Positions 1 to 43,548 of a DNA stretch of 43,548 nucleotides are shown here, piece after piece; within the stretch, counting starts at the first letter, position 1, and each line of letters opens with the position of its first letter. Under the pieces are notes generated by a model. That model saw nothing but the letters and a program-made list of their open reading frames with translations. It did no database searches and was not told the origin of the DNA. This DNA is from Bdellovibrionales bacterium (GTDB lineage Bacteria > Myxococcota > XYA12-FULL-58-9 > SYDY01), in assembly GCA_005801425.1 (NCBI GenBank), contig SYDY01000080.1, forward strand, positions 1-43,548, given 5' to 3'. The translations under genes were made by a program, and so were the position numbers.

Positions 1-310
1 AACCCACCGTGGTTCGCGGCTTCTCAAAATAAACGCGCATCACCACAATGATATGCTCACGCACTTCATCGGCCAAAACGCGCAATTTTTCAGCATAAGC
101 CAAACCCGCGACGGGATCATGAATAGAACAAGGCCCAACTATCACGACCAAGCGACGATCATCACCACGCAGCGCTGCCCGAATATGTTCACGTGCTTGC
201 AACACCGTGTGCATTGAAGCGGGTGTGTTGGGATATTCGTCACAAAGCGTCTCCGGTGAATCAAGAAGTTCAAAACCGGAAACACGCAGATCTTCAATTC
301 GACCGTCCAT
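1..310 (-). CDS. aroG: DAHP synthase, class I (partial, C-terminus beyond window)
   Basis: First enzyme of the shikimate pathway: condenses phosphoenolpyruvate and erythrose 4-phosphate into 3-deoxy-D-arabino-heptulosonate 7-phosphate in the cytoplasm. Only the first ~103 residues are present; the frame is open to the window edge. The class I (AroF/G/H) signatures are clear: VGPCSIHDP near residue 55 and VMRVYFEKPRTTVG at the truncated end, which form part of the PEP and metal site. The start ATG (codon 308-310) precedes the usual N-terminal helix; no strong ribosome site is visible. The stop of the upstream lipoprotein gene lies only 9 bp away, so the two may be co-transcribed. Which feedback type (Phe, Tyr, Trp) it represents cannot be told, so the symbol stands for the family. 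Confidence 0.93.
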   Translation of the reverse strand, partial: MDGRIEDLRVSGFELLDSPETLCDEYPNTPASMHTVLQAREHIRAALRGDDRRLVVIVGPCSIHDPVAGLAYAEKLRVLADEVREHIIVVMRVYFEKPRTTVG

Positions 311-319
311 ATGAGATGA

Positions 320-2047
320 TTATAGGACCTTTTCACACCCCATGCCAGGCGTAAGTGTCACACCACTCACATGTCCCCCTGTGCGCTGAATCACAAACAA
401 ACGACGTAAATCACCTTTATTCCCAAGACTATTTGTACATTGCACGGAAAGTCGTTGATTCACATACAGTCGCACTTTCACCTGCATGCTCCCAGTACCC
501 GTGCATATGCAAAAACCACCAAAGCAACTCATGTTGGAGCAGTCATCGCGATACAGCACGCGCACACCATAAGCCCCATCACCCCGAAGATCAGCACTGT
601 GGGTCATGCTCTCATACAACACATTGTTGTTGCGTGATTGCATGCTGCATGTACCGTACACCCGATCCCACCCCGTAATCGATGGATGATCCCGCGAACA
701 ATCGGAATCCAAGGGATTGTGCAATCGAAGCGCCGCATCGCGTGAATCAAATTCCCAAAGCTCGGGGCTGCTCTTGTTCACATCCATTTCGACACGAACC
801 GTATCAAACGTGCCATCAGGCGGCGGTGCGCATGTATTGTTTACACAACCAAATTCGCATGAAACATTTTGCGATGAATATTCACATGCTCCCGTACGGC
901 ACGCACCTGGACTGCTGTAAGTGGTCAGCGATTGTGCTCCCGTACACAGCGATGCAGGTGGCGTCAAACAAGCAAGTGGCGTTCCACGGCATGATCCCGA
1001 AGTACACGTATCGCTTTGGGTGCATGGATCTCGATCGTCACATGGAATATTGTTTTGGACATCGTAGCGACACACCCCGCGATCGCATGTGCCCTGTGCT
1101 GCATAACACGATCCAGGAGGCGCATTGCACACCACACCTTCACATGGATCTCTGCTGCATCGACCGTTGCCACACCCATACGAACAGTACTGATCGCGTT
1201 GGGTATATTCACATCCACCGGTCGCTTGGGTGCATACGCCCACAGGATCGAACAAACGCCGGGTTTGTGCATCCGTACACCAGGGCTCCGGAGGCAACTC
1301 ACATGTTTTTGGCAATCCAATACACAGGCCCCCAAAACAACGATCGCCCGTACTGCACAAATTGCCGTCGTCACACCCAATGTCATCGCGCACTTGGTAC
1401 TGACACGCACCCTTGTGACACTCCCCGCGAGGGAAATAACACACTCCAGGAGGCTCTGTGCACGTCACGTTGGCACATGGATCGCCACGGCACGATCCCG
1501 TGTCGGCATTGCAACCAAACTGACACTCCATGGTCTCGGTATCGTAAACGCATGTGCCTGCTTGGCACGTTCCGCTTGCTTTAAAAAATTCGCGTGTATT
1601 CACATCTACGCAACGCCCTGTACTGGGTGGGTCGTTGCATATTTTGTTTTTGCATGGATCCGGAGCCAAACCACGACCGCTGACAGAAAAAACAAACTTG
1701 GGTTCATTGTCGCTGTTATTCGTGATATGAATCAGCGTAGCGTAACGAACGGGATCAGTCGGTTTAAACGACACTTTCAACGCAACACTTGAACCCACGT
1801 CCGCCGTATTGGTATCGAGTTCTGCCGTAAACACACCCGCCAATCCGTCAAACGTAATGTGCTCCACTGTTAATGGTTGATCGCCACGATTGACCACCGT
1901 CAAAATGCGTTGACTGCTGGAGCCAAGCTCCACATCACCAAAATCGAAACTGTTATCGGAAGGAAAAAAATAAGCGGGCGATCGCTGCAACGTGTCTCCG
2001 CTGCACGCCGAAACGCATAGGCTCAACAGCAACAATAAATAACGCAT
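320..2047 (-). CDS. Cys-rich repeat lipoprotein with N-terminal ASH-like domain
   Basis: A 575-residue exported protein. The N-terminus is a lipoprotein signal (hydrophobic run, then VSAC with Cys at about residue 15). Residues ~30-130 resemble an ASH/choice-of-anchor-D immunoglobulin-like domain (FGDVELGSSSQRILTVVN; VSFKPTDPVRYATLIHITNN; VSGRG). Residues ~130-410 are Cys-rich repeats with recurring DPC..V.C..PP..C and C-x-G-x-C spacing, probably disulfide-bonded. A ~165-residue C-terminal region holds further Cys pairs. Such proteins are frequent in Myxococcota and are thought to face the cell surface; no enzymatic motif is visible. It ends 9 bp before the DAHP synthase gene without an obvious functional link. 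Long frames on the opposite strand are shadows of its biased codons. Confidence 0.85.
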   Translation of the reverse strand: MRYLLLLLSLCVSACSGDTLQRSPAYFFPSDNSFDFGDVELGSSSQRILTVVNRGDQPLTVEHITFDGLAGVFTAELDTNTADVGSSVALKVSFKPTDPVRYATLIHITNNSDNEPKFVFSVSGRGLAPDPCKNKICNDPPSTGRCVDVNTREFFKASGTCQAGTCVYDTETMECQFGCNADTGSCRGDPCANVTCTEPPGVCYFPRGECHKGACQYQVRDDIGCDDGNLCSTGDRCFGGLCIGLPKTCELPPEPWCTDAQTRRLFDPVGVCTQATGGCEYTQRDQYCSYGCGNGRCSRDPCEGVVCNAPPGSCYAAQGTCDRGVCRYDVQNNIPCDDRDPCTQSDTCTSGSCRGTPLACLTPPASLCTGAQSLTTYSSPGACRTGACEYSSQNVSCEFGCVNNTCAPPPDGTFDTVRVEMDVNKSSPELWEFDSRDAALRLHNPLDSDCSRDHPSITGWDRVYGTCSMQSRNNNVLYESMTHSADLRGDGAYGVRVLYRDDCSNMSCFGGFCICTGTGSMQVKVRLYVNQRLSVQCTNSLGNKGDLRRLFVIQRTGGHVSGVTLTPGMGCEKVL

Positions 2048-2352
2048 TCCACACCCCCGCTTTTCTCGTATCCAAGAAAAGTCAGTGCGGCAAGATGGGC
2101 ATCATCTTCGCAAAATCGGAGATCTATCATTTTTAGAACTGGATCCCCGCATTCCTAAGAAACTTGAATTGAGCAGGTGTTCTCTCGTAGGGGCGGTTCG
2201 TGAACCGCCCGTTAAAATTTTGATTCAAAAACCGCACGGGCGCTTCGCGAAGCGCCCCTACATAAGAAAAATAAGTGGGTTCGTTACGTCACAAGTTTCT
2301 CGACTGCCTGGTAGACCCAAAAGGCTTTCTGTGGTTCGCGAGGATAACGACT
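2048..2352. other. Intergenic region with a REP-type element
   Basis: About 305 bp between the Cys-rich lipoprotein start and the transglycosylase stop. It should hold the promoter of the lipoprotein gene near 2050-2110, but no convincing -35/-10 pair was seen. A small inverted repeat (CTTTTCT...AGAAAAG, about 2060-2081) and the double palindrome at 2187-2261 are the only structures recognised. No coding frame looks real. Confidence 0.6.
2187..2261. repeat. Double-hairpin REP-like palindromic element
   Basis: A 75-bp element opening with GTAGGGGCG and closing with its exact inverse CGCCCCTAC. It contains two hairpins: GGGCGGTTC-GT-GAACCGCCC and GGGCGCTTC-GC-GAAGCGCCC, joined by an AT-rich spacer. 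The layout is that of a BIME-like pair of inverted REP units. Single-hairpin relatives occur at 16872-16896, 22328-22353 and 28624-28649. It lies between genes, about 90 bp from the transglycosylase stop. Confidence 0.85.
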
Positions 2353-2961
2353 TTAGTGTTTCGCGCGCTTCAAATGATGCGTCACATTCTGAATATATTG
2401 GCGTGTTTCTTGGGGCATTGAAAAATTACCATGCAGAGGCACCGCACCAGGGCCCGCGTTGTAAGCAGCCACGGCACGTTTGGCATCGCCCTTGTAACGT
2501 TTCCACAATTTAGCAAGATAACGCACGCCACCGTCTACATTTTGACGCGCATTAAAAGGATCCACAACGCCCATTTCCAATGCAGTGCCTGGCATCAGCT
2601 GCATCACACCCATGGCGCCCGCTCTGCTGATACGATGCGGACGAAATTCGGATTCGGATTTTGCAACGGCCATGGCAAGACTTACAGGCACTTTGTGTTT
2701 TACGGCGGCGTAGCGAATATGATCGGCAATATCATCGTGACAACCATCCCGGTGCCCATGAACCCAATGATTCACCAGCATTTTGATGGCCTTCCATTTC
2801 ATATCAAGATCGCGGGCCGACAAAAGCCGAGGATAGCCATCACCCAACAACCGAACCGCGCCATTCACGCACGCGACGCTCCCCATGCCACACACAAACA
2901 TGATGAGCACCAAGATGCGCAGTATATTCGTCTTGCCCAAATTGCTAACCCGCCGATTCAA
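2353..2961 (-). CDS. Lytic transglycosylase, SLT domain (Slt/MltE-like)
   Basis: Cleaves the beta-1,4 link of peptidoglycan between MurNAc and GlcNAc with 1,6-anhydro product formation. The SLT (GH23) domain is clear: SESEFRPHRISRAGAMGVMQLMPGTA, in which the first-block Glu acts as the acid, and the C-terminal AVAAYNAGPGAV motif. A hydrophobic stretch at residues ~14-34 is a signal or anchor; GSVAC is only a poor lipobox. At 202 residues it is a short, single-domain member. The start is uncertain: the longest frame begins with TTG (2959-2961) and overlaps the upstream gene by 17 bp, which would suit translational coupling; later GTG/ATG codons inside the hydrophobic stretch are less likely. 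It is transcribed with the upstream unknown gene. Confidence 0.88.
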   Translation of the reverse strand: MNRRVSNLGKTNILRILVLIMFVCGMGSVACVNGAVRLLGDGYPRLLSARDLDMKWKAIKMLVNHWVHGHRDGCHDDIADHIRYAAVKHKVPVSLAMAVAKSESEFRPHRISRAGAMGVMQLMPGTALEMGVVDPFNARQNVDGGVRYLAKLWKRYKGDAKRAVAAYNAGPGAVPLHGNFSMPQETRQYIQNVTHHLKRAKH

Positions 2962-3343
2962 TCAAGATCTCGCTGGAGAGAACATGCTCCCAAACGCCGG
3001 GTCGATACAACAAGACAGCCACAGGTCCCGTTTGATTCCACATCAAGCTCAAAACCTTACGACGCGATTCCCAAATATCCAAACCAAAATCGCGGGCCAC
3101 TCGGCGCTGCTCATGGGCCGATATTCCGGCCAAAACAGCCTCTTGGGATATAGGAATAGGCTGAAACGGTGTCCTATAAATCAGCATCAAAGGTTCTTTT
3201 TCAAACATCTGCAATTTACCAGGAAAGCCTTCAACATCTTTCCAAACACCATGCTGATCCAAAACCTGAAGGGCAAAATCACGCAATGATGCCACCCGCG
3301 AAAGCCAAATGTCGCGTCCATCTTCGTTGGATGATGATGTCAT
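2945..3343 (-). CDS. Hypothetical protein upstream of transglycosylase
   Basis: 132 residues, family not recognised. No signal peptide or membrane segment; the protein is mixed alpha/beta in character with Trp-containing segments (SRRKVLSLMWNQTG, YRPGVWEHV). The stop codon lies 14 bp inside the start region of the lytic transglycosylase gene, so the two are probably coupled. The ATG at 3341-3343 lies about 75 bp from the end of the AbgT transporter gene, the next gene upstream on this strand. Coding is supported by tight packing and an uninterrupted frame; function is unknown. Confidence 0.6.
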   Translation of the reverse strand: MTSSSNEDGRDIWLSRVASLRDFALQVLDQHGVWKDVEGFPGKLQMFEKEPLMLIYRTPFQPIPISQEAVLAGISAHEQRRVARDFGLDIWESRRKVLSLMWNQTGPVAVLLYRPGVWEHVLSSEILIESAG

Positions 3344-3417
3344 AGATAGGGCCCCCGTAAGCCAAAGGTTTACTCCAGGGTACCATGGCTTTGCGGATGA
3401 GCCTCGAAACTAACGTA

Positions 3418-4968
3418 TCAAGATGGATATGTGAGCGATCCACCAGGTCCAAGCGGAATACCCAGTGCAACCCAGAGAAAGAGAAATGCAAGCCATACAA
3501 TGCCAAATGCAATCGAATAGGGAAACATGGTGGCCATCAAAGTGCCGAGGCCTGCTTTTTTATCGTAGCGCTGTGCAAAAACAATCAAAATAGGAAAATA
3601 GGGAAGCAGCGGCGAAATCACATTGGTGACTGAATCGCCTACGCGGTATGCCACCTGAACAAGCTCAGGACTAAAACCCATCAGCATCAGCATCGGTACG
3701 AAGATCGGGGCCATAAACGCCCATTTGGCCGATGCACTGCCAATCAACAGGTTGACTGTGCCGGATCCCATGACAAACAACGCAAGCAATCCAATGCCAG
3801 ATAATCCAACATGCTGAAGCAGGGAAGCGCCTTTCACAGCAGTCACCACACCCACACCGGTCCAATTGAAATAGGCAACAAATTGTCCGGCAACAAATGC
3901 AAGAACGACATAAGGCCCCATGCTCGCCATGGTTTCACTGGCCATTTTTGCGACATCTTTATCTGACTTGAGCACACCATTTTTCCAACCGAACCACACG
4001 GCTGGCACCAAAAACAAAATGGCCACCACGATTTCAACAGAATCAAACAAAGGCTTGAGACGTTCGACTTCGGGTAGATCGGCTTGTGCAGGCAGACGCA
4101 ATACCGCTGGATCGCCCACAAACAAACACACCACCAGGCCTAAAAACGCAAACAACACCCACAAGGACGATTTGAATTGCGACCACTGGTCCGCATTGTG
4201 CGCTTCGGTATGAACCACCACATCCTCTTCAGGTTTCCACGGCCCAAGCGTGGGGATGACGATACGTTCGGTGACCCATGCACCCACGGCTGTGATTAAA
4301 AATGTAGAGGCGACCATGAAATAATAATTGGCGGTAGGGTCCACGTGGTAGGTGGGATCGATCATGTTGGCCGCTTGCGATGTCAAACGCGCAAGAAGTG
4401 GATCAAGACCTGTGATAAAAAGATTGGCACTGTAGCCGCCAGACACCCCCGCAAATGCTGCCGCAAGGCCTGCAAGGGGATGTTTTCCTGCCGTGGCAAA
4501 CAACACAGCCCCAAGCGGCGTAAGCACCACATAGCCCGCATCGGCTGCCATAGAACTCATGACACCGGCAAACACCACAGCCGCCGTAAGCATGCGCGAA
4601 GGAACAGCCTTCACCAGCGCACTCAGGCCCGTGGAAATCCAGCCTGTACGTTCTGCTACGCCAAGTCCCAGCATCATGGTGAGTACAGGCCCCAGCGGCG
4701 CAAAGTTGAGAAAATTGTCGACCGCCGAGGTCAGCATCCAGCGTAGCCCCTCGATACTGAGTAGGCTCTTCACCACCACCTGGGCAGTTTGGCCATCGCG
4801 CTGAGCCACACCGACTTCAGAACCTGCCAATAGCCACGAGACCAGCACAACGATGCCGCATAAAATTACAAACATAGTTACCGGATCGGGAAGTCGATTT
4901 CCGATCCGCTCAATCACGCGTAAACAGGCGATCAACCTGCGCGATAGGGCTGCTGAAATGCTGCGCAT
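3418..4968 (-). CDS. abgT: AbgT family transporter (p-aminobenzoyl-glutamate type)
   Basis: Inner membrane protein of 516 residues, matching the ~510 of the family. E. coli AbgT imports p-aminobenzoyl-glutamate; relatives MtrF and YdaH have been described as antimetabolite exporters, so direction is open. Evidence: N-terminal helix plus RIGNRLPDPVTMFVILC, many hydrophobic segments, the re-entrant-loop region (PFDNFLNFAPLGPVLTMMLG-like block near residue 90), and the strongly conserved GSGTVNLLIGSASAKWA followed by FVPMLMLMGFSPELVQ near residues 405-445. An in-frame TAA four codons upstream of the ATG fixes the start. No strong ribosome site is visible. No folate or abgAB genes lie beside it. 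Confidence 0.92.
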   Translation of the reverse strand: MRSISAALSRRLIACLRVIERIGNRLPDPVTMFVILCGIVVLVSWLLAGSEVGVAQRDGQTAQVVVKSLLSIEGLRWMLTSAVDNFLNFAPLGPVLTMMLGLGVAERTGWISTGLSALVKAVPSRMLTAAVVFAGVMSSMAADAGYVVLTPLGAVLFATAGKHPLAGLAAAFAGVSGGYSANLFITGLDPLLARLTSQAANMIDPTYHVDPTANYYFMVASTFLITAVGAWVTERIVIPTLGPWKPEEDVVVHTEAHNADQWSQFKSSLWVLFAFLGLVVCLFVGDPAVLRLPAQADLPEVERLKPLFDSVEIVVAILFLVPAVWFGWKNGVLKSDKDVAKMASETMASMGPYVVLAFVAGQFVAYFNWTGVGVVTAVKGASLLQHVGLSGIGLLALFVMGSGTVNLLIGSASAKWAFMAPIFVPMLMLMGFSPELVQVAYRVGDSVTNVISPLLPYFPILIVFAQRYDKKAGLGTLMATMFPYSIAFGIVWLAFLFLWVALGIPLGPGGSLTYPS

Positions 4969-5029
4969 CAGGGCGGTTTAACGGGATGGAAGTTCAAAAA
5001 CAACCCTTGTTCGTATCGGAGACATCAGG

Positions 5030-6121
5030 TCAAGGATATCCCCACTCCATATCGGAAATTTGCATATGGAGATTTTGGCACCAGTGGCTTGTTCCATCGC
5101 CCTGCCCACCCCAAGCCGCCATAAAAACGGAAACCTGCGTGGAGCTCGCCGATAATGGCACTGTATACGTATGCTCACCGTTACCATCTATTCGCTGACC
5201 TTGTATCCAGGAAGAGGGAGAGGATGATTGGTCCAAAACTTGAACGTTAACTGTGCTGCCACAACCGGTTGAATGATCTACTGTCACGTGAAAAATTAAC
5301 GATGTGGCACCCTCTGGCTTAGCAAGAGAGTCTGTCTGCCTGTTTATAAAAAAACAATTCAGGTTATTAGGCATACCCATGGATCCAATAGAAATATCCA
5401 GCGAATTGGCGGTATGGGTGTAAACAGAACCTGTTTGTCCTACTTCTTGTGCCTGCGGCCAACAAAATGGATCCAAGTCATTGGGCAAATAGTCAAAGCC
5501 AGAACCAAAAAATACCATAGAACATGCATCACAATTGCCACCGCAATCCGTGCCACTTTCATCGCCGTTTTGCACGCCATCACTGCATGTGGGCTCTGCG
5601 CACAGATCATCGTCGTCACAAACCCCGCTCAAACAATCCCCCGCATTGGCACAAATTTTTCCAGAATCACAAGCATCACAATCTCCACCGCAATCAAGGT
5701 CGCTTTCATCGCCGTTTTGCACACCATCACTGCACGTGGGCTCTGCGCACAGATCATCGTCGTCGCAAACACCACTCAAACAATCCCCCGCATTGGCACA
5801 AATTTTTCCCGTATCGCAAGCGCCACAATCGCCACCGCAATCAATATCGCTTTCATCGCCGTTTTTCACGCCATCGATGCATGTTGCCTCTGTACAAACG
5901 CTCGCAGTACAAACACCGCTCGTACAATTTCCCGCATTGGCACAAACTTTTCCCGTATCGCAAGCGCCACAATCGCCACCGCAATCAATATCGCTTTCAT
6001 CGCCGTTTTTGGCGCCGTCAATACAGCTCCGAGGCGTGATGCTTGGATCGCTACTGCTTTCGCATGACACCACCGCCAACAAGCTAATACAAACCAAAAA
6101 ACACCTGAATAGATCGCCCAT
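5030..6121 (-). CDS. Lipoprotein with four Cys/Asp-rich tandem repeats
   Basis: A 363-residue exported protein of unknown function. The N-terminus is a lipoprotein signal (LLAVVSC, Cys about residue 20). Residues ~33-205 comprise three full and one partial repeat of about 49 residues with pattern CxDGxxNGDESDxDCGGxCxACDxGKxCANAG; the many Asp residues suggest Ca2+ binding and the Cys residues disulfides. The last ~155 residues form a separate beta-rich domain with Trp and Cys residues, reminiscent of a carbohydrate- or ligand-binding module but not assigned. The gene begins inside the 108-bp repeat at 6111-6218, so its promoter region is shared with the repeat. At DNA level the units are nearly identical, indicating recent duplication. 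Confidence 0.85.
   Translation of the reverse strand: MGDLFRCFLVCISLLAVVSCESSSDPSITPRSCIDGAKNGDESDIDCGGDCGACDTGKVCANAGNCTSGVCTASVCTEATCIDGVKNGDESDIDCGGDCGACDTGKICANAGDCLSGVCDDDDLCAEPTCSDGVQNGDESDLDCGGDCDACDSGKICANAGDCLSGVCDDDDLCAEPTCSDGVQNGDESGTDCGGNCDACSMVFFGSGFDYLPNDLDPFCWPQAQEVGQTGSVYTHTANSLDISIGSMGMPNNLNCFFINRQTDSLAKPEGATSLIFHVTVDHSTGCGSTVNVQVLDQSSSPSSWIQGQRIDGNGEHTYTVPLSASSTQVSVFMAAWGGQGDGTSHWCQNLHMQISDMEWGYP
5530..6030 (-). repeat. Tandem coding repeats of about 147 bp
   Basis: Three full units and one partial of about 147 bp inside the lipoprotein gene at 5030-6121. The middle two units differ at only a few positions, including long identical runs around the segment encoding CANAGDCLSGVC. 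Such arrays change copy number easily by slippage or recombination. Confidence 0.85.
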
Positions 6122-6218
6122 GGTTCATTATGTTAATGTAAAAAACATGGCACTGCATTTTTTCTATGTTGTTCAGGGTGATTATGAGCCAATCATTCGT
6201 TAACCACGGTGAGGAAAT
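6111..6218. repeat. 108-bp direct repeat R1, copy A
   Basis: Aligns without gaps to 8382-8489. The left ~40 bp are diverged in the middle; the segment from CTGCATTTTT to GAGGAAAT is almost identical, with GTTGTTCAGGGTGATTATGA shared exactly. Copy A overlaps the first codons of the minus-strand lipoprotein gene (5030-6121). Copy B is the leader of the small secreted protein gene at 8496. The two copies lie on either side of nrfHA in the same orientation. Confidence 0.9.
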
Positions 6219-6227
6219 TCGAAATCA

Positions 6228-6307
6228 AGAGATCACGCCGGGTATTGCTATGTGCAGTTTTGAAAAAAGAGATCACGCCGGGTATTGCTATGTGCAGTTT
6301 TGAAAAA
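6228..6307. repeat. Perfect 40-bp tandem duplication with inverted partner
   Basis: Two abutting identical 40-bp units (6228-6267 and 6268-6307) starting AGAGATCACGCCGGG. Each contains GCCGGGTATT, whose exact inverse AATACCCGGC follows at 6311-6320, so a 10-bp stem can form. After it come three short imperfect units of CCGGCACCACAG (about 6315-6352). The tract lies downstream of the nrfA stop codon; it might act as a transcript end, but there is no U-run typical of an intrinsic terminator. Confidence 0.85.
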
Positions 6308-6324
6308 GTGAATACCCGGCACCA
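6303..6324. repeat. 22-bp direct repeat R2, copy A
   Basis: AAAAAGTGAATACCCGGCAC plus CA matches 8325-8346 with a single mismatch. Together the two copies bracket the nrfHA operon in direct orientation. Confidence 0.75.
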
Positions 6325-6361
6325 CAGCCGGCACCACAGCCCGGCACCATGGCCCACGGCC

Positions 6362-7771
6362 TCACTCATGCGTTTTGCGAGAAGAGTTTGAAGGTGCAAT
6401 GCGCAGCACAAGTTGACCTTGCCGTGCAAGATCAATAGCGAGCGCAAGGATGCGCGCAGCCTCTTGCGATGCATGAAATCCCGAGGAATTCTCGGCTTCG
6501 ATGAAATCAAGCAAAAACTGAGATTCGCGGTGAAAACGTTGTGCTTTCTCGATGAGAACGGGCGCATCATGTTTTTGCCGCACGGCTTTGATATCGGCGA
6601 TGAGATCAACGACAGCGTTCATCGCCTGATCACGAATTTCATGGGTTGTTTGTTGGATCCGTTCCACTCTCTGACGAAGATCGCTTTCCGGGATCCTATG
6701 GCATGTTTGGCATGCGCGGTTGAGATTAAGCATGGGGCTTTGCACGTGATGGTCGCTGATTTTTAATGCACCTTCGCGTTGATATGGCATATGGCAATCC
6801 GCACATGCGACCCCGGAACGCGCATGGATCCCCTGACTCCATAGTTCAAATTCGGGATGCTGTGCCTTTAGAACGGGTGCACCCGTATCCGCATGCAACC
6901 AATCTGCATGTTTTGTTTTTTCGTAGAACGAAAAAATATCGTCAGCGCGAAGACCATTGGCCCATGGGTACACAAGACGTTTCTCTGGGCCTTTAAAGTA
7001 GTATTCAACGTGACACTGGCCACACACGTATGAACGCATCTCTTGTCGCGTTGCCGTTTTGTTTACATCGTAGTTGGGAATGCCTTCATAGGCTTTAAGG
7101 GCACGAATGCCCTCGATGAACCCCGGCCGTGTGACTCGCAGCTGCATGGTTGCGGGGTCATGGCAATCAATACAAGCGATGGGATGCGAGACCAACTTGC
7201 GCGCTTCGGCATAGGACATTTGATTGACGCGTTCAAAACCGCGAAATAAATCTCCTTCTCCCTGACGCATGTAGGGAGCATAGATGGACGCATGGCAGTG
7301 CAGGCATGTTCCTGGTTGTTTTACGAGTATCTGACGCTCCGTATATGTTTGATCGTCCAACATGTAGGCATGGCCGCGATCTTCACGAAAATCGTGCGCA
7401 AATGCATACCCATTCCAGAGGATATTAAGACGTGGGTCATCTTCCAGACGCGATTGAGCGACGACTGAGCGTGGATCAGCGCGTGTTGGTGTTCTGGGTA
7501 CAGCTTCGCTGCCGCCAAAACGTGTACGAGAGGGGTCCACGGTTTTGCGGTAACTATCGTATTGCAACGGGAAGTTTCTTCCCCATATGGCAGGATCATC
7601 GATGGTGTTATCGAGATCAACAACGCGGAAGAATGGTGTGCGCGCTGCTTGTTTTTGTTTGGCGACGCTGACCAAAATCGCCGCTATCACCGCCGCTGAG
7701 GCAGCTGCGATGATAGTGATCCCGATGATGAAGAAAGAAACATGCTGTCTTGTTAACTTTTTTGTATTCAT
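6362..7771 (-). CDS. nrfA: Ammonia-forming pentaheme cytochrome c nitrite reductase, CxxCH heme-1 type
   Basis: Periplasmic enzyme reducing nitrite to ammonium with six electrons, the last step of dissimilatory nitrate reduction to ammonium. 469 residues with an N-terminal hydrophobic signal (residues ~12-37). Five heme motifs: CLHCH 156-160, CIDCH 200-204, CGQCH 250-254 (followed by VEYYF with the catalytic Tyr), CADCH 323-327 (then MP) and CQTCH 354-358. Also present: TRPGFIEG (catalytic Arg region) and LKAQHPEFE, which carries the active-site His and the Lys/Gln of the Ca2+ site. Unusually, heme 1 has CxxCH where the well-studied enzymes have CxxCK. It follows nrfH by about 24 bp on the same strand, as in the membrane-bound NrfHA complex. 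Confidence 0.96.
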   Translation of the reverse strand: MNTKKLTRQHVSFFIIGITIIAAASAAVIAAILVSVAKQKQAARTPFFRVVDLDNTIDDPAIWGRNFPLQYDSYRKTVDPSRTRFGGSEAVPRTPTRADPRSVVAQSRLEDDPRLNILWNGYAFAHDFREDRGHAYMLDDQTYTERQILVKQPGTCLHCHASIYAPYMRQGEGDLFRGFERVNQMSYAEARKLVSHPIACIDCHDPATMQLRVTRPGFIEGIRALKAYEGIPNYDVNKTATRQEMRSYVCGQCHVEYYFKGPEKRLVYPWANGLRADDIFSFYEKTKHADWLHADTGAPVLKAQHPEFELWSQGIHARSGVACADCHMPYQREGALKISDHHVQSPMLNLNRACQTCHRIPESDLRQRVERIQQTTHEIRDQAMNAVVDLIADIKAVRQKHDAPVLIEKAQRFHRESQFLLDFIEAENSSGFHASQEAARILALAIDLARQGQLVLRIAPSNSSRKTHE

Positions 7772-7795
7772 GTTGATGTCATCATTTCTCGAATT

Positions 7796-8254
7796 TCACG
7801 GCATATGTCCGACGGCATTGTGACATCGTAGACATGCGATGGGTTCTGTTCCAGACTGTGTGTCCATTTGATCGACAACGGCTTCATGACAGCGGCGACA
7901 GTTTGCCTCTGCCACTGTGCGGTTGCTTACCTTGATGCGTATGGGGTCGGAGAAGTTGCCCGTGATGAATGCCAGTGAGTGGTCGTAGCCGTTGGTCGCT
8001 TTCGCCGCATATTTTGTAAAAAACCCCGGTGGGGTGTGACAATCATTGCACACTGCAACAGATCGATGGCTTGATTTTACCCATGCATCGTAATGCTCTC
8101 GCATCACGTGGCAGTTGGCACATGCTGCTGGAGCGTTTGTGAGGTAAGATGCGCCTTCTGCGTAGATGAATGTAAATCCGCCAAGTCCGGCGGCAGCGCC
8201 CAATGTGAGGGCAGAAAACACAATGGCTGCGGATGAGGCGGGTGTTTTCCACAT
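7796..8254 (-). CDS. nrfH: Tetraheme cytochrome c, NrfA membrane partner
   Basis: Membrane-anchored tetraheme cytochrome of the NapC/NirT family that oxidises menaquinol and feeds electrons to NrfA. 152 residues: an N-terminal membrane helix (residues ~8-30), then hemes CANCH 45-49 (followed by VM, the usual NrfH context supplying the heme 1 ligand Met), CNDCH 69-73 (followed by TP), CRRCH 119-123 and CLRCH 141-145. The start ATG is preceded by GGAG at a 6-nt spacing. First gene of the nrfHA pair. The promoter must lie in the 8255-8400 interval; no FNR-type TTGAT-N4-ATCAA site was seen there. Confidence 0.95.
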   Translation of the reverse strand: MWKTPASSAAIVFSALTLGAAAGLGGFTFIYAEGASYLTNAPAACANCHVMREHYDAWVKSSHRSVAVCNDCHTPPGFFTKYAAKATNGYDHSLAFITGNFSDPIRIKVSNRTVAEANCRRCHEAVVDQMDTQSGTEPIACLRCHNAVGHMP

Positions 8255-8324
8255 CTATTACTCCGCATGGAATTCTGAATAATTATTGCTTGCTGGATGG
8301 AGCACTTGACATCCTCACCTCTCT

Positions 8325-8346
8325 AAAAAGTGAATACCCGCCACCA
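8325..8346. repeat. 22-bp direct repeat R2, copy B
   Basis: AAAAAGTGAATACCCGCCAC plus CA; one mismatch to 6303-6324. Lies about 70 bp upstream of the nrfH start. Confidence 0.75.
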
Positions 8347-8381
8347 TCCGACATAATTTAAAGAATTTACAACATCGAAAA

Positions 8382-8489
8382 AGATCGCCCATGGCAAAAT
8401 AAACCCATGTAAACAACATGGGTCTGCATTTTTCCTATGTTGTTCAGGGTGATTATGAGTCAATCCTTCGTGAACCACGGCGAGGAAAT
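8382..8489. repeat. 108-bp direct repeat R1, copy B (leader of the small secreted protein)
   Basis: Gapless match to 6111-6218. It ends in GAGGAAAT, which also provides the likely ribosome site of the gene starting at 8496. Confidence 0.9.
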
Positions 8490-8508
8490 CAAATCATGGT
8501 TGGATTAA
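8455..8508 (+). CDS. Possible 17-codon leader ORF in repeat R1
   Basis: Reads MSQSFVNHGEEIKSWLD and stops 10 bp inside the next gene, with AGGG a few bases before the ATG. The same first 12 codons occur in repeat copy A (from 6184), with five base differences, every one at a third codon position and synonymous. That pattern suggests translation and selection, either as a coupled leader peptide or as the remains of a larger gene family start. The sequence is very short, so coding is only a hypothesis. Confidence 0.3.
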   Translation: MSQSFVNHGEEIKSWLD

Positions 8509-8930
8509 AACGTGTATTGATTGTGGTCTCTATGTTTCTTTTGAGTGCTCCTTCTGCAGAGGCTGCCCAAGGCAACAGCGGAGCCGATGTCATCAAAGAA
8601 ATTTGTGAACTCGACGGCGGAACATTTTATAACGAAGGCGATCGATGGGTTTGCTACTACCCCAGCGGCGACGTCATTGTGTGCGTTCCTAACGGTGATT
8701 GTACGCTTTTGAGCAGCCTTCCCCCCAGAACACCTGATTCCATCCGCGATTATTTAAAAGCACGTCTGACGGTTGCTTCGGTGGTATATCAAAATAGCGT
8801 TCCACGACGATTCCAGCCGATCGTCGCCCATGCACATAATATACGCTTCTCACGCGCACAGACACTTCGTTTTTATGGAAATGTATCCATCGCGCAGGAT
8901 GATGTTTGCGGAAATAGCCCTGACAATTAA
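8496..8930 (+). CDS. Small secreted Cys-containing protein, unknown function
   Basis: 144 residues, not recognised. The first ~23 residues form a signal peptide (KRVLIVVSMFLLSAPSAEAA, likely cut after AEA). A segment at residues ~31-70 has five Cys in the pattern C..DGG.F...DRWVCYYP...VIVC..NGDC, probably disulfide-bonded; the C-terminal half is basic and unremarkable. The start was placed at the ATG at 8496, which has GAGG 10 nt upstream and begins directly with the signal peptide; an in-frame ATG at 8418 would add 26 residues encoded by repeat R1. Divergent from nrfHA, with no evidence of a shared role. Confidence 0.7.
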   Translation: MVGLKRVLIVVSMFLLSAPSAEAAQGNSGADVIKEICELDGGTFYNEGDRWVCYYPSGDVIVCVPNGDCTLLSSLPPRTPDSIRDYLKARLTVASVVYQNSVPRRFQPIVAHAHNIRFSRAQTLRFYGNVSIAQDDVCGNSPDN

Positions 8931-9314
8931 TGAACCATTTACTTAATTAAAAATATAATCTTATATGGACCATTTGGTAATCCTATAGAGAGAAGTAACA
9001 CCACGCATTGGGAAGAAAACAGTCAAAGAAATGTTGTCCCGTCTTCACCCAAAGCACCAAATAAAAGTCCCGCAAAGGGCGGACTTCGTGACATTTCAAA
9101 GGGCGACGGCGCAACTCCCTGGAGTCTCGGTTTACGGACGCAAAGATAAACCCGAAGGCTCTGGCCTCCTTGGTCTCCATATATCACCTGCACGCGCAGC
9201 ACATTCCCCAATGCTCTCCGACCCCCCCTCATACCGCCGCTAAAAAACAGGGAAAAAGTATATCCCGAACCACAAGCACCACCGGCGCCCCGCATCCTTT
9301 ATGCAACCAATGGT
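8931..9314. other. Gene-poor 384-bp interval
   Basis: Short frames exist on both strands (for example minus-strand 9023-9295, Gly/Arg-rich) but none has a ribosome site, a recognisable domain or a plausible protein composition. The first ~50 bp are AT-rich. No terminator, repeat or RNA gene was recognised. It could be the eroded 5' end of the following oxidoreductase-like gene. Confidence 0.5.
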
Positions 9315-10619
9315 GTGATCCCCGCTCACAAACCCTCGGAAGCCCAATTCACGGATAAAATAGGACAGCTTGAAGCACAAATGCGCGATATTTTCGGCCC
9401 AAAGGTCGAACGTCTTGGCGATGTTTCACGATGCGCCAGACCTTGCACACCTGACAACTTTCTATTTATCGATCTCTATGGGCCCCAAGGCGTCATTCAT
9501 TTGGGCGATCGACTATTGCAAAATCCTAAAACGCACTTCCCTATTACGCGTATTTTGGGGATCCATCAAAATGGCGGATCGCAATCACTTTGGACGCAAG
9601 CTCCAGCCGGCGCCAAAGCGATTGCTTATACGATTGAGCAACAACTTTTGCATCGTTTGCAAGAACGCGATGGAGCCGTACGTTTTGTCATCATCGGCAA
9701 CGGCCCTGTGGTGCAGTATCTCAAGTTTATGTTTGCAAACCACGTCCACTATTTTCCAGCATTGGACATGAAACGTATCGAAATATGTCAACTTGATGAC
9801 CCCGGTGAGGGGGCCTATCGCCATGCAGCAGCCCTGCATCATTTTCATCTGGGGTCACAGCCCTATCCTGTTCCCACAGGATTACAGACTTGGGCGAGTA
9901 TTTTTCGCAGCGAAACACCACTCTCCTTAGAGAGATGCAGCTCATTTCCATATCTTGCACGCATCGTTCTCGGACACCTTGCCGAGAGTACATTTTCTTA
10001 TCTTGCACGCGCCGTTCTTAATCATCTTGGGATCGCTCCCTGGCACTCCATCGACGAACGCAATGCACTCACAGCCGTTGCAGCACGAGGCTGGATTGAA
10101 TATCAAACTGCCGCGCTAGCAGCCAAGTTGCCCACAGGACTCCTTTCAAATGGATTCTTGGCCATTCCAATGAACAAAGCGGGCATTAAAGCATGCCTCG
10201 GTGTCGCCAAACAGCGTGGCGAAACGGGATTCCTTATACTCAATGAAGAAGAGGTGCAGAAGACACTTGGTACCCAAGAGAAATATCCCCACGGTGGTGT
10301 TTTGTTCGGAACAACAAGTCTATCAACGGATGGCATGAGCAATGGGGCTGTGGATCGTCCTGTCTTCGCAAAAACGGTGGACACCATGTTGGAAAAATCG
10401 GGTATAAACTGGACGCGCACCCCCACCCGAATTTCAGAATTAGAAATTAGTACGACCGACGTAACGATAACGAACGTGTATGGCGAGAAGTACAAAACAG
10501 ATTTATTTCTGGCCATGCCCGGCATTGGCGCGAAGGACATCGGCGGTATCCACAAAGGACGTCTTCCTACTGCGGTGTACGGCGTCGGTGCGCATTTCAC
10601 AGCACCCGTGATTACTTAA
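9315..10619 (+). CDS. Possible FAD-dependent oxidoreductase (DAO/DadA-like), apparently truncated
   Basis: 434 residues. A weak Rossmann-like segment (FVIIGNGPVVQYLKFM, residues ~124-139) occurs unusually far from the N-terminus. The region ~290-420 resembles the substrate and FAD parts of DAO-family proteins such as DadA: a G-x-L-x-x-x-x-x-L-S-T-D-G block, then a strand pair ending in DLFLAMPGIGAKDI, then a segment like PVYPLKGYSIT, where the protein stops abruptly. Family members continue for ~70-100 more residues, so the C-terminus seems lost. A 48-bp imperfect duplication (9945-9992/9993-10040; FPYLARIVLGHL/FSYLARAVLNHL) lies in the middle. The GTG start is uncertain; ATG 9381 is an alternative. 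It ends 4 bp inside the end of the convergent AllA-like gene. Family assignment is tentative; it may be a decaying gene. Confidence 0.5.
   Translation: MIPAHKPSEAQFTDKIGQLEAQMRDIFGPKVERLGDVSRCARPCTPDNFLFIDLYGPQGVIHLGDRLLQNPKTHFPITRILGIHQNGGSQSLWTQAPAGAKAIAYTIEQQLLHRLQERDGAVRFVIIGNGPVVQYLKFMFANHVHYFPALDMKRIEICQLDDPGEGAYRHAAALHHFHLGSQPYPVPTGLQTWASIFRSETPLSLERCSSFPYLARIVLGHLAESTFSYLARAVLNHLGIAPWHSIDERNALTAVAARGWIEYQTAALAAKLPTGLLSNGFLAIPMNKAGIKACLGVAKQRGETGFLILNEEEVQKTLGTQEKYPHGGVLFGTTSLSTDGMSNGAVDRPVFAKTVDTMLEKSGINWTRTPTRISELEISTTDVTITNVYGEKYKTDLFLAMPGIGAKDIGGIHKGRLPTAVYGVGAHFTAPVIT
9945..10040 (+). repeat. Imperfect 48-bp tandem duplication inside the oxidoreductase-like gene
   Basis: Two adjacent 48-bp units sharing TATCTTGCACGC plus matching flanking codons; translated as FPYLARIVLGHLAEST and FSYLARAVLNHLGIAP. 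An in-frame internal duplication not expected in an FAD oxidoreductase core. Confidence 0.6.
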
Positions 10620-11269
10620 GGCGCGTAAAGCGGTACGTTCAGATAACCACCAAATTCTCGTAAGAAATCACAAGACACGCAGGCGTGCACTTGGCCTTGT
10701 TTGTCATCAAACGTGATCATTGCATCAACAGGATACAAGGGCTGATGCCATACCCCCGAATTGATGTGGATACCAAAGCTGCCATCGAAATAAAACGCGC
10801 GGAAATCCTGCGGCGTAATGTCATCGCCAGGCAATGCCAGCAACGCAACAAATGCTTTGGCTTCACGCGGATAGAATATTTGTCCACTGTCAGGATGATA
10901 ATTGGCTTCGGCTGTAAGAATTGCGTTTGAATGCACCCGTTGCTGTGTACGTGTAGCTTGCGCAGGATCACCAAACCATCCGGTAATATACCGTCCATTC
11001 ACCGCATGGTTTTCACCCAACATGATATCGCCTTCACGATACACCTTAAATGCACCTTCCGTAATCGCACCACGCCCAGTTCCTTCATCGATAGAACGCC
11101 AACCGGCCGCAGGCCATGTGACAATTTCAACGTCGGCGTCACCATACGAAAAAACAGGATGCCCATAACCGAGTAAGCTTTCGTGTGTAGCACGCAACAA
11201 TGGAACATCAAAAACACGCACGGTGTCCAAAGCAGGAAAAAACGCGGTGGAATCCAAATCGATTGTCAT
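10616..11269 (-). CDS. Ureidoglycolate lyase family protein (AllA-like)
   Basis: 217 residues. The C-terminal half matches the AllA cupin-like fold: FYPREAKAFVALLALPGDD, a FYFDGSFGIHINSGVWHQPLYPV block that resembles AllA's G-x-x-x-x-x-x-GVWHHPL core, then a D..DC-type ending. AllA splits ureidoglycolate into glyoxylate and urea in purine breakdown, but E. coli AllA is only ~160 residues, and no allantoin genes lie nearby, so the substrate may differ. The start ATG at 11267-11269 begins a well-packed domain. It is divergent from the 824-residue unknown gene and shares a 105-bp upstream region containing the Fur-box-like site. Its 3' end overlaps the oxidoreductase-like gene by 4 bp. Confidence 0.75.
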   Translation of the reverse strand: MTIDLDSTAFFPALDTVRVFDVPLLRATHESLLGYGHPVFSYGDADVEIVTWPAAGWRSIDEGTGRGAITEGAFKVYREGDIMLGENHAVNGRYITGWFGDPAQATRTQQRVHSNAILTAEANYHPDSGQIFYPREAKAFVALLALPGDDITPQDFRAFYFDGSFGIHINSGVWHQPLYPVDAMITFDDKQGQVHACVSCDFLREFGGYLNVPLYAP

Positions 11270-11340
11270 GATGATTCCTCAACTACAGGAAAAAAATCAC
11301 AGCCTCCAGGCAAAACCGCGTTTGGATTAAATATGATATT

Positions 11341-11359
11341 GCAAATCATTCTCATTATC
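11341..11359 (-). promoter_or_regulatory. Fur-box-like operator
   Basis: GCAAATCATTCTCATTATC; its complement GATAATGAGAATGATTTGC agrees with 15 of 19 positions of the classical Fur consensus GATAATGATAATCATTATC and reads as three NATWAT-like hexamers. It ends 15 bp before the ATG at 11375 and just upstream of the ribosome site (AAAGAG), so bound Fur would block transcription of that gene. It is also about 72 bp from the divergent AllA-like start. Assignment is by consensus only; no Fur gene lies in the window. Confidence 0.6.
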
Positions 11360-11374
11360 ATCTAAAGAGAAACG

Positions 11375-13849
11375 ATGCGATTCTCCGGCAGTACCATCCC
11401 TCAGTGGCGCGATATTGGCAGAGGGCACATTCGCGTCACCATACCTCCCAACATCCCGGGAAAAGTACGTTATTATGATGTCTCGGCACGCAGTCATCCC
11501 CATCTCTCGCCCGACAAGCTTGCCCAAGAATGCGTCAATTCTGTCCGCCATATTCTGAAACAACCCGCATTTCGCCATGGATTTAACGATGCATTTATTT
11601 CAAAAGATGGCGCAAAGGTGGACGGCCACACATTTGCCTTCAATGACCATCGCATGGGCTCCACACTTTCCGATAGCGTCTCTCATCTGCTGCATCCACA
11701 AGCACCTGACTCTTTCAAAAAAAAGAAACATTCGACCCATCATTTTTGGAAAGATGGCTTTGGCATCAAACATGATCCCCAAGCACAGCGTCTCACCGGT
11801 GATACGCCCTATTTCGTCAAAACCGCAGGCTCGATGCTTAATCCCTCCCGCTGGCCACAAATGTTTCGATCACTCCTTTCTGGGCATCCCGAACGCACCC
11901 ATTCTGTAAAATCAATCTTTACCGAAGCCTCAGGCGGTGTTGTGATCGTGGTGGATGGGATCGATGACGCCCTGGGTGCATTGCAAGGATCCGGCGTCCC
12001 TCAAAAGCTTCTGGCCATACTGCAAGCTCTCGCCTATCCGATGTTTCTGCCACTCATCGCCATGGGATATGATGGCGCAAGAGAAGAGCGTCAGGAAGCC
12101 TCACAACAACATCACGCACATACCCATGCAAGCAAAGCACGGCAACAACACATCATTGAACTTTTGCTACAAGAATTTATTCTCACTGATCGACTGCATG
12201 CATTGATCGCACAGCCACGCATCACAACCCGTGAACTTCATGAACTGGCTGGGATCCTTCAAGCATTGAAGGATGAACATCAAGCGCGTTTGGATGGCAA
12301 TCCTGGAACAGGGATCCCCAAAGATGTGCTGGATTCAGCCGTCAAAAAAACTGGTTCAAAACGGGGACGCATGCGCGCGCTATCCACCTTGTTGGCTCAA
12401 AGCAATACCCCAGAAAGCGCCAACCAACGTTCACGTTTGTTGCATCTTCTCATGGAAGAAAAACGAACACGCGATCTCGATTTGGCGCCCAAACTCCGCC
12501 GTTATTTCACGTCGCTTGCCATTGCAGGCACAGGACTCATGTGGTGGAGCATTGCCGGTTATGAAGCGGCAACGTTATCAAAGTTGGCAGAAAATCACGC
12601 CGCGGAAAAAGCATTCACCCATGCCGCCGAGTATCTACTTCCCATCGGTCAAGCCGCCATGGCGGGATACGGTGTGTTCAATAGCGTTCAAGGTTCATTA
12701 CTTACGCACCAACTCCGCAAACGCATCAAAGAAGCGAGAACAACCCCACTGCTTGCAAACAACGCAGAAGTGAGACGGGTCTTAATCGCTATTCTAAAAG
12801 GTGAATTGCGTAACCATGTCTCTGGAAAAATTATTGCCGGGGGACTGCTTGCTTCAGGACAAAGTATGATGATCCTGGGTGGACCTATCGTTGGATTTGG
12901 CACACCCATACTTGTCGCCGGCGCTGTGATCACAGGCCTTGCGGTTGGATTGCGTGCATCCGAAGATATTCGAGCTGCCAAACGCTATGGCTTCGATGAG
13001 CGTGTCATACTCCAAGGCCCCATTGCAGAGGCATTAACGCACCTTGCCGAACCTGATGGAATTCAGAAATCCATTGAAGAACTCATTGCATTGCGCAAAC
13101 CCGTCGCGACACAACTCGCCTGGATGAAACTCGTCAAAATATCGCGGCAATTGCATATTAAATATCCCACACTCAACGAAGACGAACACTGCGAAAAGCT
13201 CAAAATACTTGCAGAACGAACTTACAACCGACCCCATCAAGAAGAATTGCGTGAGATCTTGCGTGCTCTTACCCAAGATCACAATCGCCTCAGTGAAATA
13301 TTCAAAGCCACGGGATCCTCCGCCGAAACCGTTGCACTTACGGGACGCATTACCCATGCCATTCAACATGAAGAGAATCCGGATCAAGTATTGAATCAAC
13401 GCGCTCCCGATTGTACCGCCGATCGACTTACGCTCTTACTTGGTCGACTCAAGCGAGAAGGTGCCTACAATGAAGCCATGCGTTTGACCGTGAAACAGTT
13501 GGTAGTCAAACATGGTCAAAAGTTCCAAGACTTTTTACACAGTGAAAAAATCATCAAACAAAGTAAATTCTCTTTACCTCTGTTGCCTTGGCATATCCCC
13601 ACGTGGAAAAAAGAAAAAACGGCCTATGCACTTGATCTCGATAAATTGCTACATTTCATCAGAGAATCGCCCCATGATCCTATTGCAAAGCAGATGTGCA
13701 GTATTGTGGAAAAATCATGTGAGAGCGCCATGTGGACAACATGGAAATATCAACTTAGATCACATTTCATCGCAAATAGCACTGCGATAAGTATCACCGT
13801 GCAGCAACATACAATGATTTTGAAACACAATAATGGTGGAATTCAATGA
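11375..13849 (+). CDS. Unknown 824-residue multi-hydrophobic, His-rich protein
   Basis: Family not recognised. No N-terminal signal peptide. Hydrophobic segments: about 187-232, 378-396, 417-438 and a long Gly/Ala-rich one at 485-527 (GGLLASGQSMMILGGPIVGF followed by TPILVAGAVITGLAVGL). The rest is strongly helical and charged. His clusters at residues ~116-133 (HSTHHFWKDGFGIKH) and ~246-251 (HHAHTH) could bind metal. The hairpin-like Gly-rich hydrophobic block within a long soluble protein recalls pore-forming or secreted effector proteins, but this is only an impression. A Fur-box-like site sits directly upstream, suggesting repression by iron. ATG 11375 has AAAGAG 6 nt upstream. The next gene follows 10 bp after its stop and is likely co-transcribed. 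Confidence 0.8.
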   Translation: MRFSGSTIPQWRDIGRGHIRVTIPPNIPGKVRYYDVSARSHPHLSPDKLAQECVNSVRHILKQPAFRHGFNDAFISKDGAKVDGHTFAFNDHRMGSTLSDSVSHLLHPQAPDSFKKKKHSTHHFWKDGFGIKHDPQAQRLTGDTPYFVKTAGSMLNPSRWPQMFRSLLSGHPERTHSVKSIFTEASGGVVIVVDGIDDALGALQGSGVPQKLLAILQALAYPMFLPLIAMGYDGAREERQEASQQHHAHTHASKARQQHIIELLLQEFILTDRLHALIAQPRITTRELHELAGILQALKDEHQARLDGNPGTGIPKDVLDSAVKKTGSKRGRMRALSTLLAQSNTPESANQRSRLLHLLMEEKRTRDLDLAPKLRRYFTSLAIAGTGLMWWSIAGYEAATLSKLAENHAAEKAFTHAAEYLLPIGQAAMAGYGVFNSVQGSLLTHQLRKRIKEARTTPLLANNAEVRRVLIAILKGELRNHVSGKIIAGGLLASGQSMMILGGPIVGFGTPILVAGAVITGLAVGLRASEDIRAAKRYGFDERVILQGPIAEALTHLAEPDGIQKSIEELIALRKPVATQLAWMKLVKISRQLHIKYPTLNEDEHCEKLKILAERTYNRPHQEELREILRALTQDHNRLSEIFKATGSSAETVALTGRITHAIQHEENPDQVLNQRAPDCTADRLTLLLGRLKREGAYNEAMRLTVKQLVVKHGQKFQDFLHSEKIIKQSKFSLPLLPWHIPTWKKEKTAYALDLDKLLHFIRESPHDPIAKQMCSIVEKSCESAMWTTWKYQLRSHFIANSTAISITVQQHTMILKHNNGGIQ

Positions 13850-13859
13850 GGTTCAATCC

Positions 13860-14423
13860 ATGAGTACTTTTGTTAACGCATTCACCAGGCAGCTCGATAG
13901 GGCATACTTCTACATGCCAACGCAGGAAAATATTCGTCAGGGTGGCCAGGCACTGAGTGAAACCATCGTAAGAACCGCACCTTTCTTTCTATCCCCTCTG
14001 GAAACAGGAGCCGGCGTGGCTGTGCTGCATAGCGCATTGCGTGCAACCACCCAGGAGACCTCTTTCACACAAGCCATTGCACGAGGCCTCGCCCGCGCGG
14101 GCGGCGCGACCATTGCCTCTGCAGCAATCCATACAGCACAAAAAATACTCTCCGATGAACAAACTGACTACACAACCAAATTATTATTAAGCATGGGGGT
14201 CTTGAGCGGTGGATTGGTCATCTCAAGCTGGGTTGATCTGTCACTTCGATCTGTTTTGGAGAACACCTCTTGGCCATCCCCTGCACGCCTGAAGCGCACA
14301 GGGAAAATCCACATGGTTGCAGGTGTTGTCGCTGGGCTGGGATTGGCGGCCGCATCGCCCGTCACATTGGGCGTAATGCTTGGAGGAAGCACTTTGATTC
14401 GGTCTTTGATGTCACGCAATTGA
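13860..14423 (+). CDS. Unknown 187-residue membrane-associated protein
   Basis: Not recognised. Two hydrophobic stretches: about residues 105-130 (LLLSMGVLSGGLVISSW) and ~157-180 (MVAGVVAGLGLAAASP). The latter, preceded by TGKI, resembles the SGKI-plus-Gly/Ala-rich block of the 824-residue protein just upstream, so the two may share a fold. The start at 13860 is chosen because GAGG lies 8 nt upstream; an earlier in-frame ATG (13833) would overlap the previous gene and lacks a ribosome site. Its stop lies 4 bp from the 3' end of tRNA-Gly on the other strand. Confidence 0.72.
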   Translation: MSTFVNAFTRQLDRAYFYMPTQENIRQGGQALSETIVRTAPFFLSPLETGAGVAVLHSALRATTQETSFTQAIARGLARAGGATIASAAIHTAQKILSDEQTDYTTKLLLSMGVLSGGLVISSWVDLSLRSVLENTSWPSPARLKRTGKIHMVAGVVAGLGLAAASPVTLGVMLGGSTLIRSLMSRN

Positions 14424-14427
14424 ATTT

Positions 14428-14503
14428 TGGAGCGGGCGACGAGGTTCGAACTCGCGACCCTCAGCTTGGGAAGCTGATGCTCTACCAACTGAGCTACACC
14501 CGC
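14428..14503 (-). tRNA. glyT: tRNA-Gly (anticodon CCC)
   Basis: 76 nt including an encoded CCA. Acceptor stem GCGGGTG/CGCCCGC (one T-G pair), D-arm GTAGCTCAGTTGGTAGAGC, anticodon stem TCAGC/GCTGA enclosing loop TTCCCAA, so positions 34-36 are CCC, and a TTCGAAC T-loop. Reads glycine GGG codons. It lies between the unknown 187-residue protein and hmgA; no second copy of its 3' end was noticed elsewhere in the window. The symbol is nominal. Confidence 0.95.
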
Positions 14504-14549
14504 ATGGTCTTGCCGTATCTACAACAGGCAAACCCAACGTGCAACAGGA

Positions 14550-15710
14550 TCAAACAAAAGACGCGTGATACGCCTTGTCTTCAACACCCTTCGCAAAATC
14601 CGTAGGATACAGCGTTTTGAATGTATCGAGCATCACCGCCATTTCGTCAGTGCGATGGGTCCCGATACTTTTCTCATAAGCCCCAGGATGGGGACCATGG
14701 GGGATCCCTGCAGGGTGATAGGAAATACTTCCTGCATCAATGCCCTTGCGTGACGTGAATTCTCCGTGACAGTAAAAAATTACTTCATCGCAATCCACTG
14801 CCGAGTGTGGATAGGGACAAGGGATTGCCTCAGGATGAAAATCCACCAGACGCGGTACAAAACTACAAATTAAGGCACCACGTGTCGCAAAGGTTCCATG
14901 CCAAGTGGGTGGCACATGGGTGAGCCCCACCCGTGGTTGAAAATTCAGAATAGGAAACACAAACGGATAAACCGTGCCATCCCATCCGACCACGTCAAGC
15001 GGCGATTCATTGTAAACAAACCCGTGAAACGCACCATTTTTTTTAACAGAACATTCACGGATCCCCTCTTCAAGAGGTCCTTGAAATTCTGGCAATTGAA
15101 AATCTCGGTGGCAATACGGTGCATCCATGCGCAATTGACCCAATTCATTGCGCCATTGCTTAAGCAGCCCAAGCCCACCAAAGCACTCCATCGATAGCCA
15201 CATCTGCGCATGGGCCAGATCGGGCAAAAACCGATGCAAAAGTCCTTTGGGAACGTACACATAATCACCGCTTTTAAAACGGAGATCACCCACCATCGAT
15301 CGCAACACACCACCACCTTGGTGAATGTAATAAAGATCGTCGGCATCGCCATTCACAAAATAAACAGGATCTTCTTCCGTAGGCCGCAACACGCCCACAA
15401 CGACATCTTCGTTGTGCAACAACGGAATACGCGCATCCACCGGCGCATTGCGCTTGCGCGCAAGTTTGTCGGTTTGAAAATGCCGACGCAACAACGGTTC
15501 GGTCACCCCACGCGCCGTAGCAATATCCCAACCATGGGATACTATCGCAGGTGCTGCCGTATGTGGTCTGTTGACGTGATACATGATCGTGTATGGACCA
15601 TCGAAGCCGTTGCGCGTGATACACTCTTCATAACGAAGCTGCCCTGCATCGCTGCGCAACACAATATGATGCTTCGCGGGGACATCGCCCCGTACTTCAC
15701 GCTCGATCAT
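14550..15710 (-). CDS. hmgA: Homogentisate 1,2-dioxygenase
   Basis: Opens the ring of homogentisate to maleylacetoacetate using Fe(II) and O2. 386 residues, somewhat shorter than the ~440 of classical enzymes, as in the compact bacterial branch. Family blocks: LYYIHQGGGVLRSMVGDLRF with GDYVYVPKG (cupin core), VGLTHVPPTWHGTF and ALICSFVPR (compare the PPTxHxTF/ICSFxPR block), FYCHGEFTSR, and SYHPAGIPHGPHPGAYEKSI with the late His ligands. Last of four tyrosine-catabolic genes in transcription order; its ATG overlaps the hppD stop by 4 bp (ATGA), implying coupled translation. Confidence 0.95.
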   Translation of the reverse strand: MIEREVRGDVPAKHHIVLRSDAGQLRYEECITRNGFDGPYTIMYHVNRPHTAAPAIVSHGWDIATARGVTEPLLRRHFQTDKLARKRNAPVDARIPLLHNEDVVVGVLRPTEEDPVYFVNGDADDLYYIHQGGGVLRSMVGDLRFKSGDYVYVPKGLLHRFLPDLAHAQMWLSMECFGGLGLLKQWRNELGQLRMDAPYCHRDFQLPEFQGPLEEGIRECSVKKNGAFHGFVYNESPLDVVGWDGTVYPFVFPILNFQPRVGLTHVPPTWHGTFATRGALICSFVPRLVDFHPEAIPCPYPHSAVDCDEVIFYCHGEFTSRKGIDAGSISYHPAGIPHGPHPGAYEKSIGTHRTDEMAVMLDTFKTLYPTDFAKGVEDKAYHASFV

Positions 15711-16858
15711 GGCACAAGCCCATCCATGCGCTGCTGCATTTCAATGCTTTCAAACAACGCGCGGAAGTTACCTGCACCAAAACCTTGATCCCCTTTGCGC
15801 TGGATCACTTCGAAGAAAAAAGGCCCCGCTTCGGGCTCTTCGTACTGCGCTGCGGCTTCTTGCAAAAAGATCTGAAGCAGGTATTTCCCTGGCTCTTTGC
15901 CATCCACCAAAATGCCCAGTTCGCGCAACACATTGATATCTTCGTCGATCTTCCCAACAGTCAATCGGTTCAAACGCTCCTGCAACACATCATAGTAGGT
16001 ACCAGGCGTTGGCATAAATTGGATGCCTGCCTCACGCAGCTTTTTGACCGCAGGAATAATGCTGCTGCAAGCAATGGCCAAATGTTGCACACCATCACCA
16101 CGATTTTGTTCACCAAAAATATTGATCTGCGATGTTTTGAAAAACGGTCGCAGGGGCTCATTATTCGCAAATTTCGCACCTGATTCAGGATCCCACATCA
16201 CTTTTGAGCGCAATCCAGAACCCGTTTTCTGCTCTGGTGCCAAATCGCTGGTATGGAATGCAATGTCCCAATACGATTCAAATCCCATCACATGTTCCAT
16301 CCACAACATGGCCGGTTGCAGTGTTTGAAAATTGCTGGTGATGTGATCGATATGCTGAAATCCCATGGGATTTCCAAGTCCTATCGGTTTCTCGTGATAG
16401 TCAAATCCGAAAAACAAACGGTCGGTTCCGTGACGTTCCACAAAACGAAATGTTGTATCCCCAAAAGGCGTCGTGATTGAAAATGTACTGATTGTGCCAT
16501 CTTCTTCAAAATGTTGAATATCGGTGATCGGCGTCCCATGACGTTCTTCAAGCACACGAAATGTATGTTCGATATCATGCACTTCAAACACAACGGTTCC
16601 AATGCCCGCTGGATGTTTGGCCATAAAACGTGCCGCACGACCGCCTTCACCCACAGGCTCCGAACAAATCACCGTCACATCAGCTGCGCGGAATATCGCA
16701 GAACGTTGCTTGCCGCGCTCTTCGAGACTTTTGCTGCTTACAGCAATTTCGTCAAAACCCATCATCTCACAATAAAAGCGGCGACTGCGCGCAAGATCGT
16801 GAACGTAGTAATGAATTGCTTCTACTCTTTTAAGACCAAGACCTGTTTTACCTTGCAT
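15707..16858 (-). CDS. hppD: 4-Hydroxyphenylpyruvate dioxygenase
   Basis: Converts 4-hydroxyphenylpyruvate to homogentisate with Fe(II). 383 residues, normal length. Two VOC domains; metal ligands are visible as His in GFQHIDHITSN, His in GVQHLAIACSS and Glu in GPFFFEVIQRKG; the C-terminal GFGAGNFRALFESIE is the characteristic closing helix. The start at 16858 is supported by GTGAGG 6 nt upstream; an extended frame to 16969 would read through the palindrome and the maiA end and is rejected. A REP-like hairpin fills the 34-bp gap to maiA. Confidence 0.96.
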   Translation of the reverse strand: MQGKTGLGLKRVEAIHYYVHDLARSRRFYCEMMGFDEIAVSSKSLEERGKQRSAIFRAADVTVICSEPVGEGGRAARFMAKHPAGIGTVVFEVHDIEHTFRVLEERHGTPITDIQHFEEDGTISTFSITTPFGDTTFRFVERHGTDRLFFGFDYHEKPIGLGNPMGFQHIDHITSNFQTLQPAMLWMEHVMGFESYWDIAFHTSDLAPEQKTGSGLRSKVMWDPESGAKFANNEPLRPFFKTSQINIFGEQNRGDGVQHLAIACSSIIPAVKKLREAGIQFMPTPGTYYDVLQERLNRLTVGKIDEDINVLRELGILVDGKEPGKYLLQIFLQEAAAQYEEPEAGPFFFEVIQRKGDQGFGAGNFRALFESIEMQQRMDGLVP

Positions 16859-16871
16859 GTTTGCCTCACAC

Positions 16872-16896
16872 AGGGCGCAGCAAGCTGCGCCCCTAC
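16872..16896. repeat. REP-like palindrome between maiA and hppD
   Basis: On the minus strand it reads GTAGGGGCGCAGC-TT-GCTGCGCCC, a 9-bp perfect stem. Its TAG (16893-16895) is the stop codon of maiA. The element sits inside an operon and could differentially stabilise the mRNA. Confidence 0.85.
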
Positions 16897-17531
16897 AAAT
16901 TTGGTTTGTCGGGTTGCATATCCGGATGGGTTGCGACAAAACTCTCTTGGGCAAGACACTGGGCTTCAACGGCCAGCAAACGCTCTAAAGTAAAAAGTTC
17001 AACACCAAAACGGCGCGCATTGTAGAGTTGTGGAATTAAACAGGCATCCGCAAATGTTGGATGATCCCCCACAAGAAATCGACAAGGTTGCTGAGAAGCA
17101 CGCAACTCCAATGCTTCCAAGCCTGCGCGGATCCATCGCGCTGCCCACGCCTGTTTATCGCCACCTAAATCGCTCACCGCTTGCAATACTTTCATATTTT
17201 GCAACGGCTGAATGCCCGAATTGATCATTTCGACCATTTCAAGAACACGGGCACGTTCAAAAGGATCCCGTGGAAACATCGCCGGCGTCGGGTGAATCGA
17301 CTCCAGATATTCGGCAATGGCCACCGATTCAGCCAGCATACGTCCATCCGCAAGTTCAAGTACGGGGATCTGCTTCATGGGATTGCGCTGTTGATGTTCT
17401 TCAGAACGCTGCTCACCGCCCTCACGAATTAAGTTAACAGGCACATGACGGTATTCTATGCGCTTGTACGCCAAAACAATGCGCACTCGCCAACTGCTCG
17501 AACTGCGCCAATAGCCATAAAGCGTCATCAT
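16893..17531 (-). CDS. maiA: Maleylacetoacetate isomerase (zeta-class GST)
   Basis: Glutathione-dependent cis-trans isomerisation of maleylacetoacetate to fumarylacetoacetate. 212 residues. The zeta-class signature SSSSWRVRI (catalytic Ser/Cys region) is near residue 10, with thioredoxin-fold NPMKQIPVLEL and ESVAIAEYLES, and C-terminal GDHPTFADACLIPQLYNARR. The start ATG (17529-17531) overlaps the fahA stop in an ATGA arrangement; an adjacent second ATG at 17526-17528 is an alternative. The stop TAG lies within a REP-like palindrome, so the last residues may have been set by that element. Confidence 0.94.
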   Translation of the reverse strand: MMTLYGYWRSSSSWRVRIVLAYKRIEYRHVPVNLIREGGEQRSEEHQQRNPMKQIPVLELADGRMLAESVAIAEYLESIHPTPAMFPRDPFERARVLEMVEMINSGIQPLQNMKVLQAVSDLGGDKQAWAARWIRAGLEALELRASQQPCRFLVGDHPTFADACLIPQLYNARRFGVELFTLERLLAVEAQCLAQESFVATHPDMQPDKPNL

Positions 17532-18487
17532 GCGCGTACCTGCTGATCTAAGATACCACACACGTCTGTGCCATCGTTGGCGATCAACGAAATGCGCACA
17601 CGATCGCCCGCTTTCAAAAACGGGGTCTTCGCACTTCCTGTTTCTATGATTTCGCGCATACGTCGCTCAGCCAAGCATGAAATACCACGATCGATATTTT
17701 CATTGGACACTGTACCGCTTCCCAAAATGGTCCCTGCGGTAAAGCTGCGTGATTTACAAATATGTTCAATGAGATCACAAAATGAAAAATGCATTTCGGG
17801 ACCAGCATCTGTGTCGCCGATCACCTCGTCATTTAACCATGTTCGCAGCTTTAAATACACGCGACCGTCACGAAATGAAGATCCAAGTTCGTCGGGTGTG
17901 ATCGCAAACGGTGCAAAACCGGTGGCAGGCTTTGAGCAAAAGAAACCAAAACCTTTGGCAAGCTCTTCGGGAATTAAATTACGATAGGTGACATCATTGG
18001 CCACCATGACAAGCTTGATATATTGCAGCGCATCGGCTGCTTTGGTGCCCTGAGGCGTGTCGCCTAAAACCACACATACTTCCGATTCAAAATCCAAACC
18101 CCATGCAGGATCGATCAACGCAATGTCATCGTAGGGTCCCAGAAAAATGCCCGAACCGCCCTGATACACAAGTGGATCCGTCTTGAGTGTTTCAGGCGGC
18201 TCAGCACCACGCGCTTTGCGAACAAGCACAATATGATTGATGTACGCGGATCCATCGACCCATTCGTAGGCACGGGGCAAAGGTGCCATGAGTTGCGAGA
18301 GATCAAGAGGCTCGGCGCCAGATACATTCGCTAGCTTTCGCAAAGCGGGTTCGACAACCGACCATCGGTCAAGTGCAGCTTGCAAAGTCGGCGCAATGTG
18401 GGATGCAGGCACGAAGGCATTGCCTTCGCGGTTCACCACAACAAGGCGACCATCACGACTTCCGTCTCGCAGGGTGGCAACGCGCAT
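17528..18487 (-). CDS. fahA: Fumarylacetoacetate hydrolase family enzyme
   Basis: Final tyrosine-degradation step: hydrolyses fumarylacetoacetate to fumarate and acetoacetate. 319 residues, typical of the bacterial branch. Family features: PLVYQGGSGIFLGPYDDI (substrate loop), GLDFESEVCVVLG with metal-binding Glu residues, MVANDVTYRNL with metal-binding Asp, and ILGSGTVSNEN near the C-terminus. AGGAG lies 5 nt before the ATG. First of the four catabolic genes and 46 bp downstream of hemW, so it could be read from the same transcript or from its own promoter. Confidence 0.93.
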   Translation of the reverse strand: MRVATLRDGSRDGRLVVVNREGNAFVPASHIAPTLQAALDRWSVVEPALRKLANVSGAEPLDLSQLMAPLPRAYEWVDGSAYINHIVLVRKARGAEPPETLKTDPLVYQGGSGIFLGPYDDIALIDPAWGLDFESEVCVVLGDTPQGTKAADALQYIKLVMVANDVTYRNLIPEELAKGFGFFCSKPATGFAPFAITPDELGSSFRDGRVYLKLRTWLNDEVIGDTDAGPEMHFSFCDLIEHICKSRSFTAGTILGSGTVSNENIDRGISCLAERRMREIIETGSAKTPFLKAGDRVRISLIANDGTDVCGILDQQVRA

Positions 18488-18533
18488 GGGTACTCCTAAC
18501 TTTGCACCGGCGTATCACGCAGTGAAGATCGCA

Positions 18534-19649
18534 TCAACAACATAGCGTAGATGCCAGGAGATCGGCAATCTCCATCCCACGATCGGTCGGACACACCCTT
18601 CCACCCTCGATAAACATCAAGCCTTGCGCACAAAGCGCTGCAATCTGGCAATCCAAATGGGGAGACAACGCAAAGCCATCCTTCTGACGAACACCACAGG
18701 CGATGCGCTCTATTAACATCTTTTGGGCATCAAGATCTTCTTCCCACGCCACACTGAACATCGCATCCTTCGTCCACGCCGAGATGTAGTGTGCCACATC
18801 GCGGTGATTTTCCCATCGGCGTGCGTGATCTCCATAATTCATCAAACCATGGGCCCCTGGACCTATCCCAAGCACCGTCGCACCTCGCCAATACATTTGA
18901 TTGTGCTGCGAACGCATACCCGGTTGGGCATAGTTTGAGACTTCGTAATGTTCAAAATCCGATGCACGCAATGCGGTTTGGATTTGGCGCATCATCGCAA
19001 GTTCTGTCTCTTCGGGTGTTTGTCGCAATTTCCCAGAAGCACGCCATCGGTCAAATGGAGTGCCTGTGTGATAGGTAAGTGCATAAATAGAAATATGTTG
19101 GGGTTTGGCCTGCACCATGCGTTCCAAATCAACAGCAAGATGCTCTTCGGTTTGTCCCGGAACCGCAAAGATCAAGTCCACGTTAATATTGGTGAATCCG
19201 GCAGCGCGCGCCATGGCCAACGCATCCCAGGCTTGCTCGGCCCGATGCAAACGCCCCAATTTTTTTAGTATCTCAGGATGGGTCGATTGCCAGCCCGTGC
19301 TTAAACGACGCATTCCCATGGAGTACCATGCATCAACACGTTCTTGTGTAAACGTTTGAGGATCGGCCTCTAGCGTAATTTCTACATGTTGTGCTGGCTG
19401 AAGCGCGTCGATACATGCCTTTAACAGTCCAACCGGCGCAAGCGAGGGTGTACCACCCCCAAAATAAATACTCACCAAATTGGATAAATCCAAACCTTCA
19501 TCTTTGATGCGTAACTTTATTTCTTGAAGATAGGCGCGCTTTAGCCCATCCCAATCGGTATTTTTTTTTAAACGATAAACGTTAAAATCACAGTACGGAC
19601 AAATCGCGCTGCAATAGGGAACATGGATATAAACGCCCCAGGGTTTCAT
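18534..19649 (-). CDS. hemW: Radical SAM heme chaperone HemW (HemN-like)
   Basis: 371 residues, normal HemW length. Radical SAM cluster motif CSAICPYC (Cys 13, 17, 20) after IHVPY, followed by the SAM-binding GGGTPS, LEADPQ and RRLSTGWQS (compare the usual SxGxQS), and NVDLIFAVPGQT. HemW binds heme and is thought to insert it into respiratory proteins; the older name coproporphyrinogen oxidase-like is misleading because the N-terminal extension of true HemN is absent. The ATG overlaps the stop of the transglutaminase-like gene by 4 bp. A heme-insertion factor fits a genome with multiheme NrfHA, although the genes are 10 kb apart. Confidence 0.92.
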   Translation of the reverse strand: MKPWGVYIHVPYCSAICPYCDFNVYRLKKNTDWDGLKRAYLQEIKLRIKDEGLDLSNLVSIYFGGGTPSLAPVGLLKACIDALQPAQHVEITLEADPQTFTQERVDAWYSMGMRRLSTGWQSTHPEILKKLGRLHRAEQAWDALAMARAAGFTNINVDLIFAVPGQTEEHLAVDLERMVQAKPQHISIYALTYHTGTPFDRWRASGKLRQTPEETELAMMRQIQTALRASDFEHYEVSNYAQPGMRSQHNQMYWRGATVLGIGPGAHGLMNYGDHARRWENHRDVAHYISAWTKDAMFSVAWEEDLDAQKMLIERIACGVRQKDGFALSPHLDCQIAALCAQGLMFIEGGRVCPTDRGMEIADLLASTLCC

Positions 19650-21073
19650 AGGCCGCGCGCTGTTTGCAATTTCAATTGGCCAAGCAACATGATGATCCGC
19701 GCTTGTTCCATGGGACCCCCATCTGCAAGTTTAACATGTGAGAGATCAGCCACGGGTTGTCCCCATGTGGGATCAACAGGAAGCCACTCTGTGCCCGTCC
19801 ACACTTCACTCCATGCATGCCAACCAAAACCGCCACCATAGGCCCAATAGGCAATGCCTACTGCCACACGCGATGGAATACCAAGCGCTCGTGCCAACGC
19901 CACAAACAAAATACTGTGCTCTGTGCAATCGCCGATGCCTGTCTGCAATGCTTCAAGTGCATTGGAATAGGCTGGAACATATTGATCCTTCACATGATCA
20001 TGAACAAATTGCGTAAGCTTGATAATCGCCTGATCCAAAGTGCGCGCATCGCCAACAACTTGTTTTGCGCGCTTGATCATTGATGAATCTTCTGACTGAA
20101 TAAAAGGCGTCGATTCGAGATCCGATTTCACACGGATTGATTTTTTCTTAAATTCTTCATCAAGCAAGATCCCACGCGGCATCTTGGCTTGCGTGAGTGT
20201 GACGGTGGTGCTCAAACCCGACTTTTCTGCACGTTGAAACGACGATGCAGGAAATTGAAAATCGCCGGACCCTTGAAATTGCAAAACAAGAGATTGTAAA
20301 TTTTTTATTTTAGGGAAATCACTTGGGACCTTCACCACGGCGCTCACCAAGAGATCTTGGCTATAATCGCGTTTTTTAGCCACATCAGGCGATTCCAAAC
20401 GTACCACAAGAAATCCACCGATCTTGGTTTCTAACACACGGCCTGTGCCGTCCACCCAGGTGCCTTGGGTCACCCCCATTTCGGGTATTTCGGTGGTAAT
20501 GTGATAGACTTTTTGATCCACACCGCCCAGTTGACGCCGTTCACTTTTGCTCACATGGCTCTTGGCTTTCATTTCTTTCATAAGAGATGGATCGAATTGA
20601 TGGGTCGCCACAGCGCCTTTCCCTGCCCGTGCCAAACGAAATAACGCCAGGGCATCGTTTAATGTTTCATGAACAGCCATGGTACGCTCTTGGGTTGCGC
20701 CTCCCGCCGTTATTTTCAAAACCATCCCATCGCCCTTGCGCGTGCCTAAAACAACCACACGACCTGTTTCTGCCGACTGTGAAAAATCAACCTTTTCGAG
20801 TTTTCCATTTTTCACATTGTAAAAACGTTTCTCGTCCACTTCCAACGTGGTTTTCCGTCCAAGCCCAACCATCTGTGCTTCCATATGCGTGCTGAGCCGA
20901 TATTGGGCCCCTGTGGCAAATTCAGACCGGAACCATCCCACTTTATGGCCATTCATGTAGACACCGTAATGTTCTACATAGGGCTTCGGAACAGCCGCCC
21001 AAACACGGTTTGTTGTGCAAAAACTGAGAACAATAAGTCCATAAAAAAACAGGCGACGCATGGACGGAACCAT
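19646..21073 (-). CDS. Secreted transglutaminase-like (papain-fold) protein
   Basis: 475 residues with an N-terminal signal peptide (RRLFFYGLIVLSF to WAA). The transglutaminase-core triad is present: Cys 383 in GIGDCTEHSILFVALARALG, His 419 in GFGWHAWSEVW and Asp 434 in WLPVDPTWG. The N-terminal ~300 residues form a beta-rich domain (YGVYMNGHKVGWFRSEF...) often found with such cores in proteobacteria. Probably a periplasmic protease or amide-cleaving enzyme; substrate unknown. ATG 21071-21073 or 21059-21061 could start it. It overlaps hemW by 4 bp and is the promoter-proximal gene of the run continuing to hmgA. Confidence 0.85.
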   Translation of the reverse strand: MVPSMRRLFFYGLIVLSFCTTNRVWAAVPKPYVEHYGVYMNGHKVGWFRSEFATGAQYRLSTHMEAQMVGLGRKTTLEVDEKRFYNVKNGKLEKVDFSQSAETGRVVVLGTRKGDGMVLKITAGGATQERTMAVHETLNDALALFRLARAGKGAVATHQFDPSLMKEMKAKSHVSKSERRQLGGVDQKVYHITTEIPEMGVTQGTWVDGTGRVLETKIGGFLVVRLESPDVAKKRDYSQDLLVSAVVKVPSDFPKIKNLQSLVLQFQGSGDFQFPASSFQRAEKSGLSTTVTLTQAKMPRGILLDEEFKKKSIRVKSDLESTPFIQSEDSSMIKRAKQVVGDARTLDQAIIKLTQFVHDHVKDQYVPAYSNALEALQTGIGDCTEHSILFVALARALGIPSRVAVGIAYWAYGGGFGWHAWSEVWTGTEWLPVDPTWGQPVADLSHVKLADGGPMEQARIIMLLGQLKLQTARGL

Positions 21074-21136
21074 AACACGGTCCCGTCAGTTGCCAAAGGC
21101 TACACAGAATGCCTTATCGTTGATACGGTTTCCCCC

Positions 21137-21883
21137 ATGATCGAACTGATTACATCCCCCGAGGCGTGGATAAGCCTTCTTACCTTGACTGCCATGGAAA
21201 TCGTCCTCGGCATCGACAACATTGTTTTCATTACAATCCTTGCCAACAAGCTCCCCACGGATGACCGCGCCAAAACCCGACAATTGGGCCTCATCTTTGC
21301 GTTGGCAACCCGATTGCTCCTTCTGTTTAGTGTGCGCTGGATCAGCAGTCTTACAGAGCCCTGGTTTTCCGCGTTTGGCATCGACTTTTCTGGACGAAGC
21401 GTGATCCTTCTGTGCGGCGGATTATTTTTGATCGCCAAAGCCACATTGGAAATCTTTGAAAGTCTCGAAGTCCGTGAAGAGCACGAAGCACAGCAACAGG
21501 CTGCACGCAGTGTGATAAGCGCCATATTGCAAATCATGGTCATTGATATCGTGTTCTCCCTGGATTCCGTCATCACCGCGGTGGGTATGGCAAAACATCT
21601 CGAAGTCATGGTTGCCGCCATGGTCATTGCTGTTGCGATCATGGCTCTATTTGCAACGCCTGTTGGAAATTTTATTGATAGACATCCCTCGTTCAAAGTT
21701 CTCGCATTGTCATTTTTGCTTCTGATCGGTGTTCTTTTAACCGCAGAGAGTTTTGGTCAACACATCAACAAAGGCTACATTTATTTTGCCATGGGCTTTT
21801 CATTGGCAGTTGAAATGCTCAATATTCGCATACGCAAATCACGTATGGCGCCTGTTAAATTGCACCGCAATATCGGACCTTAA
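21137..21883 (+). CDS. TerC family integral membrane protein
   Basis: 248 residues, mostly membrane helices. Family hallmarks: SPEAWISLLTLTAMEIVLGI then DNIVFITILANKLP at the start, and IDIVFSLDSVITAVGMA in the middle, with the conserved acidic residues in helices 1 and 6 that are thought to bind metal. Relatives are linked to tellurite resistance and to Mn2+ export (Alx, MeeF/MeeY). The start was set at ATG 21137, where homology begins; the preceding in-frame sequence up to 20885 runs over the divergent transglutaminase-like gene and is not coding. No ribosome site is obvious. Confidence 0.92.
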   Translation: MIELITSPEAWISLLTLTAMEIVLGIDNIVFITILANKLPTDDRAKTRQLGLIFALATRLLLLFSVRWISSLTEPWFSAFGIDFSGRSVILLCGGLFLIAKATLEIFESLEVREEHEAQQQAARSVISAILQIMVIDIVFSLDSVITAVGMAKHLEVMVAAMVIAVAIMALFATPVGNFIDRHPSFKVLALSFLLLIGVLLTAESFGQHINKGYIYFAMGFSLAVEMLNIRIRKSRMAPVKLHRNIGP

Positions 21884-21928
21884 TCCCCGTTGTTTGCGGG
21901 CCCATAAACCTCGCGCTACAATATCAAC

Positions 21929-22330
21929 GTGAGCCAAATACCACCTGGAAATGATAGGAACGCGCCGCCTCCGAGCTGGAGCGGAACCGCCGACTGGAAT
22001 CCAAGTTTTGATCATCTCCGACGTTTTCCACGTTGGCGGGTTAATCTAATGGTTCATGAGATGGCACCCGAAGATAGGATCATCATGGCCTCTTCCATCA
22101 GCGAGGGGGGGATCTATTGCCCCGATGTCGCTCCCCTCCCGCCAGGTAGTATTTTAAGTTTAGAAATAGAAGTGTCCCGTGGCATCGCGCCCATCGTCAC
22201 TGATGGTCTTGTGGTTTACTCCGGCTGCGGTGCGGATGGATTGGGCCTTGGTGTGCAGTTTTCATCGCCTCAACAACGTATTCGCGAATTGCTCGGGCAT
22301 ATCAAACCCAATTCACAGGCGACGGTTTAG
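21929..22330 (+). CDS. PilZ domain protein
   Basis: 133 residues. The cyclic-di-GMP-binding signature is visible: RRFPRWRVNL (RxxxR type) at about residues 31-40 and ASSISEGGIYC (D/NxSxxG type, with Ser for the first residue) at ~54-64, followed by a beta-barrel ending GLGVQFSSP. A proline-rich N-terminus precedes the domain. GTG start at 21929. The TAG stop is the first three bases of a REP-like palindrome. Likely a single-domain c-di-GMP sensor; the partner is unknown. Confidence 0.85.
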   Translation: MSQIPPGNDRNAPPPSWSGTADWNPSFDHLRRFPRWRVNLMVHEMAPEDRIIMASSISEGGIYCPDVAPLPPGSILSLEIEVSRGIAPIVTDGLVVYSGCGADGLGLGVQFSSPQQRIRELLGHIKPNSQATV

Positions 22331-22353
22331 GGCGGTTCGCGAACCGCCCCTAC
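22328..22353. repeat. REP-like palindrome at the end of the PilZ gene
   Basis: TAGGGCGGTTCGCGAACCGC followed by CCCTAC; stem GGCGGTTCG/CGAACCGCC. The left arm lacks one G of the consensus. Its TAG is the stop codon of the PilZ gene, and the element lies 11 bp from the end of the convergent ABC transporter gene. Confidence 0.85.
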
Positions 22354-22363
22354 AGGAAACAAT

Positions 22364-24133
22364 TCACAGACCCGCCCTATCATCACGAAATTGCGCCTCC
22401 ACAAGATTTCGATAATAACCATCCCGCCCCATCAACACAGTGTGCGATCCTTCGTCTTGGATACGCCCGCGTTGCAATACAACAATGCGATCCATTTTCT
22501 GAACGGTCGATAATCGATGTGCAATCACAAGAGCCGCACGTCCACGCATAACCACCTCAAGACCCCGCTGGATCATGGCTTCCGTTTCCGAGTCCACATT
22601 GCTCGTGGCTTCATCCATAATGAGTACAGCAGGATCAATCGCAAGTGCGCGCACAAGAGCCAGCAATTGCCGCTCTCCCGAAGACAGATTGGATCCAAAC
22701 TCCTGAAGAAGTGTCTCATAACCGTGTGGTAAAGAAGCAATCCATGTTTCGATCCCAATGCTTTTCGCCGCATCTTTCACCGAAGCTTCTGAAATACGTC
22801 CACCCAAGGTGAGATTTTCTAAAATCGTGCCTGAAAAAAGATACACATCTTGCAATACAACGGCAAAAAGACGCCGCAAATCAGCCAAACGAACTGTTTT
22901 AATATCAATCCCATCCACCAACACAGCACCTTGTTGCACGTCGTAAAAACGATTGAGCAATTTGCCGATGGTGGTTTTTCCTGAACCTGTTTCACCCACA
23001 AGTGCCACATGTTCCCGCGCCCCAATCGCAAGCGATACGTCTTTTAAAATCCAACTTTCATCGGTGGGTGGCGTCGCATAGGAAAACCAAACATGATCCA
23101 TTGCAATGCTCTGATGAAGCTTCTGTATAGCACGCGCATTCGGCATTTCATCCAAAGCAACCGGTTCATCAAGCATCGCAAAAATACGTTCCGACGATGC
23201 GAGTGCAGATTGTAACACCGTGTATTTCTGGGAGAGATCACGAATGGGAACAAAACAACGCCGAATATATTGAATGAAAGCCACCAACACACCGAGCTGT
23301 AAAACACCTGCCGATGTTTTTCCCGAACCAAACCAAATCATGGCCGCAACCGCCGTGGTACCAATCGCTTCCACCACAGAAAATAACGCCGCATCGTAAA
23401 AAACAGCACGGCGGTTGGAATCACGATAATCGATATTCAACACATCAAAATGCTTGGCGCATCGCTCTTCTTGCAAAAAAGCCTGCACTACGCCCATGCC
23501 CCCAATGTGTTCTGCAAGAAATACGTTGATCTTCGCAATATGCACACGGATCTCACGAAATGCTTCGCGTGCAAGACGCTGAAACCAAGTCGCGACCACC
23601 AAGAGCGGTGGCACGACCAAAAGCGCATACAATGTCAGTCGTACATCGAGCCACAACATCAAACAGATCACCACGATCACGGTCACGACATCCGCAACTG
23701 CTGTAATAGCACCTGACGCAAACACTTCGGCCAATGATTCGATGTCATTGGTTAAACGCGTCAGGATACGGCCCACCGGATGACGATCAAAATACGAGGC
23801 CGGCAAACGCTGTACATGACGAAATAAATCCGTACGAAGCGCCGCCATGGCCCGTTGCCCAAGTACCGTCAAAATGTATTGTGACAAAAAACCAGAAACA
23901 AATTCGACCACCAACGCCAAGAAGAATAAACCCACCAAGATATTGACCAGGGACACATCACGTGCTGGCAGTGCAATATCCAAAATTTGTTGCGTAATGT
24001 AAGGCGGTGCCGCAACAGCAGCCGCACCGATGGGATACAACAGAAATGAAAACCAAAAAGCCACACGCTCACGGGCCATGTAGCCAACAAGTCGTTTGGT
24101 AAGATGCCAATCACTGTGGGTTACATCGCTCAT
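22364..24133 (-). CDS. ABC exporter subunit, catalytically intact Walker B (heterodimer partner 2)
   Basis: 589-residue type IV ABC exporter half: membrane domain with about six helices (residues ~25-310) fused to an ATPase domain. Walker A GETGSGKTT (380-388), signature LSSGE (483-487; canonical LSGGQ), Walker B VLIMDE with catalytic Glu 508, D-loop SNVD and switch IAHRLS. A non-canonical signature with an intact Walker B is the complement of its upstream partner, whose Walker B Glu is Asp; together they give one consensus and one degenerate ATP site, as in TM287/288 or BmrCD. The two genes overlap by 4 bp. Probable drug or lipid export; substrate unknown. Confidence 0.92.
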   Translation of the reverse strand: MSDVTHSDWHLTKRLVGYMARERVAFWFSFLLYPIGAAAVAAPPYITQQILDIALPARDVSLVNILVGLFFLALVVEFVSGFLSQYILTVLGQRAMAALRTDLFRHVQRLPASYFDRHPVGRILTRLTNDIESLAEVFASGAITAVADVVTVIVVICLMLWLDVRLTLYALLVVPPLLVVATWFQRLAREAFREIRVHIAKINVFLAEHIGGMGVVQAFLQEERCAKHFDVLNIDYRDSNRRAVFYDAALFSVVEAIGTTAVAAMIWFGSGKTSAGVLQLGVLVAFIQYIRRCFVPIRDLSQKYTVLQSALASSERIFAMLDEPVALDEMPNARAIQKLHQSIAMDHVWFSYATPPTDESWILKDVSLAIGAREHVALVGETGSGKTTIGKLLNRFYDVQQGAVLVDGIDIKTVRLADLRRLFAVVLQDVYLFSGTILENLTLGGRISEASVKDAAKSIGIETWIASLPHGYETLLQEFGSNLSSGERQLLALVRALAIDPAVLIMDEATSNVDSETEAMIQRGLEVVMRGRAALVIAHRLSTVQKMDRIVVLQRGRIQDEGSHTVLMGRDGYYRNLVEAQFRDDRAGL

Positions 24134-25854
24134 ACATGCACCTCCGTGCCTTCGCGTGTTACGTCCTGGTGCTCGGCCAAAACCGCGTAAAGTCCTTCCA
24201 TGGCACGAAGTGACGCATCGGTTCCCCGTTGCACAACACGTCCTTCCTCGAGAACAATAATTTCATCGGCATGCTGCACGGCGCTTAAGCGATGACTCAC
24301 AATCACAGTGGTACGGCCACGGCGAAGGCTTCGGATTTTCCCTAGTATTTCTGCTTCAGTCTCGGTGTCCACCGCGGAAAGTGCATCGTCGAGTATCAAA
24401 ATGGGAGGATCCACCAACAACGCGCGCGCAATGGCCGTGCGCTGTTTTTGACCTCCGGACAGTGTCAGACCTCTTTCCCCAACCTCGGTGTCCAAGCCAT
24501 GGGGAAGCACTTCCAAATCTCGCAACATGGCGGCGCTTTGGAGCATGGATACAACGGCCGTGTCGTCGGCCTTAGGTTTTCCAAAACGTACATTTTCACG
24601 AAGCGTATCAGAGAAAAGCCCTGGATTTTGCGGCACATAACCAAACATCAATCGTGTTGCCCTTGGATCGCAGACCGCCACATCACGGCCACACAAAAAA
24701 ACATGGCCCACAGGAACATCGGTCATTCGCATCAAACAACGCACCAACGTCGTTTTCCCAGAGCCAATGGGCCCTACGATCCCGAGGGTTTTTCCGACAT
24801 TCACGTGAATATTTACGTGCTGAAGCACTTCTCGTTCCCCAAAAGCCAGCGTCAAATCGCGTATCTCGATATGAGGTGCTTGCGCATCGATCGCGCCGGA
24901 AACGCCCTCCTCAATGGGCGCTAATAAAATCTCATCCATACGCGCCATGGCTGAAACGCTACGCTGCCACATGGAAAGAACCCATCCCAATGCCGACGTA
25001 GGCGCTGCAATCAACGCAAGATATTCCACCATCGCAACCAACTCACCGTAGGTGAGATGTTCGTCAAGAACCTGATGCGCACCAAAAAAAACCACAAAAA
25101 TAATGCTTATATTGGCCAGTGTCGCCATGATGCGAAAAATGCCGCTTCGTGCCCACGCGACATCAATGCCAGCCGCCGCGTATCGCTCGTTCAAATCACG
25201 AAACGCGCGCATTTGGTCTTCTTCGGCGGCAAATGCACGGATCACGTGAGAGCCACCCAAACCTTCTTGAATAAAACTCGACAGCTGTCCCAACACCTTT
25301 TGCTGCTTGTTGTTGCGCAAAAAAAGATGACGCCCCACATAGCGCATCGTCAACACACCCAGCGGATACAGGCTTAAACTGATGGCCGTAAGCTTCCCCG
25401 AAATACTTGCCATGGCAGGAATGGCCAACAGAAAGACCACCACGGTATTCACCAAATTAAGATATCCTGGCCCCAGCATCAAACGTATCTGCGGCAAATC
25501 ACTGGTCGCACGGCTCATCAAATCACCGGTGTTTTGCTTCGCCATAAATGAGGGTGCAAGTCGGGTTAATGTGCGAAAATACGTGCAACGCAAATCCATC
25601 TCGACGTCGCGTGCGGCATAGAAGACATGAACGCGACTGAGTGTCCGAAAAATAGCACCTGCTACCGCAAGGGCAACCATCATCACTGCAATATCACGAA
25701 GAAAGTCCATGGACGTCCCTTCGTGGAGACCATCGATGGCCATGCGTACAAGCTGGGGCATCGCCAGACTTGTTGCATTGGTGAGCAACAAGAGAACGGC
25801 CCCCCATAAAAATCGTCGGGTGTACGGCCGCGCAAAAAATAACAAGCGATCCAT
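24130..25854 (-). CDS. ABC exporter subunit with degenerate Walker B (heterodimer partner 1)
   Basis: 574 residues: membrane domain (residues ~15-300) plus ATPase domain. Walker A GPIGSGKTT (361-369), canonical signature LSGGQ (465-469), but Walker B reads ILILDD with Asp 490 in place of the catalytic Glu, then SAVD and SHRLS. This is the degenerate-site pattern of heterodimeric exporters. The start was set at the ATG at 25852-25854, where MDRLLFFARPY matches typical family N-termini; the longer frame to 25950 would enter the divergent aminopeptidase gene. First gene of the pair, divergent from the aminopeptidase with a ~90-bp shared promoter region. Confidence 0.92.
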   Translation of the reverse strand: MDRLLFFARPYTRRFLWGAVLLLLTNATSLAMPQLVRMAIDGLHEGTSMDFLRDIAVMMVALAVAGAIFRTLSRVHVFYAARDVEMDLRCTYFRTLTRLAPSFMAKQNTGDLMSRATSDLPQIRLMLGPGYLNLVNTVVVFLLAIPAMASISGKLTAISLSLYPLGVLTMRYVGRHLFLRNNKQQKVLGQLSSFIQEGLGGSHVIRAFAAEEDQMRAFRDLNERYAAAGIDVAWARSGIFRIMATLANISIIFVVFFGAHQVLDEHLTYGELVAMVEYLALIAAPTSALGWVLSMWQRSVSAMARMDEILLAPIEEGVSGAIDAQAPHIEIRDLTLAFGEREVLQHVNIHVNVGKTLGIVGPIGSGKTTLVRCLMRMTDVPVGHVFLCGRDVAVCDPRATRLMFGYVPQNPGLFSDTLRENVRFGKPKADDTAVVSMLQSAAMLRDLEVLPHGLDTEVGERGLTLSGGQKQRTAIARALLVDPPILILDDALSAVDTETEAEILGKIRSLRRGRTTVIVSHRLSAVQHADEIIVLEEGRVVQRGTDASLRAMEGLYAVLAEHQDVTREGTEVHV

Positions 25855-25943
25855 TGGAGAGATTTTCCATAGTTCACACAAGACAGCAACTGTGCGACAG
25901 TCTAACCTTGTACAATGCAGCGTCCCACGGTAGCTTATTGCCC

Positions 25944-28523
25944 ATGACAACGACCGATTATCGTCTACAGCACCATGTTATCCCCAGCGACTACGATGTC
26001 ACGATTGATTCAGCCCCCAATCGCGCGACCTTTCACGGGTCGGTGATTGTGTCGGCCAAAATCAAACGCGCAACGGATATCATAGAGTTCCACGCCCGCG
26101 ATCTTAAGCTCGAAGGCGCTGTGGTGAAACAAGGGAGCAAGCGCTTTGCTGCCAAAATTCGCATCCACAAGGACCGTGAAACCGCTGAATTGGTCTTGGA
26201 TAAAACCCTTGCCAAGGGCGAAGTCACCATCACCGTCAATTTCAAAGGCAAGCTCAATCCAAGCTTGCATGGCCTGTATCTTGGCGCCGATGGCACAGAA
26301 CGTGCCATATGCTCACAATGCGAAGCCACTGATGCACGGGCCATTTTTCCATGCATGGATGAACCCTCGTTTAAAGCCACACTCAAATGGACAGTTCATA
26401 CTGTCCCAGGGCTTGTGGTCATCACCAACGGTGCCCTCGAAAAGAAGAAAAAGAGCAAAACCACGCCAGTACGCGAAATCCATACGTTCGCACGTACCAA
26501 AGTCATCCCAACCTATTTGGCCGCGATCACCATTGGAAAATACGAGTGCGGTATAGAACGCACGATTGCCAAAATACCATGTTCTATTTGGGCGGGTGAA
26601 GGCAAAGGCCATCAAACCCAATTTGCCATGGAAGTCACCGAACAAGTGCTGCCCTGGTATCAAAAATATTTCGGGCAAAAATACAATTACGACAAGCTTG
26701 ATCAGGTCGCCGTGGCAGGTTTTGACGCCGGTGCCATGGAAAATGTTGGGGCGATTTTTTACCGCCAAAGCTTGCTCTTGATGCAACCTGGTGCTGTCTC
26801 ATGGATGGGCCAAAAACGCATCGCCGAAGTCATTGCCCATGAAATAGCCCACCAATGGTTTGGCAACCTTGTAACCATGGCATGGTGGGATGACCTCTGG
26901 CTCAATGAAGCCTTTGCCACATGGATTTCCTTTAAAGCCGTTGCCGAATGGCAACCCGAATGGCGCATGTGGGACGATTTCTTAGGATCCAAAGAGAGCG
27001 CCATGGTGGCCGACGCCTTGGTCAGCACACATCCTGTGTATACCGACGTGAAAAGCCCCGCCGAAGCCACCGAACTTTTCGATGTCATCACCTATGAAAA
27101 AGGCTGCGCAATTTTGCGCATGATCGAAAATTATCTCGGTGCAGAAGTCTTCCAAAAAGGCATCCAAGCCTATCAAAAAGCATTTCGTAATAAAAATGCC
27201 ACCGGGCCCGATTTGTGGGGCAAGCTGACCGAAAGCTCTGGACAGCCCGTCGACCGCTTGATGCAATCGTGGGTCATTCAACCCGGCTTCCCAGTGCTTG
27301 AAACATCGCTTGAGCAAAGTGCAAGCAATTCCATATTGCATGTGTCACAAAAACGTTTTTTTGCCGATCCAAAACAAAATGCGTCCGGTGAAACATGGAT
27401 GATCCCCATGGTCATCGTCTACGGCGACGCGCAAGGCGTTCATCGCACCAAAATGTTGTTTGAAACCAAACAAGGCACCATCAAATTGCATGGGAAAAAT
27501 GTTCTTTGGGCCTATGCCAACGTCGATGCGACAGGATTTTATCGTCTCAAGATGTCACCAGACACACTGAACGCATTGCTTACGCACGGTCTTAAGCACC
27601 TATCACCAGGCGAGAGAAAATCGCTCCTTGATGATCAGTGGGCGCTTGCGAAAGCCGGTGAAGTGGGCATCGATGCGTATCTCAATGTCCTTGAAGCACT
27701 GGCCGATGAGCGCGATCATATTGTGCTTGAAAGCATGACCGGCCAGTTGAATGCGTTGGTTGAAACATTGGCTGGCGATGAAGATCGACCAGGACTTGAG
27801 GCGTTGATCCAACGTTTGCTCAGCCCACAATTGCACGAACTCGGTTTTGAACGTGGCACCGATGAGCATCCTTCCATGGCCATGCGCAGAGCTTTGGTAT
27901 TAAGCACACTCGGTGGCCCCGGTGCAGATCCTGCCATTCGCAAACGCTGCACGGAATTTGTGGAACAAGAATGCAAAGCCCCTGAAGGCTTTGACCCTGA
28001 TCTTGCAGGTACGGTCATCAACATCGCCGCCATCCAGGGCGACAAACGCATGTTCACCCGCTACATGGACACCTATCAAACCCGTCGCGATCAACGCATG
28101 GCGCCCCAAATAAGTGCACGCTACCTCCATGGTATGGCTCATTTCGAGCATCCCACAGTACTCAAGCTTGTGCTTGAAGCATGCCTTGACGGTAGTGTTC
28201 CTCAAGATCAATTGCGCGTGTTGCTTGTCCCCTTGTTGTGCAATCCTCGAACGGGTCGCACAACGTGGGCGTTTATGAAAAAGAATTGGGATGCATTGTC
28301 ACCCCGCGTGGGGTCCATGTCGCTGTCTCGGCTTATTGAAGCCACCGGTCGCTTGCCTATCCCGCTTAAATCCGATGTTGAAAAGTTTTTTAAACAACAT
28401 CCGGTGCCCGAAGCCACACGCGCCATGCACAAAGCCATTGAGGCCTTTGATCTGCGTGAACAATTTATCATGAAACAACAACCGGTACTGCGTGCATGGC
28501 TTGAAACACGGGATGCGGCCTAA
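25944..28523 (+). CDS. M1 family zinc aminopeptidase
   Basis: 859 residues. Removes N-terminal amino acids from peptides. Gluzincin motifs: GAMEN exopeptidase motif (residues 263-267), HEIAH zinc site (299-303), the third ligand Glu 322 in NEAFATW, and the proton-donor Tyr region around YEKGC. The N-terminal beta-domain and the long C-terminal helical ERAP1-C-like domain are both present, so this is closer to the puromycin-sensitive/ERAP branch than to E. coli PepN. No signal peptide, so probably cytoplasmic. The start at 25944 begins the conserved YRLQHHVIPSDYDV region; the extended frame with a TTG start would overlap the ABC gene start. A weak hairpin CATATTG...CAATATG (28529-28552) follows the stop. 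Confidence 0.92.
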   Translation: MTTTDYRLQHHVIPSDYDVTIDSAPNRATFHGSVIVSAKIKRATDIIEFHARDLKLEGAVVKQGSKRFAAKIRIHKDRETAELVLDKTLAKGEVTITVNFKGKLNPSLHGLYLGADGTERAICSQCEATDARAIFPCMDEPSFKATLKWTVHTVPGLVVITNGALEKKKKSKTTPVREIHTFARTKVIPTYLAAITIGKYECGIERTIAKIPCSIWAGEGKGHQTQFAMEVTEQVLPWYQKYFGQKYNYDKLDQVAVAGFDAGAMENVGAIFYRQSLLLMQPGAVSWMGQKRIAEVIAHEIAHQWFGNLVTMAWWDDLWLNEAFATWISFKAVAEWQPEWRMWDDFLGSKESAMVADALVSTHPVYTDVKSPAEATELFDVITYEKGCAILRMIENYLGAEVFQKGIQAYQKAFRNKNATGPDLWGKLTESSGQPVDRLMQSWVIQPGFPVLETSLEQSASNSILHVSQKRFFADPKQNASGETWMIPMVIVYGDAQGVHRTKMLFETKQGTIKLHGKNVLWAYANVDATGFYRLKMSPDTLNALLTHGLKHLSPGERKSLLDDQWALAKAGEVGIDAYLNVLEALADERDHIVLESMTGQLNALVETLAGDEDRPGLEALIQRLLSPQLHELGFERGTDEHPSMAMRRALVLSTLGGPGADPAIRKRCTEFVEQECKAPEGFDPDLAGTVINIAAIQGDKRMFTRYMDTYQTRRDQRMAPQISARYLHGMAHFEHPTVLKLVLEACLDGSVPQDQLRVLLVPLLCNPRTGRTTWAFMKKNWDALSPRVGSMSLSRLIEATGRLPIPLKSDVEKFFKQHPVPEATRAMHKAIEAFDLREQFIMKQQPVLRAWLETRDAA

Positions 28524-28623
28524 AAAAACATATTGACGCAATGCGCAATATGGCATAAATAAAAAGCAACCGGACATACCACGGGCGCCATGATGGATAC
28601 GAAATATAATACACATCGAACGT

Positions 28624-28649
28624 GGTGGCGCAGCAAGCTGCGCCGCTAC
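28624..28649. repeat. REP-like palindrome at the end of mutH
   Basis: On the minus strand GTAGCGGCGCAGC-TT-GCTGCGCC; 8-bp perfect stem. Its TAG (28646-28648) is the stop codon of the mutH-type gene. Same GCGCAGCTTGCTGCGC core as at 16872-16896. Confidence 0.85.
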
Positions 28650-29299
28650 GTGTCTTTTAATATTTTTTCCGTAAACACCGCACGCAAATAAAATCCCAGC
28701 GGCAACGTTTGCATCGCACCGTCTTGTGCAGGTGCAACCGTACGCACAAGACGATTTGCGGCTTTGGGACGCACTTGCAGCGCCTCACCTTCTCGCGCAC
28801 TCAGTACACCACCATAGCCGGCACCAATAGCGCCCATCAAATATTCCCAGTCGGAACGCAAACATGCTTCTTGAGCCAAGGATGGCGACCAGAGTACGGG
28901 TACCCCAAATCGACGTGCAGGCATCGGAGCCAAAAGCGCACTTTCAATAGGCACCCACAAAACACACGCCAAACGCTTCCGCAAACGTGATGTTTCCCAT
29001 TTTTCTGTGTCCGCCGTATTCATGTCGATGCTGCAACAAAACGTCGATTCTTTAGGTATTCCATGAGTATTGACAGGAATAGTCTTCAGCTCAACACCCA
29101 ACCCCGTAAAATCAGGACGATCGCCCGCAGCAGGATCGGATCCTAAAATTCGCTCCACAAGTTGTCCTATAAACCCTTTGGAACGACGCGGTTCTTTCGG
29201 GATCGCTACATGTAAAAATTGTGCAACTTCACATACCATGCGCCCTTGCAGTGCCTGCGCACGCACGCACAATTCCTCGATACTTTGTGGCGTCGGCAT
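28646..29299 (-). CDS. mutH: MutH-type GATC mismatch repair endonuclease
   Basis: 217 residues, close to E. coli MutH (229). In E. coli, MutH nicks the unmethylated strand at hemimethylated GATC after activation by MutS and MutL. Homology runs end to end: SIEELCVRAQAL, KGFIGQLVERILGSD, the catalytic DFTGLGVELKTIP (Asp...Glu-x-Lys), WETSRLRKRLACVLWVPIES, RRFGVPVLWSP, DWEYLM, EALQVRPKAANR and LPLGFYLRAVFTEKIL. The start at 29299 has GAAGAG upstream and matches the family N-terminus; in-frame ATGs to 29338 are possible. No Dam methylase, mutS or mutL is in the window. MutH is best known from Gammaproteobacteria, so its presence in this lineage is notable. The stop codon comes from a REP-like element. 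Confidence 0.93.
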   Translation of the reverse strand: MPTPQSIEELCVRAQALQGRMVCEVAQFLHVAIPKEPRRSKGFIGQLVERILGSDPAAGDRPDFTGLGVELKTIPVNTHGIPKESTFCCSIDMNTADTEKWETSRLRKRLACVLWVPIESALLAPMPARRFGVPVLWSPSLAQEACLRSDWEYLMGAIGAGYGGVLSAREGEALQVRPKAANRLVRTVAPAQDGAMQTLPLGFYLRAVFTEKILKDT

Positions 29300-29430
29300 G
29301 CGTATCTCTTCACAAGGCATTCGCGACATCAAATACATCCTGCGTATTCTTGACCCACCCTATGGGGATCGCTAAACAACATACTCGCACATTAAAAGGC
29401 CTTCAAAGGCAAAACACCGGAGAACCTTCC

Positions 29431-29706
29431 ATGACCAAAGCAGAGCTTATAGAGAAACTTCACGCAAAGTTCGGCGCTGAAATAACCAAGCGAATGATTG
29501 CTGAACTGGTGGATGACGTGTTTGAAAACGCCACCGCAGCCGTCAAGAAGGAAGGACGTTTCTCCTATCCGGGCTTCGGTACGTTCTCCTTGCGCAAAAG
29601 AAAAGCACGCAAAGGTCGCAACCCGCAAACAGGTGCTGAGATCAAAATCAAAGCGTCAAAAACAGTGGGATTCCGTGCATCCAAAGCACTCAAAGAAAAG
29701 CTCTAA
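29431..29706 (+). CDS. hup: HU/IHF family DNA-binding protein
   Basis: 91 residues, exactly the family length. Small basic dimeric nucleoid protein that bends DNA. N-terminal MTKAELIEKLHAKFG helix pair, the GRFSYPGFGTFSLRKRKARK core, and the RNPQTGAEIKI DNA-clasping arm containing the intercalating Pro. GGAGAA lies 7 nt before the ATG, so earlier in-frame starts from 29221 (inside mutH on the other strand) are rejected. Divergent from mutH; monocistronic, followed by a strong terminator hairpin. Confidence 0.95.
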   Translation: MTKAELIEKLHAKFGAEITKRMIAELVDDVFENATAAVKKEGRFSYPGFGTFSLRKRKARKGRNPQTGAEIKIKASKTVGFRASKALKEKL

Positions 29707-29723
29707 GATTTAAAAAAATACGC

Positions 29724-29764
29724 AAAACGGCGTGGGAGATCTCGATTTTCCACGCCGTTTTTTT
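29724..29764. terminator. Bidirectional intrinsic terminator between hup and pdxT
   Basis: Stem AAAACGGCGTGG / CCACGCCGTTTT (12 bp, 14-nt loop) followed by a run of T on the plus strand and preceded by A-rich sequence, so it can serve the HU gene and the convergent pdxST transcript. The T-run overlaps the pdxT stop codon. Confidence 0.9.
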
Positions 29765-30350
29765 ATGACTTTGTTTTCTGGAGCCAAACCTTAAGCGCAA
29801 CCGGATCTGACGTAAGCTCGGGATGAAACGTTGACGCCCAATGAACACCCTTGCGAACCAACACCGCCTCATCATGATAGTGCAACAGCACTTCCACACT
29901 GGATCCAATGCGGCAAATACGCGGCGCGCGGATAAATACCAAATGAGATCGTCCACGATCGCCCAAGGTTCCGTCAGAGTCGGCCTCAAAGCTGTTCACT
30001 TGCCGACCCCACGCATTGCGACTCACTTCGATATCCAAAATATTAAGGCTGTCCTGCTCGGGATCGCGCACGTCACGGGCCATCAGAATAGCACCTGCGC
30101 AGGTTCCAAAAAGAGGGTAACCCGCCGCTGCGAAGTCTTTGATGGCCATGTACAAGCCTGTGCTGTGCAATAGCTTAAGCTGTGTCGAACTCTCCCCACC
30201 TGGCAATACCAATCGCGTGACACACGCCAAATCATCGGGTGTACGCACCTCACGAACCACCGCACCTAAAGCACGCAAGGCGCTCACGTGCGCCGCAAAG
30301 CCACCCTGCAAAGCAAGAACGCCTACTTTCTCTTTCAATTCACCAGCCAC
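29763..30350 (-). CDS. pdxT: Pyridoxal 5'-phosphate synthase glutaminase subunit
   Basis: Releases ammonia from glutamine and channels it to PdxS. 195 residues. Class I glutaminase triad: Cys in [12 protein letters not shown], His and Glu in [10 protein letters not shown]; oxyanion loop VLPGGESST; early [21 protein letters not shown]. The ATG lies 11 bp inside the end of pdxS, giving coupled expression. Confidence 0.95.
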
Positions 30351-31221
30351 GATCGCTCATGCGCTCGTCATCGCGCAGCTCCGATATTTCGATACCACGC
30401 ATGGCTTCACCAAGGCCTGTGCTCAATTCCGCAAGCTTCTTGTTGTCTTCAAAGTGCGTGACCGCACCCACAACCGCACGTGCACGCGCAGCCGGATCGG
30501 AACTCAAGAAAATACCACTGCCCACAAATACCGTTTCGGCGCCCAAACGCATGCACAAGGCTGCATCCGCTGGCGTCGCAATGCCACCCGCTGCAAAGTT
30601 AGGAACCGGCAAACGACCCGTGCGTGCAATCGACTGCACCAAGTCCAAAGGCGCACCAAGATCTTTGGCTTCAGCCATCATCTGTTCGCTGGTAAGCGTT
30701 GTTAATCTTCGGATCTGCGTACGCATCTTTCGCAAATGGCGAACAGCTTCGACGATATTTCCCGTACCCGGCTCGCCCTTGGTGCGCAACAAGGCTGCAC
30801 CTTCTGCAATACGCCGGAGCGCCTCACCCAAATTTTTGGCGCCACACACAAACGGCACACGAAAAGCGCGCTTGTCGATATGGTACTCTTCGTCGGCTGG
30901 TGTCAGTACTTCGCTTTCGTCAATAAAATCGACTTCAAGCGCTTCCAAAATAGCCGCTTCAACAAAGTGACCAATACGGCACTTTGCCATCACTGGAATA
31001 TTGACAGCGGCTTGGATCGCTTTGATCATCGCTGGATCGCTGGCACGCGCCACGCCACCTTCAGCACGAATTTGCGCTGGCACGCGCTCAAGCGCCATGA
31101 CCGCGCAAGCCCCCGCATCTTCCGCAATGCGTGCCTGCTCAACGTTCATGACATCCATAATCACCCCACCCTTGAGCATCTCTGCAAGGCCCACATTGGT
31201 GGTATTGGTGTTCTTTTCCAT
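30340..31221 (-). CDS. pdxS: Pyridoxal 5'-phosphate synthase lyase subunit
   Basis: Builds PLP directly from ribose 5-phosphate, glyceraldehyde 3-phosphate and ammonia (the DXP-independent route). 293 residues, normal length. Nearly every conserved block is present: [120 protein letters not shown] and FVGSGIF. GAGGAGG lies 9 nt before the chosen ATG. First gene of the pdxST operon; divergent from the kinase gene across ~190 bp. Confidence 0.97.
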
Positions 31222-31413
31222 GGCTCGTGCCTCCTCAAGAAAGATCGCGCGGTATACATAGAGCTTTAAGGGATGCGCTGACAAGGTTGGTTTTTGTGGA
31301 TTGTCTGATGCCCCATGCCCACGCACAAAATACCTACATACGCACATGGCCACTTCTCTTGAATCACATATTCAATAAGGGTACGATGATAGTACACACA
31401 ACGGGAACCCTCG

Positions 31414-32802
31414 ATGAGTCATGTACGTTTTCCTGTTGCCTACGGCAACTATATCCTACTCGATCGCCTGAATTCCGGTGGCATGGCCGAGGTTTATTGT
31501 GCCAAACGTATCGGTGTCGAAGAGTTCCAAAAACTTTTCGCCATCAAGCAGATCCTGCCCGATCTTGCAGAAGATCAGCACTTTACGCGGATGTTCATCA
31601 ACGAAGCGAAACTGGCAGCGCAACTCTCCCACAGCAATATCGTCCAAATTTTTGAGCTCGGCCGCTTGCAGCAGCAGCTGTACATCGTCATGGAACTGAT
31701 CGTCGGGCACGATCTTCGCAACATTTTGCGCGTCGCCGCCAAAACCAAGCAGTCCATTCCCATGGCCTTCGCGTGCTATGTTATTGCACGTTCCGCAGAA
31801 GGCCTTGACTACGCCCATCGCAGAAAAGATCTCACAGGCCAAGCCATGGGACTTGTTCACCGAGATATCAATCCGCAAAATATTCTCGTCAGTTTCGAAG
31901 GTGAAGTCAAAGTCACCGATTTCGGAATTGCGAGGGCACAGAGCAACATCGTAGAAACCCACGCAGGCGTGCTCAAAGGCAAATTCAGCTACATGGCTCC
32001 CGAACAAGTTCGTGGAAAGCCCTTCGATCGCCGCGCCGATATTTTTGCCCTTGGCATCGTATTGTATGAGCTTCTCAGTGGACGCAAATTATTTTCCGGT
32101 TCAAGCGATTTGTCTATTATGGACCAAGTCAAAGAAGCCGCTGTACCGCCTATTCGGGAACATGCACCGCACGTGTCCAAAGAAATCGAAGACATCCTTA
32201 ATAAATGCCTAAGCAAAAACCCCGAAGATCGCTATCAGTGGGGCTCTGAATTGGCTGAAGCATTGCACACAGGCCTCATTCACGAACGTTCTATTTTTGG
32301 TGCCCAACAAGCACGCACTTTCATGCACACGCTATTTGAAAAAGAAATTGAAAATCTGAGCGCAAAACATCAGGCCTATGCCAAAGTAACCCTAGAGAAC
32401 TGCGTAGGGGACCCTGCCGCCTATCGCACTCCGATTGCACCGCCCCAAGCAGAAACATTGCGCACAGAAGACCTGGTTGCGAGCTCCGATTGGGCAGTAC
32501 CCACATCAAGGGTCAACGCCCATATGGTTGAATCCCTGGCATCAGCACCTGTAAAAGCACACACACCGCTGCCCTTGCCCATTGAATACACGGGTAGCGT
32601 AATAGGAACACCCGATCGCGATCTTTCCATTTCAGCAAGTACCTTGCGCAGCAAAGGCGTTTTTAAACACTTTACGACGGTTCAGCTTTTGGCCGCGTTG
32701 GTCACGGTGGCTTCACTTATTTTTGCAGGCGTTGTGGGGTATGTCTTGTACGGAAAACAAACGCCGCCCCATGCAGAGCAACCCTCAGAGATCCATCATT
32801 AA
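31414..32802 (+). CDS. Membrane-anchored Ser/Thr protein kinase
   Basis: 462 residues. N-terminal Hanks-type kinase (residues ~11-280): Gly loop LNSGGMAEVY, Lys 45 in FAIKQILPD, HRDINPQN (149-156), DFG (169-171) and APE (195-197). Asn stands where HRDLKxxN kinases have Lys, as is common in myxobacterial Pkn proteins (HRDVxPQN). A low-complexity linker (~290-420) is followed by one membrane helix (~425-450) and a short outward tail, so the kinase faces the cytoplasm with no sizeable sensor domain. The substrate is unknown. Its 3' end overlaps the convergent fni gene by 18 bp. Confidence 0.93.
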   Translation: MSHVRFPVAYGNYILLDRLNSGGMAEVYCAKRIGVEEFQKLFAIKQILPDLAEDQHFTRMFINEAKLAAQLSHSNIVQIFELGRLQQQLYIVMELIVGHDLRNILRVAAKTKQSIPMAFACYVIARSAEGLDYAHRRKDLTGQAMGLVHRDINPQNILVSFEGEVKVTDFGIARAQSNIVETHAGVLKGKFSYMAPEQVRGKPFDRRADIFALGIVLYELLSGRKLFSGSSDLSIMDQVKEAAVPPIREHAPHVSKEIEDILNKCLSKNPEDRYQWGSELAEALHTGLIHERSIFGAQQARTFMHTLFEKEIENLSAKHQAYAKVTLENCVGDPAAYRTPIAPPQAETLRTEDLVASSDWAVPTSRVNAHMVESLASAPVKAHTPLPLPIEYTGSVIGTPDRDLSISASTLRSKGVFKHFTTVQLLAALVTVASLIFAGVVGYVLYGKQTPPHAEQPSEIHH

Positions 32803-33816
32803 CCCACGCAAATCACGTACCGTTCGCGCACCCGCTGCAAACATGCAGACCTGAAGTTCACGTATCGTTCTGCGAATAAAATCGTCGACGCGATCTGCTT
32901 CGGCTGCAAGCAGCATCGCACGGGCCATCGCAGCCAGATCGGCACCAAGTGCCAACGCCTTCGCAACTTCAAGACCATCGGTGATACCGCCTGTGGCAAT
33001 CAGTGGCACGGTGCGTGAAGCCGTACGCACCTGATGGATCGCATCGGCCGTAGGAATACCCCATTCGCCCAATGTTGCTGCCACTTCACGCGTATGTGGA
33101 TCAAGTGAACACAGCGCTTCGACTTTAGCCCAAGATGTTCCACCTGCGCCCGCACAATCGAGTCCCGCCACACCGCATGCGATCAGTTCCTTGGCCGCAC
33201 GTACGCTTAAACCAAACCCTACTTCTCGAACCAAAACAGGAATACCTTCCCGTGAAAGATCCTCACACAAACGCGACAGGTTTGGGAGAAACATCGAAAA
33301 ATTAACATCGCCGCCCTGACACGCCTCTTGCAACGGATTGAGATGCACAAAAAGAGCCTGGGCCGACACCATTTCAATGGCACGCATGGCCTGATCGGCA
33401 CCCCATCCAAGGGCAACCTGCGCTGCGCCAAGATTTGAAAAAATAAATGTTGTGGGTGCTACGTCACGAATTGCGAACAATTTCGCACGATTGGGGTCTT
33501 CAAGCGCGATACGCTGACTGCCCACCCCCATAGGCAATCCCCATCGCTCGGCCGCCGCCGCAAGGCGCATGTTGAGCGTATGGCCCCGGCCTACGCCACC
33601 CGTCATAGGAGCAATCATCAAAGGTGTCTGTAACCTGCGTCCAAACCATTGCACCGACGTATCGATCTCCGCAAAATTAAGACCCGCAGTGGCCTCATTG
33701 GTAAACGCAAAACGCTCAAAACCCGTTGATTTTTGGTACAAGGCCTGGGTTCCCAGACAAACGTCCAAATGCTGGTTCTTCGCAGAAGGATCTCGAACAG
33801 CATGATTCTCTGGCAC
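32785..33816 (-). CDS. fni: Isopentenyl-diphosphate delta-isomerase, type 2
   Basis: FMN/NADPH-dependent interconversion of IPP and DMAPP. 343 residues. TIM-barrel blocks typical of type 2 enzymes: KNQHLDVCL near the start, RLQTPLMIAPMTGG, GVGSQRIALEDP, FIFSNLGAAQ, HLNPLQEACQGGD, LVREVGFGLS, GLDCAGAGGTSWAKVE and IATGGITDGLEVAKALALGAD. Unrelated to the type 1 Nudix enzyme; common in Myxococcota. No other isoprenoid gene is nearby. It is divergent from coaBC with ~74 bp between starts, and its stop lies inside the kinase gene's 3' end. Confidence 0.94.
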   Translation of the reverse strand: MPENHAVRDPSAKNQHLDVCLGTQALYQKSTGFERFAFTNEATAGLNFAEIDTSVQWFGRRLQTPLMIAPMTGGVGRGHTLNMRLAAAAERWGLPMGVGSQRIALEDPNRAKLFAIRDVAPTTFIFSNLGAAQVALGWGADQAMRAIEMVSAQALFVHLNPLQEACQGGDVNFSMFLPNLSRLCEDLSREGIPVLVREVGFGLSVRAAKELIACGVAGLDCAGAGGTSWAKVEALCSLDPHTREVAATLGEWGIPTADAIHQVRTASRTVPLIATGGITDGLEVAKALALGADLAAMARAMLLAAEADRVDDFIRRTIRELQVCMFAAGARTVRDLRGLMMDL

Positions 33817-33890
33817 GGGCTACCTCTTGCCTATCTTTCAGCACACGTAGGACCTATCAATCCACCATCAAAACACGATAAAAACACACC

Positions 33891-35090
33891 ATGCAAGGCA
33901 AACGCGTTGTTCTGGCTGTTTCGGGAAGCATCGCCGCATACAAAGCGCTGATCCTTCTTCGCTTATTGCGCGAGCGGGGAGCCCATGTGATCCCCATGCT
34001 CACGCAAAGCGCACAGCAATTCGTCACACCTTTGTCGTTTTCAGCCCTCGCCGGTGTGCCCACCATCACATCGCTTTGGCAAGAAGGTGAACGCGGCAGT
34101 ATTAAGCACATCGAAGCCGCACATGACGCAGATCTCATTCTCATTGCGCCCGCCACTGCCGATCTCATCGCGCGTTTAAGCCAAGGCCGTGCCGACGATG
34201 TGGTAACAAGCACCGTCCTCTCTAGTGCTGCGCCCAAATTCATCGCACCGGCCATGGAAACTGGCATGTGGCAAAATCCAGCCACACAACACAATATCGC
34301 AATCCTAAAATCACGCGGATTTGTCGTGATAGGCCCTGAAGAAGGTGCGCTAGCATCGGGACATGCTGGCATCGGACGCATGGCAGAACCCAACACAATC
34401 CTCCGTGCAGTCATCGGCACCCAGGATTTAGTACAAGAAAATATTTTGATCACCGCAGGCCCAACCCGCGAAGCGTTAGATCCCGCACGCTTTCTATCCA
34501 ATGCATCGACAGGCCGCATGGGCATCGCCCTCGCAACCGCAGCGCAAAGCCGAGGCGCCCAAGTGACACTTGTTCTCGGCCCCACAGAACTTCAAGCCCC
34601 AGCGGGGATCCTTGTGCTTCATGTGAGCTCAACCCGCGACATGTTGGCCGCATGTGAAGCCAACATTGGCAGCGCAAGCATGTTGATCATGGCCGCAGCA
34701 CCTGCTGATTATCGGCCACAACACCCCGAACCCCGTAAAATGAAAAAAACAGAACACACAGCCACATCACTAGCCCTCGAACCCAATCCAGATATTCTGC
34801 AAGCACTCAACGCAAGAACAAGCGACCGTATCGTCGTAGGCTTTGCGGCAGAAACCCACGATATTGAACATTACGCACGCACCAAACTACAAACCAAAGA
34901 TCTTGATCTCATTGTGGCCAATCCCATCGGATGCACCGACGCTGGTTTCGGGAGCAACACAAATCGTGTTATTCTGATCTCCCGTGATGGTCATGTGTCG
35001 GCCCTGCCTTGCATGCGCAAAGAAGACGTTGCACATGCCATCTTGGATTCTACACTCTCCATACGGAAGGCCCGTCACTTAGTCCCTTAA
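33891..35090 (+). CDS. coaBC: Bifunctional phosphopantothenoylcysteine decarboxylase / phosphopantothenate-cysteine ligase
   Basis: Two consecutive steps of coenzyme A synthesis. 399 residues, normal length. N-terminal CoaC flavoprotein domain (1-~180): VSGSIAAYKA, a His in IKHIEAAHDADL (active-site His region), IAPATADLIARLSQGRADD, and PAMETGMWQNPAT, where the usual PAMN motif has Glu instead of Asn. C-terminal CoaB domain (~185-399): ITAGPTREALDPARFLSNAS then TGRMG, MAAAPADYRP, the KMKK segment and IVVGFAAET. Heads a compact plus-strand run; tamB begins 7 bp after its stop. Confidence 0.95.
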   Translation: MQGKRVVLAVSGSIAAYKALILLRLLRERGAHVIPMLTQSAQQFVTPLSFSALAGVPTITSLWQEGERGSIKHIEAAHDADLILIAPATADLIARLSQGRADDVVTSTVLSSAAPKFIAPAMETGMWQNPATQHNIAILKSRGFVVIGPEEGALASGHAGIGRMAEPNTILRAVIGTQDLVQENILITAGPTREALDPARFLSNASTGRMGIALATAAQSRGAQVTLVLGPTELQAPAGILVLHVSSTRDMLAACEANIGSASMLIMAAAPADYRPQHPEPRKMKKTEHTATSLALEPNPDILQALNARTSDRIVVGFAAETHDIEHYARTKLQTKDLDLIVANPIGCTDAGFGSNTNRVILISRDGHVSALPCMRKEDVAHAILDSTLSIRKARHLVP

Positions 35091-35097
35091 ACACACC

Positions 35098-38000
35098 ATG
35101 AACACGCCATCGAACAACGAACACACTAGAATCCCTCGATGGCGGCGCAATATTCTCATAGGATTTGCATCACTTGTTTCAATTTTTTTTCTATGCGCCT
35201 TGACTGTCCATCTATGGATTGCGCCCGCACTGCTCTCCGATGCACGACCTAAGCTTGAAAAAATAATTGAAGAACAATGCCAATGCACAGCAAGCATCCA
35301 AAAATTTTCTTTGCATTGGTTTCCGCTTGGCGTCGTTGTTCACGGATTAAGCGCGCGCATCGACGCGCATTCTACTATTGAAGCAACAAAGATAGGTGTA
35401 TACCCTCAACTCTTTTCACTTCTTGGTGATGCGCCTGAAATTCACGCCATTGATCTGTCTGGCCTTCGATTTTCCCTTGATTTTAATCAGTGGCATCCGT
35501 GGGAAACTGCGTCTGGCGAAACATCCAATCCCTTTGAGATGATCCGAAAGATCAACCTCCACGATATTCACGGCTCCATCACATATGACCAATGGCATGC
35601 GACATTGCACGATCTCACCGTGACGTTAAAACCCAGAAGTCAAAGTACACATATCGATCTCAAAAGTCTTCAATTTGATTGGGTGTACAAAGATCACAAT
35701 GCATCGTTCAGCGTATCAACCCAAGCAACCCTTCATGGCGAATTAACAGCCCTAGAGGCGATTGCCATCGAACGAGGCACAGTACGCATTGATGACGCCC
35801 ATACTCTCAGCCTGCAAGGTCATATTCCTTTAAATAACAAGACAGACATTAACGCCCAAGCAACGCTTCAAGCCGATCTCAATGCACTCTCCCATACGTT
35901 TCTCAAAGCCCCGTTGCTCATGGGCAAAGCACATTTTGATTTGCGCGCATCGGGCAATTTGGCCCATCCTAAAGCCCTTTTAAATGCCCATCTCACAGAT
36001 ATTGCGTTAAACAAGCGTCCTATTGGTGTTTTAGATGCCCAAGCCATCATCGACGAAAAGCAGGTGGATCTCACAAAATTAACAATCAACACACGCGATA
36101 TGGGACAAGCCTCAGCCTCGGCGATCGTTGCATTGGGCGCACATTATCCAACCCACGTCGAACTTAAACTCGACAATCTATCCCTTGAACACCTCCTAGA
36201 TCTCTGCGACGTCGACAATTCGTGGGTACGCATGCGCATTCACGCTTTCTATGTGGCCGATGGCACATTGTGGCCATTTCAATTTCGCGGCCCATTCAAT
36301 GCCCATGTTCCGCGCTTCGATAGTATCGATCGCGGGTATCGCGACCCCAAGGCTGAAGTGATGCTTCGATTGGAACAGGCAAACATCGAAACAGATCTCA
36401 CCGTTACGCCTAGCGCTGCCACATTGGACAACGGAGTCATTCATATTGGAAAAACAAACGTGCACGTCGAAGGAAGTATGCACTACAGTGCCAAGCGACA
36501 AGGTTATGATCTTCAAATTTCAGATCACGATTTTCGTCTGAGCGACTTAGGCCCCATTGCCCGTATACCTTTCGGAGGCAAGGGATCCGTTAATGCAACC
36601 ATCACAGGTCCCATCGACGATCCCGATATCATCGGCCGTGTTCAATTGACAGAACTCGCCATTGCAGATCTTACCCTGGGCGATACTCAGGCCCAATTGC
36701 GCTACAATCATCAGATCCTGCACATTGAACAAGCCACGACGCAACATGGCGTTCAATTGCAGGGGAGTTTGGATTTCAACCCCACACCCATTATTTTCGA
36801 TGCACAAGCCTCTCTGCACGACACTGATTTTCGTGGCTTGCTTTTAAATCTCAATTTAGTGGATGCAATGCCGACCGATATAAAAATTCCTCTTTCCGGA
36901 AATGTCCATCTTCATGGCCCATTCATGGCATTGATCGGCGATTTTGAGGCGACCATTCAAAGTGGAAACATCGCGTCCATTCCCATCACACGTACCCATG
37001 CAACCGGAAATTTCGGTCCAGGCGGAAGTGCATGGAGTGCCCACATAAACAGCCACATGGGCGAAGGAAAACTTGCAGGAACTGTCACGTATGCATCGCC
37101 CAACCTTCTTAGCCTAGAAATAGGTGCTGACAGGCTCCCCATAGGGATCCTCACACACGGAGCAGCCATAGGAAAAATGTCAGGACAAGTGCTCATCCAC
37201 GGCCCCATCGACAAACCAACCGGTGGCATTGAACTTGAACTTCATCAATTGGGAACCTATGCAGGAATATGGGGCGACGCCCGCATTGAAGCCACGATCG
37301 ATCGAGGAACAGCCACATGGAAAGCCCACACGCACCGACAAAAAGTTAAAGGCGAAGGAATGATTCGTCTTGGGACTGCGGGTGGAGAACAAAAAAGCAC
37401 ATGGCATTTAAAAGATATCAGTTTGCATGATTTTGGGGCCCCATTGCCTTCCGCAAGCGATATTCGCTTATCGGGTATCGTAAACACATCAGGACCCGCA
37501 TGGCCTCTTTCCGCATGGACCATTCAAAGCCAATGGCAGGATGGAACCGTACGTTGGCACGCAACGACATTAAAACAACGCGATTCGTTTCATATCAATA
37601 GGCAAAATAATCGCATTGAAATCAGCGATGTACTGTTCCACAACGATGCGCTCACACTCGCATTTCATGGCAATCAAAGTGCCGACCACCAAATTACAGC
37701 AACACTCAATCTGCAAGGTCCATTTCAAACAAATGAAAAACTTATTCCAGGCATTGAAAGCCTGCGCGGAACGATCGATACACGGATTCAAGCAAGTGGG
37801 ACCCTGGAGAAACCGTTATTCAACGGCAATCTTACGTTTCAAAATGGTGTCGTAGGATTACAGTCCATAGGCCACCTCGACGATGTAAATATGCGCATTG
37901 CACTTCAGGGCAAACGTATCGATGTCCAAGCATTCACAGCAACGTTGGGAAAAGGCCATGTCAATATTCACGGCAATCTCGATTTTTTTAGGGACACGCA

Positions 38001-38985
38001 GCCATCTCTCAATCTGCAAGCGGAGATCGATCAAATAACACTGCAACCATTCAAGGATCTCGACAGCATTCTCAGTGGAAAACTTAATCTCACAGGTCCT
38101 TGGAAACACGCAAAACTTGACGGCAATGTAACCATCAATGCGTTACGATTCACACGTGCCATCGATATAAAATCACTGATCCCCAATCGTCGTACGTATG
38201 TCCGCCCAGAAACTGGGGTTGACCATCTTGCCTTGGGTATAAGGTTTCATGCACCAGGCAATATACTATTAAACAACAACTTGATTGAAACCGAATTGCG
38301 TATCGATACAACACTCACTGGAACCGTCGGAAAACCCGGACTTATAGGTTCAATCACGCCTCTTTGGGGGCGTGTCAAATACCGCAACAATACATTCAAT
38401 ATTGATCGCGCCATGCTCGATTTCATCGATGAAAACAGTATAAAGACTTTTTTTGACATCGAAGCATCGACCAATGCGTGCGGTATTGCAGCACGCATCA
38501 CCATTCAGGGATCCGACAACAAATATACCTTCATCGCTTCTGGGCAGGATCCCCAAGGCACCGTGAGCCCTTCTGATGTGATCTCATGTTTGCAATTTGG
38601 CATTCGCCTTCGAGAATTCGCGGGACCTAATACTAAAGGTGTTGGGCTCGCAGTCCCTGGCGGCCTTGATGCGCTTTGGACCGTCACGGGACTCGATAGC
38701 GAAGTCAAAAAACGCTTGCCTATCGCTATCGATCAATTCAGACTCACAAGTCGCTGGTCATCCATAAGTAGAACAACAACATCTTGGGTACTTGTAGGCA
38801 AAAATCTCAGCAAAAATTTTGAACTCCAATATGCACGTTCACTGCAAAACGTCGACGAACAGGAGCTCAATCTGCGCTACAACCTTTCAAGTGTATCTAC
38901 GATCGCGAGCTCTTGGACCATCAACAATCTCACCACTTATGGCGATTTGGGCCTCGATCTGAATCTCTCTTGGATGTTTGATTGA
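35098..38985 (+). CDS. tamB: TamB-like translocation and assembly module / AsmA-type bridge protein
   Basis: 1295 residues (E. coli TamB 1259). An N-terminal signal-anchor helix (residues ~17-42, LIGFASLVSIFFLCALTVHLW) is followed by a very long stretch of repeating beta-strand segments, with alternating polar/hydrophobic strands and recurrent G-x-L/I-x-G patterns, and a C-terminal DUF490/TamB domain (~1000-1295) in which NNNLIETELRIDTTLTGTVG, GSITPLWGRVKYRNNTFNID and the final LSLRYNLSS-like beta-signature are family features. Such proteins span the periplasm as grooved bridges, assisting TamA in outer membrane protein assembly and carrying phospholipids. An Omp85 gene lies two genes downstream, supporting a TamA/TamB-type pair. 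Confidence 0.92.
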   Translation: MNTPSNNEHTRIPRWRRNILIGFASLVSIFFLCALTVHLWIAPALLSDARPKLEKIIEEQCQCTASIQKFSLHWFPLGVVVHGLSARIDAHSTIEATKIGVYPQLFSLLGDAPEIHAIDLSGLRFSLDFNQWHPWETASGETSNPFEMIRKINLHDIHGSITYDQWHATLHDLTVTLKPRSQSTHIDLKSLQFDWVYKDHNASFSVSTQATLHGELTALEAIAIERGTVRIDDAHTLSLQGHIPLNNKTDINAQATLQADLNALSHTFLKAPLLMGKAHFDLRASGNLAHPKALLNAHLTDIALNKRPIGVLDAQAIIDEKQVDLTKLTINTRDMGQASASAIVALGAHYPTHVELKLDNLSLEHLLDLCDVDNSWVRMRIHAFYVADGTLWPFQFRGPFNAHVPRFDSIDRGYRDPKAEVMLRLEQANIETDLTVTPSAATLDNGVIHIGKTNVHVEGSMHYSAKRQGYDLQISDHDFRLSDLGPIARIPFGGKGSVNATITGPIDDPDIIGRVQLTELAIADLTLGDTQAQLRYNHQILHIEQATTQHGVQLQGSLDFNPTPIIFDAQASLHDTDFRGLLLNLNLVDAMPTDIKIPLSGNVHLHGPFMALIGDFEATIQSGNIASIPITRTHATGNFGPGGSAWSAHINSHMGEGKLAGTVTYASPNLLSLEIGADRLPIGILTHGAAIGKMSGQVLIHGPIDKPTGGIELELHQLGTYAGIWGDARIEATIDRGTATWKAHTHRQKVKGEGMIRLGTAGGEQKSTWHLKDISLHDFGAPLPSASDIRLSGIVNTSGPAWPLSAWTIQSQWQDGTVRWHATTLKQRDSFHINRQNNRIEISDVLFHNDALTLAFHGNQSADHQITATLNLQGPFQTNEKLIPGIESLRGTIDTRIQASGTLEKPLFNGNLTFQNGVVGLQSIGHLDDVNMRIALQGKRIDVQAFTATLGKGHVNIHGNLDFFRDTQPSLNLQAEIDQITLQPFKDLDSILSGKLNLTGPWKHAKLDGNVTINALRFTRAIDIKSLIPNRRTYVRPETGVDHLALGIRFHAPGNILLNNNLIETELRIDTTLTGTVGKPGLIGSITPLWGRVKYRNNTFNIDRAMLDFIDENSIKTFFDIEASTNACGIAARITIQGSDNKYTFIASGQDPQGTVSPSDVISCLQFGIRLREFAGPNTKGVGLAVPGGLDALWTVTGLDSEVKKRLPIAIDQFRLTSRWSSISRTTTSWVLVGKNLSKNFELQYARSLQNVDEQELNLRYNLSSVSTIASSWTINNLTTYGDLGLDLNLSWMFD

Positions 38986-39048
38986 TAAACATGCGGCTCC
39001 TTTCACCATGACTTTGCGACTACCTCTCCCCATGCTATGGTCTCCGTG

Positions 39049-40134
39049 ATGGGAAGCACCCTCGGAACTCTCTTTAGAATTACCACATGGGGCGAATCGC
39101 ACGGCCGCGGTATTGGCGTCGTTGTGGATGGCTGCCCCTCGCAAATTCAGTTGGATATCAACGCCATCCAAAATGAACTCGATCGCAGGCGGCCAGGGCA
39201 AAATCGCCTTACCACACCACGCGATGAAGCCGATCGTGTAGAGATCTTGTCGGGGGTCGAGGCTGACATCACCACAGGCACCCCCATCAGCATGGTCGTA
39301 TGGAACGAAGACGCACGATCAAAGTCCTATGAAAACATGCGCGATGTTTATAGACCGTCCCATGCAGATTACACCTATGATGCGAAATACGGCATTCGCT
39401 CATGGCAAGGTGGGGGCCGATCAAGCGCACGGGAAACGGTTGCACGTGTCGCTGCTGGCGCCATTGCCAAACAAATTTTGCACACGTGCTGTAACGTAGA
39501 ATGCGTTGCTTATGTAAGCCAGGTTCACAACATCATCGCCAACATCGATCCCAGCACCGTAACGACAGAAACCGTTGACGCAAGCATGGTTCGTTGTCCC
39601 GATCCCAGCACAAGCGATGCAATGATTGCACGCATCGACGCAGCACGCACCGACGGTGATTCGGTGGGCGGTGTTATAAACCTTGTGGTGCGCAATGTTC
39701 CAGCTGGATGGGGTGAGCCGGTTTTCGACAAACTCAAAGCAGATCTCGCAAAAGCGATGATGTCGTTGCCAGCAACCATGGGCGTCCAATTTGGTTCTGG
39801 TTTTGATGGGATCCTCATGACCGGATCTGAACACAACGATTCGTTCTACCACGACGGGCAGCGCATTCGTACGCACACAAATAACTCAGGAGGCATGCAA
39901 GGTGGCATTTCTAACGGTGAAGATATTTTAGTGCGTGTGGCATTTAAACCAACAGCCACCGTGCGCAAAGAGCAGCAAACCGTTGATAAGCATGGCAACC
40001 AAACCACATTGGCCGCACGAGGCCGTCATGATCCCTGTGTTCTTCCCCGCGCTGTCCCCATTGTTGAAGCCATGGCCGCTCTGGTCTTGGTCGATCATTG
40101 GCTCAGACATCGAGCGAGAAGCATCAGCTCATAA
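39049..40134 (+). CDS. aroC: Chorismate synthase
   Basis: Last step of the shikimate pathway: 5-enolpyruvylshikimate 3-phosphate to chorismate, needing reduced FMN. 361 residues. Signature blocks: [20 protein letters not shown] (FMN/EPSP site), [40 protein letters not shown] and [20 protein letters not shown]. The ATG at 39049 gives the typical MGxTxGxLFR beginning; an ATG at 39037 and a GTG at 39046 are also in frame. Inserted between tamB and the Omp85 gene with 63 and 12 bp gaps, though unrelated to envelope assembly. Confidence 0.96.
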
Positions 40135-40146
40135 ATACGCACCAAC

Positions 40147-43100
40147 ATGCTCGCTTTTATTTGTGTGCTCCTAACGAACCTCCTTCCAATAAGCGCCGAG
40201 AGCACAACAGACACCTCTGTCATCGAAACCGCGCCTGTTTATGAAACCTATCGCGGTATGCCTGTACTTGACGTCACGTTTGACACTCTAGACAAGGAAG
40301 ACCACGACGCGCTTTTTAGTTTGGTCGATATTCATCCCGGATATTTGCTGTCCGAAGACTTGGTTCAACAGGCTTTGCAGCGACTCTACGCACTCGATCG
40401 CTATGCCGATATCAGCGTCTACATCAATCAGGTGGGGAAATCCGTTGAACTTCACTTTGTCCTAACACCCATTCTTCATATGGGCACCATCACGCTACAC
40501 GTCGAGGGAAAAGCGGACATCACGTTGTTTAAAGAACGCTTGAAAAAGATGGAAGGAACCGCTGTAGAACCCGACGTAAAAACAACCATGCACAATCTCA
40601 CCATACAGGCCCTTCATGATGCAGGGTACCCCAACGCCGACATCCGTGTAGAAATTCAAACCATCGGCCCGCGCATCAATACCCAGATCCATGTTAAAGC
40701 AGGACTGCCCAGGAAAATTGAAGCCATTCATTTACAAGGCAACATACCCGTAGAAGACAAAATCCTGACCGAAGTGCTTCACGCACGCGTTGGCGATGTT
40801 ACCAATCGCAATATTCTCGAAGAAGATCGCATGCGATTGATCAAAACGCTCAAAGATCATGATTTCCGTGCAGCACGCGTCGAGAACGCCCGTGTTGCTG
40901 TCGGTGTTCATGGCGATATTATTTATTTTGAAGTCGACGCAGGAACGCGGACCCATATCGAATTGCAAGGAAACACGCTGTTTAGCAAAAATCAAATTTT
41001 TTCGTTGTGGCCCAATGACAACCCTTCATTGACCGACGGCGATTTTGACCTCTTTGAACGACGCATCAAAGAAGCGTATGCGCTCGTAGGGTATCCTCGT
41101 GTAGAAATAACCCGTGTCGTGAGTACCAAGCAGCATGCGCTCAGCAAATCCATCGCGGTCCAGATCAAAGAAGGCCCCCACATCGCCATCGAACGTTTAT
41201 CTTTTGATGGTGCCAGTGGTATTTCAGCAAAAATTCTGCGTGACAATGTGCAAGGCATGTTGCGTGACGCTGCCACGGATCGCATAACACCACGTATCAC
41301 CCAACTTATTGATATTGATTCAAAAGTCGATGCCAATAAAGACGGCCCATTTTTTCACGCACGCATCACAAGGCCCGAAGAACTATGGATTGAAGAGGTT
41401 CTTGAAGAAGCACCCCAAACAATGCACAGACTGTACCAAAATCAGGGATTTCTCAATGCGCACATTGACCCTCCCACATACACCTTTGATGGTCATACCG
41501 TCACCGTGCGTTATCATATTGTTGAAGGGCCGCGTTTTTTAACCCATGGCATCATTTTTCATGGCAATACAAACGTGCCTTCACACGAACTTTTAAAATT
41601 GATTACCGAGGACAGACCATGGCCCAGCGGATACCACCTCGCGTTGGGAGAACCGATCCATTACGATGCCATCGAAGATGCGCGGGTCGCCATTGTTGCC
41701 GAATATCGCAATCGGGGTTACATCTACGCGCGTTGCACAGCAGAATTTGAAGCAGACAAAGACCATCGAAAAGTACGCATTGTTTTTAACATCGAAGAAG
41801 GCAACACGGTACACATTCAACGTGTTCTCATACGTGGCAACACCCATACCTATACAGGCCTTATACGCAGTCGCATAAAAATCAATTCGGGCGATCTATA
41901 TACCATTCAGCGCGCACTTGATGACCAACGTGCCATCTCACAGCTTGAAGTCTTTTCAAGTGTACGTGTACGATTACTCAACGAAGACCAACCCTCAGAG
42001 CTCAAAGATCTGGTGGTTGACGTACGAGAAAAGCAAAGACATCGCCTCGCTCTCAGCGCCGGCATGTCGGTCACACAAGGGCCCCGCGTACGATTCAGTT
42101 ATCAGCATGCCAATCTTTTTAAAACTGCTGTATCATTTTTAGGGTCGCTCAGGCTCAATCGGCAAATATTTTTTCCATTGTATGGCAAATACGGTGATCT
42201 GATGCGTTCACGCTATGATGGCTACGACGGCATCAAACAACTCACGCATGCCCTAGAAAGAGAAATCCGTCTTGGTCTGCGCAGTCCCCCCCTACGTATG
42301 CTCCCACTTGATCCGTTGTTTCGCATCGATTTGGTCAATGGACGTGAAAATGCCGTTCCCTATTCCCTCGATACACTCGCCGCAATCCTAGGCGTCGATC
42401 TCCATCCCCATCGTACCATTACGTTTACCATTGAACCCCAACTATCTATCTCGAACTTAACCTGTGCCGATGCGCCAGGTCTTGATTGTGAAAACCAAGC
42501 CAATTCCTCACCCACCGCAGGACAAAAATCAACCAACCGCGGTTTACGAAGAATGTTTAAACTAGGAAGCGTACTCACGCTTGATCTTCGCGATAATCCC
42601 CTCGTGCCCAAGAAAGGTTTGTACGTGCAATTATTCACTTCCTTTGCACGCGGTGAAACCCGCAATGATCCTGCAATTTCAATTCAAGAATTATTCAGCA
42701 ACAATTTTGATAATCCATTTTCATTCACACGCATTGATGGTCGCATCACAGGCTATGTTCCTGTAGGCGTCGCAACATTGGCACTATCAGCACGCGGCGG
42801 CACCATTATCGATCATAAAAGTCAATGTGCCCCAGCAGATGAGCGATTTTATCTCGGAGGCCGCGATACTGTACGCGGATTTCTTGAACGTACACTTTTT
42901 GCCAACGATGCAACATATGCGACAAGCGATCAATCAAGTTGTGTCAACATCATCCAACAAGTCTTTTCGCCCGGGGTCACCACGCCGGTATCACGTGGAG
43001 GCCATCATTATGTCTTACTCAAAGGAGAGCTTCGCGTTCCTATCTACAAACAAATGGCCCTGGGACTCTTCCTTGACGCAGGCAACCTATGGGTCGGCAC

Positions 43101-43290
43101 CCCTGAAGCCAAAAGCCTACTCGATCTTCGACTTGGAACCGGTGCAGGGCTGCGATACCAGACGCCCGTAGGGGTTATTTCCGTCGATATAGGCGTCAAT
43201 CCTCGCCCACGCACCTACTTGCTTGCCGACGGCTCCCAAGCCTTCAAAGAGCAAATCTGGCAATTGCATTTTTCAGTAGGTGCACTGTAG
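40147..43290 (+). CDS. Omp85/BamA-superfamily outer membrane assembly protein with about seven POTRA domains
   Basis: 1047 residues against ~810 for BamA and ~580 for TamA. Signal peptide at residues 1-17. By inspection, POTRA-like units begin near residues 38, 107, 190, 268, 348 (with an insertion), 482 and 569; each has the beta-alpha-alpha-beta-beta pattern with a G-N-T/I or equivalent turn ([36 protein letters not shown]). The barrel starts near 645 ([11 protein letters not shown]) and contains GGRDTVRGF (the conserved V/IRGF lid motif) and an ending LHFSVGAL; the last residue is Leu rather than aromatic. Lies in a run with tamB, so it is a candidate TamA partner, or the main BamA. Confidence 0.93.
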
Positions 43291-43373
43291 GGCAGGTCAG
43301 CTTATACATGATCTTTCACTACCTTGACCCCAAGCGCCCCAATCCCTATGAGATCCCCAGCCAAGGAGAACCG

Positions 43374-43548
43374 ATGAGACCACGACGCCCGAAGTACATA
43401 TTTATTACTGGAGGTGTGGTATCCGCGCTCGGCAAGGGATTGGCCGCTGCTTCCATTGGCGCTCTTCTTGAAAATCGCGGTCTCAACGTGGGATTTTTGA
43501 AACTCGACCCATACATCAACGTCGACCCCGGCACCATGAGTCCGTTTC
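43374..43548 (+). CDS. pyrG: CTP synthase (partial, N-terminus only)
   Basis: Makes CTP from UTP, ATP and glutamine. Only 58 codons are within the window. The synthetase-domain start is unmistakable: [16 protein letters not shown] (P-loop), [13 protein letters not shown] and [23 protein letters not shown] lies 6 nt before the ATG. It follows the Omp85 gene by 83 bp on the same strand. Confidence 0.95.

Follow-up and report, generated by a model that had tools for sequence, protein, structure and literature searches.

A second lineage of MutH in Myxococcota and its probable place in methyl-directed mismatch repair

Reviews and papers confine methyl-directed mismatch repair to some of the Gammaproteobacteria and regard it as a probably recent development (PMC8034640, PMC8744996, PMC8235422), one of them writing that it is "restricted to a set of E. 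coli related gammaproteobacteria" (PMC8235422). The gammaproteobacterial system comprises MutS, MutL, MutH and Dam, with a MutL devoid of nuclease motifs, an orphan Dam and a dense distribution of GATC sites; SeqA accompanies the system but is not essential to it. Structures of its strand-discrimination endonuclease are available for E. coli and H. influenzae (1azo, 2azo, 2aoq, 2aor), and a MutH-like fold with the same GATC specificity is found in the restriction enzyme Sau3AI (4pxg, 2reu). Here, we describe a mutH gene and its partners in a class of Myxococcota, and in the light of these data the restriction of methyl-directed repair to some Gammaproteobacteria appears to be wrong. The enzyme and the system are already known; what is new is the host lineage and the repeated, parallel loss of the MutL nuclease. 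We found no report of MutH in Sorangium, or in the repair of Deltaproteobacteria or Myxococcota, in a literature search where subscription journals were thinly covered. Sorangium MutH is probably annotated in databases already, so that "unreported" is a limited claim.

The window, i.e. the whole stretch of 43,548 nucleotides analyzed here, is a complete contig (C72) of a draft genome of 3.38 Mb (G000), which has 121 contigs and an estimated completeness of 100%. The genes dam, mutL, and mutS lie on contigs other than that of mutH. The genome belongs to Myxococcota, as does another genome of the same order (G003), which places the host outside Gammaproteobacteria, in agreement with the original prediction. 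The mutH reading frame runs on the minus strand from an ATG at 29299 to a stop codon at 28648-28646, and the plus strand of the same interval contains 4 stops (Table 1). An alternative in-frame ATG lies upstream, at 29338, and would add 13 residues; we took 29299 as the start because the relatives align from there. The neighbors of mutH in the window are housekeeping genes. Across relatives, the conservation of this neighborhood leaves weak traces only, namely an M1 peptidase near mutH in one locus (L083) and an adjoining ABC transporter in another (L007).

Table 1. Coordinates of mutH and of its key codons in the window.
Feature	Position	Strand	Description	Basis
mutH	28646..29299	(-)	217 aa MutH-type GATC strand-discrimination endonuclease (predicted activity)	
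Asp63...Glu70-x-Lys72 codons	29084..29113	(-)	catalytic site (E. coli D70, E77, K79)	residue mapping; invariant in 23 Myxococcota MutH
Arg177-Pro-Lys179 codons	28763..28771	(-)	DNA-contact block (E. coli R184-P-K186)	residue mapping; invariant in alignment
Tyr204 codon	28688..28690	(-)	E. coli Y212	residue mapping; invariant in alignment

The protein had been proposed to align with E. coli MutH along its whole length, and this holds: residues 3-214 are aligned (phmmer E=7e-48), with 43% identity in a pairwise alignment, and the QVRPKAAN and GFYLR blocks as well as the Asp...Glu-x-Lys site are all found. When searched against solved structures, phmmer returned MutH alone, with the H. influenzae protein (E=2e-52) ahead of that of E. 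coli. Judged from sequence, the match with MutH lies far beyond chance. The Pfam profile of the family (PF02976) gives 89.4 bits for a cut-off of 23 (E=1.6e-25). The two NCBIfam profiles match over the full length and remain narrowly under their curated cut-offs (231.2 bits vs 243 for NF003458 and 199.6 bits vs 229.9 for TIGR02248). We infer that these cut-offs are naming thresholds tuned to Gammaproteobacteria rather than a biological feature. Since full-length Myxococcota MutH narrowly miss them, automatic annotation may overlook the lineage.

The residues known from the E. coli enzyme are almost entirely preserved. K48, G49, E56, D70, E77, K79, F94, R184, K186, and Y212 are all conserved in the window protein (where E56 corresponds to E49, D70 to D63, E77 to E70, K79 to K72, R184 to R177, and Y212 to Y204), and the sole change among the residues checked is conservative, from K116 to R109. 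In the E. coli enzyme, adenine methylation is sensed through Y212. The AlphaFold model of the protein (pLDDT 90.7, pTM 0.88) superimposes on the MutH structures 2aor, 2aoq and 2azo_B with TM scores of 0.92-0.94, and the closest structure is that of MutH bound to hemimethylated DNA (TM 0.92, E=1.4e-26). The window MutH thus has in common with the E. coli and H. influenzae enzymes the catalytic D-ExK, the GATC- and methyl-sensing residues, and the predicted fold. It differs from them in its phylum, in the Arg that replaces K116, and in scoring under the NCBI equivalog cut-offs.

MutH is present in all eight genomes of the window's class, the other seven proteins being 53-61% identical to that of the window, and in 25 of the 195 genomes across the phylum Myxococcota. 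Further carriers include the complete chromosomes of Sorangium cellulosum So0157-2 and So ce26 and of Minicystis rosea (NC_021658.1, NZ_CP012673.1, CP016211.1), so that the broader distribution cannot be put down to contaminated assemblies. The MutH of these bacteria are 46-52% identical to the window protein and are accompanied by Dam. However, unlike in the window genome, their MutL retains the core nuclease motifs.

A check suggested along with the original prediction was to look for dam in the same genome. One Dam is encoded there (G000:C15), with 277 bits for a cut-off of 115, and among solved structures its sequence is closest to DpnM (1.6e-62) and then to E. coli Dam (3e-40). It is flanked by genes for a sulfotransferase, an aldehyde dehydrogenase, and a small phosphatase, together with argG and trpS (these two identified by eye); no restriction enzyme is found among them, and this Dam is therefore an orphan. 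MutS1 is also present (G000:C24; 953 bits vs a cut-off of 642). MutS exceeds the cut-off in all eight genomes of the class and Dam in six, no Dam over the cut-off being detected in two MutH-bearing drafts that are 86% and 92% complete (G006 and G007). GATC occurs 316 times in the 43.5 kb of the window, i.e. once per 138 bp, and neighboring sites are never more than 808 bp apart, a density that would suffice to guide repair.

On a wider scale, Dam is over the cut-off in 12 of the 15 genomes reached via named loci (13 of the 15 being Myxococcota) and is found in 14 of the 25 MutH genomes of the phylum. The phylum-wide association between MutH and Dam (p=3.5e-5) disappears when two large families lacking MutH are removed (Fisher p=0.8), and for this reason we do not claim it. 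Several genomes have MutH without Dam over the cut-off: G169, which is complete in one contig, G179, and G188-G194, with a weak match in G191. These genomes may rely on a different methylase or do without one. Two families, f7 and f21 (G009-G014, G164-G168), have Dam without MutH, and the nuclease motifs of their MutL are intact where read, a pattern that is consistent with Dam having preceded MutH.

The other check concerned the endonuclease motif of MutL, DQHAx2Ex4E, which proved to be absent from the MutL of the window genome: the protein reads HGELLASRMLHT where DQHAAHERxxFE is expected, and both ACHxxVR and CPHGRP are missing. Searched as a DNA pattern, DQHAx2Ex4E has no match across the window genome. 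This pattern is too strict, and we scored the motif cores instead, because the last Glu is His or Gln in many Myxococcota that lack MutH. Outside family f19, the MutL of MutH-less Myxococcota have DQHAxxE, (A/G)CHxxxR, and C(P/A)HGRP in all proteins read. In the window's class, the intact set is missing in six of the eight genomes (the window genome and G001-G005). All three motifs are gone in G001, G003, and G004, a VPHGRP remnant is all that persists in G005, and G002 has kept DQHAAYE and lost the others. The MutL of G006, one of the genomes without a detected Dam, has all motifs, with DQHT for DQHA, and that of G007 ends at a contig edge and is incomplete.

Loss of the MutL motifs recurs in further MutH-bearing lineages (G022, G025, G179, G188/G189, G190, and G204). 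When relatedness is ignored and f19 set aside, MutL_C scores below 100 bits in 12 of 24 MutH genomes vs 1 of 61 MutH-less ones. Independent pairs contrasting MutH with MutL loss number at most three informative ones, nearly all in the expected direction, and this comparison is underpowered. The nuclease motifs are retained together with MutH in Polyangiaceae, f14, and f31. MutH, Dam, and a MutL with the core motifs co-occur in Sorangium, Minicystis, and MAGs of Polyangiaceae (L085, L106, L110, L115, L118), so that two nicking routes may coexist there. As so many genomes are in differing MutH, Dam, and MutL states, the order of events by which MutH took over nicking from MutL becomes directly testable, and Sorangium and Minicystis, which are culturable, combine MutH and Dam with a MutL nuclease that appears intact.

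Family f19 (G067-G162, 96 genomes; MutL loci L172 and L222-L231) is a case of its own. Its members have large genomes, appear from this size to be Myxococcaceae-like, and lack MutH, and 95 of the 96 have no Dam over the cut-off. Their MutL motifs have drifted to D[PA]HAALER and C[TI]HGTV. In genus g65 of this family (G158, G160) even the metal ligands of MutL are gone.

We consider it very probable that the mutH of the window is a true orthologue belonging to a complete methyl-directed mismatch repair system native to this class of Myxococcota. By analogy with Gammaproteobacteria, the orphan Dam would methylate GATC sites, and the new strand would stay unmethylated for a short time after replication. 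A mismatch would then be found by MutS, which would load a MutL deprived of its own nuclease site, and MutH, once activated by MutL, would nick the unmethylated strand at a nearby hemimethylated GATC. The nicked strand would finally be removed and resynthesized. The likeness to the gammaproteobacterial system extends to the four genes, the motif-less MutL, the orphan Dam, and the dense GATC sites. The differences are a separate MutH lineage, a decay of MutL that is graded and repeated, and a Dam that is nearer to DpnM than to E. coli Dam.

It is improbable, in our opinion, that MutH acts outside mismatch repair or that another nicking route still serves, the erosion of MutL being then a matter of unrelated drift. 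Such an explanation can draw on the MutH genomes without Dam over the cut-off listed above (the complete G169, G179, and G188-G194), on the MutL nuclease retained beside MutH in Polyangiaceae, f14, and f31, and on the MutL of f19, which drifted in genomes without MutH to the point of losing its metal ligands in g65. However, the window's class has the full E. coli-like set, with the MutL nuclease site lost in six genomes, and MutH is kept in every one of its genomes with invariant catalytic residues.

A phylogeny of MutH bears on the origin of this system. The tree has 72 sequences and is restricted to Myxococcota and Gammaproteobacteria, the latter taken from the 80 loci nearest to the window MutH. 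The gammaproteobacterial MutH form a single clade (support 99/95) that leaves the window protein outside, and the eight MutH of the class form their own clade (support 100/99) beside the other Myxococcota. A recent horizontal import of mutH from Gammaproteobacteria is thus very hard to sustain, and we rejected it on this tree: outside Myxococcota, the closest named relatives among the matches listed do all come from Gammaproteobacteria, but their identity to the window protein (about 41-50%) is lower than that within the class, where the gene is universal. A scan of viral contigs gave no relative, and a search of phages and plasmids found no carrier of a Myxococcota-like MutH, its few matches being gammaproteobacterial MutH. 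The original prediction had left a choice between transfer of the system and a second lineage. The separate clades bear out the latter and argue against a recent gammaproteobacterial import, while an ancient transfer, in either direction, may have taken place. They support placing the window MutH in a second natural lineage that has been overlooked so far.

Rooting with Sau3AI and at the midpoint makes the gammaproteobacterial MutH one branch among those of Myxococcota. The rooting with Sau3AI is uninformative: the Sau3AI branch is saturated (length about 10), and an AU test does not reject a single clade of Myxococcota MutH (p-AU 0.415). That MutH is ancient in Myxococcota, and that the gammaproteobacterial enzymes descend from a branch within its diversity there or close to it, is conceivable, though we hold it to be rather unlikely; if true, methyl-directed repair would not have originated in Gammaproteobacteria. 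One sequence in the tree data comes from a record titled as a MAG of Klebsiella pneumoniae (L135:294-929), and its MutH groups with uncultured Gammaproteobacteria and not with Enterobacteriaceae, so the bin is probably mislabeled.

Finally, there is very little chance that the window protein is a MutH-fold restriction or defense endonuclease akin to Sau3AI, which has the same fold and recognizes GATC: the NCBIfam Sau3AI model matches it weakly (29.8 bits for a cut-off of 300, vs 231 for the MutH model), it is a single-domain protein of 217 aa whereas Sau3AI has two domains and about 490 aa, with 19% identity and a TM score of 0.73 (vs 0.92 to MutH), no restriction subunit or methylase adjoins its gene among the housekeeping neighbors, and mutH is universal in the class. 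A PADLOC search for defense systems gave no match for it, and this candidate was rejected on the NCBIfam scores, the PADLOC result, and the structural comparison. Profiles, tree, and structure all lead to MutH and not to the grouping with Sau3AI enzymes that would have contradicted the original prediction. GATC is not avoided in the window either, the observed count being 1.11 times the Markov expectation. Among the other 4-base palindromes of the window (1-43548), TTAA is over-represented (1.48), and CTAG (0.55) and TATA (0.63) are under-represented.
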